From assembly GCF_002584535.1 (NCBI RefSeq), contig NZ_NUOT01000021.1:1-64000 (forward strand): a stretch of DNA of 64,000 nt. Reading direction: 5' to 3'. Origin of the DNA: Bacillus cereus (lineage in GTDB: Bacteria; Bacillota; Bacilli; Bacillales; Bacillaceae_G). Below are positions 1 to 64,000 of this stretch, piece by piece. The position numbers and the translations under genes are program-made. Numbering within the stretch: the stretch's first letter is position 1; each line of letters opens with the position of its first letter. The notes beneath the pieces are model-generated. The model was not told the DNA's origin. It searched no databases and saw only the letters and a program-made list of their open reading frames with translations.

Positions 1-16
1 TCAGTTTTCAAAGAAC
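1..16 (-). promoter_or_regulatory. rRNA leader boxA-like antitermination sequence
   Basis: Read on the minus strand these bases give GTTCTTTGAAAACTGA, the sequence typical of Bacillus rRNA leaders and of the 16S-23S spacer. It lies just downstream of two tandem promoters pointing left, so a 16S gene is expected immediately outside the window. The 16S gene itself is not seen. Confidence 0.65.
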
Positions 17-44
17 TTGTCCATCGCCGATTGGCGACTTCCTT

Positions 45-73
45 ATGTTAGCATCTTCGTTTTTCGATGTCAA
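45..73 (-). promoter_or_regulatory. rrn P2 promoter
   Basis: On the minus strand there is a perfect -35 TTGACA (68-73), a 17-bp spacer and a -10 TAACAT (45-50). The promoter fires leftward into the boxA-like leader at the window edge. A consensus -35 with a tight spacer behind a second, upstream promoter is the usual arrangement of Bacillus rRNA operons. Confidence 0.75.
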
Positions 74-131
74 CTAAGTTTTTTAATTTCTTTTTTCGCT
101 TTCTGCGTGTCCCGCATCAGCGACGCTTATT

Positions 132-160
132 AATATACCACCCTAACTTTTAAATCACAA
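132..160 (-). promoter_or_regulatory. rrn P1 promoter
   Basis: On the minus strand there is a -35 TTGTGA (155-160), a 17-bp spacer and a -10 TATATT (132-137). It lies about 87 bp upstream of P2 and points the same way. The A/T-rich bases at 161-195 could serve as an UP element. Confidence 0.65.
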
Positions 161-573
161 GTGTTTTTTAAAAAAAATATAAAAAAGTTTATTACCTAAC
201 AAAAGTCCCCTTATTTCATATTTACTGGATCAGCATCCTATTTATCAAACAACCTTATTTCATTTACAGATAAATATTTCTGCATACCGAATGTTTATAA
301 ATTGAAACTTTAGTCCGTACAGAATACATTTCTTCACTAATCTTCATTTTACAAGCTATTAATCTCCCCGCTGACCTATCTTCCCTACTCTTACTGAACT
401 TTGGGATAAAAATATGATTGAACTGCAAATAGTGATTAACTCGTTATCTCTCATTTATCTTTCCATCCATCACCCTCTAACTCTTATTACAAGATAACCA
501 TCACATCACAATTTTCTTATTTAAGAATAAATTTAGAATTTTTTTACATTTAATTAATGAAAAAAATCCAGAT
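161..573. other. intergenic, no gene seen
   Basis: An AT-rich spacer between the leftward rRNA promoters and the rightward RND exporter gene. I see no convincing coding frame or RNA gene in it. The only short ORF on the minus strand is low-complexity and lacks a ribosome binding site. Confidence 0.5.
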
Positions 574-592
574 TTTGTTATATAGTAACAAA
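574..592. promoter_or_regulatory. palindromic operator candidate upstream of the RND exporter
   Basis: TTTGTTA (574-580) and TAACAAA (586-592) form a perfect 7-bp inverted repeat around a 5-bp spacer, 39 bp before the exporter start codon. Size and symmetry suit a TetR-type dimer, and TetR proteins commonly control RND pumps. No regulator gene is adjacent, so the cognate protein is unknown. Confidence 0.45.
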
Positions 593-630
593 GTAGGCTA
601 AAAAACAACTTAAACGGAGGAATTACTTTT

Positions 631-3600
631 ATGGAGAGGTTAACAAAATTCTCATTAAAAAACCGAGCCGCTATCATCATCATGGTTTTACTCATTTCTG
701 TACTCGGTGTTTATTCTGGTTCGAAATTACCAATGGAATTTCTACCTAGTGTCGACAACCCCGCAATAACTGTCACTACAATGTCGCAAGGATTAGATGC
801 TGAAACATTGACAAAAGAAGTAACTGAACCGCTCGAGAAAAAGTTTCGAAATTTGGACCACGTCGATACAATCACTTCTTCTACTTATGAAGGTTTATCT
901 CGTATCGATATCACGTATACATCTAAAGCTAATATGAAAGATGCCACGCTCGAGGTCGAGAAAATTACCAACAATGTAAATTTCCCAAAGGAGATTACAA
1001 AACCCGTCGTCAGCCAACTTAATACCTCTATGATTCCACTTGCACAAATTACCGTTCAAAAACAGAATGGTTTTACAAAAGCAGACGAAAAACAGATTGA
1101 AGAAGAGATCATCCCGCAACTTGAAAATATCGACGGCGTCGCTAACGTCATGTATTACGGTAAATCAACATCCGAGTTATCTATCATATTAGATCCAAAT
1201 GAAATGAAAAATAAAAACGTAACACCACAGCAGGTATTAGCCGCTTTACAAGGAAAAGAAGCTTCCACTCCAGTTGGTCAAGTTACTGTCAATAACGAAG
1301 ACCACAGCCTCCGCGTCATTGGAAATGTCAAAAATGTAGATGAAATAAAAAACATGTCACTTACACCTCAAATCAAATTACAAGATATAGCTCAAGTAGA
1401 AATAAAACAACATTTTGATACCGTTACACATGTAAATGGCGATGAAGGAACTGGATTAGTTATAATGAAAGAACCTAGCAAAAATGCAGTTGCAATCGGA
1501 AAAGAAATCGATAAAAAAATAAAAACTATAAACAAAGAATATAACGATACTTATAAAATTAAATTAATATCCTCTACTCACGAACAAGTTGAAAATGCAG
1601 TTGTGAGTATGGGGAAAGAAGTCATTTTAGGAGCCATTGCTGCGACATTTATTATTTTAATCTTTTTACGCAGCGTTCGAACAACCCTTATCGCTGTCGT
1701 TAGTATTCCGTTATCTATTTTACTAACACTATTTTTACTTGATCAATCTCATGTTACATTAAACATTTTAACTCTCGGGGGCTTAGCGGTAGCGGTTGGT
1801 CGACTTGTTGACGATAGTATTGTTGTCATTGAAAATATCTTTCGGCGCTTACAAAAGGAACATTTTTCAAAAGACATCATTTTAGACGCCACAAAAGAGG
1901 TAGCCGTCGCAATTACCTCCTCTACTTTAACAACAGTCGCTGTCTTCTTACCTATCGGTCTTGTGTCAGGTACAATCGGTAAGCTAATGTTACCTATGGT
2001 ATTAGCCGTTGTATACTCTATACTTTCTTCACTAGTGGTGGCCTTAACCGTTGTTCCACTTATGGCATTTTTATTGCTGAAGAAAACAAGGCAGCGTACA
2101 CCGAAGCCTTCAAGAAAGTATACAGCTACGTTAAAATGGGCACTTTCGCATAAGTTTATTATTTTATTCTCTTCTTTCCTATTATTTGCGGGATCAATTG
2201 CTGCCTATGTATTACTACCAAAAGCAAATATAAAATCAGAAGATGACACGATGCTTTCAATTCAGATGACATTCCCAGCAAGTTACGAATTTGAATCTAG
2301 AAAGCAAACAGCCTTTGATTTTGAAAAAAAATTACTTTCTAACAGCAATGTAAAAGATGTTATTTTACGAATGGGTTCCAGTGCTGAAGATGCACAGTTT
2401 GGATTTTCAACTAAAAATAACCTTGCATCTATTGCTGTAGTCTTCAAAAAAGGAACAGATATCGATCAATATATCAAAGAACTAAAAAAAGGGCAGGCAG
2501 ACTTTAAACCAGCCGAATTCGATTATACAAAGGCAAGCTATTCTGGTTCTGGCGGTGGAAACAGCTTGCAATTTAACGTGACAGCAAACAATGAAACAAA
2601 TTTAAAAAAAGCTGCTGATGTCGTTGAAACAAAACTTAAAAGTATAGACAGCCTTTCTAAAATAAAAACAAATCTAGAAGAGTCAAAGAAAGAATGGCAA
2701 ATCGATATTGATCAAAAGAAAGCTGAACAAGTTGGATTAACACCAGAAACAGCCGGACAACAAGTTGCATTCCTTATGAAAAAATCACCAATTGGGCAAC
2801 TGACAATTAATGAAGAGAAAACGACCATTATGCTCGAACATAAACAAAAAAAGATAAGTAACAAGGAAGATATTCTTAACACAAATATTATGTCACCTAT
2901 AGCAGGACCAATTCCTTTAAAAGATATTGCAACCATTTCAGAAAAACGATTGCAAACTGAGATTTTCCATAAAGACGGGAAAGAAACCATTCAAATAACT
3001 GCCGAAGCAACAAATGAAGATTTAAGCAAAGTGAATACTGAAGTGAACAAAGCTATTTCAGAATTAGACCTACCAAACGGTGCGAAAGTTAAAATTGCTG
3101 GTGCAACCGAAGCAATGCAAGAGGACTTTACAAATTTATTCAAAATCATGGGGATCGCAATCGGCATTGTTTATTTAATTATGGTCATTACTTTTGGGCA
3201 AGCACGCGCTCCATTTGCGATTTTATTCTCTTTACCACTAGCTGCTGTTGGCGGTATTTTAGGATTAATCATTTCAAGAACACCAGTCGATTTAAACGCA
3301 CTAATCGGTGCATTAATGTTAATTGGGATTGTAGTTACAAATGCCATCGTACTAATAGAACGCGTTCAACAAAATAAAGAACAAGGTATGACAACGCGGG
3401 AAGCTTTACTAGAAGCAGGCTCTACAAGGCTACGACCAATTATTATGACAGCCATTACAACAATAGTAGCGATGTTACCATTATTATTCAGCCAATCACA
3501 AGCCGGCAGTATGGTATCAAAAAGTTTAGCGGTTGTTGTAATCGGTGGTTTAGCAGTTTCAACTGTACTCACACTAGTCGTCGTCCCTGTTATGTATGAA

Positions 3601-3675
3601 CTGTTAGATAAATTCGGTAAAAAACGAAGCTCACGCAGAAAAGTAGAACCTTCTATAGAGACACCAAAAGCTTAA
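631..3675 (+). CDS. RND-family efflux transporter permease, SwrC/AcrB-like
   Basis: A 1014-residue inner-membrane proton-driven exporter. It has the RND layout: a first TM helix at about 12-30, a large external porter domain (about 35-330), a six-helix block (330-485), a second helix at about 508-528, a second external domain, and a last helix block (about 835-990). The proton-relay pair D394-D395 sits in the fourth helix motif GRLVDDSIVVIEN. B. subtilis SwrC (surfactin export) is the nearest named relative I recognise, but the substrate here is unknown. It starts at ATG 631 behind ACGGAGGA. It has no adjacent membrane-fusion or outer-membrane partner, as expected in a monoderm. A palindrome at 574-592 may control it. 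The gene stands alone and ends in a strong terminator. Confidence 0.9.
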   Translation: MERLTKFSLKNRAAIIIMVLLISVLGVYSGSKLPMEFLPSVDNPAITVTTMSQGLDAETLTKEVTEPLEKKFRNLDHVDTITSSTYEGLSRIDITYTSKANMKDATLEVEKITNNVNFPKEITKPVVSQLNTSMIPLAQITVQKQNGFTKADEKQIEEEIIPQLENIDGVANVMYYGKSTSELSIILDPNEMKNKNVTPQQVLAALQGKEASTPVGQVTVNNEDHSLRVIGNVKNVDEIKNMSLTPQIKLQDIAQVEIKQHFDTVTHVNGDEGTGLVIMKEPSKNAVAIGKEIDKKIKTINKEYNDTYKIKLISSTHEQVENAVVSMGKEVILGAIAATFIILIFLRSVRTTLIAVVSIPLSILLTLFLLDQSHVTLNILTLGGLAVAVGRLVDDSIVVIENIFRRLQKEHFSKDIILDATKEVAVAITSSTLTTVAVFLPIGLVSGTIGKLMLPMVLAVVYSILSSLVVALTVVPLMAFLLLKKTRQRTPKPSRKYTATLKWALSHKFIILFSSFLLFAGSIAAYVLLPKANIKSEDDTMLSIQMTFPASYEFESRKQTAFDFEKKLLSNSNVKDVILRMGSSAEDAQFGFSTKNNLASIAVVFKKGTDIDQYIKELKKGQADFKPAEFDYTKASYSGSGGGNSLQFNVTANNETNLKKAADVVETKLKSIDSLSKIKTNLEESKKEWQIDIDQKKAEQVGLTPETAGQQVAFLMKKSPIGQLTINEEKTTIMLEHKQKKISNKEDILNTNIMSPIAGPIPLKDIATISEKRLQTEIFHKDGKETIQITAEATNEDLSKVNTEVNKAISELDLPNGAKVKIAGATEAMQEDFTNLFKIMGIAIGIVYLIMVITFGQARAPFAILFSLPLAAVGGILGLIISRTPVDLNALIGALMLIGIVVTNAIVLIERVQQNKEQGMTTREALLEAGSTRLRPIIMTAITTIVAMLPLLFSQSQAGSMVSKSLAVVVIGGLAVSTVLTLVVVPVMYELLDKFGKKRSSRRKVEPSIETPKA

Positions 3676-3679
3676 TAAG

Positions 3680-3719
3680 AAAAAACGTTATCTTCCGTTT
3701 TGAAGATAACGTTTTTTCT
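3680..3719. terminator. bidirectional intrinsic terminator
   Basis: A perfect stem, AAAACGTTATCTTC paired with GAAGATAACGTTTT, around a CGTTTT loop. T runs on both strands let it end both the RND gene and the convergent kinase gene. Confidence 0.9.
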
Positions 3720-3744
3720 TTCTACTATAAATATAATTTCATGA

Positions 3745-4269
3745 TCAATCATTCATATAAGTCATCACTTTATTTATATAATCTTCTAACGGTTGTCTAG
3801 AATCTACAATAATATATGTAAAATCAGATGGCCGTTTACTACCATCTAACCCTTTTCCAAACACTTCTTCAGATTCCACTTTCCTAATTTGACTTATCAT
3901 TCGTTTTCGCTTCTTTAATCTATTATTAATTTCTTCTATATCATTAAGGTAGCACTCAACATATTTATACTTCACATTATACTTCTTAGACAACTTTATT
4001 CCCTTTTCTAACATTTCTGTATAGAGACACGGGCTATCCAGTATTACACTATGCCCCTGGGATAAATGAAAATCTATTAATGCCCATTCGATCTCGTACG
4101 AAATTCCACCAGCGGCCGTTGTTTCAATCTGACGAGTTTCCAACGACTCTAGTAAGGCCGTTTTTACAATGTCATGATCAATCACAATTGCCCCTGTATT
4201 TTTCGCTATACATTTAGAAAGTGTCGATTTTCCCGAACCCGGAAAACCTGACATTTGAAGAAAAAACAT
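3745..4269 (-). CDS. P-loop ATPase/kinase-like protein
   Basis: A 174-residue soluble protein with a Walker A motif GFPGSGKST at residues 8-16. An acidic DHD motif follows the second strand and an SPC segment sits near residue 90, as in zeta-toxin-like and chloramphenicol-phosphotransferase-like small kinases. The substrate cannot be told from sequence. The start is ATG 4269: GGAAGG lies 10 nt upstream, while the in-frame GTG at 4278 would be only 1 nt from that site. It is convergent with the RND gene and shares its terminator. It is separated from pstA by the pst terminator, so it is not part of that operon. Confidence 0.7.
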   Translation of the reverse strand: MFFLQMSGFPGSGKSTLSKCIAKNTGAIVIDHDIVKTALLESLETRQIETTAAGGISYEIEWALIDFHLSQGHSVILDSPCLYTEMLEKGIKLSKKYNVKYKYVECYLNDIEEINNRLKKRKRMISQIRKVESEEVFGKGLDGSKRPSDFTYIIVDSRQPLEDYINKVMTYMND

Positions 4270-4381
4270 AAAAAGCACACCTTCCTTATATTATTTTCTA
4301 TCCCACAGTTCATTCATATATTTACATATACATCATTTTATCATAGGAATTATCCTCTATCCTCTCCACAAAACAGAACGA

Positions 4382-4418
4382 AACAAAAACTCCCTGCCTA
4401 TTTAAGCAGAGAGTCCTT
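4382..4418 (-). terminator. pst operon terminator
   Basis: On the minus strand ACTCTCTGC pairs with GCAGGGAGT (one wobble) followed by TTTTTGTTT, just after the pstA stop codon. It shows that the operon ends at pstA, with no pstB behind it. Confidence 0.8.
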
Positions 4419-4440
4419 TATTAATATAGGGTACAAGCAT

Positions 4441-5358
4441 TTAAGCTGCTTTTGCTTTTGTTACTTTACGAGATTTCTTCGCTCCCGTAAAACGTTTATG
4501 AAGTACAGATGCAGTAAAACGAGCAATAATATTAAACAGTAATACCATAATAATTAAGACTGCTGCTGATTTTGTCGCAATTAACTTCGCATCTGGAATA
4601 ATCCCTTCAGAGTTTAATTTCCAAATATGAACTGCTAATGTTTCAGCTGGGCGAAATGGATTCAACGGATGTGCAGGACTTGAAAAATCAGCTGCTGAAT
4701 TTAGAATTGGCGATGTTAATCCCGCTGTATAAATTAATGCTGCGGCTTCACCAAATATACGTCCTGCAGCTAAAATAATTCCTGTAATAATTTGTGGTAA
4801 TGATGTCGGAATAATAATTCGTACAATCGTTTGCCACTTTGTTGCACCAAGCCCAAGACTCGCTTCTTTTACATTAGATGGAACTTCCGTAATCGCATTT
4901 TCACAAACACGCGTTAGGCCTGGTAAATTTAAAATCGTTAAAGCAAGTGCTCCTCCCATTACCGTATAACCCCAACCAGTCATTGTAACAAATACTAATA
5001 AACCAAATAACCCAACAACAATGGATGGTAGTGATGCCATCGTTTCAATACATAAACGAACAAATCCTAAAAAACGCCCTTGTTTCGCATATTCCGCAAG
5101 ATAAATCCCCGCTCCTAATCCAAGCGGAATTGAAATAATTAGGGTAATAACAAGCATATAGAAAGAATTGAATAATTGCGGACCAATTCCACCACCTGCT
5201 CTTGTATTGCTTGGTTCTCCGAACAAGAAACTTGGATCCCAAAATCCCCAGCCCTTTTGTAAAATTTCGTATACTAAGAAAACAAGTAAAGCTACTACAA
5301 ACGCTGCAACCGCATATAAAATACCCGTCCAAATATTATTTACTTTTCTTGCATTCAT
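4441..5358 (-). CDS. pstA: phosphate ABC transporter permease PstA
   Basis: A 305-residue integral membrane subunit of the high-affinity phosphate importer. It has six predicted helices and the binding-protein-dependent permease motif (EASLGLGATKWQT, about residues 165-177) that docks the ATPase. The 19-YAVAAFVVALLVFLVYEI stretch is the first TM segment. ATG 5358 follows GAGGTGAGCGATAACG, and only 2 bp separate it from the pstC stop, so the two are co-translated. The family and its PstC partner make the call secure. A phosphate-specific ATPase (PstB) is required for transport but is not encoded next to it. Confidence 0.93.
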   Translation of the reverse strand: MNARKVNNIWTGILYAVAAFVVALLVFLVYEILQKGWGFWDPSFLFGEPSNTRAGGGIGPQLFNSFYMLVITLIISIPLGLGAGIYLAEYAKQGRFLGFVRLCIETMASLPSIVVGLFGLLVFVTMTGWGYTVMGGALALTILNLPGLTRVCENAITEVPSNVKEASLGLGATKWQTIVRIIIPTSLPQIITGIILAAGRIFGEAAALIYTAGLTSPILNSAADFSSPAHPLNPFRPAETLAVHIWKLNSEGIIPDAKLIATKSAAVLIIMVLLFNIIARFTASVLHKRFTGAKKSRKVTKAKAA

Positions 5359-5360
5359 CG

Positions 5361-6251
5361 TTATCGCTCACCTCTTTGGCCAATTGCTCGAATTACTAAA
5401 ATAAATAGGAATGAAATAACAAGTAATATCATTGCCAATGTCCATAAAGCATTATTCCAGGCAGTTCCATTTAACGTATTCGTCATATCCATTGTCAAAA
5501 TACCTGTCAATGTTGCCGTTGGGCTATATATCCCTTCAGGTAATTTAACTGTATTCCCAATTACCATTTGAACCGCTAACGCTTCACCGAAAGCACGAGC
5601 TAATCCTAGAACAACCCCTGTTAAAATACCTTTTTTTGCAGCTGGAACAATCACACGGCTAATCGCTTGCCATTTCGTCGAACCTAAACCATAAGAGGCC
5701 TCTAGGTAATCAAACGGAACTGAACGTATTGCATCAGAAGCAATACTAGCAATAGTAGGCAAAATCATAATACTAAGTACGATAATACCCGCAATCAAAC
5801 TAAAACCAACACCGCCGAATGAATCGCGTAAAAGCGGAACTAAAATCGTAACCCCTAACAAACCGTATACTACTGAAGGAATTCCAACTAATAATTCCAA
5901 AACAGGCTTTAATACTTTATTACCAAACTTCGGTGAAATTAAATTCATAAATATCGCAAGTGCAAGTGCGATTGGCGCACTAATAACGACTGCCCCTAAC
6001 GAAACAAGCGTTGAACCAACAATAAAGATAACAGCACCAAATGATCCCTTATCAGCATTCGGATTCCAATTTGTTGATGTTAGCACCTCAGAAAATGAAA
6101 TACCACTTTGCGTAAAGGATTGAATTCCTTTTCCGCAAATAAATGCAATAATTGCCAATGTAACAAGAACAATAAATATACCGCAAAATGTAACAAGCGT
6201 TCTTCCGATATATTCACTTTTTACATAATTAATTTGTTTTTTCCCCTTCAT
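5361..6251 (-). CDS. pstC: phosphate ABC transporter permease PstC
   Basis: A 296-residue permease partner of PstA, with six TM helices and the EAA-type loop EASYGLGSTKWQAISRV that contacts the ATPase. It matches PstC in the LVGIPSVVYGLLG and GEALAVQMVIGNT segments. ATG 6251 is chosen because AGTGGGG lies 12 nt upstream. An immediately preceding in-frame GTG (6254) is also possible. The longer frame to 6290 begins at a TTG next to the intercistronic hairpin and lacks a ribosome binding site. It is the second gene of pstS-pstC-pstA. Confidence 0.92.
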   Translation of the reverse strand: MKGKKQINYVKSEYIGRTLVTFCGIFIVLVTLAIIAFICGKGIQSFTQSGISFSEVLTSTNWNPNADKGSFGAVIFIVGSTLVSLGAVVISAPIALALAIFMNLISPKFGNKVLKPVLELLVGIPSVVYGLLGVTILVPLLRDSFGGVGFSLIAGIIVLSIMILPTIASIASDAIRSVPFDYLEASYGLGSTKWQAISRVIVPAAKKGILTGVVLGLARAFGEALAVQMVIGNTVKLPEGIYSPTATLTGILTMDMTNTLNGTAWNNALWTLAMILLVISFLFILVIRAIGQRGER

Positions 6252-6290
6252 CACAGGACACAACCCCACTTCATAGATTGAAATGAACAA

Positions 6291-6310
6291 GGCTGGCCTT
6301 GCAGCCAGCC
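6291..6310 (-). promoter_or_regulatory. intercistronic stem-loop between pstS and pstC
   Basis: GGCTGGC (6291-6297) and GCCAGCC (6304-6310) form a GC-rich 7-bp stem with a 6-nt loop 11 bp after the pstS stop. No T run follows on the minus strand. It is therefore more likely an mRNA-stabilising or partial-termination hairpin that keeps the binding protein in excess over the permeases, a common design in ABC importer operons. Confidence 0.6.
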
Positions 6311-6321
6311 CCGTTGAACGT

Positions 6322-7224
6322 TTACTTATTCAGTTTAGACATTGGAATATAACCCATATCTTCAACTTGTTTTTCGAAGTCTTTACCTTTTACATAATCG
6401 ATATAAGCTTTTGTAGCTTCTTTTGCTTCCCCTTTTGTTACCATGTACTCATAAGACCAAAATGGATATTTACCAGAAGAAATGTTTTCAACTTTTGGCT
6501 CTGCACCATCAATTTTCACAGTTTGTAATGCACCTTTTTTATCGCCTACCATATAAGACATTGCAAGATAACTAATAGAACCTGGAGTAGAGTTAATTGC
6601 TTGTTCTACCGCACCGTTAGAATCTTGTGTTGTACCTGTTCCATCGTTAATCTTCGCGTCTTTCATAACTGTTTTTTCAAATGTAGCACGTGTACCAGAA
6701 GATGCCGGACGGTTAATCACGTTAATTTTCTCATCTTTACCGCCTAACTCTTTCCAGTTTGTAACTTTCCCGCTGAAAATATCTTGTACTTGTTTCACAG
6801 TTAAGTTGTCGACCTTCACATCTTTATTTACAACAAGTGCAAATGCAATACCTGCCACTTTGTTATCTACTAATTCTTTCGCTTTTTCCGCATCTTTTAT
6901 TTTATCTGCAGCCGGAACATCAGAGTTACCGATTTGAACCGCACCGGAAGCTACTTGGTTAATCCCTGTTCCACTACCGCCACCTTGAACTTGAATAGAA
7001 ACGCTTGGATTCTTTTCCATGAATTTTTTACCAGCTTCTTCAGCAAGCGGTTGAAGAGCCGTAGAACCAGCTGCCGCAATTGTACCCGACAATTCTTGTT
7101 TTGAATCATTATTACCTTTAGCAGTTCCATTACTATCTGTGCTCTCTGATTTCCCACACCCAACTAAAGCACCCGCAACTACTAATGCCGCTAAAGAAAA
7201 TTTAATACCTTTTTTCATAACCAT
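6322..7224 (-). CDS. pstS: phosphate-binding lipoprotein PstS
   Basis: A 300-residue extracytoplasmic phosphate receptor. A lipoprotein signal ends at lipobox LVGC with the lipidated Cys23. The mature chain has the PstS hallmarks AAGSTALQPLAE and GGGSGTGI, whose Ser/Thr residues bind phosphate, and NRPASSGTRATFE. ATG 7224 is chosen: GGGGG lies 8 nt upstream, whereas the frame extending to 7290 has no site. It is first in pstSCA, and TTTACR-type repeats about 200-240 bp upstream may be PhoP boxes. Family assignment is clear. Confidence 0.93.
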   Translation of the reverse strand: MVMKKGIKFSLAALVVAGALVGCGKSESTDSNGTAKGNNDSKQELSGTIAAAGSTALQPLAEEAGKKFMEKNPSVSIQVQGGGSGTGINQVASGAVQIGNSDVPAADKIKDAEKAKELVDNKVAGIAFALVVNKDVKVDNLTVKQVQDIFSGKVTNWKELGGKDEKINVINRPASSGTRATFEKTVMKDAKINDGTGTTQDSNGAVEQAINSTPGSISYLAMSYMVGDKKGALQTVKIDGAEPKVENISSGKYPFWSYEYMVTKGEAKEATKAYIDYVKGKDFEKQVEDMGYIPMSKLNK

Positions 7225-7425
7225 GTCTTGTACCCCCATTTGGATTATCGCTTTTTCACATTCACTTACTTCTTTCGAACACAAATTCATTGTAGGACAA
7301 TAATATTATGTTAGTGTTAAGCAATTTTTAATTTTAAGTAAAGAGAGACAATCCAACTCAAAACCTATATATTTCACCTCTTTTTATTTAAAAAACCAAA
7401 AGAACCCACACAAATTAGCTCTGAT

Positions 7426-7462
7426 TGTAAATTTAATCTTAACAATGTAAATTTATCGTAAA
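7426..7462 (-). promoter_or_regulatory. candidate PhoP (Pho box) repeats upstream of pstS
   Basis: On the minus strand TTTACG (7457-7462) and TTTACA (7446-7451) lie 11 bp apart, with a third TTTACA at 7426-7431. PhoP binds TTAACA-like repeats about 11 bp apart, and pst operons are classic PhoP targets. The third spacing is 2 bp short of ideal and the region is AT-rich, so this is tentative. Confidence 0.35.
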
Positions 7463-7624
7463 TAAAATTCTTTTTTTCACTACCGATGTTAAAAATACAT
7501 TTACAAATCCATTCCTTTTTTTAACTTTATTGATGTTACTCCACGTAATTTCAGGAATATTTTTCTGTACAACAAAATAAATTGGAACAATTCTAAAAAT
7601 AATTGAATATTTTTAAAGTACCAA

Positions 7625-7654
7625 TTGACAACATCATTTCATGTAGTCTACTAT
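7625..7654 (+). promoter_or_regulatory. feoAB promoter
   Basis: A perfect -35 TTGACA (7625-7630), an 18-bp spacer and a TACTAT -10 (7649-7654), about 72 bp upstream of the feoA start. A palindrome covers the expected start of transcription. Confidence 0.6.
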
Positions 7655-7663
7655 ATTACTAAC

Positions 7664-7689
7664 AAAAAGTTTCCCTCGGCAAACTTTTT
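7664..7689. promoter_or_regulatory. candidate MntR/DtxR-type metal-regulator operator
   Basis: AAAAAGTTT (7664-7672) and AAACTTTTT (7681-7689) flank CCCTCGGC. Read on the other strand the core is TTTGCCGAGGGAAAC, close to known Bacillus MntR boxes at manganese-uptake promoters. It begins 10 bp after the -10, so a bound repressor would block transcription. No Fur-type GATAATGATTATC site is visible. The stem could alternatively act as a weak leader hairpin. Confidence 0.45.
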
Positions 7690-7726
7690 AAACTAACACT
7701 AAAAATATAGAGAAGAGGTAACTTTT

Positions 7727-7984
7727 ATGGTATCGGCTAATATCAAACCCCTTTCAAATTTCCAAACAGGGCAGTTTGTACAAATCGAGAAGATACAATT
7801 AGAAGGAACTATGAAACGTCGTTTATTAGATTTAGGCTTTATTCCTGGAGCTACTATTAAAGTATTGCAAAAAAGCCCACTTGGAGATCCAATTGCATAT
7901 CAAGTAAGCAATACAACCATTGCACTGCGTAATGAAGAAAGTTCCCTTATTTTCGTGAAATCAATAGGAGATGATTTAGAATGA
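7727..7984 (+). CDS. feoA: ferrous iron transport protein FeoA
   Basis: An 85-residue cytoplasmic SH3-like protein that works with the FeoB iron channel. The pattern GTMKRRLLDLGFIPGATIKV (residues 29-48) is the FeoA core. ATG 7727 follows GAAGAGGTAACTTTT. Its stop overlaps the FeoB GTPase start by 4 bp, so the two are translationally coupled. Family assignment is secure. The metal taken up is presumed Fe2+, although the upstream box looks manganese-type. Confidence 0.92.
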   Translation: MVSANIKPLSNFQTGQFVQIEKIQLEGTMKRRLLDLGFIPGATIKVLQKSPLGDPIAYQVSNTTIALRNEESSLIFVKSIGDDLE

Positions 7985-8703
7985 AAAACCATCGCATTGC
8001 GCTAGCAGGAAACCCAAATACCGGAAAAAGCACATTGTTTAATACATTAACAGGATTAAAGCAACATACTGGAAACTGGACTGGAAAAACCGTATTAAAG
8101 GCAGAAGGTGAATATGAACATAACGAGGGGTTGTATACCCTCATTGATTTACCAGGAACATACTCTCTTTATTCAAATTCTGCAGATGAGGAAGTAGCAC
8201 GCGATTATATCATTTTTGAAAAACCTGACGTAACTATCGTTGTTGTGGATGCAACTGCAATGGAAAGAAATTTAAACTTAGCACTGCAAGTTATGGAAAT
8301 GACAAAAGACGTTGTAGTTTGCATTAACTTAATAGATGAGGCTGAAAAAAAGGGAATTATTATCGATGAAAAAAAATTAGCAAAGTCACTCGGAGTTCCT
8401 GTAGTTAAAATTTCCGCTCGAAACAGAATTGGAATTGGTCATTTACTAAATGTAATAGCGAAAGTGGCAAATAAAAAATTAATCCCTACGCCAATTCAAA
8501 TTACTTATAATGAACAAATTGAAAATATGATTCAGAAATTAGAACCAGAAATCTACAAAGTATTCGGAGATACTTATCCCGCACGCTGGGTGGCACTCCG
8601 TATATTAGATGGAGATAAAAATTTTCTAGCAACACTCCAAAAACATCATAAGGAGCCGCTTGTAAGGGAGGTCGTAATAAATGGAATCTCACTCAGCCAG
8701 TAA
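7981..8703 (+). CDS. feoB: FeoB N-terminal GTPase part
   Basis: A 240-residue protein covering only the cytosolic part of FeoB. It shows G1 GNPNTGKST (residues 10-19), the G3 motif DLPG, G4 NLID in place of the usual NLMD, and G5 SAR, followed by the helical FeoB-associated domain. Typical FeoB is 650-700 residues in one chain. Here the frame ends at 8703 while the membrane half starts in the next frame at 8681. The downstream half has its own GGGAGG site 7-8 nt before its ATG, which suggests a true two-gene arrangement rather than a recent frameshift. Gene context (feoA upstream) supports the role. Confidence 0.85.
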   Translation: MKNHRIALAGNPNTGKSTLFNTLTGLKQHTGNWTGKTVLKAEGEYEHNEGLYTLIDLPGTYSLYSNSADEEVARDYIIFEKPDVTIVVVDATAMERNLNLALQVMEMTKDVVVCINLIDEAEKKGIIIDEKKLAKSLGVPVVKISARNRIGIGHLLNVIAKVANKKLIPTPIQITYNEQIENMIQKLEPEIYKVFGDTYPARWVALRILDGDKNFLATLQKHHKEPLVREVVINGISLSQ

Positions 8704-10081
8704 AGCTCTTCCATTAGATTATATTGTTCAGCATGCACAAACCCTTACAAAAGAGGATATACGAGATGATATTGTTGGTGATATTTATCGAACTTCCGCA
8801 AGTATATGTAAAGAAGCTGTTCAATACACGAACACCGATAAGTTATACCGTTCAGAGAAGCTAGATAAAATTTTCACTTCTCCTATATTTGGCTTCCCAA
8901 TCATGCTCGGAATTTTATCTATTATTTTTTATCTTACAATTGCAGGAGCTAATGTGCCGTCTGATATGATTGCTGAATTTTTTGGATGGGCAGAAGGTCA
9001 TTTAACCACTTGGTTTCAAGCAATGAACGCTCCAGAATGGCTACAAGGTATTTTAATTCTTGGCTTATTCCGTGGTACTGGAGCTGTAATTAGCGTTATG
9101 TTACCACCTATGGCTATTTTCTTCCCTATGTTTGCCTTATTAGAAAACTATGGATACTTACCACGTGTCGCTTTTAACATGGATCGTTTATTTAAACGTT
9201 CTGGCGCTCACGGAAAACAATCCTTAACAATGGCAATGGGATTTGGTTGTAACGCTGCTGCCATTATGTCAACACGTATTATCGAGTCACCACGTGAGCG
9301 TATGTTAGCAATCTTAACAAACAATTTTGTTCCATGTAACGGACGTTGGCCTACATTAATATTAATGGCATCATTATTTATGGCTGCTGGATATACCGGC
9401 AGCATGCAAACACTTGTTACAGCTGGTGTTGTAGTCGGAATGGTTGTAATAGGGGTTATTGTAACATTAACAGTATCTTGGGTATTATCAAAAACTGCTT
9501 TAAAAGGTGTCCCAACCCACTATACGTTAGAATTACCACCATACCGTAAGCCGAAAATTTGGAATACAATTGTACGTTCCACACTTGATAAATCATTATA
9601 TGTGTTAAAACGTGCAGTGATTGTAGCTGCACCTGCGGCTGTATTAACTTGGATATTAGCAAATATTTATGTAGGCGACACAAGCCTACTTATGTATTTT
9701 GTAAATTTCTTAGATCCATTCGCTAAATTACTCGGCCTTGACGGATTCATTCTAGCTGCATTTATCCTTGGATTACCAGCTAACGAAATTGTCATTCCAA
9801 TTTTATTAATGTCTTATTTATCAACTGGTGCTTTAACCGAACTAGATGATTTAAATCAAATTAAAAACTTGTTCTTAGAACACGGCTGGACTTGGCTCAC
9901 TGCGTTAAATACAATGCTGTTCTCTCTTCTTCATTTCCCATGCGGAACAACATTAGTTAACATTTATAAAGAAACAAAAAGTCCAAAATGGACATTTTTA
10001 TCATTTGCAATCCCTACTGTTATCGCCATTGCAGTTACATTTCTCACAACGCAATTGGTACATTGGTTAGGACTTGTATAA
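8681..10081 (+). CDS. feoB: FeoB C-terminal membrane (permease) part
   Basis: A 466-residue multi-helix membrane protein equal to the channel half of FeoB: two Gate-type domains and the FeoB_C segment. Characteristic stretches are MGFGCNAAAIMSTRI, NNFVPCNGRWPTL and LGLPANEIVIPI, and it has the conserved Cys of FPCGTT. ATG 8681 follows AAGGGAGG with 8 nt spacing. Two in-frame stops sit directly upstream, so it cannot be read through from the GTPase frame without a shift. It overlaps the GTPase gene by 23 bp. Together with the GTPase part it should rebuild a complete FeoB. It may be annotated elsewhere as a nucleoside recognition domain protein. Confidence 0.85.
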   Translation: MESHSASKALPLDYIVQHAQTLTKEDIRDDIVGDIYRTSASICKEAVQYTNTDKLYRSEKLDKIFTSPIFGFPIMLGILSIIFYLTIAGANVPSDMIAEFFGWAEGHLTTWFQAMNAPEWLQGILILGLFRGTGAVISVMLPPMAIFFPMFALLENYGYLPRVAFNMDRLFKRSGAHGKQSLTMAMGFGCNAAAIMSTRIIESPRERMLAILTNNFVPCNGRWPTLILMASLFMAAGYTGSMQTLVTAGVVVGMVVIGVIVTLTVSWVLSKTALKGVPTHYTLELPPYRKPKIWNTIVRSTLDKSLYVLKRAVIVAAPAAVLTWILANIYVGDTSLLMYFVNFLDPFAKLLGLDGFILAAFILGLPANEIVIPILLMSYLSTGALTELDDLNQIKNLFLEHGWTWLTALNTMLFSLLHFPCGTTLVNIYKETKSPKWTFLSFAIPTVIAIAVTFLTTQLVHWLGLV

Positions 10082-10082
10082 A

Positions 10083-10130
10083 GTGAAACTTCCATCAGTA
10101 GGAGGATTCTTCCTCCACTGATGGTTGCTT
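10083..10130. terminator. feoB terminator built from a dispersed hairpin repeat
   Basis: CCATCAGT-A-GGAGGA pairs with TCCTCC-ACTGATGG around a TTCT loop, flanked by GTGAAA and TTTTCAC. Its reverse complement closely matches 38505-38550, so this is one copy of an interspersed repeat reused as a terminator after feoB. Confidence 0.65.
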
Positions 10131-10180
10131 TTCACCAATTAGATTCTTAGATTCCGCTAAAATTGATAGTAATAATACAT

Positions 10181-10212
10181 AAAAGGAAACCTAGACTACA
10201 GGTCTCCTTTTT
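10181..10212. terminator. ger operon terminator
   Basis: AAAAGGA-AACCT pairs with AGGTC-TCCTTTT with small imperfections. The last codons and stop of the 48-residue gene form one arm. T runs occur on both strands. Confidence 0.6.
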
Positions 10213-10342
10213 CATCTTCACTTGGACTTTCCCACGGCTGTGCGCCGTATTTTTTAATTTTTTTATTCAAAAAGTGAATCGTATATGGAGTAATTCCCAT
10301 TAAAATCGTATTTATAATTGTCAAAGTTGAGGGCATCTTCAT
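10196..10342 (-). CDS. 48-residue single-TM protein at the end of the ger operon
   Basis: A small gene running from ATG 10342 to TAG. An AGAGGAG ribosome binding site lies 7 nt upstream. One hydrophobic helix (about residues 4-25, STLTIINTILMGITPYTIHF) is followed by a basic stretch (NKKIKK) and an acidic tail. It follows the gerC-type gene by 61 bp on the same strand and ends inside the terminator, so it belongs to the operon. Some Bacillus ger operons carry a small D-subunit membrane protein that tunes receptor output. This one is in the right place but has one helix rather than the two I would expect. Function unproven. Confidence 0.65.
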   Translation of the reverse strand: MKMPSTLTIINTILMGITPYTIHFLNKKIKKYGAQPWESPSEDEKGDL

Positions 10343-10403
10343 ATCATCGCTCCTCTTTCCATTTAAAGATGCTATATATCAGCAAAAGCTTCTTCATTTC
10401 ACA

Positions 10404-11579
10404 TTACTGACCACCTTTTGGCATCAAAGAACCTGAATGTTCTACCACCGGGTGAACACGAACAACTATGTTGCTCTTAGTAAAATAGTTCTCTCCCTCA
10501 TCCCAATTTTTTTCTATCTTCTTCCACTCTTTATAATTATGCCGCTTATAATAATCTCCTAATCCAAGAACATCTGTTTCAAAAGACTTCTGCACTGTTT
10601 TTATTGTTCCCATCACTATACTCTCCATCTCTTTGGAGACAGATGTCTTCATTTGCTTGTCACTCCACGCCTTTCCATCTCCTCCTAACTGTACCTCTGC
10701 TAATACACCTTCAGGATAAATATCAACTGTAAACTTGGGACGACGTGGTTCTGCGAAAGAAGCATGTATTTTTCGTCTTATTTTGTGAATTTCATACGTG
10801 AACGTTTTTTTCTCTTTCCGAATAGTTACAAAACCACTCGCTTTCTTTCCAATTATATAGTTTAATCCTTGCGTATTTTTTCCAGTTAAAAGGCCGATCA
10901 ATTTATTATCCTTCCCTTGAAACATAGCAGCGCCTTCCATTTTCACACCTTGTTTTGTTAATTGTAAAATCGGAAGCACAAAACTTCTCTTAGCAACCAT
11001 CGTTTCTTGTACATCACCAGTGCGAACCGCTTCTAACATATATGCATTCGCGTCTGCGTGATCTGCTAGCAAATCAATATATTTCGCTGGTAAATTTTCC
11101 GGTTTAGCACTTTGTTGTAAAATACGATCCGCTCGTTCTTTAGAAACAAAAATCCGAATATTCCTCCTCATTTCATGATCACGAAAAAAGACATCTAACG
11201 TTTGTTCTAAAACCATTGGATGTTTTAATAAGTCTTTTGAGAAAACGATAACTTGAATATGTGGAAAAAATAAAGAGCGACTAATTTTTTTAGATATCTC
11301 TCGGATTTGTGCAAATACACTATCAGAAGTTGCACTTATATTAATATAATTAGCTCCTCCTTGACTTTTCCCCCCACCCTGTTGAGCTAACGAACTCGGC
11401 AAGACAAGTTGATACGTCCCTTTCATACGAAGTGGTTTCTTTGATTTACTTTCTTCTTTTGCAACATCAAAAGCTACTCCTACAACAAAACCTCTCTCTT
11501 CAATCTCTTTTCGCTCTGAACAACCACTCATATATATAAACAAGGCAATACAGCAAATACACTTATGAAGATGATTCAC
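10404..11579 (-). CDS. Ger(x)C-family spore germination lipoprotein
   Basis: A 391-residue C subunit of a GerA-type germinant receptor, attached to the outer face of the spore inner membrane by a lipid. Signal peptide and lipobox YMSGC place the lipidated Cys at 20. The [10 protein letters not shown] segment just after it and the [20 protein letters not shown] segment near the C-terminus are typical of the family. The start is GTG 11579 behind GGGGGG. The gene overlaps the gerB-type stop by 17 bp. By neighbourhood I suspect this is the GerL receptor of the B. cereus group, but the germinant cannot be read from sequence. Confidence 0.9.
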
Positions 11580-12678
11580 TATTTTTGCCCCCCTTTATTT
11601 TATAGATAATGAAAACGAGCAGCGGAACAATGATAACGCATGCCATATCAACCCAAGCTAAGTAGGTACCATACCGAGTTACCTTCGTAACATTTTCAGG
11701 AAGCATGTTCAACAGATAAATTATAGGTGCACTTACAAAAATAAATATTTTCTTTTTAATAGAAGGAAACATCGAACGAAAACCTATTATCGATATATCA
11801 TAATACATAGCAGTCGTATTGAAAATTGTAATAATCCAAGTCGTAAAGAAAATCGCATCGAAACGTTCTAAAAATCCTCCAGCAATCTCAATCTCCTTTC
11901 CTAATTCAATAACAGGGTACGTTAAATTCTTCGTCGTAGAATTAGAAAAGACAATAATACAAGTAAGATAGATGAGAATATATAATAAATTGGTAATCAT
12001 TACTCCCTTTGCGGCAGCCAAAGGCGCTTTGTCTTTTTGTTTCACAATTGAAGAATAAAATAAAACTGCTTCAAATCCAATGAATGTAAATATAGATTCC
12101 TTCATCCCATCAGCATATTGGCTCCATTTTGTTTGAAAAAGCGGCAACAAATTATGAGTATCCATTAAATTTATATTTAATAACGACAAAGCTAAAATGG
12201 CACTCACTACAATTGGCAAAAATAACATGTTAAGACGGAGTAATGCCGCTCTAGAACCACTTACTCCATAAATAACAACCAGTAAGTAGAAAAATGATAA
12301 AAGTTCAATAGGCGTTTTACCAAATAAATATGTTTGTGCAATAATTGAAATGGCTCGCGCTTGATACGCCGTAATTCCAGCAAATGTTAGCACTAAAATA
12401 CCGGTGACACCATAAGCTATTGGCTTCGATAAGTAGACACTTGTATATTGAAAAAACGTTTGGTTTGGAAATAAATTTGCTATTTTTGTAATTATCCAAG
12501 CAAAAACCGCACAAATCAAACCACCGAGAAATAATATGATCCATCCATCTGTGAAAAGAGTCTGCTCTGCAATCACACGGGGCATCGAAAGTGCTCCCGT
12601 ACCTATGATGATCGAAGATACTGTAAATGTTAGCTCCCGAGATCCAATTTCTTCATCGCCGTATTCAAACGGTTTCAA
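11563..12678 (-). CDS. GerB-family germinant receptor permease subunit
   Basis: A 371-residue membrane protein of the amino acid permease superfamily with ten or more predicted helices, forming the B subunit of the germinant receptor. The N-terminal [20 protein letters not shown] motif is diagnostic of GerB/YndE proteins and lines the germinant-binding site in known structures. It starts 1 bp after the gerA-type stop and overlaps the gerC-type gene, so the three are translated as a unit. Expression is expected in the forespore from a SigG promoter, which I could not confirm. Confidence 0.92.
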
Positions 12679-12679
12679 T

Positions 12680-14149
12680 TTATTTTCTCTCCTTTGAACG
12701 TAATGTTTTATCTTTCGTCTGTAAATAATCTGGTCTCGTTTTTAACATTGCCCTTGGTAACAATGCAACTTCTTCTTTCCAATCCTTATAAAAAGCAGGA
12801 GCTAACGGCGTAAAATACGGAATTCCAACACTTTTTAAATTCATAATATGGATTGCTAATGTAATTAACGCCAAAATAATTCCATATAGCCCAAATAGGG
12901 TAGCAGCTAAAATAAACGCAAATAACAAGAAACGAAATGTAATTGTTATACTATAAACAGGCAAAGAAAAGGTAGCAATCGCCGTAACGGCAATGACAAT
13001 AACCATAAAAGGATTGACAATCCCCGCGCTTACCGCCGCTTCACCAATAACAAGTCCTCCTACAATCCCGACAGTTTGTCCGATTTGCTTAGGTAAACGA
13101 AGCCCTGCTTCTCTAATTAATTCCATTGTTAATGTCATAATGATAGTTTCAATATAGGCGGGAAACGGTACTCCTTCCCTTGCCCCAGCAATTGAATATG
13201 CAAGATTAGATGGAATAAGTCCTTGATGATAGGAAACAAGCGCAACATATACCGCTGGAAGTAAGATTGCCATAAGTCCAGCTAACATACGAAGTCCTCT
13301 TAATAAGGTCCCAATAATCCATCTCTCGTAATGATCTTCTGGCGATTGAAAAATATCTACAATAACCATAGGCGCGATGACAGCAAAAGGCGACCCGTCT
13401 ACTAAAATAACCGCCTTTCCTTTTGCCAAAGAAGCTATCGCTCTGTCTGGTCTTTCCGTATTTAAAAATTGTGGGAAAGGAGATAGAGTATTTTCCTCCA
13501 ATAGGTGCTCAACTTTCCCAGAATCTAATATCACATCCGTCTCAATCGACTGTAAGCGCCGATTCAATTCATTTACGATATAAGGATTGATTATATCTTC
13601 AATATAAATTAATGTAACTTCTTTTTGAGAGCGTTTTCCCATAATGTAGGATTGAAATCGAAGTTTCGGGTCACGCAACTCACGCCGAATTAGCATCTTA
13701 TTTGTTGCAATATCCTCAGTGAAACCTATTTTAGGACCCCGAATGATATTTTCTGTAATCGGTGGCTCTAAACTTCGTCTTTCCCACGCTCGGCTATTAA
13801 TCACTAATGCATGAGAAATTCCATCAATTAAAACAACCGTATCTCCTACTAGAACAGAATTAATAACATCTGAAAATGTCTCAACTATATTTACTTCACC
13901 TATAGAAATAAATCTATCTAATAAGGTTTGCATGATTGGGACTTTGTTCGGAATCTCTTCTTGTTGTAGTGGACGAATAATAAATCGATAAATCAAGTCT
14001 TTATCAGTAAGCCCACATAGAAATACAACAGCACACCGAGTAGATGAGCAAGAAAGCGCAAACTCCCGCACTGTTAAATCATTAGGAGACTGCAATGTTT
14101 CTCGAATAGAGTTTGTAATTGCAGATAAGCTTCCCTCTAAATTCGTCAT
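12680..14149 (-). CDS. GerA-family germinant receptor subunit A
   Basis: A 489-residue A subunit with a cytoplasmic N-terminal region (about 1-280), four to five TM helices (about 285-440) and a short C-tail. The segment MLAGLMAILLPAVYVALVSYH is the first membrane block, and IREAGLRLPKQIGQTVGIVG is the conserved family loop. ATG 14149 follows AGGTGAAGTAG. It heads the A-B-C-small ORF operon. The full length and open frame suggest a working receptor. Probable GerL orthologue by context, not proven. Confidence 0.92.
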   Translation of the reverse strand: MTNLEGSLSAITNSIRETLQSPNDLTVREFALSCSSTRCAVVFLCGLTDKDLIYRFIIRPLQQEEIPNKVPIMQTLLDRFISIGEVNIVETFSDVINSVLVGDTVVLIDGISHALVINSRAWERRSLEPPITENIIRGPKIGFTEDIATNKMLIRRELRDPKLRFQSYIMGKRSQKEVTLIYIEDIINPYIVNELNRRLQSIETDVILDSGKVEHLLEENTLSPFPQFLNTERPDRAIASLAKGKAVILVDGSPFAVIAPMVIVDIFQSPEDHYERWIIGTLLRGLRMLAGLMAILLPAVYVALVSYHQGLIPSNLAYSIAGAREGVPFPAYIETIIMTLTMELIREAGLRLPKQIGQTVGIVGGLVIGEAAVSAGIVNPFMVIVIAVTAIATFSLPVYSITITFRFLLFAFILAATLFGLYGIILALITLAIHIMNLKSVGIPYFTPLAPAFYKDWKEEVALLPRAMLKTRPDYLQTKDKTLRSKERK

Positions 14150-14209
14150 CTACTTCACCTAACTTCCCTCTCAAGATGTTACCGTTATATTTCTCCATCT
14201 CGGGAAAAT

Positions 14210-14264
14210 GTATGCAATGAAAAAAGCTATCTCCCTTTAGAAAGATAGCTTTTTCATTGCATAC
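14210..14264. terminator. long hairpin, terminator of the orphan small ORF
   Basis: GTATGCAATG-AAAAAA-GCTATCT pairs with AGATAGC-TTTTT-CATTGCATAC, about 22 bp with one bulge. It starts just past the stop of the minus-strand ORF at 14270 and lies upstream of the gerA-type gene. Confidence 0.6.
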
Positions 14265-14269
14265 TATTC

Positions 14270-14407
14270 TTACTTCTCTAACGCAGTAGAATTGTATCGC
14301 ACTTCAACATTTCTAGTTATCATACTAACTCCAAACATGACAATGATGTTTCTGATTAACGCCACAATACCGAAAAATAAAGACAAACTTTGTAAATACT
14401 GGTCCAA
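14270..14407 (-). pseudogene. possible gene remnant encoding a 45-residue membrane peptide
   Basis: An open frame from TTG 14407 to TAA, with one strongly hydrophobic helix (SLFFGIVALIRNIIVMFG) and a polar tail ending RYNSTALEK. There is no ribosome binding site and the next upstream codons are stops. A strong hairpin follows the stop, as behind a real gene. It is most easily read as the 3' end of a decayed membrane-protein gene between the amidohydrolase and the ger operon. A genuine small protein with an unusual start cannot be excluded. Confidence 0.35.
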
Positions 14408-14414
14408 TAACTAA

Positions 14415-14453
14415 GCAAAAAAATAGGAATACGTGCTAGTACGTGTATTTTTT
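14415..14453 (-). terminator. amidohydrolase terminator
   Basis: AATACGT pairs with ACG-TATT (one bulged G) inside A/T runs directly after the amidohydrolase stop. Confidence 0.55.
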
Positions 14454-14457
14454 TATC

Positions 14458-15633
14458 TCATTCCCCTTTTCTCATACAGTTCAAAACAGACTTCACAAAA
14501 ACTTCTACCCCAATTGGTAAGGCATCTTCATCAATTGTAAAACGCGGATGATGATGTGGATACACAATGCCTTTTTCTTTATTTCCAGCGCCAATAAAGA
14601 AAAACGTACCCGGCGCCTTTTGTAAAAAGGCTGAAAAATCTTCCCCTGCCATCGTAGGTTGCAACCTACTTACTCGTTCTCTTCCATAAAGCTCTAGTGC
14701 TGTATTTTCCACAAGTTGTGTAACCCATTCATCATTCACAACCGGACGATAACCATATTCATAAGAATAATGATATGTAGCACCGTACGCTTCTGTAATA
14801 TGCTTCACAATATTTTCAATCTGCTGGGCGGTTTGTTCTCTTAATTCATGCTTTAAACTTCTTACCGTACCTTCGATTTTCGCCTGCTCAGGAATTACAT
14901 TATGCGTTGTACCCGCATGAAACTGCGTTACAGATAAAACGAGAGAATCTAACGGATTCGTAAGACGCGATACGATTTGCTGAAGCTGCGTAACGACCTG
15001 CGTACCAATGGCAATGCTATCAACTGTTTCATGAGGAATACCTGCATGCCCACCTTTTCCTTCTATTGTAATTTTAAACACATCAGGCGCTGCCATCGCT
15101 GGACCATAAATAACCCCAACTTTCCCAACTTCTAAAGAAGCCCAAAGGTGTGCTCCAATAATATAATCAACATCTTCCATTACGCCTGCAGCAACCATCT
15201 CCCCAGCCCCACCTGGAAAATTCTCTTCGGCATGTTGAAATAGGAAACGAATTTCACCTTGGATTTTTTCCCTTTGTTCTACGAGCGTATATACAGTGCC
15301 CAGAAGCATTGCAATATGACCGTCGTGCCCGCAGGCATGCATCACTCCTAGATTTTTAGAAACAAATTCAAACTGATTTTCTTCTCGTATGGGAAGTGCA
15401 TCCATATCTGCACGAATTGCAATTGTTTTCCCTGGCCTCTTACCAGTTAATCTTGCCATAATGCTATACTTTGTCGGCCTTGAAATTTCTAGGTGAGGAA
15501 TTGTTTGAAGTATGTCGTATATGAACTGCGATGTTTTTTCCTCTTGAAAAGATAACTCTGGATATCTGTGAAAATGCCTTCTCCATTCTATTAATTGTTC
15601 TTTAAAAAGAACACTTTCTTTTACTTCATCCAT
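14458..15633 (-). CDS. M20D-family amidohydrolase (N-acyl amino acid or peptide hydrolase)
   Basis: A 391-residue soluble metalloenzyme of the AmaA/HipO/YtnL family. The metal-site motif MHACGHDGH covers residues 98-106 (Cys101, His103), and a second set lies in QHAEENFPGGAGEM with the catalytic glutamate. The central dimerisation domain contains GKGGHAGIPHETVD, and the final ligand lies in TMAGEDFS. Such enzymes release amino acids from N-acyl, indole-acetyl or hippuryl conjugates. The true substrate is not readable. ATG 15633 follows GGAAGAGG. It is a single-gene unit between two terminators. Confidence 0.88.
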   Translation of the reverse strand: MDEVKESVLFKEQLIEWRRHFHRYPELSFQEEKTSQFIYDILQTIPHLEISRPTKYSIMARLTGKRPGKTIAIRADMDALPIREENQFEFVSKNLGVMHACGHDGHIAMLLGTVYTLVEQREKIQGEIRFLFQHAEENFPGGAGEMVAAGVMEDVDYIIGAHLWASLEVGKVGVIYGPAMAAPDVFKITIEGKGGHAGIPHETVDSIAIGTQVVTQLQQIVSRLTNPLDSLVLSVTQFHAGTTHNVIPEQAKIEGTVRSLKHELREQTAQQIENIVKHITEAYGATYHYSYEYGYRPVVNDEWVTQLVENTALELYGRERVSRLQPTMAGEDFSAFLQKAPGTFFFIGAGNKEKGIVYPHHHPRFTIDEDALPIGVEVFVKSVLNCMRKGE

Positions 15634-15720
15634 CTATCCTCTTCCTTTCTTCACTAAGTTAGCTGTTAGTATAACCCCAATCTAACATAAAAGAAATAAT
15701 ATTCAGAACATTTAATTCAC

Positions 15721-15762
15721 ATAAAAGAAAAAGCTACCATATTAGATAGCTTTTTCTTTTAT
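15721..15762. terminator. C39-like protease gene terminator
   Basis: A perfect 16-bp stem (15721-15736 with 15747-15762) and a 10-nt loop, with T runs on both strands. It overlaps the stop codon of the protease gene. Confidence 0.85.
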
Positions 15763-16478
15763 AAAATAGTAATTGCTTGCTTGCCCATTTGTTCCCATGC
15801 TCTTTCAAATTCAGAACGTGATACTTTTTTATTCGGATTATTAGCTAATGGATCATTCATATATACATAATTTTGATCATATCCAACTACCACAACACTA
15901 TGCTCATAATATGTAATTTTTACATCGCCTTTATTTGTATTCCATGTTTCAAAACTATCCTCAGCTAGCGGTTGAAACGTTGTATTTGCAATGACCCATA
16001 CTGGTGAACCCGAACTAATGACTTTATATATATCTTCAATCTCTCTTCCAGTTAAATTAATCGTTTTTTCAGGTACATATTTTTCTGCAAGTTTAAAAAT
16101 TGGCTGATGATAAACACCGTAACCTGGTTCAGATTTCGTATAAATATTCCCTACAAATCCTTCATGAGGATTTCCGCGAAGATTATTTTCTTTAAATGGA
16201 ACTTTATTGACTTCACTTGCAAGTTGCATCTTATCTACTTGTACACCTTTATACTGCAATAACATTGCTAGACTCGTAACCTCACAACCTCGCTGCAGTT
16301 CTGGAAGTTGTTTTATAAATGGAACATTTTCAATCATAGCTGTTTCTTTCATATCAAACAAAAAACTCACGCGTAACTCGTGTACTTTTTGAAGAATTTT
16401 ATTTTTCCCTACAAAAATAGCAACAACAAGTACAATCGCTACAATACACATATATTTAAATTTCTTTAACATATTCAA
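15759..16478 (-). CDS. membrane-anchored C39-like papain-fold protease (YvpB-like)
   Basis: A 239-residue protein with one N-terminal TM helix (about residues 9-25) and an external peptidase C39-like domain. The catalytic cysteine is Cys65 in LQRGCEVTSLAMLLQY. The histidine lies in YYEHSVVVVGYD near the C-terminus, followed by DPLA. Unlike bacteriocin-exporter C39 domains it is not fused to an ABC transporter, and no bacteriocin precursor is nearby. ATG 16478 is used. An alternative start two codons in is possible. Substrate unknown. Confidence 0.75.
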   Translation of the reverse strand: MNMLKKFKYMCIVAIVLVVAIFVGKNKILQKVHELRVSFLFDMKETAMIENVPFIKQLPELQRGCEVTSLAMLLQYKGVQVDKMQLASEVNKVPFKENNLRGNPHEGFVGNIYTKSEPGYGVYHQPIFKLAEKYVPEKTINLTGREIEDIYKVISSGSPVWVIANTTFQPLAEDSFETWNTNKGDVKITYYEHSVVVVGYDQNYVYMNDPLANNPNKKVSRSEFERAWEQMGKQAITIL

Positions 16479-16895
16479 AACTCCATTACATCATTATTTT
16501 CAGCAAACGCTACTCTTTTTATTGTACCTTTCTTCTACCCAGTTTGCTAGAAAGATTATATGAATTAGTATTCGATTAATATGTTTTAAAATTCTTATTT
16601 TTTGTAATAAAAAGAAAAATAAATATACATTTTCAGAATATTTCGCTATAATTAAAAATACTTAGAAGAAAGAATCCTCTTTCATTCACAAGACGTAAGA
16701 TTACATGAAGCTAATCATAGTTATTTGTATCACCACTCTTACACCCAGAAAGTATACATAATCGATTTCTATAGTGATATAAAGAAAACTACTATTAGTA
16801 TGTTTTTCATCCCCCACTGATGATTAGTGAAACGAAGCACGCTCGATACTCATTGAGTAAAACAAATAAGGAAAGAAATACGGGGTGAAGAGAAT
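16479..16895. other. divergent intergenic region
   Basis: It separates the protease gene and the RocE-like permease gene. The stretch CCCCCACTGATGATTAGTGAAAC at about 16812-16834 resembles half of the dispersed hairpin repeat seen complete at 38505. I see no gene. Confidence 0.4.
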
Positions 16896-18314
16896 ATGAA
16901 TCAAACAACTACAGAACAAACTAGCTTACAACGTACAATGAAAAGTCGACACCTTTTTATGATTGCACTTGGAGGTGTCATTGGCACAGGACTCTTTATG
17001 GGATCAGGACAAATTGTCCATAACGCTGGACCTGGCGGAGCGATCCTTGCATTTTTAGTTGGTGGTTTCGTGATGTATTTAACCATGCTCTGTCTCGGTG
17101 AACTATCTGTTGCCATGCCAGAAGCAGGCTCATTTCAAAGTTATGCAAGCAAATTTATTTCACCTGGTTTTGGATTTGTCGTTGGCTGGATGTATTGGCT
17201 GAACTGGGCTGTTACAGTTGGCGTAGAACTGACAACTGTTAGTATTTTAATGAAGCGCTGGTTTCCAGATGTTTCTTCATGGATTTGGTGTGTTACATTT
17301 GCAGCAATCCTTTTCATTGTAAACGCTTTATCAACGAAAGCATTTGCAGAGGCAGAATTTTGGTTTTCCAGTGTAAAAGTCACAACAATCGTTGTCTTCA
17401 TTATACTTGGAGGCGCTGTTATGTTTGGGTTCTTAGATTTCAATGGGAAACCCGCACCAATGCTTCATAACTTCACTGAAAATGGTGGGTTATTTCCAAA
17501 TGGTGCCTTAGCTGTTCTTCTTACAATGATTACTGTAAATTATTCCTTCCAGGGAACGGAACTAATTGGAATTGCTTCAGGTGAAAGCGAAAACCCTGAA
17601 AAAACAATTCCAAAAGCAATTAAAAATACAATTTGGCGTACTTTATTCTTTTTCGTATTAGCAATTGCAGTTGTTGTAGGCCTACTCCCATGGCAGGAGG
17701 CTAATCTTGTAGAAAGCCCATTTGTGCTTGTCTTTGATACAGTTGGGATTCCATATGCAGCTGACATTATGAACTTTGTTATCATTACCGCTGTACTATC
17801 AGTAGCGAATTCAGGGCTATATGCTAATTCTCGTATGCTTTGGGCTATGTCAAAACAAGGTATGGCAAGTCCTGCATTTGCGAAATTAACAAAGAAGGGA
17901 GTACCACTGAACGCTTTAATTTTCAGCCTTATCTTTGCAAGTCTCTCACTTTTAACAAGTGTATTTGCTGCAGACACTGTCTTTTTAGTTCTAACATCGA
18001 TTGCCGCAATGGCAGCAGTTGTTGTCTGGATGTCAATTGCAGCTTCACAATTTTTCTTCCGAAGAGAATTTATAAAGAATGGCGGAAATATAAACGATTT
18101 AAAATACCGTACACCTCTTTATCCAATTGTTCCAATTTTAGCTTTCTCTTTAAATTTTATTACATTCGTTAGTTTGGCTTTCATTCCAGATCAAAGAATC
18201 GCCCTTTATTGCGGGATTCCATTTATGATTATTTGCTATATCTTATATCAAATTAAATATAAAAAAATCGTCACATTTGAACAACAACAAAAGATTACAC
18301 AAGAAATAAACTAA
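16896..18314 (+). CDS. amino acid permease, RocE-like (arginine/ornithine type)
   Basis: A 472-residue APC-superfamily importer with twelve TM helices. The N-terminal segment [20 protein letters not shown] and the C-terminal [16 protein letters not shown] stretch are close to B. subtilis RocE, as is the [20 protein letters not shown] loop. I therefore favour a basic amino acid substrate. Other members of the AAT family (lysine or S-methylmethionine permeases) are alternatives. ATG 16896 follows GGGGTGAAGAGAAT. The gene is monocistronic, without roc catabolic genes beside it, so the role is inferred from similarity only. Confidence 0.8.
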
Positions 18315-18329
18315 ATATATAAAATATTC

Positions 18330-18362
18330 AACTATCTTATTTTATGATAAGATAGTTTTTTT
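18330..18362 (+). terminator. permease terminator
   Basis: AACTATCTTAT (18330-18340) pairs perfectly with ATAAGATAGTT (18347-18357), followed by a T run. Confidence 0.85.
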
Positions 18363-18597
18363 CTATTTATTGGATATGTTGGTATAACTTTATTTATCTT
18401 AAAATTTTTACAATCATGTTTTCATCAAAAAAATAGTTTACAATGTTATCAGGTTGCAAATGATATTCACCGTAAAAAGCGTGCATTTGTGTCTATTTTT
18501 TAACAATATGACAAAAACTATTGCCTTCTATAAATTAATAGGTTTATATTGTTTTATTGGCATAGTTTCAATCCAAGGAGAAAGGAGATTTTCAATC

Positions 18598-19473
18598 GTG
18601 CAACTAAAGAAATCGTTTTGGAAGTTGGCTTCACTTCTTCCTTTATCACTACTCTTGTTCCTCGGTGGCTGTGAGAAAAAACTTGCAGTATTAAATCCAC
18701 AGGGGCCTGTTGCAAAAGCACAGTATGATCTGATCGTTTGGTCATTCGTACTTATGTTGTTGATTATTGCAATTGTATTCATCTTGTTTACAGTCATTTT
18801 GATTCGTTATCGTGAAAAACCAGAAAACATGGACTATGAGCCACCTGATCAACACGGTAACACATTATTAGAAATTATTTGGACACTCTTCCCAGTTATT
18901 ATCGTTATCGCATTATCAATTCCAACGGTAAAAGCAACTTATGCATCAGAAGAAGTGCCAAAAGAGTCTAAACATATTAAACCAGTTGAAATTTATGTTA
19001 CATCTGCCAACTGGAAATGGTTATTCAGTTATCCAGAGGAAAATATTGAAACCGTTAACTATTTAAACGTACCAGCTGGTACACCAATCCAGTTTAAATT
19101 AACATCTGTTGGTCCAATGAACGCCTTCTGGGTTCCAGAACTTGGTGGTATGAAATACACAATGGACGGCATGATCATGGATTTATTCCTACAAGCTGAT
19201 AAGCCAGGATCTTACCTTGGTCGTAGCTCGAACTTCTCCGGTGAAGGATTTACTCACATGGAATTTGAGCTTGAAGCAAAGAAAAAAGAAGATTATGACA
19301 AGTGGGTAAAAGAAGTAAAAGAAACTGCTAAACCACTGACAGAAGAAAAATATAACGAAATCATTAAACCTGGTGTAGTAGGGCGTATGACATTCTCTAG
19401 TCACCACTTAAAGTATGTAGATCCAAAATCACTTGAATACTGTGATTACAACTACTACAAAAACAAAAAGTAA
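18598..19473 (+). CDS. qoxA: cytochrome aa3 quinol oxidase subunit II
   Basis: A 291-residue lipoprotein subunit of the menaquinol oxidase. Lipobox FLGGC gives lipidated Cys25. Two TM helices follow (about 42-65 and 85-105), then an external cupredoxin-fold domain. The CuA-binding cysteines of cytochrome c oxidases are absent, as expected for a quinol oxidase. The GTG start at 18598 has AAAGGAG 10 nt upstream. The frame is open further up, but no better site exists there. It is first of qoxABCD, with 33 bp to qoxB. Confidence 0.93.
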   Translation: MQLKKSFWKLASLLPLSLLLFLGGCEKKLAVLNPQGPVAKAQYDLIVWSFVLMLLIIAIVFILFTVILIRYREKPENMDYEPPDQHGNTLLEIIWTLFPVIIVIALSIPTVKATYASEEVPKESKHIKPVEIYVTSANWKWLFSYPEENIETVNYLNVPAGTPIQFKLTSVGPMNAFWVPELGGMKYTMDGMIMDLFLQADKPGSYLGRSSNFSGEGFTHMEFELEAKKKEDYDKWVKEVKETAKPLTEEKYNEIIKPGVVGRMTFSSHHLKYVDPKSLEYCDYNYYKNKK

Positions 19474-19506
19474 TAGATACTATTCCAACAGATTGGAGTG
19501 AACACA

Positions 19507-21441
19507 GTGAAGCTTGATGAATTTTTTGTCACAGGTGATCCGATAATTTACGGAGCTGACGCATCTATCGTTCTTGTGACATTAGCAATCATTTTCGTAC
19601 TGACAAAGTATAAAAAATGGAAATGGCTTTGGGATGAATGGTTAACAACTGTTGACCATAAAAAAATCGGTATAATGTATATTATATCGGCAGTTTTAAT
19701 GTTATTCCGTGGTGGTATGGACGGTTTAATGATCCGTGCACAATTAACATTCCCGGATACAACATATTTAAACGCTGAACACTATAACGGAATCTTTACA
19801 ACGCATGGTACAGTTATGATTCTTTTCATGGCGATGCCATTCGTTATGGGATTAATGAACGTTGTTGTACCATTACAAATTGGTGCTCGTGACGTTGCAT
19901 ATCCATTCTTAAACGCATTAAGTTTTTGGTTATTCTTTATTGGGGCAATGTTATTTAACATCGCTTTCGTTATCGGAGGTTCTCCAGACGCTGGGTGGAC
20001 ATCATACTTCCCAATGGCTGGTACCGAATTTACGCCTGGCGTAGGAAATAACTTCTACGCAATTGCACTGCAGATTTCAGGTCTTGGTACATTAATGACC
20101 GGTATTAACTTCCTGGTTACGATTTTAAAAATGCGTACACCTGGTATGACATTAATGAAAATGCCAATGTTTACTTGGTCAATCTTAATTACAACAATTA
20201 TCATTATTTTCGCTTTCCCAGTATTAACAGTTGCTCTTGCATTAATGACATTTGACCGTCTATTTGATGCTCACTTCTTTACGATGGCGAGCGGCGGTAT
20301 GCCAATGCTTTGGGCCAACCTATTCTGGGTATGGGGTCACCCTGAAGTATACATTGTTATCTTACCGGCATTCGGTATTTTCTCTGAAATCATTAGTACA
20401 TTCTCACGTAAACGTCTATTCGGTTACAGTGCGATGGTGTACTCAATGATTGCAATTTCTTTACTGAGTTTCTTAGTATGGCTTCACCACTTCTTTACAA
20501 TGGGATCTGGTCCAGCTGTTAACTCATTCTTCTCGATTTCGACAATGGCGATTTCGATTCCAACCGGGGTTAAGATCTTTAACTGGTTGTTTACACTGTA
20601 TAAAGGACGTATTCGTTTTACAGTGCCAATGCTTTGGTCATTAGCATTTATTCCAAACTTCGTAATCGGTGGGGTTACAGGGGTTATGCTTGGAATGGCA
20701 GCAGCTGACTATCAATACCATAACAGCTACTTCCTAATCGCCCATTTCCACTACGTATTAATCGCAGGTACAGTATTCGCAATGCTTGCTGGATTTACGT
20801 TCTGGTATCCAAAAATGACTGGTCATATGTTAAACGAACGCCTAGGTAAATGGACATTCTGGATCTTTATGAGCGGATTTAACATCTGTTTCTTCCCAAT
20901 GTACTTCTTAGGTTTAGATGGTATGACTCGTCGTATGTACACTTACTCAGAAAGCCTTGGATGGGGTTGGTTAAACCAAATCGCATCTGTAGGTGCAGTA
21001 ATGATGGGTATTGGTTTCATATTACTATGTTACAACGTAATTTGGAGTGCTCGTCACGGTGAACGTGACACTACTGGAGATCCATGGGATGGCCGTACAC
21101 TTGAGTGGGCAACTCAATCTCCTGTACAACATTATAACTTCGCTAAACTTCCTGAAATTAAAGAAGCTGATGCTTTCTGGTTCATGAAGAAACGTGGAGA
21201 AACAATTACACCAAAAGCAGATGAATTAAAACCAATTCACATGCCAAGCAATTCAGGTGTTCCTATTATTATGTCTAGCTTTATCGGTCTTGCTGGTTTT
21301 GCGTTAGTATTTAGCTGGTTCTGGTTAGCAATTATTGGTGGTATCGGTATGCTAGCTTGTATGATCTACCGTTCATTTGATTATGACGATGGTTACTACG
21401 TAAGCGTTGATGAAATTAAAAAAACAGAACATGTAGCATGA
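19507..21441 (+). CDS. qoxB: cytochrome aa3 quinol oxidase subunit I
   Basis: A 644-residue catalytic subunit that reduces O2 to water and pumps protons, carrying low-spin heme and the heme-CuB centre. The [15 protein letters not shown] motif holds the CuB histidine cross-linked to tyrosine, HHFF supplies two more CuB histidines, and HFHYVL supplies both heme ligands. The GTG start at 19507 is preferred because GGAG lies 8 nt upstream. The in-frame GTG at 19498 sits on that site. Length and residues match B. subtilis QoxB closely. Confidence 0.96.
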
Positions 21442-21454
21442 GAGGTGAAACGAA

Positions 21455-22057
21455 ATGGCGGCTTTAGATAAAAGCTTACCTTTAGAATATCAATCTGAAC
21501 AAAGCAGATTGAATATTCTAGGGTTCTGGATTTTCCTAGGGGCTGAAATTATGCTGTTCGCAACACTTTTCGCCTCTTATCTAGTCCTTGCTGGTCGTAC
21601 GGCGGATGGCCCAACACCAGCAGACTTGTTTGAAGTTAAAACACTTTTAATTCAAACATTACTACTTTTAACAAGTAGTTTTACATGCGGTATCGTAATT
21701 CATGAAATGCGTAAAAACAACCAAAAAGCTATGTTAGGATGGTTCCTTTTCACATTGCTTTTAGGTGCAGGCTTCCTATTCTTTGAAATTGAAGAGTTCA
21801 TCATGTATGTTGGAGAAGGCGCTACGATCCAAACAAGCGCATTCTTATCTGGATTCTTCGTTCTTCTTGGAACACACGGTGCCCACGTAACGGGTGGTAT
21901 CATTTGGGCAACTTGTGTAATCATCCAAATTTTAAAACGCGGATTAACACCAGTTACAGCTCGTAAAGTATTTATTATCAGCTTATACTGGCATTTCCTT
22001 GACCTTGTTTGGATCTTTATTTACACACTAGTTTACTTGAACGGGATGGTGGCGTAA
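21455..22057 (+). CDS. qoxC: cytochrome aa3 quinol oxidase subunit III
   Basis: A 200-residue, five-helix COX3-family subunit that stabilises the oxidase. Family segments are FWIFLGAEIMLFATLFASY, LGTHGAHVTGG and YWHFLDLVWIFIYTLVYL. ATG 21455 follows GAGGTGAAACGAA and lies 13 bp after the qoxB stop. The stop is 2 bp before qoxD. Confidence 0.95.
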   Translation: MAALDKSLPLEYQSEQSRLNILGFWIFLGAEIMLFATLFASYLVLAGRTADGPTPADLFEVKTLLIQTLLLLTSSFTCGIVIHEMRKNNQKAMLGWFLFTLLLGAGFLFFEIEEFIMYVGEGATIQTSAFLSGFFVLLGTHGAHVTGGIIWATCVIIQILKRGLTPVTARKVFIISLYWHFLDLVWIFIYTLVYLNGMVA

Positions 22058-22059
22058 TA

Positions 22060-22371
22060 ATGGGACAAAACAATACACAAGCAAATGGACACACGCATAG
22101 CGGGTTTCCATGGTCACACGTTTTCGGGTTCATTTTATCGCTTGGACTAACGTTCCTTGCTTTATACGTTGCGCTTTACACAGACTTGCCACTTTCGACG
22201 ATATTAACAACAATTATCGTAATGGCACTTGCGCAAGGTTTATTACAATTAATTATGTTCATGCACTTAAGAGAAGGAGAAGGTACAATTCAAATTGTTA
22301 CAATGATATACAGTTTCTTCGTTGCAATTGCAACAGTTGGTCTTACTGTATGGATTTTCTTCTCTATGTAA
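22060..22371 (+). CDS. qoxD: cytochrome aa3 quinol oxidase subunit IV
   Basis: A 103-residue, three-helix small subunit. It starts with a His/Asn-rich cytoplasmic segment (QANGHTHSGFPWSHVFGF) and contains LQLIMFMHLREGEG, typical of QoxD/CyoD. ATG 22060 is taken as the start because GGTGG lies 8 nt upstream. The frame is open further up inside qoxC, but that is not a likely start. It closes the operon before a strong terminator. Confidence 0.93.
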   Translation: MGQNNTQANGHTHSGFPWSHVFGFILSLGLTFLALYVALYTDLPLSTILTTIIVMALAQGLLQLIMFMHLREGEGTIQIVTMIYSFFVAIATVGLTVWIFFSM

Positions 22372-22379
22372 TGGACATG

Positions 22380-22414
22380 AAAAAGACTGCTGAGATAATC
22401 TCAGCAGTCTTTTT
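22380..22414 (+). terminator. qox operon terminator
   Basis: A perfect 16-bp stem (AAAAAGACTGCTGAGA with its complement) and a 3-nt loop ending in a T run, 8 bp after the qoxD stop. Confidence 0.95.
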
Positions 22415-22526
22415 ATTTATCCCCTCCTCCACCATATTACGGAAATTACAACATTATCATGTAAACTATACTTATTATGACAAATGTTAAGAAAACTCTT
22501 TCTTTATGGAATCGAGTTCATATGCA

Positions 22527-22576
22527 TTGCTTTTCTTCAAATAATATAGCTAAAATATGTACTATATTATTTGAAG
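22527..22576 (+). promoter_or_regulatory. promoter with embedded 15-bp inverted repeat upstream of the antiporter
   Basis: A -35 TTGCTT (22527-22532), an 18-bp spacer and a -10 TAAAAT (22551-22556). A perfect 15-bp inverted repeat, CTTCAAATAATATAG at 22535-22549 and its complement at 22562-22576, brackets the -10 with a 12-nt gap. The right arm touches the ribosome binding site. It could be an operator, or a hairpin that hides the site if transcription starts further upstream. Confidence 0.5.
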
Positions 22577-22588
22577 GGAGAGAACGCA

Positions 22589-24418
22589 ATGGAACAACAT
22601 TCTTCAGTCTTATCACTTATGATTGTCGTCGCAATCGCGTTTTTCGTTCCCCTTTTGTTGCAACGCTTTAAGTTAAAAGCAATTCCTGTCGTTGTTGCAG
22701 AAATTATTGCAGGAATTTTTGTAGGAAAAAGTGGGTTTAACGTTATTGAGCCAGATATGTGGCTTCAAGTCTTATCAACACTAGGATTTATTTTCTTAAT
22801 GTTCTTAAGCGGTTTAGAAATTGACTTTTCGATCTTTAAACAAAAAGGAAAAAAGAATACGACAAATGAACCAAATACGTTCCAAGCCGCAAGCATTATC
22901 TTTTTATTCATTTTCATCTTATCCTATGCCCTATCACTTATATTTGTATGGCTTGGATTTGTCGATAATGCAATGTTCATGACATTAATTATCTCAACGA
23001 TTTCTTTAGGTGTTGTTGTACCGACATTAAAAGAAAATAACTTAGGAAAAACAGCAATCGGCCAAATTATTTTATTAGTCGCTGTGATTGCTGACTTAGT
23101 TACAATGATTCTACTCGCTGTATTTGTCGGGTTAAATTCCGAAAGTGGTCAGAGCATGTGGCTTCTTCTCGTTCTATTTGGCGCAGGTATTGTCATTTAC
23201 TTTGTGGCAAGACGCTTTAAAAATATTCCATACTTAGAAAGCCTAAAAGCTGGTAGTGTACAAATTGACACACGTGCTGTTTTTGCACTCATTTTAATAT
23301 TAGTCGGATTATCTGAATCTGTTGGTGCAGAAAATATTTTAGGAGCCTTTTTAGCAGGCGTGCTCGTATCCTTACTATCACCAAATGAAGATATGGTCGA
23401 AAAACTTGATTCCATCGGATATGGTTTCTTCATTCCCATTTTCTTCGTTATGGTTGGGGTTAATTTAGAAGTATGGTCGATTTTTAAAGAGCCTTCTAGT
23501 ATGCTAATGATTCCCATTTTAATTGTTGGACTCTTTATTTCAAAATTATTGCCATCGCTTGTACTAAGAAAATGGTATCCACGTAACATTGTACTCGGAA
23601 GTGCCATTTTATTAACATCTACACTTTCATTAGTTATCGCTGCGGCACAAATTGGTGAAAAGCTAAATATCATTAGTCCGAGTCTATCTGCTTCACTTAT
23701 TTTAAGTGCAGTTATTACATGTATTTTTGCACCTGTGTTATTTAAAAAGATGTTTCCAAGGGTTGAAACACCAAAACCAAAAGTTTCTATCATTGGAGCA
23801 AGTCGAATCACTCTTCCATTATCACTTGATTTAAAACGTGAAGATTATGATGTAACATTATACATGATGCGTCAAAATAAAGTAAATGCAGAGGAAGCAA
23901 CATCTCATGACTTCCCTATTGTAAAATTAGATACAATTACGATAGAACAATTAGGCGAACACAAAGCATTCAATGTAGATCGAGTTGTTGTCGCAACAAG
24001 TGATGATGAACAAAACTTATTATTAGCAGAACATGCGAAAGAATTAGGTGTTGAACACGTCATTGCAAGTGTAGAGGATCCTCTTCTACAAGAAAAAGCA
24101 ACGCAAGAACATATTGCCGTATTCTCAACCATCAACTCTACAAGAATTTTATTACGTGCACTTATCGATAAACCAAGTCTCGTTCGTTTAATTACAACTG
24201 CAAACGAAACGGTTCGTGAGATCGAATTACGTAGTAATAAATATAATGGTTTAGCGCTTCGTCGCTTACCATTCCTAGGTGATGTACTCATCATTCAAAT
24301 TTACCGAGGTAATAAAGCATTGGTACCTCATGGTGATACAACATTACAACATGGTGATACGCTTCTTGTAACAGGTTCAAAAGAACATATTGATACAATG
24401 AAAAGCATATTAGAATAG
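22589..24418 (+). CDS. CPA2-family monovalent cation:proton antiporter with RCK domains
   Basis: A 609-residue protein with two parts. The N-terminal half (about 1-385) is a Kef/NhaS-type antiporter with about twelve helices, including GLEIDFSIF and the paired-charge region GAENILGAFLAGVLVSLLSP. The C-terminal half holds a Rossmann RCK_N domain (starting SIIGASRITLPL) and an RCK_C (TrkA-C) domain (about 520-609), which in related proteins bind nucleotides or c-di-AMP and gate K+ flux. ATG 22589 follows AAGGGAG; the TTG at 22571 lies upstream of that site. K+ or Na+ efflux is the likely role. Substrate specificity is not determined. Confidence 0.87.
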   Translation: MEQHSSVLSLMIVVAIAFFVPLLLQRFKLKAIPVVVAEIIAGIFVGKSGFNVIEPDMWLQVLSTLGFIFLMFLSGLEIDFSIFKQKGKKNTTNEPNTFQAASIIFLFIFILSYALSLIFVWLGFVDNAMFMTLIISTISLGVVVPTLKENNLGKTAIGQIILLVAVIADLVTMILLAVFVGLNSESGQSMWLLLVLFGAGIVIYFVARRFKNIPYLESLKAGSVQIDTRAVFALILILVGLSESVGAENILGAFLAGVLVSLLSPNEDMVEKLDSIGYGFFIPIFFVMVGVNLEVWSIFKEPSSMLMIPILIVGLFISKLLPSLVLRKWYPRNIVLGSAILLTSTLSLVIAAAQIGEKLNIISPSLSASLILSAVITCIFAPVLFKKMFPRVETPKPKVSIIGASRITLPLSLDLKREDYDVTLYMMRQNKVNAEEATSHDFPIVKLDTITIEQLGEHKAFNVDRVVVATSDDEQNLLLAEHAKELGVEHVIASVEDPLLQEKATQEHIAVFSTINSTRILLRALIDKPSLVRLITTANETVREIELRSNKYNGLALRRLPFLGDVLIIQIYRGNKALVPHGDTTLQHGDTLLVTGSKEHIDTMKSILE

Positions 24419-24457
24419 CAGAAAGTCCCCTTTTCATCACGAGGGGACTTTCTGCTT
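24417..24457 (+). terminator. antiporter gene terminator
   Basis: AGCAGAAAGTCCCC pairs perfectly with GGGGACTTTCTGCT. The 12-nt loop is TTTTCATCACGA. Confidence 0.9.
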
Positions 24458-24563
24458 ACATAACACTTATTCCTTTCACCATACACTTTCAAACTTTTTC
24501 TTAAGATTCTCGTTTTTTAATGGTAAAATATTACTATCAAATATTCTGGGGATGAATCACACT

Positions 24564-24785
24564 ATGTCTATTTCAACTTTAGCTCTTTTGCTACTCGCAG
24601 AAGTACTCGTTGCCATTATTCTCATCGGTATTAGCATTGAAATTTGCAGTTATGGATGGAAAAAGACAAATGGAACGAAATACTTTTGTCTCTTTCTTTC
24701 TCTTCTCATTGGTACTTGTAGTATATTAGGTCTTTGTGTTGCACCGGCCTATTTCTTTTTACAACTCATAGAAAAAGCGTCATAA
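24564..24785 (+). CDS. small two-TM membrane protein of unknown function
   Basis: A 73-residue protein with two hydrophobic helices (LALLLLAEVLVAIILIGISI, then FCLFLSLLIGTCSILGLC) joined by a short basic cytoplasmic loop (WKKTNGTK). The start at 24564 leaves a GGGG site about 11 nt upstream. An in-frame ATG at 24552 abuts that site and is less likely. It is followed after 16 bp by the GNAT gene on the same strand, so the two may be co-transcribed. No family recognised. Confidence 0.6.
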   Translation: MSISTLALLLLAEVLVAIILIGISIEICSYGWKKTNGTKYFCLFLSLLIGTCSILGLCVAPAYFFLQLIEKAS

Positions 24786-24801
24786 GAAAGGTGGATTCTG
24801 T

Positions 24802-25239
24802 ATGGTTACAATTAGATGTATTGATGCCTCTGAAACATACGAACTACGTCAAAAAATTTTACGTCCAACTCAACAGTTGGAAGATTGTAAATACCCATCT
24901 GATTACGAAACAAATTCCTTTCATCTCGGTGCTTTCTTACATGCTGAACTCATTAGCATCGCATCTTTCTCAGCTGAATCAGAACCTTCCTTACAAGGTA
25001 ATAATCACTATCGTTTGCTAGGCATGGCTACAATGCCTAGCTTTCGAAAACAACATGCTGGTAGCTCATTAATCCAGCAAGCTGAAGTAATGTTAAAAGA
25101 GCGTGAAGCAGAGCTATTGTGGTGTAATGCTCGTATTACCGTTACAGATTACTATAAACGTTTAGGATTTCTTGAGCATGGCGAAATATTTGATATTCAT
25201 CCAATTGGACTTCATAAATTAATGTATAAAACATTATAA
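24802..25239 (+). CDS. GNAT-family N-acetyltransferase
   Basis: A 145-residue acetyl-CoA-dependent acyltransferase. The acetyl-CoA pyrophosphate loop is the segment RKQHAGSSLIQQAE (about residues 80-93), preceded by the LLGMATMPSFR strand. ATG 24802 follows AAGAAAGGTGG. The substrate is unknown. It sits at the end of a short unit and shares a terminator with the convergent radical SAM gene. Confidence 0.82.
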   Translation: MVTIRCIDASETYELRQKILRPTQQLEDCKYPSDYETNSFHLGAFLHAELISIASFSAESEPSLQGNNHYRLLGMATMPSFRKQHAGSSLIQQAEVMLKEREAELLWCNARITVTDYYKRLGFLEHGEIFDIHPIGLHKLMYKTL

Positions 25240-25270
25240 AATAAAGAGGTCATCCTCTTTATTTTATAAT
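25233..25270. terminator. bidirectional terminator between GNAT and radical SAM genes
   Basis: A perfect 17-bp stem (25233-25249 with 25254-25270) and a TCAT loop. It overlaps the ends of both convergent genes and has T runs on both strands. Confidence 0.9.
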
Positions 25271-26665
25271 TCCCCCCTCTCCTTGTAGCTCTTTTAAATA
25301 CTCTTCTTTCTCATCACGGTAAAATAAATTATACGTATCAAACGGAATAATTCTTCCATCAGGATGTACAATATGAACACAGGATTTCTTTACCGAACGT
25401 ATATCTAAATCATAATTATCCATAAACTTCATAATTAATACGCGGAATACATTCTCATAACCAATCCCTGTTGGAAGACTAACTTTTGGCAAGCAACAGA
25501 GCAATTCTTTTAATGAATCATAGCCACTTTCTGGTGAATGATTTAAGCTAAATAACTTAAAGATTTGTCCTTTTAATTGCTCATCACTTTCAAAAACAAT
25601 CGTATTCCGCTCTCCTTCTAATAAAATATTTCGATCAATTATACTGGTTAGTGGAAAAATAGATCCATCTAATTTTAATGCGTATGCCATCGCCAAACTA
25701 TCCGGATGACAAGGAACCGGTATTATATCGTCTTCTGTAAATAACGAAGATTGTTCGATAATCATTTGACGTACTTCACTTAATGTTAAACGATTGGTTT
25801 CAGGATTAAAATCTTCTGTTCGTCCCGCTTGCTGAATAGGTTGAAATGTAACACCCCGTACACATTTTTGTTGTATTGCATATTGTAATATCTCACCTAT
25901 TTCCTTATCATTTACTCCTTTTTTCAATGTAACAACAAGGGTTGTAGAAATATTGTATTTATTTAAGTTCTCAATCGCTCTTCTTCTTATTTCACGTAAA
26001 TCAACCCCGCGTAAACTCTGCAGTGCTTCTTTTTCCAAGCTATCAAACTGTAAATATATTTCAAATCCAGGTGTATATTTTACTAACTTTTCTACAAACG
26101 TAATATCCTGTGCAATGCGTAAACCGTTCGTATTAATCATAATATGTTTAATTGGTTTTTGTTTTGCAATATTTAATATATCAAAGAAATGAGGATGAAG
26201 CGTTGGCTCACCACCGCTAATTTGAACAACATCTGGATTCTTTTCGTTTTTTACAACGGCATCTAACATCCTCTCCACATGTTCTACTGTTCGCCATGTA
26301 GTGCGCTTTGGTGATGATTCTGCATAACAAATCGGACACTGTAAATTGCATACATCTGTAATTTCAATAATACTTAAGCAACTGTGTTGCTCATGATCCA
26401 GACAAAGTCCACAATCATAAGGGCACCCGTATTTAATAGGTGTATTCCAACGATATGGCATTTCACTCGGCTTAATAAATTCGCGGCATTGCTTATAATA
26501 CGAGACATCTGTTGAAATGAGCACCTTTTCTCGGCCATGCAACATACAATGCTTTACCATATAGACTCTTTCATCTTGTATAATGATCTTCGCTTCTACT
26601 TTCTGTAAACATGTGGAGCACACACTACTCGTTAGGTCATAATATAAATAGTCCCTATTTGGCAT
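25259..26665 (-). CDS. radical SAM protein of the tetraether-lipid-synthase (Tes/MJ0619)-like family
   Basis: A 468-residue radical SAM enzyme. The SAM cluster motif CNLQCPIC gives Cys106, Cys110 and Cys113, and GGEP lies at 151-154. Upstream are two further metal sites: a knuckle CSTC (16, 19) with HCMLHG (Cys40, His43), and CPYDCGLC (81, 85, 88) with HSC (Cys96). The C-terminal FMDNYDLD and HPDGRIIPFDTYN segments also match archaeal Tes-type proteins, which couple lipid tails by C-C bond formation. The usual PFC cysteine is Asp here. ATG 26665 follows AAAAGGGG and overlaps the Lgt-like gene stop by 11 bp, so the pair is co-translated. A role in lipid or lipoprotein modification is inferred, not shown. 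Confidence 0.8.
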   Translation of the reverse strand: MPNRDYLYYDLTSSVCSTCLQKVEAKIIIQDERVYMVKHCMLHGREKVLISTDVSYYKQCREFIKPSEMPYRWNTPIKYGCPYDCGLCLDHEQHSCLSIIEITDVCNLQCPICYAESSPKRTTWRTVEHVERMLDAVVKNEKNPDVVQISGGEPTLHPHFFDILNIAKQKPIKHIMINTNGLRIAQDITFVEKLVKYTPGFEIYLQFDSLEKEALQSLRGVDLREIRRRAIENLNKYNISTTLVVTLKKGVNDKEIGEILQYAIQQKCVRGVTFQPIQQAGRTEDFNPETNRLTLSEVRQMIIEQSSLFTEDDIIPVPCHPDSLAMAYALKLDGSIFPLTSIIDRNILLEGERNTIVFESDEQLKGQIFKLFSLNHSPESGYDSLKELLCCLPKVSLPTGIGYENVFRVLIMKFMDNYDLDIRSVKKSCVHIVHPDGRIIPFDTYNLFYRDEKEEYLKELQGEGGIIK

Positions 26666-27410
26666 GTCGTCTTTCCCCTTTTCTCTTTTTCATAACTAAC
26701 ACAACATAATAACAAACACCCAAAATACAAGCCCATTGAATCGCACTCAAATGCACATATAACTTATCTGTCGGCCTGAGCCATTCAACCAAAAAGCGAA
26801 AGTTTAAATATGCCAACATAAAGATTTGAAAAACGAACCCTTCCCACGGTTTATGTCTACTTAGCCAAATACAGCAAATCATAAGGATAAATAAATAACC
26901 AATCTCATATAATTGTGTCGGATGCCGGAGCATCCCATCACCAAAATCAATTCCAACTGACCATGTTGTTTGTATCCCTACCGTTTCATCTCCAATGCCA
27001 GTTAAAAAACAACCAATTCTACCAATTGCAATTCCTAGTACCAGAGGAATGACCATATCATCACCCGTTGATTCTGTATGACCAACCATTTTCTTCACAC
27101 TTTCTACACCAATAAGTCCACCTAACAAACCGCCTACAATTGTTTTCCCTTGAATCAATCCTTGCCAGCCATTCTCCCCTATTACTTTCTGAACCTGCAG
27201 AAGATGCTCCAGTGTTGCCAAAAGAATCGCCCCAAGAAAAGCACCAAATATAGCACCTAAAAAGATGAATAGCGCTTTTACTTCTGGAATCTTCTCTTTT
27301 CGTCGACTTTTTAAATAATAACGAAACCCAAGAAACATACCGAGTGATTCAAAAATAGCATGAGGATGTAGCTTTACTCCAAATACATGTAAATAAATTG
27401 GAAATTCCAT
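26655..27410 (-). CDS. Lgt-like membrane protein (divergent prolipoprotein diacylglyceryl transferase family)
   Basis: A 251-residue polytopic membrane protein with about seven helices. Lgt family marks are VGGLLGGLIG (92-101), GRIGCF (130-135), RHPTQLYE (162-169) and FRFLVEWLR (204-212). In standard Lgt these read HGGLIG, GRxGNFxNGE and RHPSQLYE. Here the histidine is Val92, the key asparagine is Cys134 and the NGE motif is lost, while Arg131 and Arg162 remain. It may therefore use phosphatidylglycerol but not carry out normal lipoprotein maturation. ATG 27410 follows AGAAAGG. It forms a two-gene operon with the Tes-like radical SAM gene. A separate canonical lgt is expected elsewhere in the genome. 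Confidence 0.78.
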   Translation of the reverse strand: MEFPIYLHVFGVKLHPHAIFESLGMFLGFRYYLKSRRKEKIPEVKALFIFLGAIFGAFLGAILLATLEHLLQVQKVIGENGWQGLIQGKTIVGGLLGGLIGVESVKKMVGHTESTGDDMVIPLVLGIAIGRIGCFLTGIGDETVGIQTTWSVGIDFGDGMLRHPTQLYEIGYLFILMICCIWLSRHKPWEGFVFQIFMLAYLNFRFLVEWLRPTDKLYVHLSAIQWACILGVCYYVVLVMKKRKGERRHAK

Positions 27411-27510
27411 ATAATTATACCTTTCTTACGTCTATTATCTATCTTTAATAATACATATATTGTAAAATAATACTTATTATAAAACAATTCCGAATTTTCA
27501 GGAGGTATTT

Positions 27511-27786
27511 ATGAGTAATACAAACTCATCAAAAAAACCTCGTCCTTTTCAACAATGGATGATTGGCTTTGCAGTTACATTTCTAGCTCTCATCATATTA
27601 TTTGGAGTTCTTATTCGCTGGATTGAGATTACATTTATTATTGTAGGAGTCTCTTTATTATCTTGGGGAGGATACGAAGCATATCGAGGGCGACCATTTA
27701 TTTTACTAGGAATTATTAGTACACCCTTTATTTTAGGATTCGTATTCTTTATTATTTGCGGTGGATTCTTGATATTTTCTCTTTAA
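27511..27786 (+). CDS. small membrane protein of unknown function
   Basis: A 91-residue protein with three hydrophobic segments (about residues 18-36, 39-53 and 65-90) and a hydrophilic, lysine-rich N-terminus. ATG 27511 sits behind a strong AGGAGG with 6 nt spacing. It is divergent from the Lgt-like gene across 100 bp, so the two could share control. Terminator follows. No family recognised. Confidence 0.7.
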   Translation: MSNTNSSKKPRPFQQWMIGFAVTFLALIILFGVLIRWIEITFIIVGVSLLSWGGYEAYRGRPFILLGIISTPFILGFVFFIICGGFLIFSL

Positions 27787-27793
27787 AAGACAT

Positions 27794-27826
27794 GAAAAAA
27801 CCTTCCATATGCCCGGAAGGTTTTTC
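27794..27826 (+). terminator. terminator of the 91-residue protein gene
   Basis: GAAAAAACCTTCC pairs with GGAAGGTTTTTC around ATATGCCC. Confidence 0.9.
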
Positions 27827-27953
27827 TATGCTTTAGTTATCTTCTTTAGCTCTTATCATTCTTCTATAATTATAAATAATAAAGAGGGAACCAAAAAACA
27901 AAGAAACTTCACGATTAATGTTAAATCCTTACAAATAAATACTCTTTTCTATA

Positions 27954-29246
27954 TTATAAGAACAAATGACATCCAAATAAAATTGCAAAGAAATACAGAA
28001 GCGGATGAACTTCCATCCCTTTCCCTTTCACAATTTTTAAAATTGGATAAATTAAAAATCCAAGTGCAATTCCGTTCGCAATACTAGATGTTAATGGAAT
28101 CCCTACAAAAATTAAAAATGCCGGCAATGCATCTTCAAATTCATTCCAGTTAATATCACGAATACTTTGTGCCATTAAACTCCCTACTATAATTAATGAG
28201 GGAGCCGTAATTGCTGCCACACTTGATAAAGAAGCAATTACAGGACTGAAAAATGCTGTAACTATCGTTAAGCAGATTACTACAATACCTGTTAATCCTG
28301 TTTTACCACCTGCTGCAATTCCTGCTGACGATTCAATCGTTGCCGCTGTCGGACTTGTCCCGAACACTGCTCCCGTTGTACCACCTATTGCATCAGCAAT
28401 AAATGCTTTACCGAAACGCTTTTCAGCATTATCTGTATTTAAACCAGCTTGTTTAATTAGACCAAGCAAAGCCCCTGTTGTATCAAATAAAAGTACGAGT
28501 AAGAATGAAAAAACAACGCCGTATAACCCATATTCCATTACATCAGAAAATGCAGTTATAGGATTGGAAACGATAATCCCTTTTGGTAAATGAGGAATCG
28601 CTGCAATTTGATCACTAAACTTCAATTGCCCTGTAAAGAAGGCAATTATCCCCGTTACAATCATACTTATAAATAGCGCACCACTCACACGTAATGCCAT
28701 TAACACTGCTGCTAACACTAAACCAATCAGTGCTAAAATAACAGCCGGTGAATGAAAATCTCCAATTGTAACTAAATTAGATGGATGATCAACAATAATA
28801 CCAGATAAACGAAGACCAATGAAAGCAATAAATAACCCAATCCCACCTGCAATAGCATGCTTCAAACTATCTGGAATTGCTACAATAAGCTTTTGACGAA
28901 ATGATGTAAAAGACAATAAAAGAAAAATAATACCCGTTACAAATACTGCTGAAAACGCAATAGCATATGTAATGCCTTCTGCTTTTTGTACAACAGAATA
29001 AGCAAAGTACGCATTCATCCCCATGGCTGGAGCAATGACGATTGGATAATTTGCAAAAAACGCCATACATAATGTTCCGACAATTGTCGCAATAATAGTT
29101 GCCGTAAATGCTTGATCAAAAGGTACACCTGCATCAGATAGTATTTTCGGATTGATGACAAGAATGTACGCAAATGTAAAAAATGTTGTGATGCCAGCTA
29201 AAATCTCTTGCTTCACAGAAGTGTTATACTTTTGTAATTGAAACAT
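27954..29246 (-). CDS. NCS2/AzgA-family purine permease
   Basis: A 430-residue importer of the adenine/guanine/hypoxanthine permease family with twelve or more helices. Signature segments are ILAGITTFFTFAYILVINP at the N-terminus, APAMGMNAYFAYSVV, and GTSPTAATIESSAGIAAGGKTG, which lines the substrate site. B. subtilis PbuG and PbuO are the closest named relatives I recognise. Which base is carried is not certain. ATG 29246 follows AGGAAGGG. I looked for a purine riboswitch upstream and did not find one, which argues for the PbuO-like branch or another form of control. Confidence 0.85.
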   Translation of the reverse strand: MFQLQKYNTSVKQEILAGITTFFTFAYILVINPKILSDAGVPFDQAFTATIIATIVGTLCMAFFANYPIVIAPAMGMNAYFAYSVVQKAEGITYAIAFSAVFVTGIIFLLLSFTSFRQKLIVAIPDSLKHAIAGGIGLFIAFIGLRLSGIIVDHPSNLVTIGDFHSPAVILALIGLVLAAVLMALRVSGALFISMIVTGIIAFFTGQLKFSDQIAAIPHLPKGIIVSNPITAFSDVMEYGLYGVVFSFLLVLLFDTTGALLGLIKQAGLNTDNAEKRFGKAFIADAIGGTTGAVFGTSPTAATIESSAGIAAGGKTGLTGIVVICLTIVTAFFSPVIASLSSVAAITAPSLIIVGSLMAQSIRDINWNEFEDALPAFLIFVGIPLTSSIANGIALGFLIYPILKIVKGKGMEVHPLLYFFAILFGCHLFL

Positions 29247-29517
29247 GCTTAAGTACCCTTCCTACACAATGAATTATTATCACACATTCTTATAATTATG
29301 CGAGAAAATGTAATACTTAATCTTACCAATCAATAAAAGAAAGAGTCAATGTATTCAATAATAGTTAGAATTTTAAGTTTAGGTCTGACAAATACAGATA
29401 TAGTACAACATACATCGACAATTTTTGTAGCATAACAGACAGAAATGTTTTATAATTTAAAATAGTTGCACTTCTAGTAAGCGCATTCAATCTTTTCATC
29501 CTATAAGGAGGCTTTTT

Positions 29518-30909
29518 ATGCAGCAAACAAACAAATCAGGAACTTTAAACCGCGGTCTAAAACAAAGACACATCACATTGATGTCTCTTGGATCCGCTAT
29601 TGGTGTAGGACTATTTTTAGGATCTGCTTCTGCTATCAAATTAGCTGGACCTTCTATTCTATTAGCTTATATGATTGCTGGACTCGTTATCTTCTTCATT
29701 ATGCGTGCTCTTGGGGAAATAGCAATTGAACAACCAGTTGCTGGTTCTTTTAGTAAATACGCACATGATTATTTAGGACCCTTAGCAGGTTATATAACTG
29801 GATGGAACTATTGGTTTTTATGGGTTGTTACTTGTATGGCTGAAATCACTGCCGCTGGAATTTATATGGAATATTGGTTTCCAGATATCCCGCGCTGGAT
29901 TTGGGCGTTATTGGCTCTCGTATTAATGAGCGCATTTAACTTTTTATCTGTAAAAGTATTTGGAGAGCTTGAATTTTGGTTTGCTTTAATTAAAATTGTC
30001 ACAATTATCTGTATGATTGTAATTGGGACAGGAATTATTCTATTTGGATTTGGAAATGATGGCATCGCTACTGGAATTTCGAACCTTTGGTCACACGGCG
30101 GATGGTTCCCTAATGGTTTTTCTGGGTTACTTCTTTCCTTACAAATGGTTTTATTTGCTTATCTAGGAGTCGAACTTATCGGTGTCACAGCTGGTGAGGC
30201 ACAAAATCCGAAGAAAACACTTGCAAAAGCAATTGATAACGTATTTTGGCGCATTTTACTGTTCTACGTTGGAGCATTATTTGTTATGATGGCAATTTAT
30301 CCATGGAATGAACTTGGCGATAAAGGAAGTCCGTTTGTATTAACATTCCAACAAATTGGTATAGCAAAAGCAGCGGGAATTATTAACTTCGTTGTTTTAA
30401 CGGCAGCTCTTTCTTCTTGTAACGGTGGTTTATTTAGTACAGGACGTATGTTATTTACATTGGCAGAGCAAAAAAAGGCGCCTGAAAAATTCGGCCGTTT
30501 AAATAAAAATGGCATTCCAAGTAGTGGAATTATAGCAACTTCCTTAGTCTTACTGGTTGGTGTTATTTTAAACTATCTTGTTCCTGCAAAAGTATTTACA
30601 TGGCTTACTAGTATTTCAACGTTCGGTGCAATTTGGACATGGGGGATCATATTAGTTACTCAAATCCGATTCAGAAAAGGATTACCAGCACAAACTAAGC
30701 AAAATTTAACGTACAAAATGCCTTTATATCCATTAAGTTCTTATTTTTCACTTGCTTTCCTTGCATTAGTATTAGGAATTATGGCTTATTCAGAAGATAC
30801 ACGAATCGCATTAATTGTTGGTCCGATTTGGTTGATTTCATTAGTAGTTGTATATTACTTAAAAGGATTTCATAAGATAGATGCTGCACAAACTTCAAAA
30901 ATTAGTTAA
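29518..30909 (+). CDS. APC-family amino acid permease
   Basis: A 463-residue, twelve-helix amino acid importer. LNRGLKQRHITLMSLGSAIG and the ELIGVTAGEAQNPKKTLAKA loop are typical of the proline-specific/YtnA and AapA group. The RocE-like permease at 16896 belongs to the same superfamily but differs clearly in this loop. Substrate not determined; neutral amino acids are most likely. ATG 29518 lies behind AAGGAGG. It is monocistronic with its own terminator. Confidence 0.82.
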   Translation: MQQTNKSGTLNRGLKQRHITLMSLGSAIGVGLFLGSASAIKLAGPSILLAYMIAGLVIFFIMRALGEIAIEQPVAGSFSKYAHDYLGPLAGYITGWNYWFLWVVTCMAEITAAGIYMEYWFPDIPRWIWALLALVLMSAFNFLSVKVFGELEFWFALIKIVTIICMIVIGTGIILFGFGNDGIATGISNLWSHGGWFPNGFSGLLLSLQMVLFAYLGVELIGVTAGEAQNPKKTLAKAIDNVFWRILLFYVGALFVMMAIYPWNELGDKGSPFVLTFQQIGIAKAAGIINFVVLTAALSSCNGGLFSTGRMLFTLAEQKKAPEKFGRLNKNGIPSSGIIATSLVLLVGVILNYLVPAKVFTWLTSISTFGAIWTWGIILVTQIRFRKGLPAQTKQNLTYKMPLYPLSSYFSLAFLALVLGIMAYSEDTRIALIVGPIWLISLVVVYYLKGFHKIDAAQTSKIS

Positions 30910-30917
30910 ATATGTTG

Positions 30918-30946
30918 CCCCTTCCTTATAGCGAGGAAGGGGTTTT
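30918..30946 (+). terminator. amino acid permease terminator
   Basis: CCCCTTCCT pairs perfectly with AGGAAGGGG, followed by TTTTC. Confidence 0.92.
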
Positions 30947-31091
30947 CTTATTTTTCACACAAATATTTATCAACAAAATCCATGTTATTTTTACAAATCT
31001 TTTGTATATTTTACATTTTCCATCTTTATTTTCATAAAAAAATCCATTACATTATTAAGGCACATATATTTATTATTAGGGGGATTCTTCT

Positions 31092-32639
31092 ATGAAGAAC
31101 AAAAAATGGCTTAAACTTTCTTTAGCAACAGCAATTACATTCAGTATCGGAAGCACTTCTATTCCACTAGCTTTCGCTGAAAGTTCTACAGATCCAGCAC
31201 CAGAGATTGCTGCAAAAGTTGTAAATCAAAACAATGGGAAGAAAGTATTATTTGATAATACACACGGGCAAACAGCCGGTACAGCCGATTGGGTCATTGA
31301 TGGTGGTTTTTCTGATTTTGGAAATGGTATTGCTAAAAACGGATATTTTGTAAAAGAGCTTCGCCAATCTACACCTATTACATATGAAAATTTAAAAGAT
31401 TATCATGTATTTATCGTTCCTGAAGCAAATATTCCTTATAAAAAATCTGAACAAGATGCCATGTTACAGTATGTTAAAAATGGTGGTAGTATTTTCTTTA
31501 TCGCAGATCATTATAATGCAGACCGAAATAAGAATCGCTGGGATTCTTCAGAGGTATTTAATGGATACAGACGTGGTGCATGGGACAACCCGGCAAAAGG
31601 GATGTCTAATGAAGAAGCAAACTCACCAGCAATGCAAGGAGTAGAAAGCTCCGATTGGTTATCCCAAAACTTTGGTATTCGCTTTCGCTATAATGCGCTT
31701 GGAGATGTTTCTGCCAAAAATATTGTATCACCTGAACAATCCTTTGGTATTACAAAAGGGATTTCATCAGTAGCTATGCATGCTGGTTCTACACTTGCCA
31801 TTACAAACCCTAAATTAGCGAAAGGAATCGTATATCTTCCAGAAAACCCATCAAAATGGAATAGCGCTGTTGATAGCGGTGTTTATAATGGTGGCGGTAT
31901 TGCAGAAGGTCCTTATGCTGCAATTGCTAAAGTTGGCCTTGGAAAAGCAGCCTTTATTGGTGATTCTTCTCCTGTTGAGGATGCCTCACCAAAATATGTT
32001 CGTGAAGATACAGGACAAGCAAAAAAAACATATGATGGATATAAAGAAGAAAATGACGCTATTCTATTGGAAAACATTGTTAATTGGTTATCTAAACCAG
32101 AAACTTATACAAGTTTAGATCAAGTAAATGGCCTACAACTTGATAATCCAACACCTTTACAAACATTTGAGCAACCTAATTTATCAACTGAGCCACAACC
32201 AGAACCTTGGAGCGCTCCAAATCAAGGATATCAATGGTTCAATACAAATACATTTAAGCCTGGTTCTTATGGATATAAGGGAACTGTAACAACTAGCGAT
32301 TATACAGTCATTCGCCCTAGTATTCTACCAAGCAACGAAGTATTTCAAATAAGACTTCAAGCAAACAATTTATTACCTAATGCGACATACAATAATTATT
32401 CTCTAGGGATTTTTACAACTGGAGGAACACAAATTGCGAAAGTACAAAATGAAAATGGTACTTGGCCTTCTACTTTTGGATATAGTAGTGTATTCTCTTT
32501 CACAACAAATAGCCTAGGTTTTGCTGAAAAAGTAGTAAATGTACAACTCGCACCGAATACAACTGGACAAGCCACTTTACGTCTTCGTCAAAATACAACG
32601 ACAAAATATAATGAAGCTGTCACTATTAATAATAAATAG
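31092..32639 (+). CDS. large secreted protein with GATase-like domain, function unknown
   Basis: A 515-residue exported protein with a cleavable signal peptide (about 1-29, ending PLAFA-E). The mature N-terminal part (about 50-330) reads like a class-I glutamine-amidotransferase/DJ-1-like alpha-beta fold: VLFDNTHGQTAG, then YHVFIVPEANIPY, then YVKNGGSIFFIADHYNADRN. The C-terminal part (about 375-515) is Asn/Thr-rich and beta-rich, like a carbohydrate- or surface-binding module. No LPXTG, lipobox or SLH motif is seen, so it is likely released. ATG 31092 follows TAGGGGGA. The catalytic role is not assignable. HGQTAG and IADHYNADRNK are possible active-site segments. Confidence 0.7.
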   Translation: MKNKKWLKLSLATAITFSIGSTSIPLAFAESSTDPAPEIAAKVVNQNNGKKVLFDNTHGQTAGTADWVIDGGFSDFGNGIAKNGYFVKELRQSTPITYENLKDYHVFIVPEANIPYKKSEQDAMLQYVKNGGSIFFIADHYNADRNKNRWDSSEVFNGYRRGAWDNPAKGMSNEEANSPAMQGVESSDWLSQNFGIRFRYNALGDVSAKNIVSPEQSFGITKGISSVAMHAGSTLAITNPKLAKGIVYLPENPSKWNSAVDSGVYNGGGIAEGPYAAIAKVGLGKAAFIGDSSPVEDASPKYVREDTGQAKKTYDGYKEENDAILLENIVNWLSKPETYTSLDQVNGLQLDNPTPLQTFEQPNLSTEPQPEPWSAPNQGYQWFNTNTFKPGSYGYKGTVTTSDYTVIRPSILPSNEVFQIRLQANNLLPNATYNNYSLGIFTTGGTQIAKVQNENGTWPSTFGYSSVFSFTTNSLGFAEKVVNVQLAPNTTGQATLRLRQNTTTKYNEAVTINNK

Positions 32640-32640
32640 T

Positions 32641-32672
32641 AAAAAAGCAATCCTAAATGGATTGCTTTTTTT
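32641..32672. terminator. bidirectional terminator
   Basis: AAAAAAGCAATCC pairs with GGATTGCTTTTTT around TAAAT. It serves the secreted-protein gene and the convergent DUF2339 gene. Confidence 0.92.
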
Positions 32673-32673
32673 A

Positions 32674-34401
32674 CTAATCACCTTTTTCTTTCGAGAAAAA
32701 CATTCTAGAAATAACAATTCCTAGTCCACCAATAAGTAAGAATAATACTGCACGAATCATCATTGATACTTCTGGTAAATCCAAGAAGAATAACTTACTC
32801 ACTGTCACAACTAACACAACTAATCCGGCGTATAATATTTCATTCATTCCTCTATTACGCCCAAACCAAACTGAAACTAAAGCATATATCATCCATGCAA
32901 GAGAGACAGGTACACTGATAATACTTCCGTCTGTTGAAAGAACCTCTCCTATTCTAGTAATCGTAATAAATACAAGTACCATAAAACTATATAACGTCAT
33001 CGAATACACATATTTCCCAAAGCGTTTCAACATTGGTTTCACTTTCATCATTCCATAATAAAATGTTCCAACTAAAATGAGGTGGGCTACAAAAGCCGCT
33101 GACATGAATGTCTCAAATGGGCTAACAAGGGTTTGCAACATACCGATTACATAAATAACTCCACTAATATAAAACTTGATTTCTTGTTTTAATTTCGCAG
33201 AAGCAACGATACCTAAAAAACCTTGTAACATCAATACAATTGCTCCATTCACTAAACTAAATTCATATAAAATCGCTAAACTAAACGACCCCATCGCAAA
33301 ACCAAATAAAAGATCTGTAAATGGCGATTTTTTATTTTTCATATAGTCAGCCACAAACATTACAGTGTGTACAATTGTACAAATTAACAATCCCCATGTT
33401 GTAAAGTCTGGAATTTTCACAATTGCCATAACGAAAAAGATAGCATTAGCACCAAATATCGCCATCCGGGGCTCGTAAATAAAGTTTTTATCAATAAACA
33501 TATGCCAAAACAACATAATATGAATCAATCCATAAACAATCGTTAATTGCACTTGTAAATGACCTAATAATACTGTCATAATCACAAAAAAGAAAAACGT
33601 TACAAGCACAGCAACACTGTAAGACACCATATATAAATATTGATAGCGATTTTTATACGCATACCATAATAAACTAATCGTTAACACCGTTTCATATCCA
33701 AAGAAAATGTAAGAATTAGGTGTTGTACTATTTAATAAAAACGGTACAAAAAAGGCGCCTACAGATACAAATATAGCGAGATACTCTGATTGATATCGCT
33801 TAGCTAAATAGATACCGAGTATAATCCAAATAATGTTGAATATAAATGCCATCATTGCCGGAAAGAAATGATACAAATAATGTGCAGCGAATGTCGTTAA
33901 AACAATGCCTGTAATACTTCCTCCAGCTAATACCAAACCTAACGCTTGACGTTCTTTTTTTATTTGTATATCACCTACATAATACAAAGCAACTGATAAT
34001 GCTACGCCAAATACAATACGAATTGCTGGAGTAAGTAATCCTGCATCTACCCCCGCTTTAAATAGCCAAATTACCCCAAGTAGCATAATTGCAACGAAAA
34101 TTCGTGGTAGCCATGTTTGACAAAATTTTATAATGTCAAATGGTTCAGGCTTAAACGCAGATATATCCACCTGCTTTATCTCCGGCTCCGTCACACTTTC
34201 TTGGCTAATGACTCTTTCTTCTTGTCGTACATTTTGCACAGGGATACTAACATCTTGTTTCTTCTCAATAGGTTCCTTTACTTGTTGAACTCTTTCTTCT
34301 TCCATTTCTCTTTGCTGTGCTTTTAACTCATAGAGCGTCTCCTGCAATGTATCAATTGCTGTTTCTAGGGCTTCTATTTTTTTACCCAAATCTTGTTTCA
34401 T
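32674..34401 (-). CDS. DUF2339 family polytopic membrane protein
   Basis: A 575-residue protein. An N-terminal coiled coil (about 1-60, heptads in KKIEALETAIDTLQETLYEL) and a charged linker precede a membrane domain with about sixteen to eighteen closely packed helices. This matches DUF2339 predicted membrane proteins, whose function is unknown. ATG 34401 is behind a GGGGGG site. It is single and convergent with the secreted protein gene. The coiled coil suggests oligomerisation or a soluble partner. Confidence 0.75.
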   Translation of the reverse strand: MKQDLGKKIEALETAIDTLQETLYELKAQQREMEEERVQQVKEPIEKKQDVSIPVQNVRQEERVISQESVTEPEIKQVDISAFKPEPFDIIKFCQTWLPRIFVAIMLLGVIWLFKAGVDAGLLTPAIRIVFGVALSVALYYVGDIQIKKERQALGLVLAGGSITGIVLTTFAAHYLYHFFPAMMAFIFNIIWIILGIYLAKRYQSEYLAIFVSVGAFFVPFLLNSTTPNSYIFFGYETVLTISLLWYAYKNRYQYLYMVSYSVAVLVTFFFFVIMTVLLGHLQVQLTIVYGLIHIMLFWHMFIDKNFIYEPRMAIFGANAIFFVMAIVKIPDFTTWGLLICTIVHTVMFVADYMKNKKSPFTDLLFGFAMGSFSLAILYEFSLVNGAIVLMLQGFLGIVASAKLKQEIKFYISGVIYVIGMLQTLVSPFETFMSAAFVAHLILVGTFYYGMMKVKPMLKRFGKYVYSMTLYSFMVLVFITITRIGEVLSTDGSIISVPVSLAWMIYALVSVWFGRNRGMNEILYAGLVVLVVTVSKLFFLDLPEVSMMIRAVLFLLIGGLGIVISRMFFSKEKGD

Positions 34402-34609
34402 TTTCTCCCCCCTCTGATCATGCTGTTAAAATAGTAGAATGCATTATAACAATTGGATAAATTACCAGTTATTTATATAATACTCCTAATCTATTCATTT
34501 TTTAATAAAATTCCCCTAATAATCTCCAGTTTCTGCTATTATAGTAGCAAATGGCAATCCCTATTCTATTTTCATGAAAATTAAAACATAATGTTTATGA
34601 GGTGTTTGT

Positions 34610-35158
34610 TTGAAACCGCCAATTTGGAATCATCGTTCAAAAAAGAAAATTCGTGGTTTAAGGAGAGTATGCCGCAATTTTTTAAAATCTACCATCGCAC
34701 ATACAAGTTCTTTACCAAATGCGACTGAAACATCTTCTTTAGGTTGCTGGTCTATCCATCTTCCCATCAATCCTTCTTATATGAATTCAAAACGTAAATC
34801 AAACTCGATGAAACGATTTTATTTACAGACCGCAATCAATCAAGTAGAGCATTTCATTCATATGAAAACTAAAGTTGAAAAGGAGTATCGTATTTATTTG
34901 GGTGTCTCTTTTCCGAACTTACACACTTCTAATATCTTCATTGTATTTAGTAAGCAAGGGATCGAACGATTTTTTGAAGGCTTTCTAAGTGGATACATGG
35001 ACGGACCACAGTGGATTCCATTACTACAAGAACGCGATATTGAAAAAGAATTTGGCTTACATATACCTAAAGAATTACAGGTAAAAGGCTACAGAGAAAT
35101 TTTTACTGACGATAATTACAATGACAAAGAAATATGGTTTATAGGCGAATTAAATTAA
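34610..35158 (+). CDS. DUF3916-like protein
   Basis: A 182-residue soluble protein beginning with a basic segment (KKKIRGLRRVCRNFLKST) and followed by a mixed alpha-beta region ending KEIWFIGELN. The opening resembles DUF3916 proteins of Bacillus. The start is TTG 34610 with GAGGTG 5 nt upstream. No catalytic motif is visible. Monocistronic, followed by an imperfect hairpin. Confidence 0.65.
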   Translation: MKPPIWNHRSKKKIRGLRRVCRNFLKSTIAHTSSLPNATETSSLGCWSIHLPINPSYMNSKRKSNSMKRFYLQTAINQVEHFIHMKTKVEKEYRIYLGVSFPNLHTSNIFIVFSKQGIERFFEGFLSGYMDGPQWIPLLQERDIEKEFGLHIPKELQVKGYREIFTDDNYNDKEIWFIGELN

Positions 35159-35160
35159 AC

Positions 35161-35198
35161 AAAAAAAGGCGTTTTCCAATATAGAAAACACCTTTTTC
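35161..35198. terminator. bidirectional terminator
   Basis: AAAAAAGG-C-GTTTTC pairs with GAAAAC-A-CCTTTTT with one mismatch, between the DUF3916-like gene and brnQ. Confidence 0.8.
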
Positions 35199-35200
35199 TT

Positions 35201-36502
35201 TTAATTTTTTTTATTGATACAAATACTGGCAATCATTCCTAAACAGCCACCTACAATCGCTGGAATAATCCATCCTACTCCTTCTGTATACAAAGGAATG
35301 TTTTCTAATATAGGCGTCCATTTTGAAAGTAACACGTTTCGATTTAAAATATCTATCCCGCTAAACACTGCTACAAATCCAATTGTCATTGGATATATAT
35401 ACGTATACTTATTAATATACTTATGAAATAGTCCTAAAATAATAAGTGTTAAAGCAATCGGATAAATAAACCCAAGAATAGGAACTGATACTTTTAAAAT
35501 TTGTGTTAATCCTAGGTTAGCAAGAATCATACTAACTACACTCAAGACAAAAGCCCACACTTTATAAGATACTTTCGGAAATACTTCTGCAAAAAACTGA
35601 CTACAAGATGTAACAAGTCCAATCGATACACATAAACAAGCAACAGTAAAAATAATTCCTAATAATACCATGCCGCCCTGTCCAAATAATGTAGTCATAA
35701 TATGAGCTAATACTTGTGCTCCATTATCGAACTTTCCAAGCGAACCACTTATTGATCCAACATATCCCAAAATGACATAAATAAGAGATAATAAAAGACC
35801 AGCACCGATACCTGCCATGCTCATATACTTTGCTAGTCCTTTTTCATCTTGTACTCCTTTAGCACGCAAAGTATTTGCCATAACAATTCCAAAGATTAAT
35901 GCCGCTAAAGCATCCATTGTTAAATATCCATCTAAAAAACCTTGAAATACTGGAGCGTGTCCGTAGTTCCCTACTGGTGCTTGAACATCTCCTGCTGGTG
36001 TAATCATACTCTTTATAAAGATAAGAGCAATCATACACAATAATAAGGGTGTTAATATCTTTCCAAACAGCCCCATCAATTTTGATGGTGATAAACTTAG
36101 CCAATATACAATACTAAAAAAGATGACCGTGTAAATGAGTAGTAATACACTACTAGTCTCTGGGAAGAACTGACCTGGCCCCATTTCAAAAGCTAAACTC
36201 CCGGCACGTGGTATACCAAGTCCAGGACCGATAAACAAATAAATTAAACATGGAAAAATAATTGCAAAAGAAGAATGTACACGATTGGCCAATCCTTGAA
36301 AACTTCCGGCTTTAGCAATTGCCATTACACCTAATATCGGAAGTCCAGTTGCTGATATAATAAAGCCGAACAATGCAATCCACACATGTTCCCCCGCTTC
36401 ATATCCAAGGAAAGGTGGAAAAATTAGATTTCCAGCTCCGAAAAACATGGAAAATAACATCAGGCTCATAAGCAAAATTTCTTTTTTCTGTAGTGATTTC
36501 AT
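35201..36502 (-). CDS. brnQ: branched-chain amino acid carrier BrnQ
   Basis: A 433-residue LIVCS-family sodium/proton symporter for Leu, Ile and Val with twelve helices. Diagnostic stretches are MFFGAGNLIFPPFLGYEAG near the N-terminus and IGPGLGIPRAGSLAFEMG. The start at ATG 36502 has AGAAGGAG 6 nt upstream. The frame extends to 36526, but the alternative start precedes that site. Single gene. No T-box leader was seen upstream, where a repeat element lies instead. Confidence 0.9.
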   Translation of the reverse strand: MKSLQKKEILLMSLMLFSMFFGAGNLIFPPFLGYEAGEHVWIALFGFIISATGLPILGVMAIAKAGSFQGLANRVHSSFAIIFPCLIYLFIGPGLGIPRAGSLAFEMGPGQFFPETSSVLLLIYTVIFFSIVYWLSLSPSKLMGLFGKILTPLLLCMIALIFIKSMITPAGDVQAPVGNYGHAPVFQGFLDGYLTMDALAALIFGIVMANTLRAKGVQDEKGLAKYMSMAGIGAGLLLSLIYVILGYVGSISGSLGKFDNGAQVLAHIMTTLFGQGGMVLLGIIFTVACLCVSIGLVTSCSQFFAEVFPKVSYKVWAFVLSVVSMILANLGLTQILKVSVPILGFIYPIALTLIILGLFHKYINKYTYIYPMTIGFVAVFSGIDILNRNVLLSKWTPILENIPLYTEGVGWIIPAIVGGCLGMIASICINKKN

Positions 36503-36566
36503 TTCTTTCTCCTTCTTTACTTTCATATAAAGTAGAATCCTTTTCAGCCTATATAAATCCCATTTT

Positions 36567-36835
36567 AATTTTTCAACATATAGCCGCTACGCCTAATAAA
36601 AGATGATTCGCACTCCTCTTCTCCCCTCTAAAAAGGGAAGTATATAACTCGATTTTGATTTTCCAACATATTAGTTGCGGCTATGTAAACAAAAGCAGAC
36701 CTTCACTCATTTTCTCCTTTTGTTTTACTCGGCATGGGGCTAAAAAGAATCCTGACCGCTTCTATGCATAGACGGATGCTCTCTTCCCGCCTAAAAAAGA
36801 AAGGTTTTATATGGTTTTTCAATTTCTTGCACTTA
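36567..36835. repeat. interspersed repeat, copy A (two partial units)
   Basis: A sequence between brnQ and dtpT that is clearly homologous to 44035-44215. The best conserved part is 36735-36785: ATGGGGCT-AAAAA, TCCTGACCG, TTCTATGCAT, GACGGATGCTCTCT. A second partial unit starts at about 36567 (TTTTCAACATATAGCC-GCTACG), matching the left end of the other copy. It contains a CCG/CGG-bounded stem around TATGCAT. It resembles the bcr-type noncoding repeats of the B. cereus group; I cannot assign a number. Confidence 0.6.
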
Positions 36836-37015
36836 TATGCTAGAACAAACATAGTCCATAGTCTATCACAAAAGAAATCCTCATTCTATATCTGCTCTGT
36901 TTTCCAATTTCTTCTGAAAAATCGACCTTTATTGACATCCAATAGTTAATAAAGTAAAATATTAAACAAACAAAACTATTCACTTTGTTTTTGTTTGTGT
37001 CAGGAGGAAACTTAA

Positions 37016-38401
37016 ATGGAATCAGCGATACAACTTGAAAGGAAACAACAACGAAACAAAAAACATCCTCCAGGTTTATACTTACTCTTCTTCACAGAAA
37101 TGTGGGAACGATTTAGTTACTATGGATTACGAGGATTACTAACATTATATTTAACCACAGCTTTAGTAAGCGGCGGTCTTGGGTTTAGTCCAGGGTGGGC
37201 ACTTTCCATCTATGGATTTTATACTGGAGCATGTTATTTTACTCCAATGATTGGCGGATACTTAACTGACCGTTTTCTAGGAAGACGCTTAGCTATAACA
37301 ATAGGCGGCGTAACAATGGCAATCGGTAACCTTACACTATTTGCCCTACAAAACCAGGTTGGCCTATACCTTGGACTGGCGCTTATTATTATTGGTAATG
37401 GTTTCTTTAAACCAAATATTTCTACGCTTGTTGGAGAATTGTATGAGGAACATGATCCAAAACGCGATAGTGCATTTACGATTTTCTACATGGGTATTAA
37501 CGTCGGTTCATTTTTAGCTCCACTCGTTTGTGGATTTTTATCAGAAAATTTATTCAAAACAACAGTAGATGGCGTTGTTCATTATGGTTTTCGTTACGGA
37601 TTCTTAGCCGCTTCAATCGGTATGATTATTGGACAAGTTTTATTCACAACACTATCTAATCGCTTCCTTGGCGATATCGGAAAAAAACCAACAAGAGATT
37701 TACAAGCACCATCCGGCGAACAAACAGCTGGTAATACACCACTTACAAAAAAAGAAAAACAGCATACAGCGGTTATCATTATTCTAACTTGCTTCGTTGT
37801 CTTCTTTTGGGCTGGTTTTGAACAAGCTGGTAGTTCACTAACGCTATATACAAACAAGTTTGTTGATCGTTCTGTATTCGGGTGGGAGATCCCAACATCT
37901 TGGTTCCAATCGGTCAATCCACTGTTTATCATTTTGCTTGCTCCTGCTATTTCAGCACTATGGGCTAAGCTTGCTACAACAAAACGTGGAGATTTAAAAA
38001 TCCCAACAAAAATGGGACTCGGTATGATTTTACTTGGAATTGGTTATATGGTTCTAGTGGTTGCCACATTAAAAACAGGTAGTGACGAACATAATATTAC
38101 AGAGAAAGCAAACCTATTATTCATTGTCTTTACTTACCTTTTCCATACATTAGGTGAATTGTTTTTATCACCTGTTGGATTATCAATGGTCAGTGCCCTT
38201 GCACCAGTAAAACTCGCTTCATTACTAATGGGCGTTTGGTTGGCTGGTTCAGGAATTGCCAATATTTTAGGTGGTCAACTCGCTAGTTTTACAACTTCAC
38301 TTGGCTATTCAGAAGTATTTACAGTCATTGGCGTTGTAGCTATTTTCTTAGGTTGTATATTACTATTACTTTCAAAAAAATTAGTAAAATGGATGGACTA
38401 A
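37016..38401 (+). CDS. dtpT: POT-family proton-dependent di/tripeptide transporter
   Basis: A 461-residue major-facilitator symporter with twelve or more helices. The POT proton-binding ExxER motif is visible as EMWERFSYYGLRG (about residues 27-39). The second signature is FTIFYMGINVGSFLAPL, and GLSMVSALAP lies near the C-terminus. ATG 37016 follows CAGGAGG. DtpT is the usual name in low-GC Gram-positives. It is monocistronic, terminator-bounded, and preceded by repeat copy A. Confidence 0.9.
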   Translation: MESAIQLERKQQRNKKHPPGLYLLFFTEMWERFSYYGLRGLLTLYLTTALVSGGLGFSPGWALSIYGFYTGACYFTPMIGGYLTDRFLGRRLAITIGGVTMAIGNLTLFALQNQVGLYLGLALIIIGNGFFKPNISTLVGELYEEHDPKRDSAFTIFYMGINVGSFLAPLVCGFLSENLFKTTVDGVVHYGFRYGFLAASIGMIIGQVLFTTLSNRFLGDIGKKPTRDLQAPSGEQTAGNTPLTKKEKQHTAVIIILTCFVVFFWAGFEQAGSSLTLYTNKFVDRSVFGWEIPTSWFQSVNPLFIILLAPAISALWAKLATTKRGDLKIPTKMGLGMILLGIGYMVLVVATLKTGSDEHNITEKANLLFIVFTYLFHTLGELFLSPVGLSMVSALAPVKLASLLMGVWLAGSGIANILGGQLASFTTSLGYSEVFTVIGVVAIFLGCILLLLSKKLVKWMD

Positions 38402-38432
38402 AAAAGCTGAGGGATTGCCCCTCAGCTTTTTT
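38400..38432 (+). terminator. dtpT terminator
   Basis: AAAAAAGCTGAGGG pairs with CCCTCAGCTTTTTT, with a short ATTG-C loop. Confidence 0.95.
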
Positions 38433-38444
38433 GTTTAACCTTTT

Positions 38445-38552
38445 ATCCCGCCTTAACGGGCAGTAAGACTCCCATCAACTACCCGTTAAGGCCCAATTAA
38501 TGAGAGCTAATAATCAGCGGGGAATGAAGCCCCCTTCACTGATTAAAGTTTC
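38445..38552. repeat. composite dispersed repeat with two hairpins
   Basis: The first hairpin is GCCTTAACGGG (38450-38460) with CCCGTTAAGGC (38482-38492), a perfect 11-bp stem with a 21-nt loop. The second at about 38509-38540 pairs TAATCAG/GGGG with CCCC/CTGATTA and ends AAAGTTTCAC. The second matches the reverse complement of 10083-10130. Such repeats are frequent intergenic elements in B. cereus group genomes. Confidence 0.65.
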
Positions 38553-39183
38553 ACTTTATTTTTTTCGCTTTTACAAACTCTCCTGTAACAACAAAACGCT
38601 TTGAGTTATCCGATACAGATACACATGTAATAAGCGTTACTTCCGTTTTCCCATGGTTTTCAACGACTTCCCATTTATCAGGCGTTACTTCTGATACATT
38701 CGTCACAGTGTACTCATATTCATTTTCATTATCATATAAATAGATTTTATCGTTCTTTTTTAATGTTGATAAATCACTGAATAGGACGCCTTTTTTAGAC
38801 ATATTATGCCCTGCTAATGCATAATTTTCTTTTCCCATCTCTTGCTTCTCTTTAACAGTTGCTGCTCCTGATAATAAGTTTTTCTCAGTAGAAGCATTTA
38901 AAATAGGTAAACTTAATGAAATACTCGGAATTTCAATACGACCAATTACTTGTTTTTTATCTAACGATGCATTCGCAACTTCCGCTAAATTTGGTTGTTC
39001 AATTTTAGATGCATCTACAAATTTTGTTTCATGCTTTTCGTATTCCATTTTCTGAACAGCTTGTACATTTTCTGTTTGCTTCTTCTCTGCCTTATATCCG
39101 TCATAAAATGGCTTACCGATTAAGATACCACCTACAACAAATAAAAGAATTGCTAGTATACTATATATTCTTCGTTTATTCAT
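38551..39183 (-). CDS. srtA: class A sortase SrtA
   Basis: A 210-residue membrane-anchored transpeptidase that joins LPXTG proteins to the peptidoglycan cross-bridge. The N-terminal TM helix is at about 7-23. Catalytic residues are His126 (ALAGHNM), Cys187 (TLITCV) and Arg196 (SKRFVV), the same numbers as in B. anthracis SrtA. The long N-terminal segment before the barrel (about 30-75) is also typical of that enzyme, where it lies across the active site. ATG 39183 follows AAAGGAAAGGG. No LPXTG substrate gene is found in the window. Confidence 0.93.
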   Translation of the reverse strand: MNKRRIYSILAILLFVVGGILIGKPFYDGYKAEKKQTENVQAVQKMEYEKHETKFVDASKIEQPNLAEVANASLDKKQVIGRIEIPSISLSLPILNASTEKNLLSGAATVKEKQEMGKENYALAGHNMSKKGVLFSDLSTLKKNDKIYLYDNENEYEYTVTNVSEVTPDKWEVVENHGKTEVTLITCVSVSDNSKRFVVTGEFVKAKKIK

Positions 39184-39285
39184 ACATAATCCCTTTCCTT
39201 TACAGAATCTTACTTCTATATAAGATGATAAAGTAAGATGACTATATGTACAAGTCTAAGACGAAAAGAAGAAGCCACTTTATTA

Positions 39286-39314
39286 ACTTATCCCGTTATT
39301 TGGTCGCGATAAGT
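39286..39314. repeat. intergenic hairpin between srtA and the propeller gene
   Basis: ACTTATC (39286-39292) and GATAAGT (39308-39314) pair perfectly around 15 nt. It is followed by CAGTCTTCCCGCATCA. There is no T run, so it is not a standard terminator. It may be a fragment of a dispersed repeat and lies upstream of srtA on the minus strand. Confidence 0.4.
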
Positions 39315-39327
39315 CAGTCTTCCCGCA

Positions 39328-40764
39328 TCACTTTATATGATAAAAACTTAACACTCCATCTACTTCATCTGCACTCACAAATAAATCTCGACCATTTATT
39401 TTATGAATTCCTTCTGGTGCCGCTCCTGCTGATGGCGCAATTCCAATGTATACCGGGAACATTGGAATTGTCATATCGAAGAACAATACAGCATTCGCTC
39501 TTTCAGCCGCCACTGCTAAAATCGGATTTCCTTTTATCTTACCAATTGTCACATTTTCGACTTCACTTCCCCGATTTTCACTTCTATTATCAAGATATAG
39601 GCCAGCAGCCGCTACTTTTTCATCAATAAGATTCATACTATCGTATACAAGATATCCAGTCTGACTCCATACAGAAATATTTCTTCCTCCTGATTTCACA
39701 CCATCCTTAAATTCATTTTTACCAAGGTCCCCTTCATTAGCAGTAATAAGAAATTCTCCTGATGGATCCCATGTCACACCATCTGGTTCTAGGCGTGCAG
39801 TTATCTCATCTTGAAAAGATATGGTGCCATCCTTTTTTAAATCTGTTTTATGTGTTGTCGTGCCAAGGCCAAATATATTTTCAATTCGTTTTTCTGCAAT
39901 ATTGACAATTGCCACCGCATTATTTTCTTGTAATGTGACAGCTGCTTTATCTCCTTTTGGATTAATCGCAACATACTCTGGCTGTGGATCATGCTTATAG
40001 ATCGCTCCATTACCAATGTTACTCATATGGATTGGCAGCTCGACATGTTCCCCGCGCATAACATCACCATCAGGGAATGTAATCATAGAAATACTTCCTG
40101 GTCGTTTCGTTTTTTTCATATTTACTTCATTATCATCATTTGGATCGTTTTCTTCATCTTCATTACAAATAATAAGTGTTCTTCCATCTGCTGCTAACGC
40201 TACTGAATCTGGTCCTACACCTACTTCATACGTTTTTACCACTCTCTGCGCTGCTAAATCCACTACCGCCACTTGTCCTTTATTTGCATCATATAAGTTA
40301 TCTCCAGTTCGAAAAGCGGCCAATGCGTGCTTTCCGTCTGGTGTCACAGTTACACTCGTTACTTCCGCTTCTGAATGAATGTCTTTAAAACTCACATTTC
40401 CTAATACTTTTATATTTTCTAAATCTGCAATTGATAGTATTTGAATTTGACCTAAATCAGCTTCTGTAACAACTAGTGTATTCCCATCAGGCGTTGATGC
40501 TGTAATTTCAGCCTTCTTACTAGGCATTTGAAACGAGGCAATCCGATTAATCTTTGTATCCTTATGTTTTTTACCAATAAAGTCCGTCACCATCTGTTCC
40601 ACTTTCCCGCGGTATGCAGGGTTAGATATACTCCCCTTTGGTAACGTCTCTATTGTATTCACAATCCGCTCTGTATCCTTTTCTAATGTTTCTGCATGTA
40701 CATTACTTCCTGTCCATAATACACTTGCAATTATTACGCCATATACCAATACCTTCTTTTTCAT
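39328..40764 (-). CDS. secreted beta-propeller protein
   Basis: A 478-residue exported protein with a signal peptide cut near VHA-ET (about residue 24). After a short helical pro-region come repeated WD/YVTN-like blades: TSVTVTPDGKHALAAF, GPDSVALAADGRTLIICNEDE, EYVAINPKGDKAAVTLQENN and DGVTWDPSGEFLITANEGD. The pattern resembles choice-of-anchor-I/YncE-like propellers, some of which have phosphatase or phytase-like relatives. ATG 40764 is chosen for GGGAG 7 nt upstream; the longer frame begins at a TTG. It lies upstream of srtA on the same strand but has no sorting signal. Function unknown. Confidence 0.75.
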   Translation of the reverse strand: MKKKVLVYGVIIASVLWTGSNVHAETLEKDTERIVNTIETLPKGSISNPAYRGKVEQMVTDFIGKKHKDTKINRIASFQMPSKKAEITASTPDGNTLVVTEADLGQIQILSIADLENIKVLGNVSFKDIHSEAEVTSVTVTPDGKHALAAFRTGDNLYDANKGQVAVVDLAAQRVVKTYEVGVGPDSVALAADGRTLIICNEDEENDPNDDNEVNMKKTKRPGSISMITFPDGDVMRGEHVELPIHMSNIGNGAIYKHDPQPEYVAINPKGDKAAVTLQENNAVAIVNIAEKRIENIFGLGTTTHKTDLKKDGTISFQDEITARLEPDGVTWDPSGEFLITANEGDLGKNEFKDGVKSGGRNISVWSQTGYLVYDSMNLIDEKVAAAGLYLDNRSENRGSEVENVTIGKIKGNPILAVAAERANAVLFFDMTIPMFPVYIGIAPSAGAAPEGIHKINGRDLFVSADEVDGVLSFYHIK

Positions 40765-40900
40765 TTTCCCACTCCCTTTATTCAATAAATCTAATTCCTA
40801 TCATAAAAAGCATTTGTAAATCTTCACTTCGACATGCGTTAATTTTTTGTAAAAAATAGGATGCTTTATTACTAAAAAAAGACGTGCACGTGGCACGTCT

Positions 40901-41374
40901 TTAAGCAATTTTATTTCGATAAAGTGATATATGGAATACGGTCATTTGTATAAAGAAGATGAAAAATACAACATATAATGGGTATGCAGGAATATACGGG
41001 GTTACAATCGGATATATAACAAGCAATGCAGCTCCAATCGGTATAACAAACCAAAGCGCTATAAAAGTCGTACGACATGCTTTTGCTGTAATGACTTCTT
41101 CGCGCTCATCATCTTGTGGAAATAAAAGAGGAAACATCCAAAAAGATAATTTCTTATATTTCTTTTTTTGAACTTTATAAAAAATAGTTGATACAATCGC
41201 TACAATCAATAACAATAAAAACGGTGTAAGACTCATTGATATTTCAAATGGTACTTTCTCTGTTTGAATAATATTTGCAAATTCCACCTCAAAATAATAG
41301 AGTTCAATAAATGCCCAACTAGCCAATCCAATAAATAACACATTCACCACATACGACAACATGATTCTATTCAT
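40901..41374 (-). CDS. four-TM membrane protein paired with an XRE regulator
   Basis: A 157-residue protein with helices at about 8-27, 46-65, 100-122 and 128-148. A basic/acidic cytoplasmic loop (KKKYKKLSFW...QDDEREE) lies between the second and third. This layout, encoded just after a small Cro/cI-type regulator, is common in Bacillus, and the function of such proteins is not known. ATG 41374 follows GGAGGGAG and overlaps the regulator stop by 8 bp. No family named with confidence. Confidence 0.65.
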   Translation of the reverse strand: MNRIMLSYVVNVLFIGLASWAFIELYYFEVEFANIIQTEKVPFEISMSLTPFLLLLIVAIVSTIFYKVQKKKYKKLSFWMFPLLFPQDDEREEVITAKACRTTFIALWFVIPIGAALLVIYPIVTPYIPAYPLYVVFFIFFIQMTVFHISLYRNKIA

Positions 41375-41585
41375 CTTTTTCTCCCTCCTTATTTAAAACA
41401 AACACATCCTCCATCTTTAAATCAAATACATCACAAATCGTTAGCGCTAATAACAACGATGGAACGTAATCCCCCTTTTCAATTGCAGCAATCGTTTGCC
41501 TTGTTACACCAACCTTTTCAGCTAGTACGCTTTGCGTGAAGTTAAAACGGGCTCTTAGCTCCTTTACTCTATTACAAATGGTCAA
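41367..41585 (-). CDS. XRE-family transcriptional regulator
   Basis: A 72-residue DNA-binding protein that is almost wholly a helix-turn-helix. ARFNFTQSVLAEKVGVTRQT holds the first helix and recognition helix, followed by IAAIEKGDYVPSLLLALTI. It belongs to the short YvaO/YgzD-type regulators. A TTG start at 41585 is preferred because AGAGGTGG lies 5 nt upstream. The longer GTG start would lie within that site. It probably represses its own operon through the palindrome at 41620-41634. Confidence 0.82.
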   Translation of the reverse strand: MTICNRVKELRARFNFTQSVLAEKVGVTRQTIAAIEKGDYVPSLLLALTICDVFDLKMEDVFVLNKEGEKDE

Positions 41586-41605
41586 TTTTACCACCTCTCA
41601 CCATC

Positions 41606-41634
41606 ATTGTATGCTAAACTTTACAAAATGTAAA
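41606..41634 (-). promoter_or_regulatory. promoter and operator of the XRE operon
   Basis: On the minus strand a -35 TTTACA (41629-41634), a 17-bp spacer and a -10 TACAAT (41606-41611). The -35 is one arm of a palindrome TTTACA-AAA-TGTAAA (41620-41634), a good size for a Cro-like dimer. Further TTTACA and TGTAAA half-sites occur at 41653 and 41680. Confidence 0.6.
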
Positions 41635-41661
41635 CTCGACTTAACATTAAAATTTACAAAA

Positions 41662-41694
41662 AAATCCAACTTCACATATTGTAAAGTTGGATTT
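41662..41694 (-). terminator. terminator of the 3D-domain protein gene
   Basis: AAATCCAACTT pairs perfectly with AAGTTGGATTT, followed on the minus strand by a T run. Confidence 0.85.
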
Positions 41695-41703
41695 GATTTT
41701 CAA

Positions 41704-42987
41704 TTATAAAATTACAACACGAACTGTTCTTCTACCCCAAGCACTAGATGAACCTTTATCTGGCATTAATACATCTATTCTATGACCTTTAATTGCACCA
41801 CCAGTATCGCCTGCAATTGCGGTTCCATACCCTTCAACATATACACGAGAACCTAGCGGGATAACTCTTGGATCTACAGCAATTAACTTCATTCCTGGGT
41901 TTGCAGTTAAATCATGTCCCATTGCTGAATGCACATGTTCACCTGATTTGTAACCATTTTCCGATGGATCCGCTGTATAAGCAGTCGCTTCTACATAAAT
42001 TTCACGCCCGCCTTGTCCTGGCTTCTGATCAGGTTTTGTCTCTGGTTTTGGAGCTGGTGCCGGCTGTGATTTATTCACGGCAGGTTCAGTTGGGTTTGAT
42101 TCTGGCTTTGATTCTGGCTTTGAAACAGCCTCTTTTTCTACTTCCGCTCTTGCTCTTTCCTCTTCTTCCCTTGCAGCTTTTGCATCCGCTTCTGCTTTTG
42201 CACGAGCTTCTTCTGCTAATCTTGCTGCTTCTTGCTCACGAGCAATCGTTTCTTGGACTTCTTTCATATTTGCTTCAATTTTCGCTTTTTCTTGTTCAGC
42301 TAAATTAATTTGTCCTGCAAGTTGATTATATTTTGTCTGTACAGCTTGTAAGTTTTCTTGACGTTTTTTCAAGTTTTCTTGTAAAGTTGCTTGTGCTTTT
42401 GCTAATTTTTGTTTATCTACTTCTAAAGATGCTTCTTTTTCGTCAATTGCTTTTTTATCTTCTTCAATTTGACGAAGATCTTGTTCTTGAAGACGTAAAA
42501 TCTCTTTATCTGCCTCTAGGATTGTAGATACTGCCGTCACACGTTGTAAGAAATCAGCAAAATTCTTTGATTCTACTACAACTTCTACTACTAAACTTGT
42601 ATTTGAGCTATTTTGAACAGAAACCATACGTTTTTTCATAATATCTTTACGAGCAAGTACCTTATCTTCTAAAACGATAATTTCTTGCTTTTTCTGTTCA
42701 ATTTGCTTATGTGTTTCATCAATTTTGAGTTGAATAGCAGCCTGTTCCTCTTTGTTTTTTGTAATTGTTTTATTTAAATTATGTAGTTCACTTTCGATAC
42801 CTTGTATTTCTTTATTAACAGCTTGCTTCTCTTGTTCTTTTTGCTGAATATCATTGTTATTCTGCTGCAATTGCTGCTGCATGTTGTTTAGTTTCTCGTC
42901 GTTTGACTCAGCTTTGACAGCAACTGTACTAGAAAGACCAATAATTCCTGCTAATACTAGACTACTGATTCGCTTAAAATAGTTCAT
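41704..42987 (-). CDS. secreted cell-wall protein: CwlO-like coiled coil plus C-terminal 3D domain
   Basis: A 427-residue exported protein with a signal peptide cut near VKA-ES (about 27). A long coiled coil (about 30-260, with a PcsB/CwlO-type central part VESKNFADFLQRVTAVSTIL) leads into an Ala/Glu-rich helix and a Pro/Lys linker (KPESKPESNP...). The C-terminal 3D domain (about 335-427) has VDPRVIPLGSRVYVEGYG, AGDTGGAIKGHRIDV and three conserved aspartates, as in lytic-transglycosylase-like YabE/YocH proteins. It lacks the LysM or SH3 wall-binding modules usual for 3D proteins. A role in peptidoglycan turnover is likely. ATG 42987 follows AAGGGAG. Confidence 0.82.
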   Translation of the reverse strand: MNYFKRISSLVLAGIIGLSSTVAVKAESNDEKLNNMQQQLQQNNNDIQQKEQEKQAVNKEIQGIESELHNLNKTITKNKEEQAAIQLKIDETHKQIEQKKQEIIVLEDKVLARKDIMKKRMVSVQNSSNTSLVVEVVVESKNFADFLQRVTAVSTILEADKEILRLQEQDLRQIEEDKKAIDEKEASLEVDKQKLAKAQATLQENLKKRQENLQAVQTKYNQLAGQINLAEQEKAKIEANMKEVQETIAREQEAARLAEEARAKAEADAKAAREEEERARAEVEKEAVSKPESKPESNPTEPAVNKSQPAPAPKPETKPDQKPGQGGREIYVEATAYTADPSENGYKSGEHVHSAMGHDLTANPGMKLIAVDPRVIPLGSRVYVEGYGTAIAGDTGGAIKGHRIDVLMPDKGSSSAWGRRTVRVVIL

Positions 42988-43002
42988 AATCCGACTCCCT
43001 TC

Positions 43003-43677
43003 TCATACAGTTATACATGATTTATTTTACAGTTTCTTTACAAACTCATTAAATACACTTTATTTTTCATGACAAATAATAAAAACAAACTGTAACATGT
43101 AATAAACTCTTAACTTTTAACAACTTATTTTCATACAAATCTTACAAAGGCCTAGATTCGTATATTAGAAACAACAGATTACATGACATTGAAAACATTG
43201 TCAAATCTTGCATAAATTGCAGCGATACATAAATGAGTCTTCTGGCAACATATGACAATCTGCTACAAATTCGCTTCACGCTTATCTTTTCTTATATTTT
43301 AGAGTGAATTTTTGTTTATTTCGATTCCTCATCAATTTAAAAATATTCCTGTTAGCTTAGATGATTTATCACTAAGTATTATGGGCATTATAGAAGATTC
43401 AGCTTAAAAATCCTTCTCTTTCTATTGTGTCATCGCGGGTACACTCACGATTATTTTCCTATAAAAAATTTGTCGTCTTCCTTTTATTTACTTTAAATTT
43501 TCAGAATAGTATAATATTAAATATATATCATGCTTTAAAAATGAATTACGAACGGGATGAATCGATATTACAAACACACCCTAACCTCGTAAGAATAACA
43601 GGAGGGATTGCACATGTTATGACTGAAACAGGATACTCACTCTAATTTCTTATTACTAATACAAAAGGGGTGCAATC
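43003..43677. other. gene-poor region
   Basis: About 675 bp between the wall-protein gene and the ABM-like gene. The left part should hold the wall-protein promoter. Two short rightward frames look coding-like but have no ribosome binding sites. One ends at about 43406 (MGIIEDSA) and the other spans 43541-43645 (NYERDESILQTHP, ending TETGYSL). They may be worn gene fragments or chance. Nothing else recognised. Confidence 0.4.
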
Positions 43678-43980
43678 ATGTTTATTGTTACAAAACTTAT
43701 TCATATTAAATTTGGCTATGAAGAAAAAATGATTCGTTCTCTACAACAATACTATCCAAACCCTGGTACATACGGGTTTATTAATCTAGAATTTTCTCGT
43801 ACGAAGCATACTGAACATGGAAATGAGTATATAGTTCGTATATTATGGAAAACGCAACAAGATTATCACGAGTGGATTTCTCAAAGAAAGGAAACCACCA
43901 CTTTAACATGGAAACAACAATTCCAAAGCTGTATCCTTTCGGCAAAATCCAACGCTACGCATATTAAATATCCCCACTAA
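43678..43980 (+). CDS. small ABM-like (antibiotic biosynthesis monooxygenase fold) protein
   Basis: A 100-residue protein whose pattern (FIVTKLIHIKFGYEEKMIRS, then FINLEFSRT, then YIVRILWKTQQDYHEWI) fits the dimeric ferredoxin-like ABM fold. That fold also includes the heme-degrading HmoA/IsdG enzymes. The clear heme-ligand histidine and tryptophan/asparagine set of IsdG is not obvious, so heme degradation is only a possibility. ATG 43678 follows AAAGGGGTG. Monocistronic, with a terminator. Confidence 0.6.
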   Translation: MFIVTKLIHIKFGYEEKMIRSLQQYYPNPGTYGFINLEFSRTKHTEHGNEYIVRILWKTQQDYHEWISQRKETTTLTWKQQFQSCILSAKSNATHIKYPH

Positions 43981-44016
43981 GAAGAGCCTTCTGCAAATTT
44001 GCAGTAAGGCTCTTCT
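43979..44016 (+). terminator. terminator of the ABM-like gene
   Basis: AAGAAGAGCCTT pairs with AAGGCTCTTCTT, with an internal palindrome CTGCAAATTTGCAG at its tip. Confidence 0.85.
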
Positions 44017-44034
44017 TTCATCTATATACATCCA

Positions 44035-44215
44035 GTTTAAATTTTCAACCTATAAGTCATGGCTACGTCTAAACCAAAGTGACCCGTACTCATTTTCTAT
44101 TTTTGTTTTAGTTTTAAGCTTAATATGGGGCTGAAAAATGTCCTGACCGTTTCTATGCATGGACGGATGCTCTCTCATCCCTAAAAAATAAGGGGTATGT
44201 TGCTTTTTAATTCAG
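44035..44215. repeat. interspersed repeat, copy B
   Basis: Homologous to 36655-36835. Shared blocks are ATTTTC-AAC-TAT, GGCTA-GT, ACTCATTTTCT, TTTTGTTTTA, ATGGGGCT-AAAAA, TCCTGACCG, TTCTATGCAT and GACGGATGCTCTCT. It lies between the ABM-like terminator and the VanZ gene. It has no good reading frame. Confidence 0.6.
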
Positions 44216-44304
44216 ATTCCCTTTCCGCCTCTAAAAATAAAGTTTGCTTTTACATTTTATTGAAGCTATAATAAAATCTTAATTTTTTCGAAAGGAGCCA
44301 CATT

Positions 44305-45456
44305 TTGACAGCTTATTTATTTCCAATTAAAACAGCATTTATTCTATTTCCTTTTTTAGCAATGGTTCTATTGATTCCATTTCTAATATTTAATTACAGA
44401 AAATATGGCTATCTAAATAAATGGCGTTCTTTTATTTTATACTCTTTGCTTCTTTATTTGTTAAACGCCTATTTTCTTGTTGTCTTACCTCTACCGCAAA
44501 CATATGATACATGTAGCCTTCAGCCAGCTAACACACAGCACGTTCAGCTTGTACCGTTTTATTTCATTCAAGAAATTAGCAATCATACAGCAGCGATATT
44601 AGCAAAACCTGCTACCTATTTTTACTTATTAAAAGAATCTGCCTTTTTACAAGTCGCATTTAATGCCGTGTTAACGATTCCATTCGGCATATATTTACGT
44701 TACTATTTCCGCCGTAGTTTTTTACAAACAATCTTCTTTTCACTTTGTCTCTCACTATTTTTTGAAGTGACACAAGTGACTGGGTTATACGGTATATACA
44801 ATTGTGCATATCGTTTATTTGATATCGATGATTTATTTTTAAATACACTTGGGGGAGCAATTGGTTATTTCATCGCGCCAATATTCACGTACTTCCTTCC
44901 TAAATCAAATGAATTAGATGCACATGTCGATTTAGCTACGAAACCAGTTGGATTTATCCGCCGCCTAATCGCACTCCAAATTGATTGGATTTTCTTATCC
45001 CTTGTTGTGCCAGGTATAAAAAATAAGGGGAATTCTATTTTCATTTCTAAAATGCAATCTTATACCAATCTATATGATCTTATTTTTATTACGTGTGCAG
45101 TCCTCGTCTACTTCATCATCATTCCGTATTTTATGAACGGAAAAACAATTGGTAAGGCGTTACTTCGTATTCATATAAAAGGAAGAAATGAACGAATTAC
45201 ATTAAAAGAATTATTCATTCGGTATGGACTGTTTTACTTTGTTCTCGGAGGAATTAACTATATTCTCTCTAGCAGTTCTATTTTAAATCATACGAATCCT
45301 TTAATTCTACTTGTTATATTATTATTCATGTTTGCAATTAACGGTATCTTTGTTATTCATTTTCTACTGCACGTATTTAGTCGTGATAAATTACTATTTT
45401 ACGAACGAATGAGTCATACACGAAATGTAATTACACTCAAAAAAGCTGACAAATAA
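44305..45456 (+). CDS. VanZ-family / RDD-family fusion membrane protein
   Basis: A 383-residue protein with two membrane domains. The N-terminal VanZ-like domain (about 1-200) contains the typical VLPLPQTYDT and a TxxxFGIYLRYYFRR loop, ending in EVTQVTGLYG, then LFDIDDLFLNTLGGAIGY. The C-terminal RDD domain (about 213-375) opens GFIRRLIALQIDWIF with the arginine/aspartate pair and holds GKTIGKALLRI. VanZ proteins affect sensitivity to glycopeptides and lipid-targeting peptides in some species. The role here is unknown. The start is TTG 44305 behind AAAGGAG. Confidence 0.8.
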   Translation: MTAYLFPIKTAFILFPFLAMVLLIPFLIFNYRKYGYLNKWRSFILYSLLLYLLNAYFLVVLPLPQTYDTCSLQPANTQHVQLVPFYFIQEISNHTAAILAKPATYFYLLKESAFLQVAFNAVLTIPFGIYLRYYFRRSFLQTIFFSLCLSLFFEVTQVTGLYGIYNCAYRLFDIDDLFLNTLGGAIGYFIAPIFTYFLPKSNELDAHVDLATKPVGFIRRLIALQIDWIFLSLVVPGIKNKGNSIFISKMQSYTNLYDLIFITCAVLVYFIIIPYFMNGKTIGKALLRIHIKGRNERITLKELFIRYGLFYFVLGGINYILSSSSILNHTNPLILLVILLFMFAINGIFVIHFLLHVFSRDKLLFYERMSHTRNVITLKKADK

Positions 45457-45471
45457 TTTGTCAGCTTTTTT
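45439..45471. terminator. bidirectional terminator
   Basis: A perfect 15-bp stem (AAAAAAGCTGACAAA with its complement) and a 3-nt loop. It overlaps the ends of the VanZ-RDD gene and the convergent oxidase gene. Confidence 0.95.
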
Positions 45472-46774
45472 CATAAATAGAAAACATTTTTGCTACATAT
45501 GGATTTAAAAACACTCCCATTGGATCTACCTTTTCTCTAGCTTCCAAGAAAGAGTTTAACTTTGGATAAACACATTGCAACTGTTCATATCGCATTGTAT
45601 GCATTTTCCCCCAATGTGGACGTCCTTCATACTTTTGAAAAATACGTTCTATCGCTGTGAAGTACGCAGCATACTTCATTCCTTTATACATATGCACAGC
45701 GATATACGCTGAATCTCTTCCATAGGCAGTACTTATCCATATATCATCTCCCCTTACATAGCGACATTCAATTGGAAAATGAACTTGGAATTTCTTCTTT
45801 TCAATAAGACTGTAAATTTCCCCTACTACATCTTTCATATACTGCGCTGGGACACTATACTCCATTTCATAAAAACGAACATTACGAGATGTAGCAAATA
45901 TTTGATAACTTGAACCAATTGTTTTTGCATTCGGCACTGCCTTTGCTGATAGCCTACTAACTCCCTTACTTATAGAAGGAAGTAACTTGCATCCTTTAGA
46001 CAATAATGAAAAAATTATATTTTCAAGTAGTGCCGTCTTGAACTTATGCCACTTTAAATCTATCCCTTTAACTGTCGTTTCATTTGTAATTTTCACTTGA
46101 ACATCATCTGAATACGGAAACACAAAAAATTCAAAATGACGATGCTGCTTATATTCCTCTAATTTGCTTATTACAGTAGATAACGATTCCTTTTTGCTTT
46201 CATAGATAAGTGAATAAGCTGGAATGACTTTTAATTTAACTTTTACAATAATTCCAAGCATACCAAGAGATAACTGAAATGCCTTCCAAAATTCAGGGTT
46301 TTCTTTCTCAGAACAAACAATAATTTCTCCAGATGCCAGCACAGCTGTAATTTCTACTACTTGTGTTGCCAAACTACCAAATTGAATACCTGTTCCATGC
46401 GTTCCTGTACTAAATGCTCCAGCAATAGATTGTGAATCAATATCTCCTAAATTCTCCTGCGCATATCCCTTTTCTTCCAACAGTTTTCCTAAGTTATACA
46501 ACTTTGTTCCGGCCCATACTTCTACTATGAATGATTGTGAATCCACATCCAAAATCCCTTGTAGCTCATCTAAAGAAATTAAAATTTCTTCTGTTTGAAC
46601 AAGAGGTGTAAAAGAATGACCTGATCCAACAACACGAATTCTCTTTCCCTGTTCTTTTGCAAACTTTACTACTTCTATTACATCTTGTATGCTTTTTGGG
46701 TACATCGTATATTGTGGATTTCCTTCTACATTCCCTGTCCAATTTCTCCATTTTTGCCCTTTTACAGAAAGCAT
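45461..46774 (-). CDS. FAD-linked aldonolactone oxidase-type protein
   Basis: A 437-residue oxidoreductase of the D-arabinono-1,4-lactone / L-gulono-1,4-lactone oxidase family. The PP-loop FAD domain (about 20-190) has RVVGSGHSFTPLVQT, where the His is the common covalent flavin site, and STGTHGTG. The C-terminal ALO domain ends with HWGKMHT and the DPMGVFLNPY signature. The substrate may be a sugar lactone or an alditol. It starts 13 bp inside the end of the PLP-enzyme gene, so both are co-translated. A joint pathway is likely but unnamed. Confidence 0.82.
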   Translation of the reverse strand: MLSVKGQKWRNWTGNVEGNPQYTMYPKSIQDVIEVVKFAKEQGKRIRVVGSGHSFTPLVQTEEILISLDELQGILDVDSQSFIVEVWAGTKLYNLGKLLEEKGYAQENLGDIDSQSIAGAFSTGTHGTGIQFGSLATQVVEITAVLASGEIIVCSEKENPEFWKAFQLSLGMLGIIVKVKLKVIPAYSLIYESKKESLSTVISKLEEYKQHRHFEFFVFPYSDDVQVKITNETTVKGIDLKWHKFKTALLENIIFSLLSKGCKLLPSISKGVSRLSAKAVPNAKTIGSSYQIFATSRNVRFYEMEYSVPAQYMKDVVGEIYSLIEKKKFQVHFPIECRYVRGDDIWISTAYGRDSAYIAVHMYKGMKYAAYFTAIERIFQKYEGRPHWGKMHTMRYEQLQCVYPKLNSFLEAREKVDPMGVFLNPYVAKMFSIYEKS

Positions 46775-47934
46775 TGACCATCCCCCCGGTATGTTGAATA
46801 TTTCCCTATCACTTTGTTACCTGCAATACGATGTAACGATGAGAAACGCTCACATAGTTCTCCGGCTTTACTATGCCTAAATAACACGACATCCCCAACC
46901 GTTAGGTATTCTGAACCATCATAATAAACAGGCGTTTGTACTTCTCCAGCTCCTTCTAAAGCTAACAACTTCGCTCCACTTGGCTCCAAAATCTCCGGCT
47001 GTTTGTCTTTCCCAACTGATCCTGAAGCAATATATCCACCACCTAGGCAAGTATATATATGAGGGGCTGGTTGTCTAACAATTGGCAATGCAAATCCAGC
47101 AGCTGGTTCAAATTTAATATCTTTATAGTAATCAAAGAGTTTAGGAGAGTAAAAAGCCGAACCTATTGTAATCTCTGTAACAGATTCATCTTGCATTGTC
47201 GTTTGTATACTTCCTGTACCACCTCCATTTACAAAACGAAGTGCAATCCCTTGTTCTTGCACTGTTCGTACAATGCTCTGTCTGCGTTCCATCACTTCAA
47301 ATACAGATTTTTTCTTTAAATAAGAAACTATTTTATTTTTAAAACCTTGCTTTGGTACATCGTCTCCAACTCCTGCAATCTGTGCTTCATAGCCCATTAC
47401 ACCGTCTATTTGTAAAACAGGAGATTGAATTGCTTTTTCAATAACGTCCAAAGCCTCAGCGGCAGTACGTATAGGAGAACGTCTAACACCAAAATGAAGC
47501 TGAAAAAAATGACTACTCATATCGATATCAATACAGATTCGAAAACGCCCACCTGTTTCCTCTGCAATTGTCTCTAAATAAGCAATATGTTCTACGCAAT
47601 CTACCATACAAGTGATTATCAATCCTTGTTTTGTAAGCAAACTAATTTCTTGAAGTGCTTGTTCATCATGTATAGGGTACCCAAGCAACAAATCGTTAAA
47701 TCCTTGTTTTATTAAAAATATTACTTCTCGTGGTGAAAAACACATAATGCCTTGAAAACAACGATTAGAGGCTAAAATTTTCTTCATCACTGGAACAGAT
47801 CGTAATGATTTACTAGCAATACGAACTTTCTTTCCTTGGCACAATTGAACAATGGACTCAATATTTCTTTCTAACGCTTCTTCATCAAGAAATGCACATG
47901 GTAATGGGACCTTTTGAAATATGTTACGCTCCAC
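46762..47934 (-). CDS. PLP-dependent amino acid deaminase/aldolase (fold type III, D-threonine aldolase-like)
   Basis: A 390-residue enzyme of the alanine racemase N-terminal/D-serine dehydratase-like family. The PLP lysine lies in VRIASKSLRSVPV (about residues 37-49, Lys42). The phosphate-binding glycines are in FVNGGGTGS, and the C-terminal beta domain has a metal-type LYH/H pattern. Reactions in this family are retro-aldol cleavage of beta-hydroxy D-amino acids or their dehydration. The GTG start at 47934 follows GGGGAG. It is first in a two-gene unit with the FAD-linked oxidase. Confidence 0.78.
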   Translation of the reverse strand: MERNIFQKVPLPCAFLDEEALERNIESIVQLCQGKKVRIASKSLRSVPVMKKILASNRCFQGIMCFSPREVIFLIKQGFNDLLLGYPIHDEQALQEISLLTKQGLIITCMVDCVEHIAYLETIAEETGGRFRICIDIDMSSHFFQLHFGVRRSPIRTAAEALDVIEKAIQSPVLQIDGVMGYEAQIAGVGDDVPKQGFKNKIVSYLKKKSVFEVMERRQSIVRTVQEQGIALRFVNGGGTGSIQTTMQDESVTEITIGSAFYSPKLFDYYKDIKFEPAAGFALPIVRQPAPHIYTCLGGGYIASGSVGKDKQPEILEPSGAKLLALEGAGEVQTPVYYDGSEYLTVGDVVLFRHSKAGELCERFSSLHRIAGNKVIGKYSTYRGDGQCFL

Positions 47935-48006
47935 ATCGTTCTCTCCCCTTATATATATGTCTTATACATATTGGAAAGAAACTATCATTCTCCTGTGTCT
48001 AAACAA

Positions 48007-48037
48007 AAAAAGTTTCTTCTTGACGAAGAAACTTTTT
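48007..48037. terminator. plc terminator
   Basis: AAAAGTTTCTTC pairs with GAAGAAACTTTT around TTGAC, about 90 bp after the plc stop. No gene lies between, so it ends plc transcription. Confidence 0.85.
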
Positions 48038-48121
48038 AACTATTTCAATAGAAGTGATTGCCTGTACTGGATCATGAGTCATGATATGTATATGTTTATT
48101 ACTAAGAAGTAACCAAGCATT

Positions 48122-48973
48122 CTATCGATTTACATATGTATCAAACCAAAGCTGAATATATCCCGCTGTGACACGCTGCGCCTCTACTAAACGTTTTCCT
48201 GCTGTTGGTGTAACTTCTGCACGCCATTTATCTGCATATTCTTGTGAAACTGCCGCTCTTACGAACCAATCTTTTGTAGTGCCATTTACAATACCGGCAT
48301 AATCTTGCTTAGCAGCTACAGCAGCTCCATGAATCCAGTCTTCAGGGTTTAGTCCTTTCCAATTCCAATAGCCATTTCCATCAGTCACTTTATAATTATC
48401 CTTTACTGTATCAACAAAGTTTTCAAATTTAGAATGGAAACCTTGTGGATAAGAAAGATTAGTAAAGTTTGCTGCATGCATTGGTTGATTTACATCTCCT
48501 AAGTAATGCAGCGATAATCCTAAATAGAAGAATGCTTGTTTCATATCTCGCTTTTGATAAGATTCACCAGCAAGTTTAAAGTATTTAGCCCCCGTTTCTT
48601 TTGCCTGCTTAGCGAAAGGAATATACGTCTTCCCTGTATCAGGATCATAGAAATGAGAAGCAAATGTACTATTATCATAGTAAGGGTTTTCATAATCAGC
48701 AGCATAAATACCATTCTCTAGCTCTGTACGCCATTCATTTAATAAGGTGACTTGATCTTGTTTTACAATTGCTGTATTACGGGACATAATATCAATTGCA
48801 CGATTGACAATCCACAAATGGGAGTTTGTCCCTTCTGCATGTTTATCTTCCGCAGACCAATATTGAATTACTCTTACCTTATTTCCGCTCTCATTTTCAT
48901 GGGCAAATGCTACACTTTGCAATGGTGCTGCTAATGTAATAGCTGCTGCTAGGGCCAATACTTTCTTTTTCAT
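48122..48973 (-). CDS. plc: zinc phosphatidylcholine-preferring phospholipase C
   Basis: A 283-residue secreted virulence-type enzyme that hydrolyses phosphatidylcholine. A 38-residue prepro region precedes Trp39, which is Trp1 of the 245-residue mature enzyme, exactly the B. cereus length. Zinc ligands by mature numbering are visible: Trp1, His14, His118, Asp122, His128, His142 and Glu146 (segments SHLW, LHYLGDVNQPMH, FHSKFE). ATG 48973 follows GGAGG. A near-consensus PlcR box lies about 107 bp upstream. In B. cereus the sphingomyelinase gene follows plc; here it is absent and a terminator comes instead. Confidence 0.96.
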   Translation of the reverse strand: MKKKVLALAAAITLAAPLQSVAFAHENESGNKVRVIQYWSAEDKHAEGTNSHLWIVNRAIDIMSRNTAIVKQDQVTLLNEWRTELENGIYAADYENPYYDNSTFASHFYDPDTGKTYIPFAKQAKETGAKYFKLAGESYQKRDMKQAFFYLGLSLHYLGDVNQPMHAANFTNLSYPQGFHSKFENFVDTVKDNYKVTDGNGYWNWKGLNPEDWIHGAAVAAKQDYAGIVNGTTKDWFVRAAVSQEYADKWRAEVTPTAGKRLVEAQRVTAGYIQLWFDTYVNR

Positions 48974-49079
48974 ATGAAAACCTCCGCTTATATTTATTTT
49001 ACTTTAAATATGTAGGTCATATGACTGATCTAAGATTAGAATATCCCGCCTTTCTATTCATTTCTATTGAAAAATAAAT

Positions 49080-49095
49080 TATGCAAATGTTCACA
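49080..49095. promoter_or_regulatory. PlcR box upstream of plc (one mismatch)
   Basis: TATGCAAATGTTCACA fits the PlcR consensus TATGNANNNNTNCATA at all fixed positions but one (CACA for CATA). PlcR, a quorum-sensing activator of the B. cereus group, drives plc in relatives. The distance to the start codon, about 107 bp, is reasonable. Confidence 0.6.
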
Positions 49096-49168
49096 TCATG
49101 ACTCATTCATATTTTAGTAAACGAATATTAATTTTCTGCAAAGAAACAGCTAAAATATTGTAAAAAAA

Positions 49169-49203
49169 TAAAGCAACCAGGTGCATATCCTGATTGCTTT
49201 TAC
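49169..49203 (-). terminator. terminator of the channel remnant
   Basis: On the minus strand AAAGCAATCAGG pairs with CCTGGTTGCTTT (one wobble), directly after the remnant stop codon. Confidence 0.75.
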
Positions 49204-49371
49204 TCCTTCTTTCTCCCTGCTAATATACTTGGCAATTGAACATTTACTGCGAGCTTGTGAACAAGCCCAAATACTATACCAATTCCAATGAAAATATAGA
49301 ATATCGTAAAGATTTTCCCAAAGTCTATTTGCGGAGTTCCCCCCATAGCCAACTGTCGTTAATGTTCCACT
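49200..49371 (-). pseudogene. 3' remnant of a two-TM potassium channel gene
   Basis: The minus strand encodes GTLTTVGYG, the K+ selectivity filter. After a one-base shift in a run of six C (49339-49344) it continues TPQIDFGKIFTIFYIF-IGIGIVFGLVHKLAVNV and ends ILAGRKKE before a stop and terminator. Filter followed by the inner helix is the order of Ion_trans_2 channels. The first TM helix and start are missing and stops lie just upstream. It is therefore a truncated, frameshifted fragment. Confidence 0.6.
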
Positions 49372-49580
49372 CCATCCCCAAAGGCATTACCTCACCATCA
49401 ATACACCAGTACCTTGCTGATTGTTGTTTGTAATACTGGTCTACAGATATGAAATTTCTTCCTTTTGAACAAATTTTGGTTTCCATACCGATCCTGCCTC
49501 TTTTTTAAAGTAATAGTATCAGTACGTTCAAGATTTACAGATTCATTGCAAGTGTTTTGAAGTTCTTGCACCATAACCAT
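49325..49580 (-). other. two overlapping short ORFs of uncertain status
   Basis: Frame one runs from ATG 49580 (or 49574), behind AAAGGTG, to about 49398, beginning MVQELQNTCNESVNLERTDT. Frame two runs from ATG 49486 to TAG 49325 (53 residues: METKICSKGRNFISVDQYYK, ending WLWGELRK). Its 3' third is read in another frame as the potassium-channel filter. Both cannot be intact genes there, so this looks like a junction of two decayed genes. No family recognised. Confidence 0.3.
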
Positions 49581-49599
49581 CACCTTTCTATACATAAAA

Positions 49600-49637
49600 A
49601 AAGTAGCCCTCTTCTATTTCTAGAAAAAGGCTACTTT
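49600..49637 (-). terminator. bdhA terminator
   Basis: AAAGTAGCC pairs with GGCTACTTT with a long AT loop, 15 bp after the bdhA stop. A T run follows on the minus strand. Confidence 0.8.
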
Positions 49638-49652
49638 CTTCTATATTATACA

Positions 49653-50705
49653 TTATTTAGGCGAAACAAGAATTTTCACTTGATTTTTATCTTTTACGAG
49701 CGCTTCAAATCCTTCTTCTACAACTTGATCCACAGTAATTTTTTTCGTAATTAATTTCTCTGCTTGAATTTGTCCAGAGCTAATTAATTTAATAGCAGAT
49801 GGGAAGATATGACGGTATCCAAGAATACCTACAATTTCTTTTTCTTTTAATACTAAGTTGTTTGGGGTAATTGTCGCATCTTTTTCCCATACACTGACAA
49901 TTACAGTTTGTCCTTCAAAGCTTGTACTTTCAATCGCTTGACGAAGTACAACTTCAACACCTGTTACTTCGAAGCTAACATTTACACCTAAACCGTTTGT
50001 TAAGTTACGGATTTCTGCTAGTACCTCTTGTTCTGCTGGATTTAATACATAATCAGCACCCGCTATTTTTGCTAACTCTTGACGTTCTTTAGAAAGTTCA
50101 ACTGCGATAACAGGCGTTGCACCTGCCGCTTTAACAGCTTGGATAACAAGAAGTCCAATCGGTCCACAGCCAAATACAGCTACAGCTTCACCTTCTTTTA
50201 ATTTACTTTGACGTACTGCATGAACTGCAACTGCTGCTGGTTCTACAAGTGCACCTTGTTCATAAGTCATTTCATCCGGGATATGGTGAACCATATCTGC
50301 TGGAACTACAGTATATTCAGAGAAGCCACCGCCATCTCCACCAAGACCATGGAAAACAAGTTGTTCACAAACGTTGTAATGACCATGTTTACAAGCTTCA
50401 CATTTGCCACAAGAATAAATAGGTTCTACAACAACGCGGTCCCCAACTTTATGAGTTGTAACGCCTTCACCAATTTCAACTACTTCCCCACTAAATTCAT
50501 GACCTAAAATAACAGGTGCTTTCACATGTGTTAATGGATGTTCTTCTGTTGGAATAAAAATAGGTCCCGCTAAATATTCGTGTAAATCTGTTCCACAAAT
50601 ACCACACCATTTAATTTTGATTTTTACTGCTCCTGGCCGAACAGCTGGTTCTGGAACTTCTTCTACTCTTACATCACGTTGATCATACCAAAGTAATGCT
50701 TTCAT
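49653..50705 (-). CDS. bdhA: (R,R)-butanediol dehydrogenase-type zinc alcohol dehydrogenase
   Basis: A 350-residue NAD-dependent medium-chain dehydrogenase. Catalytic-zinc residues lie in WCGICGTDLHEY and GHEF (His69, Glu70). Structural-zinc cysteines 99, 102, 105 and 113 are present, and the coenzyme loop is FGCGPIGLL. It aligns along its length with B. subtilis BdhA (acetoin/2,3-butanediol), which lacks the structural-zinc cysteines. ATG 50705 has GAGGG 9 nt upstream; the first in-frame ATG abuts that site. Single gene. Substrate call by similarity. Confidence 0.85.
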   Translation of the reverse strand: MKALLWYDQRDVRVEEVPEPAVRPGAVKIKIKWCGICGTDLHEYLAGPIFIPTEEHPLTHVKAPVILGHEFSGEVVEIGEGVTTHKVGDRVVVEPIYSCGKCEACKHGHYNVCEQLVFHGLGGDGGGFSEYTVVPADMVHHIPDEMTYEQGALVEPAAVAVHAVRQSKLKEGEAVAVFGCGPIGLLVIQAVKAAGATPVIAVELSKERQELAKIAGADYVLNPAEQEVLAEIRNLTNGLGVNVSFEVTGVEVVLRQAIESTSFEGQTVIVSVWEKDATITPNNLVLKEKEIVGILGYRHIFPSAIKLISSGQIQAEKLITKKITVDQVVEEGFEALVKDKNQVKILVSPK

Positions 50706-50932
50706 TTTATGCATCCCTCTCTATGTACATATACTTAACCTAGTGAAGTTTACTAATCTATTATAGTACTTTTATCCATATATTTCAAAAAGCCAAACTG
50801 AAATTCACCAAATTTTAACGAAAAAAGTTCACTTTTTTGTCACTTTGTACTTTTTTCCACATCTGTTAATTCAATTTCATTGCAGGTGAAATTCGCATTA
50901 TGCCATAATAGCAGAGGAGAGGTGAACATCAC

Positions 50933-52087
50933 TTGAAATATTTCATTTATTTTATTGTTATCGTAGCGTTTTTAGATACATTTTCACAATTACCAATTAT
51001 GAGTACTTACGCGCAAAGCCTCGGGGGAACCCCTCTTATTATCGGCCTTGTTGTAGGTATGTACTCGTTTGCCAATATGATTGGAAATATTATCGCAGGT
51101 GCATCTGTTGATAAATTTGGTGCAAAGAAAGTTCTCTATATGAGTATGGGAATTACAAGTTTCATAGTACTATTGTATACCGTTGTTCAGAGCGGCGAGC
51201 AATTACTCATCGTTCGCTTTTTACATGGATTTAGTGACGGCTTCTTAATTCCTGCAGCCTTTACTTTCTTATCTAAACAAACAAAATCAACAAAACAAGG
51301 AAAAGCAATGGCACTATCTGGTGCCGCTGTCGGAACAGCAGCTATCGTTGGTCCAGCCTTCAGTGGAATTATGAAAGCAAAAGTAGGCGTTGAATGGGTC
51401 TTTATTACGATTTCGCTCTTAATGGTACTCGGTACAATCGTGGCCCTTTTCTTATTACCAAACAATGTGACTAGAAAAGATACATCACGAACGCAAATGA
51501 TGAACAAAGAAGATATGATAGGATTACTAAGATCCGAACCATTATTACAAGCCTATATTGGCGCTTTTACATTAATGTTCTCACAAGGTATCGTCACATA
51601 TATGTTACCTGTAAAAGTAGAGGCATTAGCACTCAAAGCGTCTACAACAGGTATGATGTTAAGTGTCTTTGGGATTACTGCCATCCTCTTCTTCTTGCTA
51701 CCAACAAATCGTATTTATGATCGATTTGACCGTTCAAAGATGATGCTAATCGGTATTGCAGTCATGGCACTTGCCTTATCATTACTTGGTATATTTACAA
51801 CAAAAGGCATGCTCTTTGTTGTTATGATGATTTACGGAATTGGATTCGCCATCCTCTTCCCATCTATTAATGCTTTACTTGTTGAAAATACAACTGAAGA
51901 TAAACGCGGGAAGGCATTCGGATTATTTTATGCTTTCTTCTCATTAGGCGTTGTCGCTGGATCCTTTACAGTTGGAGCAATCGGTGCATCACCAAGTGTA
52001 AGCTTTGTAATTGGAACAGCATTCTTACTCACATTTGCTGGAATGATTTATGTCAGAGGAAAAATAAAAAAGACAATGATGAATTAA
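50933..52087 (+). CDS. MFS transporter (12-TM)
   Basis: A 384-residue major-facilitator protein. MFS motif A is recognisable as ASVDKFGAKKVLYMS (about residues 58-72) and the antiporter-type motif C as GAAVGTAAIVGPAFSGI, so it probably exports a small molecule. The start is TTG 50933 behind GGAGAGGTG. It is divergent from bdhA and has no adjacent regulator. Substrate unknown. Confidence 0.82.
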   Translation: MKYFIYFIVIVAFLDTFSQLPIMSTYAQSLGGTPLIIGLVVGMYSFANMIGNIIAGASVDKFGAKKVLYMSMGITSFIVLLYTVVQSGEQLLIVRFLHGFSDGFLIPAAFTFLSKQTKSTKQGKAMALSGAAVGTAAIVGPAFSGIMKAKVGVEWVFITISLLMVLGTIVALFLLPNNVTRKDTSRTQMMNKEDMIGLLRSEPLLQAYIGAFTLMFSQGIVTYMLPVKVEALALKASTTGMMLSVFGITAILFFLLPTNRIYDRFDRSKMMLIGIAVMALALSLLGIFTTKGMLFVVMMIYGIGFAILFPSINALLVENTTEDKRGKAFGLFYAFFSLGVVAGSFTVGAIGASPSVSFVIGTAFLLTFAGMIYVRGKIKKTMMN

Positions 52088-52107
52088 CTCATCATTGTCT
52101 TTTTTTA
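52066..52107. terminator. bidirectional terminator
   Basis: AGACAATGATGA (52071-52082) pairs perfectly with TCATCATTGTCT, with A and T runs outside, between the convergent MFS and amidase genes. Confidence 0.92.
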
Positions 52108-52119
52108 ATTAAATCTTTA

Positions 52120-52959
52120 TTATAAAACCTCAACATATGAAGGATTAGCAGTTATATAGTTTCCTGATTTTAGCTTATACATTTTTGAACCATTTACAGT
52201 TAACGTTTCCACAACAGTGAACACATCACCTTTTTTCACAGTACCAGCCTTTGCATTCCAATCAGGTTGATTATAATAATATAATTCTTCTGCTTTCACA
52301 CGAACTAAAAATGTTTTCTTCTGTAATCCAAATGCCTTTACTAAGCCATTTACATGCCCTCTTGCAAGTTGTTCTCTAAATGTTGCATTACCTAATTTTC
52401 GTGCATCTTCTGCTCGATCAATAAATCCATTTTCAGTTAATACTGCTGGCATATTCGTTTCTCTTAACACATGGAAATTACTCGTTTTAACTCCTCTATC
52501 ATAAAGGTCAGTTGTTTTCATAATTTCTTGATGAATTACATTTTGGTAAGTCGTAGTTGGTGCTCCTGCATTTGGATAACTATAATCTTCATAGCCAGTG
52601 CCACCACCACTATTAATATGTACAGATAAGAAAAAGTCTGCTCCCCAATTATTTGCATCAGTTGTTCGCTGCGTTAACGTAGGGTATACATCACTCGTAC
52701 GACTCATTTTAAGTTCATAACCTGTATACTCTGCATTTAAAATGTTACGAATACGTGTTGCAATATCTAATGTTAAGTCTTTTTCTCTTAAACCATTTCC
52801 AATCGCTCCTGTATCCGTTCCGCCATGACCTGGATCAAGATAAATCTTAACTGTCTCCGCACTTGCATGTGTAGTTGGTATAGCAAAATACATACATGCT
52901 ACACATAATAAAACAATACTACCTTTCACAAAAGCTGATAATTTTTTCAATGCTGTCAC
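52120..52959 (-). CDS. secreted N-acetylmuramoyl-L-alanine amidase
   Basis: A 279-residue exported wall hydrolase that cuts the bond between muramic acid and the stem peptide. A signal peptide ends near THA-SA (about 33). The Amidase_3 domain (about 37-210) has the zinc motif IYLDPGHGGTDTGAIGNG, the second ligand region FFLSVHINSGGG, and the catalytic Glu in VLTENGFI. The C-terminal 60 residues resemble an SH3-like binding domain (KKGDVFTVVETL). The GTG start at 52959 has GGGAG 10 nt upstream. Single gene. Confidence 0.88.
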   Translation of the reverse strand: MTALKKLSAFVKGSIVLLCVACMYFAIPTTHASAETVKIYLDPGHGGTDTGAIGNGLREKDLTLDIATRIRNILNAEYTGYELKMSRTSDVYPTLTQRTTDANNWGADFFLSVHINSGGGTGYEDYSYPNAGAPTTTYQNVIHQEIMKTTDLYDRGVKTSNFHVLRETNMPAVLTENGFIDRAEDARKLGNATFREQLARGHVNGLVKAFGLQKKTFLVRVKAEELYYYNQPDWNAKAGTVKKGDVFTVVETLTVNGSKMYKLKSGNYITANPSYVEVL

Positions 52960-52971
52960 TTACTTTACTCT

Positions 52972-53479
52972 CCCTTTGTGTATGGATTTACAAATATTCC
53001 CTACATTCTAAGTCTGCTAGACTCTACATCCTCTTCCTAAAAAAGGATTTCTATTAAACTATTAAACTATCACTATCTTATTAATCCTTTTGAATTTTAC
53101 TCAAAATAAAAGACAAAATCAATATATAATTTTGTTTTTTATAAATAATTATTATTTTAGATTCAAAATTAGTAAAATCTTGAAATATATGTATTTATTC
53201 TCGTTAAAAAAAGGGGTAAACTCTATTTGTCTCTATATTTTAAAAATATATTTTTATCATGTTTCATAAGTTTATTACTTCCGATTTTTATTTACTATAT
53301 TTAAAAATTCCTATTGTTCTTTTTTACTTTTCAGTAATAAGCGTATTCGAATACTACGCATTGTAATTTGTTGAAACTCCTCTTTCTTCTATACCAATCA
53401 TCTTGATACAATCTTCCCCCATGAACATGGATATTTTTATTTAGCACCTTATTTCAACATACATCTCAAGATTTCACCG
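52972..53479. other. long AT-rich intergenic region, no gene seen
   Basis: Upstream flank of the amidase gene. Stop codons are frequent in all frames and no RNA gene or repeat is recognised. Confidence 0.45.
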
Positions 53480-53701
53480 TCAATTTCCCTCTCCTAATAA
53501 TCCATAATGCATTGTACTTTTTAACAAAACAGGAAAAAATATAAGCGCAGTGAGTACATGCCCTATAATAGAAAAATAATCGACTACTAACTCTTTTATT
53601 CGTGCCCAGATAAAGGTAAAGAATGGAATAATAAAAATATCTATCGCAATTAAAAATGGCGTTACTTTTGTTTCTTTCTTTTTAATAAAAGAAACCCTAT
53701 C
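53480..53701 (-). pseudogene. remnant of a membrane-protein gene
   Basis: A 73-codon open stretch on the minus strand with no start codon, bounded by stops. It encodes a basic lead (FIKKKETKVTP) and two hydrophobic helices (FLIAIDIFIIPFFTFIWARI, then YFSIIGHVLTALIFFPVLL), ending MHYGLLGEGN. The composition is clearly that of a membrane protein C-terminus. No promoter or ribosome binding site is visible. I read it as the 3' end of a deleted gene. Family not recognised. Confidence 0.45.
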
Positions 53702-53930
53702 TTATAATTAGAAATGCCAATAATCTTGTGTAAAAGCTATAACTCTTCACTCATTTTTTAAAATGCATAAACACCAACTATATCTCGACAATTTCCTCGG
53801 AAATATTCCTATTCCCTACAACATTTGATAGACACTTCATGACTTAAAAAGAAATGTTATTACAGGTATCTGTTGTTATTTTCAGTATCGTTGCAACATA
53901 TTTATAGGAATTTTTAACCATCTAAATAAC

Positions 53931-53970
53931 AAAAAAATCACAACTCAAACAAATGAGCTGTGATTTTTTA
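53931..53970 (-). terminator. rbs-fsa operon terminator
   Basis: AAAATCACA-A-CTCA pairs with TGAG-C-TGTGATTTT with one mismatch, just after the fsa stop. Confidence 0.88.
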
Positions 53971-53978
53971 TTATATGT

Positions 53979-54626
53979 TTATTTCTCTTGTGTTTTTTCC
54001 CAATCAGCTAAGAATTTCTCAATTCCTTGATCTGTTAACGGATGTTTCACTAATGCTCCGATTACATTCGCTGGAATTGTTGCGATGTGTGCGCCATTTA
54101 ATGCTGCGTCAGTTACGTGAACACTATGACGTACAGATGCTGCAATAATTTCTGTTTCAATACCGTGAATTGCAAAAATCTCAGCAATTTGGCGAATTAA
54201 GTCCATACCATTATGACCAATATCATCTAAGCGACCTAAGAATGGAGATACATATGTTGCACCAGCACGTGCTGCAAGTAATGCTTGTACTGCAGAGAAC
54301 ACTAATGTAACGTTTGTACGAATTCCTAAATCTGAGAATGCTTTTACTGCTTTTAATCCTTCTTTTGTCATTGGAACTTTTACAACAACGTTTGGAGCGA
54401 TTTTTGCTAATTCTTTTCCTTCTTCAATCATTTTATCTGCTTCTAGGCTAATAACCTCTGCACTTACGGGTCCTTCTACAACATTGCAAATTTCACGAAT
54501 GCGTTCATGGAAATCCACGCCTTCTTTTGCTACAAGTGATGGATTTGTTGTTACGCCTGCTAATACACCTAGTTCATTTGCTTCTTTGATCTCGTTAATA
54601 TTTGCTGTATCAATAAAAAATTTCAT
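53979..54626 (-). CDS. fsa: fructose-6-phosphate aldolase / small transaldolase
   Basis: A 215-residue TIM-barrel enzyme of the TalC/FSA subfamily. The Schiff-base lysine is Lys83 in [22 protein letters not shown] and [13 protein letters not shown] open the chain, and [14 protein letters not shown] follows. It converts between sedoheptulose 7-phosphate or fructose 6-phosphate and smaller phosphates. As last gene of the rbs operon, 35 bp after rbsB, it probably feeds ribose carbon through the pentose phosphate pathway. ATG 54626 follows AAGGAAG. Transaldolase (tal) is an alternative name; activity is not separable by sequence alone. Confidence 0.88.
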
Positions 54627-54661
54627 TTGTTATTCTTCCTTCCTAAATGTAAGTTTATATT

Positions 54662-55585
54662 TTATTTTTTCTTAATAAGCTCTAATTCAATCGGAATGAA
54701 TTTTTCCACTTTTTTACCTTGGGTCACTTGTTTTGCTGTTTCCATCGCTTTCTCTCCGATTAATTCTGGTTTTTGTGCAACAGTTGCTGCCATACGTCCC
54801 TCATTAACCGCTTTTACAGCATCGTCCGTTGCATCAAAACCAACAACAGCCACATCTGTTTTTCCAGCAGATTTTAATGCTTCAAGTGCGCCTAATGCCA
54901 TTTCATCATTATGAGCAAATACTGCTTTAATATCGCTATTAGCTTGTAAAATATTCTCCATAACGGACAATCCTTTGGCACGGTCAAAATCAGCAGCTTG
55001 CTTAGCAGTAACTTTTAACCCCTTATCAGCTACTTTATGGAATCCTTTCCCACGCTCACGTGCAGCAGATGATCCAGGAATTCCTTCTAGCTCAGCAACG
55101 CTTGCCCCTTCACCAATAAGTTCATGAATGTATTCGCCTGCCATTTTGCCACCTTCGATATTATCTGAAGCAATATGAGAAACAACTTTCCCTGAGTTTG
55201 CAACACGGTCTACTGTAATAACAGGAATATTCGCCGCATTTGCTGCACTCACTGCTGAAGCAACCGCATCTGAATCTGTTGGGTTAATAACAACTACATC
55301 AACGCCTTTTTGAATTAAATCTTCGACATCATTTGTTTGCTTAGCTGCATCATTTTGTGCATCAACAGCAATCAATTCGATATCACTTTCTTTCGCTTTC
55401 TTTTCTGCACCTTTTTTCAATGTGACGAAAAATGGATTATTTAAAGTGGAAACAGAAAATCCAACTTTAATAGTTTTATTTCTCCCTTTTTCGCCAGAAT
55501 CCTTTGCCCATTCCGGTGGTTCCATTGAACATCCGGCAGTAATTACCATGATAAATGCAACGAGCATAAGCAACCATTTTTTCAT
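54662..55585 (-). CDS. rbsB: ribose-binding lipoprotein of the ABC importer
   Basis: A 307-residue extracytoplasmic sugar receptor. Lipobox VITAGC gives lipidated Cys19. The periplasmic-binding-protein type I fold shows FSVSTLNNPFFVTLKKGAE, then AVDAQNDAAKQ, VVINPTDSDA and GFDATDDAVKAV. ATG 55585 has GGAGGG 7 nt upstream, and this site overlaps the rbsC stop. Part of rbsRKDACB-fsa. Confidence 0.93.
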   Translation of the reverse strand: MKKWLLMLVAFIMVITAGCSMEPPEWAKDSGEKGRNKTIKVGFSVSTLNNPFFVTLKKGAEKKAKESDIELIAVDAQNDAAKQTNDVEDLIQKGVDVVVINPTDSDAVASAVSAANAANIPVITVDRVANSGKVVSHIASDNIEGGKMAGEYIHELIGEGASVAELEGIPGSSAARERGKGFHKVADKGLKVTAKQAADFDRAKGLSVMENILQANSDIKAVFAHNDEMALGALEALKSAGKTDVAVVGFDATDDAVKAVNEGRMAATVAQKPELIGEKAMETAKQVTQGKKVEKFIPIELELIKKK

Positions 55586-55599
55586 GAATTGTCCCTCCA

Positions 55600-56535
55600 T
55601 TACGCTTCTTTTCGACGATCAATTAATACAGCAAGTAAGATAACAAGCCCTTTGACAACTTGTTGGAAGAAAGAAGATACCCCTAATAAATTTAAGCCGT
55701 TGTTTAATACACCGATAATAAGTACACCGATGAATGTACCAACAATCCATCCTCTTCCGCCCGAAAGACTTGTTCCTCCTAAAACAACTGCAGCAATTGC
55801 ATCTAATTCGTAAGAAGAACCAGCAGTTGGCTGTGCAGAATCTAAGCGCGATGTTAACACAATACCTGCAAGCGCTGCCAAAATACCAGAAAGACCGTAA
55901 ATCATTATTTTTATTCTCGTTACATTAATACCTGATAGTGCCGCTGCTTCTTCATTCCCACCAATTGCAAAAGTACGGCGACCAAATGTTGTTTTCTTTA
56001 AAATAAAGTACAGAACTGCGAAAGCAATCATCATCGTTACAGCTGGTACAGGAATACCAAGGAAATAACCACGACCAAACATTTGAAACATTAAGTGATC
56101 ACCAAGGCCAGTGATCGGACGTCCGTCCATGTAAACAAGCGTGAGCCCTCGGAAAATGGTCATTGTTGCTAATGTCGCAATAAATGGTGCCACTTTTCCT
56201 TTTGTAATAATGATACCGTTTACAATCCCCATTACAAGACCTGCTAACAATCCAATTGCCATTGCAAGGAACGGATCCATGCCACTTGCCATCATTCCAG
56301 CAACAAGTGCACTTGATAATGCTAAAATAGAACCTACCGATAAGTCAATACCCCCAGTTAAAATAACGAAGGTCATTCCAAATGCAATGAGTGCATTAAT
56401 CGACACTTGTCGCAAAATATTAAATAAATTTGGAATCTCAATAAAAGCTGGATTTAATGCTGTAATAACTACAATAATCAGTACCAATCCAATTAAAGAA
56501 CCTAGCTGCTGCAATATATTTCCCTTTTTAGCCAT
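55600..56535 (-). CDS. rbsC: ribose ABC transporter permease
   Basis: A 311-residue membrane permease with eight or more helices. Family marks are TFVILTGGIDLSVGSILALS and the ATPase-contact and C-terminal segment VLGGTSLSGGRGWIVGTFIG. It begins 3 bp after the rbsA stop. The order D-A-C-B is that of the B. subtilis operon. Confidence 0.94.
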   Translation of the reverse strand: MAKKGNILQQLGSLIGLVLIIVVITALNPAFIEIPNLFNILRQVSINALIAFGMTFVILTGGIDLSVGSILALSSALVAGMMASGMDPFLAMAIGLLAGLVMGIVNGIIITKGKVAPFIATLATMTIFRGLTLVYMDGRPITGLGDHLMFQMFGRGYFLGIPVPAVTMMIAFAVLYFILKKTTFGRRTFAIGGNEEAAALSGINVTRIKIMIYGLSGILAALAGIVLTSRLDSAQPTAGSSYELDAIAAVVLGGTSLSGGRGWIVGTFIGVLIIGVLNNGLNLLGVSSFFQQVVKGLVILLAVLIDRRKEA

Positions 56536-56538
56536 ACC

Positions 56539-58029
56539 TTACTCTCCCCCTGTAGCTAATGCCATAATGGACTCTTGTGTTGCTTTATCTTTCTCTAAAA
56601 TACCGCCTACTTTTCCTTCATGAATAACAAGGACTCGATCGCTCATCCCTAATACTTCTGGAAGTTCAGATGAAACCATAATAACGGCATCTCCTTGATT
56701 TGTAAGCTTGTTCATAATAGAATAAATTTCTTTTTTTGCTCCAACATCAACCCCTCGAGTTGGTTCATCTAAAATTAACAGCTGTGGATGGATTCCTAGC
56801 CATTTTGCAATCACAACTTTTTGTTGATTCCCACCAGAAAGCGATTTGACAGCTTGTTCTCCATTTGCCGCTTTTACATTAAGGAGCTTCATCATGTCCT
56901 CTGTAAACTGTGCTTCTGCCCCATTATCCATCACACTACCTTTTGAAAGGCTCTCTAAATTTGGCAATGCTAAATTTTCACGAATTGAAAAATCTAATAC
57001 AAGTCCTTCTGATTTTCTATCCTCTGTAATAAAGGCAATTCGCTGCCGTATTGCATCAATTGGGCTATCAATTTTTACCTCTCGACCGTTCATAAATATT
57101 TGGCCTGAGTCTAACGGTTCATGTCCAAATATTGCTTTCATAATATCTGTACGCCCTGCCCCCATTAATCCAGCAACACCGAGAATTTCCCCTCTTCTCA
57201 CTTGAAACGAAATATTTTCGAACTTTCCTTCTTTCGTTCCGTTGCGCATTTCAAAGATGACTTCGCCAATCTTAGCATCGCGCTCTGGATAACGTTCTCC
57301 AATGCTACGGCCAACCATCATACTTACTACTTCATCAAATGATGTTTCAGGAATTAACCGTGTTCCAACATATTCTCCATCACGTAAAATTGTAATGGCG
57401 TCACAGATTGAAAAAATTTCTTCCATGCGATGCGAAATATAAACGAACGATACACCTTCTTTACGTAATTTATTTATAACCGTAAAGAGCGTTTCAATTT
57501 CGCGGTCCGTTAATGCCGCTGTCGGCTCGTCCATAATAATAACGCTCGCATTTGTCATTAAAGCCTTACCAATTTCAATAATTTGCTGTTGCCCAACTGA
57601 TAATTCCCCGGCAAGCATAGCCCCTTTTACGTGAAGTCCTAAACTTGCTAATTGGCTCTCTGCGATGTCATTCATTTGACGTGTACGCAGTATGCCTGTT
57701 TTCCCATACATAAGCTCTTTTCCAAGAAACATATTTTCAGCAACTGTTAAATTCGGTAATATATTCAGTTCTTGATGAATAAAAGCAATCCCATATTCTT
57801 CAGCTTCTTTTGCATTTTTAAATATGCGTTCTTTTCCATCAATTATGACTTGGCCAGTATCTTTCGTGTACACACCTGTTAAAATCTTCATAAGCGTTGA
57901 TTTACCCGCTCCATTTTCCCCCATCAGTGCATGGACTTCTCCTGTTTCAATGCTAAACTGTGCATTTTTCAAAACAGGATTACCATTGAACGCTTTTGAA
58001 ATATTTGTCATTCCAATACGCATTCTCAT
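56539..58029 (-). CDS. rbsA: ribose ABC transporter ATP-binding protein
   Basis: A 496-residue double ATPase. The first cassette has Walker [10 protein letters not shown], signature LSVGQQQ and Walker [12 protein letters not shown]. The second has a degenerate Walker [10 protein letters not shown], signature LSGGNQQK and [14 protein letters not shown], as usual for sugar RbsA/MglA proteins. ATG 58029 is chosen, with GGG 5 nt upstream. GTG 58032 and ATG 58023 are alternatives. It lies about 12 bp after the rbsD stop. Confidence 0.94.
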
Positions 58030-58041
58030 CACATCCCTTTA

Positions 58042-58437
58042 TTAAAAAATCACGCCTGCGTGTAAAATAATGTTCGCATATGGCGTTGCTTCTCCGGTAC
58101 GAATAATGGCCTTTGCCCGTTTTGTACGTTCTTTAAACTGTTCATGCGATACATATTCAAAAGCGGCTTCTTTTAAGCGCGCCTCAACTTCTTTATTTAT
58201 TTCTGCGTTATTCATGGTGATTTCTTCTGCTAATGTTACTTTTTCGATTGCCATATCATCTATCAAAACTTGTAACACATCTAGAAAAGATGGTTTTCCA
58301 AGCTCTACTGCTAAATCAATTCGTTTCACACCATCAGGAATCGGTAAGCCACAATCCGCAATCACAACTGTATCCGTGTGCCCAAGTGATGCTAGTACCG
58401 CGGCAATTTCACTATTTAATACACCATGCTTCTTCAT
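58042..58437 (-). CDS. rbsD: D-ribose pyranase
   Basis: A 131-residue cytoplasmic enzyme that interconverts the pyranose and furanose forms of ribose for the kinase. [20 protein letters not shown] and the catalytic-region motif [17 protein letters not shown] are diagnostic, and it ends with [21 protein letters not shown] 58437 overlaps the rbsK stop by 4 bp (ATGA), so translation is coupled. Confidence 0.95.
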
Positions 58438-59330
58438 CTAACAATCACCTGCACTTCTCTAAGTCTCTCCCTTGTTGGCATACCACCTTGTGCACCAAGC
58501 TTTGTTACAGAAAGACCGCCCGCAATATTTGCAAAGCGAATTGCTTTTTCAAGTGTTTCTCCTTCAGAAAGCGCGACCGCTAACGCACCATTAAATGTGT
58601 CACCCGCTCCTGTTGTATCCACTACTTCTACAGAAATACTTGGAACATGAACAATTTCTGTACCATTATGGAAGCGAACTCCTTTTCCACCTTCTGTCAT
58701 CAGTAACTTATTTGGGTATTTCGCAAGTAATTCTTCAACTGGTGACGTAAAATCATCTAATACAATGCGGCACTCATGCTCATTCGGTGTAATGTACGTT
58801 GCCTTCTCCAAAATATTTGCTGGTAATACTTGTGCTGGAGCCGGATTTAACATAACTGGAACTTTATGTTCTGTGCAAATATCAAGAACATATTCCACTG
58901 TTTCTAACGGAATCTCCAGCTGAAGGACAACCATATCAGCTTTTACAAGAAGATCTTTTGCTCGGTCTACAATTTGTTGATTTACAAGACGATTCGCTCC
59001 TTGCACAACGACAATACTGTTATCTTCCTCTGCTAACACAATATGCGCAATTCCTGTCGTTTCATCTGTAACCGGTACCACATAGTCGATAAAAACACGT
59101 TCATTTTCTAAGTTTTTTCTAACTACTTTACCGTAATCATCTTCTCCTACAGCTCCAACCATCGCCACATTCGCACCTAGTCTAGCTGCGGCAACAGCTT
59201 GGTTAGCTCCTTTTCCTCCTGGCACTGTATGAAATGCTTCGCCAATTACTGTTTCTCCTGCTTTTGGTCGCTTTTTCGAAACAGCGACTAAATCCATTGA
59301 AATACTGCCGACTACTGCAATGTTTGGCAT
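58434..59330 (-). CDS. rbsK: ribokinase
   Basis: A 298-residue PfkB-family kinase making ribose 5-phosphate. N-terminal signature [20 protein letters not shown], anion hole and base in [17 protein letters not shown] (catalytic Asp), and [15 protein letters not shown] near the end. ATG 59330 has AAGGAG 9 nt upstream. The ATG at 59339 directly abuts that site and is rejected. It begins 13 bp after the rbsR stop. Confidence 0.95.
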
Positions 59331-59343
59331 ATATCTCATCTCC

Positions 59344-60315
59344 TTACTTCGTTGTATTTCGTTCTATAATTTCAATCGGTAAACGATAATGTCCTGTTTC
59401 TAATTTATTTCCTTCCATCTGTTCTAGCAATAATTCCGTTGCAATTCGTCCCATTTCATAAGTAGGTTGCGCAACTGTCGTAATAGATGGATACATCATT
59501 TCTGTAAATGAAATACCATCAAATCCAATGATTTGTAAATCATTTGGAATAGAAATCCCCTGTTGTAACGCCGCTTTTACTGCACCAATTGCAATCAAAT
59601 CATTTCCAGCTACAATACCATCAATGTGCGGATGCACTTCTAACAATTCCATTGTCACGCGTTCGCTATCTGCTGGATCAAACGTACTCTCTGTAATCAT
59701 ATAAGAAAGTCCATGTTGTGTAATAACATCTACAAAACCCTCAAAACGCTCATTTGCCGTACTCACATCACGCGGACCACGAATATGAGCAATATGTTTA
59801 CAGCCTTTTTCTAACAATAACTTTGTTGCCGCCTGACTTCCCGCATAGTTATCAGCATACACTGTAGGTATTCTCTCATTAAACATGCGATCAATTGCAA
59901 CAACTGGCACGGAAAGGTTCATGTAATTCACACTATTTTGTGGATTCGTAGCTACAATAAATCCATCTACATTATTTTGTCTAAGCACATCAATATATTG
60001 TTTCTCTTTTTCTAAACTTTCGTCAGAGTTACAAAGTACAACTGTGTATCCTTGTTTATGCGCTACATCCTCTACGGCACGTGCAACTTCTGGAAAAAAT
60101 GGATTCACAATGTTCGGAACGACTAAACCAATTAAACGAGACTTTTTATTATATAGAGAACGTGCTACTGTGCTCGGTTTATAATCCAGCATTTCAATTG
60201 CTCGCTCTACCTTTTTTAATGTATCTTCATGAACATATCCATTTTTATTTAACACTCTGGAAACAGTCGCAACAGATACTCCCGCTAATTTTGCAACGTC
60301 TTTAATTGTACTCAT
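59344..60315 (-). CDS. rbsR: LacI-family repressor of the ribose operon
   Basis: A 323-residue repressor. The LacI helix-turn-helix and hinge are STIKDVAKLAGVSVATVSRV (residues 2-21). The rest is a ribose-binding type I fold (LIGLVVPNIVNPFFPEVARA and IIGFDGISFTEMMYPSITTV). ATG 60315 has GAGAGGGA upstream. It is the first gene of the operon it should control. A TGTAACCGTTTACA operator sits 21 bp before it. Confidence 0.94.
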   Translation of the reverse strand: MSTIKDVAKLAGVSVATVSRVLNKNGYVHEDTLKKVERAIEMLDYKPSTVARSLYNKKSRLIGLVVPNIVNPFFPEVARAVEDVAHKQGYTVVLCNSDESLEKEKQYIDVLRQNNVDGFIVATNPQNSVNYMNLSVPVVAIDRMFNERIPTVYADNYAGSQAATKLLLEKGCKHIAHIRGPRDVSTANERFEGFVDVITQHGLSYMITESTFDPADSERVTMELLEVHPHIDGIVAGNDLIAIGAVKAALQQGISIPNDLQIIGFDGISFTEMMYPSITTVAQPTYEMGRIATELLLEQMEGNKLETGHYRLPIEIIERNTTK

Positions 60316-60335
60316 TTTCTTCCCTCTCCATTTCA

Positions 60336-60349
60336 TGTAACCGTTTACA
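60336..60349. promoter_or_regulatory. cre / RbsR operator
   Basis: TGTAACCGTTTACA fits the catabolite-response consensus TGWAANCGNTNWCA at every position and is also the kind of site bound by LacI-family RbsR. It lies just after the -10, over the transcription start. CcpA, RbsR or both could block transcription here. Confidence 0.75.
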
Positions 60350-60355
60350 GGAAAT

Positions 60356-60384
60356 AATATAACTCATTTATAAAAATACGTCAA
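60356..60384 (-). promoter_or_regulatory. rbs operon promoter
   Basis: A -35 TTGACG (60379-60384), a 17-bp spacer and a -10 TATATT (60356-60361) on the minus strand. The cre-like operator follows 6 bp after the -10. Confidence 0.75.
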
Positions 60385-60420
60385 TCATTTATAACTAAAA
60401 AAGATTATATGTTATACACT

Positions 60421-60453
60421 AAAAAAAGCATCACCATAAGGCGATGCTTTTTT
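60421..60453. terminator. terminator of the marR-MFS operon
   Basis: AAAGCATC-A-CC pairs with GG-C-GATGCTTT around ATAA, with A/T runs, between the MFS gene and the rbs promoter. Confidence 0.85.
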
Positions 60454-60457
60454 CTTA

Positions 60458-62077
60458 TTATGAGTAAGATACTTTTGTATCTTTTTCTTCTACTTCAGTA
60501 GCAGGTTCTTCTGCACCTTTTTTACGATCAGAAAGCTTAATTTTTTGTAAGAAGATTGTAAATACAGCACCAACTATAATAAATACTAATCCTGTTAGGA
60601 ATACACTATGAAGTGAATCCACTAAAGATGTTTTCAAAATTGGTACAATGCTATTTGAGAATGCTTCTGGCATTTGTTTTAATGCTTCTGGGCTAAATAG
60701 CATAGAATATAAACCTTGTGGATCTGTATGAATCATATCTTTAAACTTTGTCACCATTTGTCCCGCTTCTGCTGGGAATGTATCTAGTACAGGAACTAAT
60801 TTATTTGTCAATGTTGTACCTGACGTATTATTCATGATGGAGCCTAAAATCGTAATCCCGAACGTCCCACCGATTTGACGGAAGAACTGACTTGAAGATG
60901 TTACAACTCCAAGATCCTTTTTCGGGAAACTTTCTTGTAATGCTAATGTTAATGTCGGCATTACAAGCCCCATTCCTAAACCAATAATCATCATATATGA
61001 TGTTGCAATAAGTTTAGTTGTATGCATATCCATTGTTGTTAATAACCAAAAACCGCCAGCCATAATGAGCATACCTGTAATAATTTGTGGTTTTACGCCT
61101 ACCTTTAATACAAGCTGACCACCAATAATACTCATCACAATCATCGTAACCATCATTGGTGTCATTATCGTTCCAGATTCAGCAGCACTTACGCCAACAA
61201 TTCCTTGCATAAAGAATGGAACGAACATAATTGCACCAAACATTCCAATACTCATAAAGAAACCAATTGCATTTAATAGTGTAAATGTACGGTTCTTAAA
61301 GAAATGGATTGGCAAAATTGGCTCTTCTGCCTTTGTTTCCACAATAATGAAACTTACAATACCAATGACAGCCAGTGTAAATAATCCAATGATTTGCCAA
61401 GAACCCCATGCATAGTCTTTCCCACCGAATGTTAATGCAAGTAATAAACTTACAACACCAAGAATCATTGTGAAAATACCAGCAATATCGATTTTAATTG
61501 GTCCCGTTTGTTTATGTGATTTTAATCCCATTGCGATAAAGATTGTCGCTAAAATACCAACTGGTAAGTTAATATAGAATACCCATCTCCAGTTAACAGC
61601 ATCAACAATCCAGCCACCAACTTGCGGTCCGATTACAGAAGCAAGGCCATATAATGCTCCAAAAATCCCTTGCCATTTCGCACGTTCTTTTCCTGTAAAC
61701 ATATCCCCGATAATAATCATTGCCATTGGCATCATAATACCGCCACCAAGACCTTGAATACCGCGGAAGATAATTAATTCTGTCATACCATTTGCCATAC
61801 CACAAAGTGCTGAACCAACCATAAAGATGATAAGCCCTGTTATATATACGTTACGACGTCCTAATAAGTCAGCTAACTTACCTGCAATTGGTACAACTGT
61901 TGTTGATGTTAGCATATATGCTGTTGTTAACCATGTCATTAAGCTTAATCCGCCTAATTCTCCAACAATACGCGGCATCGCTGTGCCGACAATTGTTCCA
62001 TCTAATGCAGCGAATAACATTGCAATAACTAAACCAATTAACAACAGCTTTCTATTTTGATTTGCTTGTTGCTCCAT
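60458..62077 (-). CDS. DHA2-family (EmrB/QacA-type) multidrug MFS exporter
   Basis: A 539-residue, 14-helix drug:proton antiporter. MFS motif A is GKLADLLGRRNVYI, motif D1 lies in LDGTIVGTAMPRIVGELGG, and motif C is GLASVIGPQVGGWIVD. An acidic/basic cytoplasmic tail ends the chain. ATG 62077 follows GAGGAGATTAC. It lies 19 bp after marR and is presumably induced when a ligand releases MarR. The drug range cannot be read from sequence. Confidence 0.88.
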   Translation of the reverse strand: MEQQANQNRKLLLIGLVIAMLFAALDGTIVGTAMPRIVGELGGLSLMTWLTTAYMLTSTTVVPIAGKLADLLGRRNVYITGLIIFMVGSALCGMANGMTELIIFRGIQGLGGGIMMPMAMIIIGDMFTGKERAKWQGIFGALYGLASVIGPQVGGWIVDAVNWRWVFYINLPVGILATIFIAMGLKSHKQTGPIKIDIAGIFTMILGVVSLLLALTFGGKDYAWGSWQIIGLFTLAVIGIVSFIIVETKAEEPILPIHFFKNRTFTLLNAIGFFMSIGMFGAIMFVPFFMQGIVGVSAAESGTIMTPMMVTMIVMSIIGGQLVLKVGVKPQIITGMLIMAGGFWLLTTMDMHTTKLIATSYMMIIGLGMGLVMPTLTLALQESFPKKDLGVVTSSSQFFRQIGGTFGITILGSIMNNTSGTTLTNKLVPVLDTFPAEAGQMVTKFKDMIHTDPQGLYSMLFSPEALKQMPEAFSNSIVPILKTSLVDSLHSVFLTGLVFIIVGAVFTIFLQKIKLSDRKKGAEEPATEVEEKDTKVSYS

Positions 62078-62096
62078 GTAATCTCCTCAATTCTTT

Positions 62097-62564
62097 TTAG
62101 TTTGTCTCTATTTCCTCAGATGCCCCGCAAATAATTGTCTCTATTTTTTCAAATAAGCGTAATAAATCTTCTCTTTCTTGTAAATCTAATTGTGAGAAGT
62201 ATTTCGCAATATGCTGATTTCGAGCGATCATTGCCTCTTCTAATACATCTTTCCCCTTCTTCGTCAGCTCAATTACAACAACACGGCGATCATCTTTATC
62301 ATGGTAGCGCAGTACCAACTCTTGCTCGATTAACCGATCAATCATTACTGTAATTGCACTTGGTTTCACATACATTTTCTTCGCCAATTTTGTTGCTCTT
62401 GATGCACCATAATGGTCTAAAATTTTTAAAATATAAAACTGCGGTGGTGTAAGTCCTGATGCTTGCATTTGTTCTAGTAACTCCGTTTGCATTTTCTTTC
62501 CTATAGAAAATGCTAAAGCTTGGATTCTATCAATATGAGTCATATCATTTGGCATGTTATCCAC
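62097..62564 (-). CDS. MarR-family transcriptional regulator
   Basis: A 155-residue winged-helix repressor: LKILDHYGASRATKLAKKMY leads into the recognition helix VKPSAITVMIDRLIEQELVL, and the wing is RYHDKDDRRVVVIELTKKG. ATG 62564 follows AAGAGGTGGATAAC. As first gene of a two-gene unit it should control the exporter. A 9-bp-arm palindrome over its -10 is the likely operator. Confidence 0.9.
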   Translation of the reverse strand: MDNMPNDMTHIDRIQALAFSIGKKMQTELLEQMQASGLTPPQFYILKILDHYGASRATKLAKKMYVKPSAITVMIDRLIEQELVLRYHDKDDRRVVVIELTKKGKDVLEEAMIARNQHIAKYFSQLDLQEREDLLRLFEKIETIICGASEEIETN

Positions 62565-62582
62565 CTCTTATTTAAGCAATAA

Positions 62583-62605
62583 AATATTTAACGTTTTTAA
62601 ATATT
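62583..62605. promoter_or_regulatory. MarR operator palindrome
   Basis: AATATTTAA (62583-62591) and TTAAATATT (62597-62605) are perfect 9-bp arms with a 5-bp spacer. The palindrome covers most of the -10 of the marR promoter, an ideal place for autorepression. Confidence 0.7.
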
Positions 62606-62629
62606 AAACCTTATAATTAATTTCGTCAA
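62601..62629 (-). promoter_or_regulatory. marR-MFS promoter
   Basis: A -35 TTGACG (62624-62629), a 17-bp spacer and a -10 TAATAT (62601-62606), minus strand. Confidence 0.72.
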
Positions 62630-62640
62630 TATTTTTATTT

Positions 62641-62656
62641 TGTAAAAACGTTTACA
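62641..62656. promoter_or_regulatory. cre-like palindrome on the glpT -35
   Basis: TGTAAAAACGTTTACA has perfect TGTAAA/TTTACA arms. The 14-mer TAAAAACGTTTACA fits the cre consensus at all fixed positions but one. It includes the -35 of the glpT promoter, in line with catabolite repression of glp genes in Bacillus. Confidence 0.5.
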
Positions 62657-62686
62657 TTTTTGTCACAAAGTTGTATAATTTGTGAC
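62651..62686 (+). promoter_or_regulatory. glpT promoter with a second palindrome
   Basis: A -35 TTTACA (62651-62656), a 17-bp spacer and a perfect -10 TATAAT (62674-62679). GTCACAAA (62662-62669) and TTTGTGAC (62679-62686) form an 8-bp inverted repeat with a 9-bp gap around the -10. This looks like a second operator; its protein is unknown. Confidence 0.65.
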
Positions 62687-62724
62687 GAAGTTAATAGCGA
62701 AGGTCATGGAGAATTAGAGTATAC

Positions 62725-62773
62725 GACTATGAAACATAGAAAGAGCACCTTTCTATGTTTCATGGTCTTTTTT
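62725..62773 (+). terminator. leader terminator (attenuator) of glpT
   Basis: GACTATGAAACATAGAAAG pairs with its complement (one G-T pair) around AGCAC and is followed by six T. It lies between the promoter and the start codon, so most transcripts should stop before glpT unless antitermination occurs. In B. subtilis GlpP acts on glp leaders in this way. Confidence 0.75.
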
Positions 62774-62822
62774 GTTTGCCATGGTATTAAACGCTTACAA
62801 TAATAGAGGAGGATTTTAAGCA

Positions 62823-64000
62823 ATGTTTCTGACTAATTTATTTAAACCTGCGCCGCATACAGAACGATTGCCTGCTGATCGCGTCGATAGCGAATACCGT
62901 AAACTGCGCTTGCAAGTGTTTTTAGGCATTTTTATTGGTTATGCAGGTTACTATCTTGTTCGCAAAAACTTTTCACTGGCAATGCCTTATCTTGTTGAAC
63001 AAGGATTCAGTAAAGGTGAACTTGGTATTATCCTTTCTGCCGTATCCATTGCATATGGCTTAAGCAAGTTCATTATGGGAATTGTCTCCGACCGTTGTAA
63101 CCCCCGCTACTTCTTAGCAGCAGGACTATTTTTATCCGGTATCATTAATATTATTTTCGGTTCGTTTTCTTTTATTACAACAAGCATTTTACTCATGTTT
63201 GTTCTGCAATTCTTAAACGGATGGGTACAAGGTATGGGGTGGCCTCCATGTGGTCGTACGATGGTTCATTGGTTCTCTATTAGTGAACGTGGTACAAAAA
63301 TGTCTATTTGGAATGTTGCTCATAACGTCGGTGGAGCACTTATGCCGTCCCTTGTTACATTAGGGCTATATTTATTCGCTAATGATTGGAAAAGTGTATT
63401 TTACTTCCCAGGTATTCTTTCAATTTTAGTTGGGATTTATGTACTAATTACAATGCGTGATACACCTCAATCTTGCGGATTACCATCAATTGAGGAACAT
63501 ACAGGAGAATATCCAGCAGATGAAAAGGTAAAAGATCGTGAGCGTGAGCTTTCGGTAAAGGAAATTTTATTCAAATATGTACTGAACAATAAGTTTTTAT
63601 GGTACATTGCTATTGCTAACGTATTCGTATATTTTGTACGCTATGGTGTTGTAGACTGGGCACCTACTTATTTAGTAGAGGAAAAAAGCTTTACTCATAG
63701 TAGCTCTCGTACAGCTTACGCTCTATATGAATGGGCTGGGATTCCGGGGACACTTCTTTGTGGATGGATGAGTGATAAACTCTTTAAAGGACGCCGTGCC
63801 CCTGCTGGTATTTTATTCATGGTTGGTGTATTCATTGCTGTTCTTGTTTATTGGTTAAACCCAGCTGGCCACCCAATCATCGATAGTATCGCACTTGTTG
63901 CAATTGGCTTCTTAATCTATGGACCAGTTATGTTAATTGGACTACATGCACTTGACTTAGCTCCGAAAAAAGCAGCTGGAACAGCAGCTGGTTTAACAGG
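62823..64000 (+). CDS. glpT: glycerol-3-phosphate transporter GlpT (3' end outside window)
   Basis: The first 392 codons of an organophosphate:phosphate antiporter of the major-facilitator type; the frame is open to the window edge, so about 50 residues are missing. It aligns along its length with B. subtilis Glp[21 protein letters not shown], then [58 protein letters not shown] and the cut end [17 protein letters not shown] 62823 follows AGGAGG with 10 nt spacing. glpQ often follows glpT but is outside the window. Control by a leader terminator and a cre-like site is suggested by the sequence. Confidence 0.93.

Follow-up and report, generated by a model that had tools for sequence, protein, structure and literature searches.

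An Lgt-like protein, a radical SAM enzyme and a tiny cysteine-bearing membrane protein suggest an undescribed modification of membrane lipids or peptides

Tetraether synthase (Tes, also GDGT-MAS; MJ0619), the archaeal tetraether lipid synthase, carries rubredoxin-type ligands (C-x2-C-x20-C-x2-H), N-terminal [Fe4S4] ligands (three Cys and a His), the radical SAM motif CX3CX2C and a C-terminal set of Cys columns together with Met439 and Tyr459, and it has bacterial kin termed Mss. In the lipoprotein enzyme Lgt of E. coli, H103 of the HGGL motif is essential and is the proposed binder of the lipobox peptide (PMC4728403), while an R246K variant has been reported inactive. A further point of comparison is provided by the MYXO-CTERM/myxosortase system, in which C-terminal tails bear an invariant Cys and one helix and for which the accessible text of PMC11980579 proposes an Lgt-like lipidating enzyme. 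Here, we describe a locus in a 64,000-nucleotide stretch of Bacillus cereus DNA (hereafter, the window) in which relatives of Tes and Lgt are encoded side by side and which, together with a tiny Cys-bearing membrane protein, suggests an undescribed modification of membrane lipids or peptides. No description of the pair as a system was found in the literature searched; the accessible part of PMC12010503 mentions in passing two such genes, which may or may not belong to the Lgt-linked clade, as jointly lost from the single-cell genome of a Pseudarthrobacter.

A conserved gene pair

The original prediction that the two genes, overlapping by 11 bp and closed off by a strong terminator, form one unit is borne out by the window's ORF list, which contains both genes with this overlap (Table 1), and by the terminator, a 17-bp stem followed by a U-rich tail that folds at -18.6 kcal/mol (z -6.1), a stability equalled by none of 200 shuffled sequences. 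The locus of Persicobacter likewise has an overlap of 11 bp. Neighbouring genes in the window, which we take from their resemblance to encode an oxidase, an antiporter, an acetyltransferase and a permease, have no clear link to the pair.

Table 1. Positions of the features discussed, in window coordinates
Feature	Position	Strand	Remark
Intrinsic terminator, end of radical SAM gene	25233..25270	-	between radical SAM gene and convergent gene ending at 25239
Radical SAM protein, Lgt-linked clade of the Tes/TrsS superfamily	25259..26665	-	468 aa
C429	25379..25381	-	27/27 Lgt-linked rows; Val/Ile/Leu in Tes/Mss-like rows
C390-C391 pair	25493..25498	-	27/27 Lgt-linked rows, 0/15 Tes/Mss-like rows
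C319	25709..25711	-	82/82 wider alignment, 26/27 Lgt-linked rows; Cys also in 14/15 Tes/Mss-like rows
C106-x3-C110-x2-C113, radical SAM cluster motif	26327..26350	-	
Overlap of radical SAM and Lgt-like genes	26655..26665	-	11 bp
Lgt-family paralogue, PG-site arginines kept, Y26/H103/N146 positions altered	26655..27410	-	251 aa
R205 (E. coli Lgt R239)	26796..26798	-	76/76
C134, place of E. coli Lgt N146	27009..27011	-	Cys 76/76
R131 (E. coli Lgt R143)	27018..27020	-	76/76
H17, place of E. coli Lgt Y26	27360..27362	-	His 75/76, one gap
Candidate third component, 91-aa membrane protein	27511..27786	+	divergent from pair
Codon of terminal-helix Cys (residue 83), candidate third component	27757..27759	+	

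The pair is a conserved unit and not a chance association. An Lgt-like ORF accompanies the radical SAM gene in 74 of 80 family loci (the best 80 of 192 relatives), so the pairing is clearly not peculiar to this strain, which was what would have told against the original prediction. Among 398 genomes of one Bacillota class (that of a Seinonella genome, taken as Bacilli) 26 carry both genes, and among 120 genomes of one Bacteroidota family (that of a Flavobacterium genome, taken as Flavobacteriaceae) 15 do, with neither gene found alone in either set at the thresholds used. At least five phyla contain the pair, and across 76 loci the two proteins show correlated pairwise identities (r 0.91); as the loci are related, Fisher and shuffle values overstate significance. 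Clustering of neighbouring ORFs in 83 loci and the window gave no third cluster in more than 17 of the 84, those being mainly Flavobacteriaceae.

Departures of both enzymes from their named families

Pfam recognizes just two domains in the radical SAM protein, PF04055 (1.6e-25) and PF23545, the latter an N-terminal zinc ribbon whose name derives from HMPTM, the former name of MJ0619. All of the motifs named in the original prediction are present, and the ligand sets and CX3CX2C motif among them are shared with Tes and Mss. In an alignment of 82 sequences (the 80 loci, that of Persicobacter and the window), the rubredoxin-type ligands correspond to C16/C19, where 81 sequences have Cys and the remaining one a gap, and C40/H43, which are invariant, as are the N-terminal auxiliary cluster ligands (C81/C85/C88/H91/H94) and the CX3CX2C cysteines; PDGRIIPF lies at the C-terminal end. 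PADLOC viperin models also match the protein, at 54 bits or less, which we take as general fold resemblance.

Judged by sequence, the protein nevertheless belongs to a separate clade, and the assignment first made to the Tes family stands for the superfamily that includes Tes but is not supported for Tes itself. It scores 284.9 bits against the NCBIfam Tes model NF045702, whose cut-off is 450, and five other Lgt-linked members score 256-304, whereas all five Acidobacteriota Tes/Mss-like controls exceed the cut-off (552-619 bits); the label 'Mss' for this group comes from the accessible text of PMC13274423 and from these Tes scores. The top-scoring curated family is TrsS (NF045646), at 329.3 bits against a cut-off of 490. 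In a quickly built tree, which has long branches elsewhere, 35 Lgt-linked rows make up one side of a branch with SH-aLRT 100, outside the Tes clade.

The C-terminal region tells the same clades apart. When 27 Lgt-linked rows were set against 15 Tes/Mss-like rows (L145 and L003 being left out), the full Tes feature set was absent from the Lgt-linked rows: the 323, 428 and 443 columns, Cys in all 15 Tes/Mss-like rows, hold A/S/C (Cys in 8), S/T and D/E, respectively, in the Lgt-linked rows, and the Tyr459 column holds Ile in 26, Met in one and Tyr in none. The Met439 column is Met in 17 of the 27; in the wider set, 74 of 82 sequences have it. C390-C391 and C429 set the Lgt-linked enzyme apart from Tes and Mss, as does its tie to an Lgt paralogue. 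C96 and C429 are common to it and five TrsS-like rows, which are so named by score alone, the three tested falling short of both the TrsS and the Tes cut-off. The distant relatives L002 and L003, unlike the Lgt-linked clade, adjoin a methyltransferase gene and not Lgt.

The partner was likewise correctly placed in the Lgt family, with 98 bits against PF01790 (gathering cut-off 24.9), and falls short of the equivalog TIGR00544 (51.1 bits, cut-off 118.9). Like canonical Lgt, it keeps the phosphatidylglycerol (PG)-site residues R143 and R239 (E. coli numbering), as well as the equivalents of Y235, E202 and P197 in 76 of 76 proteins and of H196 in 75, with E243 kept or Asp. Unlike canonical Lgt, it has His for Y26, Met/Val/Ala for H103 (74 of 76) and Cys for N146, whereas the best-scoring Lgt-family match in each of 10 of the genomes keeps Y26 in 10, H103 in nine and N146 in nine. 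R246 is Lys in 74 of 76, as in four of the 10 paralogues, and E151 is replaced and not conserved, while new invariant Lys and Glu residues are present. On these residues, the partner is not an ordinary Lgt, and with H103 lost and Y26, N146, E151 and R246 changed, ordinary lipobox transfer cannot be assumed.

These departures bear on the simplest explanation, that a bacterial Tes-like enzyme cross-links acyl tails while Lgt acts on ordinary lipoproteins. Both proteins do fall in the relevant superfamilies, but since the assignment to Tes is not supported, cross-linking by the Tes mechanism, though possible, is not implied, and we consider this explanation very unlikely. It is opposed by the missed Tes cut-off and separate clade, by the absence of Tyr459 and two of the Tes/Mss Cys columns from all 27 rows and of the third from 19, by the missing lipobox-related His, and by a second Lgt-family gene elsewhere in 21 of 22 genomes searched. 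In addition, none of 16 Acidobacteriota Tes/Mss-like loci (L142-L157) has an Lgt-like gene within about 1.5 kb.

Small cysteine-tailed proteins beside the pair

The original prediction had missed a third, fast-evolving type of gene, as well as the changed active-site residues of both enzymes. With this component found, the likely meaning shifts from a pair of lipid enzymes to a pair of enzymes with a candidate substrate. In 72 of 82 loci a Cys-tail ORF lies at most 500 bp downstream, four more have one elsewhere beside the pair, and K/R is richer before the helix than after the Cys in 79 of 90 small proteins, both counts pre-selecting a hydrophobic stretch before a Cys. The last transmembrane helix is preceded by a basic stretch and followed by the conserved Cys and a short tail of 1-16 residues; charged residues make up three of 1260 positions in the hydrophobic stretch, in part by construction, through the selection on hydrophobicity. 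The Cys often lies inside the helix, with a hydrophobic tail. Fairer tests are given by small ORFs picked by position and hydrophobicity alone, a pick for which only 59 of 81 loci offered a candidate, where 58 of 59 have a Cys in the last 20 residues, and by the comparison of small proteins beside the pair with those elsewhere, where a late Cys occurs in 89 of 91 versus 65 of 132. Among the position-picked ORFs the Cys column is the most conserved of all (57 of 58). None of the small proteins tested against Pfam and NCBIfam scored above cut-off. In the MYXO-CTERM tails the order is Cys, helix, basic end, unlike the arrangement here, which is not that of a MYXO-CTERM-type sorting tail, and a radical SAM enzyme is present here, unlike there.

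Across 72 loci the small gene is present once in 57, twice in 12 and three times in three, the second ORFs of L021, L023 and L056 being doubtful by eye, and one genome (G469) has four matches, one of them weak. In nine Flavobacteriaceae loci dN/dS is 0.10. A radical SAM gene accompanied by small, variable and often multiplied genes, as seen here, is a feature of RiPP-like systems of precursor and maturase, and the radical SAM enzyme might alter the backbone or side chains of the small protein, with His17 and Cys134 making the Lgt-like protein a membrane cysteine enzyme (a transacylase or sorting peptidase) that would finish or release a C-terminal peptide. Such a role would suit the tandem precursor-like copies, the 1-16 residues after the Cys, the enzyme's own C-terminal set C390, C391 and C429, and the putative Cys-His couple that replaces Asn and Tyr of E. 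coli Lgt. We nonetheless regard it as improbable, given that the radical SAM domain and zinc ribbon come with no peptide-recognition domain in Pfam and that the characterized kin, Tes, acts on lipids.

The small gene also tends to track the pair across genomes. Profile A7 matches 14 of the 15 pair-positive genomes of the Bacteroidota family, and in the 105 pair-negative ones it gives a single strong match (G422, 6e-16), one of 2e-6 (G491) and four of 3.5e-4 to 0.0098, while profile A5 matches 21 of 27 pair-positive genomes, 19 of them its own source genomes (otherwise two of eight), and in the 20 of 372 pair-negative genomes tried gives no strong match and one at E 0.0095; both profiles were built from pair-bearing loci, and the sources of A7 may overlap the 120 genomes. 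The orphan gene of G422 has lost its Cys, and G491 holds decayed fragments of the radical SAM and small genes side by side. In a genus set (28 of 131 genomes tried), the radical SAM gene is found in eight of eight small-protein-positive genomes and one of 20 profile-negative ones (G690, where it stands with no A7 match). In G532 the radical SAM gene likewise comes with no A7 match, but another Cys-tail ORF is present. In Acidobacteriota a small Cys-tail gene was seen within about 1.5 kb in only two of 10 loci, and none was seen in L009, L015, L047 and L048.

Loci of this kind, with the pair but no detected small gene, are in keeping with a second alternative, namely that the two enzymes produce an altered free lipid of the membrane (for example a tail-coupled, cyclised or otherwise changed phosphatidylglycerol, or a glyceryl ether) and that the small proteins are accessory subunits holding the enzymes or presenting the lipid. 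We consider this possible, if on balance unlikely. Among proteins of solved structure, GDGT-MAS is nearest to the radical SAM enzyme (E 1.1e-67), and this lipid enzyme binds bacterial phospholipids according to the accessible text of PMC9433317, and the Lgt-like enzyme keeps its PG-site residues without the proposed peptide-binding His. Accessory subunits would not be expected, however, to occur as several diverged tandem copies, to have a single Cys as their most conserved column or, as in the one orphan case, to lose the Cys motif alone.

In the window, the third component is probably the 91-aa product of the divergent ORF 27511..27786, which has AGGAGG seven bases before its start and a last helix ending FFIIC-GGFLIFSL. 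Of 531 window ORFs it gave the best match to the small protein of L085, which had been chosen as the best of 19 small proteins tried; its match to DUF996 is weak (21.1 bits against a cut-off of 31.3). Three small-protein profiles missed it, hhalign places it in another register, and its relatives amount to three weak matches in the 398 genomes, none of them in the 26 that are pair-positive.

A tentative mechanism and its implications

The reading we favour, which we hold tentatively as somewhat short of probable, is that the Cys of the small protein receives a diacylglyceryl-type group from the Lgt-like enzyme and that the radical SAM enzyme alters this lipid. The small membrane protein would thus be the substrate. 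Its last helix is built like a lipoprotein signal peptide, with a basic start, hydrophobic core, small residues and a Cys, and such a helix, under the positive-inside rule, would place the Cys at the outer leaflet, the side of Lgt's active site. There the Lgt-like enzyme, having retained PG-binding and PG-activating residues, would transfer a diacylglyceryl-type lipid to the Cys. The radical SAM enzyme, presumably cytoplasmic and with a C-terminal Cys set that differs from that of Tes, would act on the acyl tail of the phospholipid ahead of its transfer or else, at the membrane mid-plane, on that of the lipidated peptide. A small lipopeptide or specially anchored membrane peptide would result. 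The least certain steps are the Cys as acceptor and the nature of the radical step.

Several observations weigh against this reading: a Cys on the outside is hard to reach for a cytosolic radical SAM enzyme, the proposed lipobox-binding His is lost, the Cys often lies inside the helix, and the small gene goes undetected in some loci and is divergent in the window. A bolder form of the lipidation reading, which we rate as rather unlikely, envisages a new kind of anchor found in several phyla, where diacylglycerol placed by the Lgt-like enzyme on an outer-face Cys would be joined by the radical SAM enzyme, through the end of a lipid tail, to another lipid or to the peptide at the mid-plane, giving a membrane-spanning or cyclised lipopeptide.

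If the small proteins are indeed substrates, the system would represent a dedicated branch of protein lipidation and connect it with radical chemistry at the acyl tails, and a separate role would fall to one clade of bacterial Tes relatives. Tes homologues have been called with a cut-off of E below 1e-50 and identity over 20% (PMC8941075), and a loose cut-off of this type may count the Lgt-linked clade as Tes. The clade should be kept apart, which matters wherever membrane-spanning lipids are inferred from Tes homologues in bacterial genomes.

The conserved gene pair

The radical SAM gene and the Lgt-like gene form a conserved unit. In the window both open reading frames (ORFs) lie where the original prediction had placed them, overlapping by 11 bp, and a genuine terminator follows them. 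Relatives of the radical SAM protein turned up in 192 stretches when the genome collection was scanned; judged by record titles, the best 80 represent Bacillota, Bacteroidota, Planctomycetota, Cyanobacteriota with Melainabacteria, Acidobacteriota and Spirochaetota. Of these best 80 loci, 74 have an Lgt-like ORF inside the fetched stretch and six do not (L008, L015, L016, L047, L051 and L080); in L051 the radical SAM gene starts 73 bases into the contig, and the L047 genome has a second PF01790 match located elsewhere. As L080 is the sole Spirochaetota locus among the best 80, the pair is known from at least five phyla. The gap between the genes is no more than 150 bases in 66 of the 74 loci by a scripted measure, which assumed a fixed start and so overlooked L009 and L043, adjoining too by coordinates. 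The 11 bp overlap recurs in L001 (Bacteroidota).

Co-occurrence across whole genomes is the clearest test of linkage. Radical SAM (E ≤1e-90) and Lgt-like (E ≤1e-40) profiles matched the same 26 of 398 genomes in the class of G001, a Seinonella, which we take to be Bacilli; both likewise matched the same 15 of 120 genomes in the family to which G009, a Flavobacterium, belongs. At the 26 loci (L091 duplicates L004) the two genes overlap or are separated by at most about 170 bases, and pairwise identities of the two proteins are correlated (r 0.91, 76 loci).

In two Persicobacter loci, L001 and, in similar order, L078, the pair is close to a very long gene, presumably polyketide or polyunsaturated-fatty-acid synthase-like.

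A description of the pair as a system was not found in the literature, which is weak evidence, with subscription papers and preprints mostly outside coverage; in PMC7641849 and PMC3877243 the Lgt name and 'radical SAM' both occur, but apart. According to PMC12010503, radical SAM and prolipoprotein diacylglyceryl transferase genes are jointly missing from one of four near-identical Pseudarthrobacter single-cell genomes, a pattern that would fit their gain or loss in one piece; the mention of these genes, which may belong to the Lgt-linked family, is incidental and concerns a further phylum.

Two divergent enzymes

The radical SAM protein carries Pfam Radical_SAM and a zinc ribbon that owes its name to HMPTM, the tetraether synthase MJ0619; its nearest solved structure is tetraether synthase 7tol (E 1.1e-67). 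The window protein and five relatives fall below the curated cut-offs of both the tetraether lipid synthase (Tes) and TrsS families. Among 149 Acidobacteriota genomes, relatives occupy three score levels: Lgt-linked (777–838 bits in nine genomes, plus one partial match at 528), intermediate, and Tes/Mss-like, Mss being the bacterial kin of Tes treated in PMC13274423. All five Tes/Mss-like proteins tested pass the Tes cut-off; the three intermediate proteins tested fall below both Tes and TrsS cut-offs. Thirty of these loci were retrieved together with flanks of about 1.5 kb, or less at contig ends, and within these flanks an Lgt-like gene stands beside nine of the ten Lgt-linked loci (L128 is the exception) and none of the other 20. 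Two of the genomes, G634 and G661, carry both an Lgt-linked gene and a second, intermediate-score member, so the types coexist.

A quick maximum-likelihood tree, its rows grouped by score or origin independently of Lgt presence, sets the 35 Lgt-linked rows apart (SH-aLRT 100); its outer order is unsure, owing to several long branches outside that clade. In a C-terminal domain alignment omitting L145 and L003, Cys occupies positions 390, 391 and 429 in all 27 Lgt-linked rows and position 319 in 26, the last also in 14 of 15 Tes/Mss rows. Two Tes/Mss Cys columns are absent from all 27 and a third from 19, and the Tes Tyr459 column holds Ile (26) or Met (1). PMC9433317 describes a carbon–sulphur intermediate and, close to the substrate, a C-terminal cluster; the changed cysteines may be cluster ligands, and the chemistry may differ. 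More distant relatives in Mycolicibacterium (L002) and on a haloarchaeal plasmid (L003) are followed by a methyltransferase gene, with redox genes close by and no Lgt-like gene there, probably another, separate module.

The Lgt-like protein matches Pfam LGT, and its nearest solved structure is E. coli Lgt 5azb (E 7.9e-6); two or more Lgt-family genes are present in 21 of 22 genomes searched, and a single one in G004. We compared 76 Lgt-like sequences with E. coli Lgt (numbering used here) and the top-scoring Lgt-family match from each of ten genomes. R143, P197, E202, Y235 and R239 are kept in all 76 and H196 in 75, and position 243 is Glu (64) or Asp (12). His stands in place of Y26 in 75 (one gap), Met, Val or Ala in place of H103 in 74, Cys in place of N146 in all 76 and Lys in place of R246 in 74; position E151 is unconserved. 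In PMC4728403, mutants of H103, Y26, R143, R239, R246 and E151 are inactive and the HGGL motif is suggested to bind the lipobox peptide. Several donor-side residues are thus retained while others are altered. A rival account to be weighed here is a RiPP-like pathway in which the Lgt-like protein would be a cysteine enzyme.

A small membrane protein with a terminal cysteine

In most loci a short gene lies directly 3' of the radical SAM gene, encoding about 60–150 residues, or some 240 in L021, L024 and L027. The proteins seem to have two or three helices or, in a few cases, a zinc-finger-like N-terminal part, below the Pfam cut-off, and a single helix. Basic residues precede the last helix (at least one in 84 of 90 proteins), which ends in Cys followed by 1–16 residues, as in IGFSTC, IGLGICG and TFLLNAACFG; for a lipidated C-terminal Cys tail, the nearest concept is that of PMC11980579. 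His is C-terminal in 16 of 90 tail ORFs, often as Gly-x-Met/Leu/Ile-His or similar. In the G001 class (Bacillota), L106–L109 encode a Cys-tail protein with a B-box-like N-terminal zinc finger (three scanned, all below the Pfam cut-off). Its gene precedes the Lgt-like gene, and the tail might thus behave like a signal that can move.

Across 82 loci, a Cys-tail ORF lies within 500 bases downstream in 72 and elsewhere or overlapping in L043, L069, L076 and the window; L083 ends with its contig, L004 has a similar ORF under the hydropathy threshold, and none was found in L009, L015, L047 and L048. The G001 class has one at 24 of 26 loci, five of them upstream of the pair. When ORFs were picked by position, blind to Cys, 58 of 59 had it, as the most conserved column; a second Cys-blind test gave 89 of 91 beside the pair versus 65 of 132 elsewhere. 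Purifying selection acts on the small genes, with a dN/dS of 0.10 across nine loci.

Of the 15 genomes in the G009 family that carry the pair, 14 have a match to the small-protein profile A7 next to it, and the fifteenth, G532, has a different Cys-tail ORF there. Among 105 pair-negative genomes G422 matches strongly and four others weakly; the G422 orphan retains the helix and has lost the terminal Cys motif, in a genome without an enzyme-pair match. A decayed locus in G491 holds radical SAM fragments, then a small-gene fragment, with no Lgt-like match in the surrounding 6 kb. In the genus of G009, A7 matches 9 of 131 genomes, all nine with the radical SAM gene, which G690 has without an A7 match. 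Counting against a third-component role, only two of ten Acidobacteriota loci show the small gene within about 1.5 kb. A rival in which the peptides would be accessories is a free-lipid pathway. Tes homologues in bacteria are mentioned by PMC8941075 and PMC9433317 as proteins whose function is untested, and the former suggests branched tetraether lipids.

Of 19 small proteins tried, that of L085 scored highest against the window candidate, in an alignment that pairs the two Cys and covers most of the candidate; the L085 radical SAM protein is nearest to the window's by tree path, L101 and L094 being slightly closer by identity. The candidate's score of 66, best of 531 window ORFs (runner-up 52), was reached in 0 of 2000 full shuffles and in 13 and 26 of 2000 local shuffles. 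The best hhalign match takes another register, DUF996 matches weakly, the small-protein profiles do not match, and no relative was found in pair-positive genomes. The candidate is probably the third component of the window.

Coordinates of the features discussed
Locus	Position	Feature	Remarks
Window	27511-27786	likely third component	divergent gene; AGGAGG site; alignment with L085 small protein
L106	3884-4156	Cys-tail protein, B-box-like finger
L107	290-622	Cys-tail protein, B-box-like finger
L108	240-575	Cys-tail protein, B-box-like finger
L109	164-460	Cys-tail protein, B-box-like finger
L124 (G422)	704-943	orphan small protein
L125 (G491)	2598-3054	decayed locus
L001	8001-17010	pair close to a very long gene, presumably synthase-like
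L002	5977-8345	distant radical SAM relative with methyltransferase gene
L003	4893-7171	distant radical SAM relative with methyltransferase gene

A possible route

The linkage is conserved, as is the tail Cys, several donor-site residues are kept and the C-terminal cysteines differ. The original prediction had suggested a joint action of the two enzymes on lipids or lipoproteins. By positive-inside topology the tail Cys would lie outside, where Lgt works, and the small protein would be the acceptor. Direct action of the radical SAM enzyme on the Cys is unlikely because that enzyme is presumably cytosolic; its target may instead be the acyl tail.
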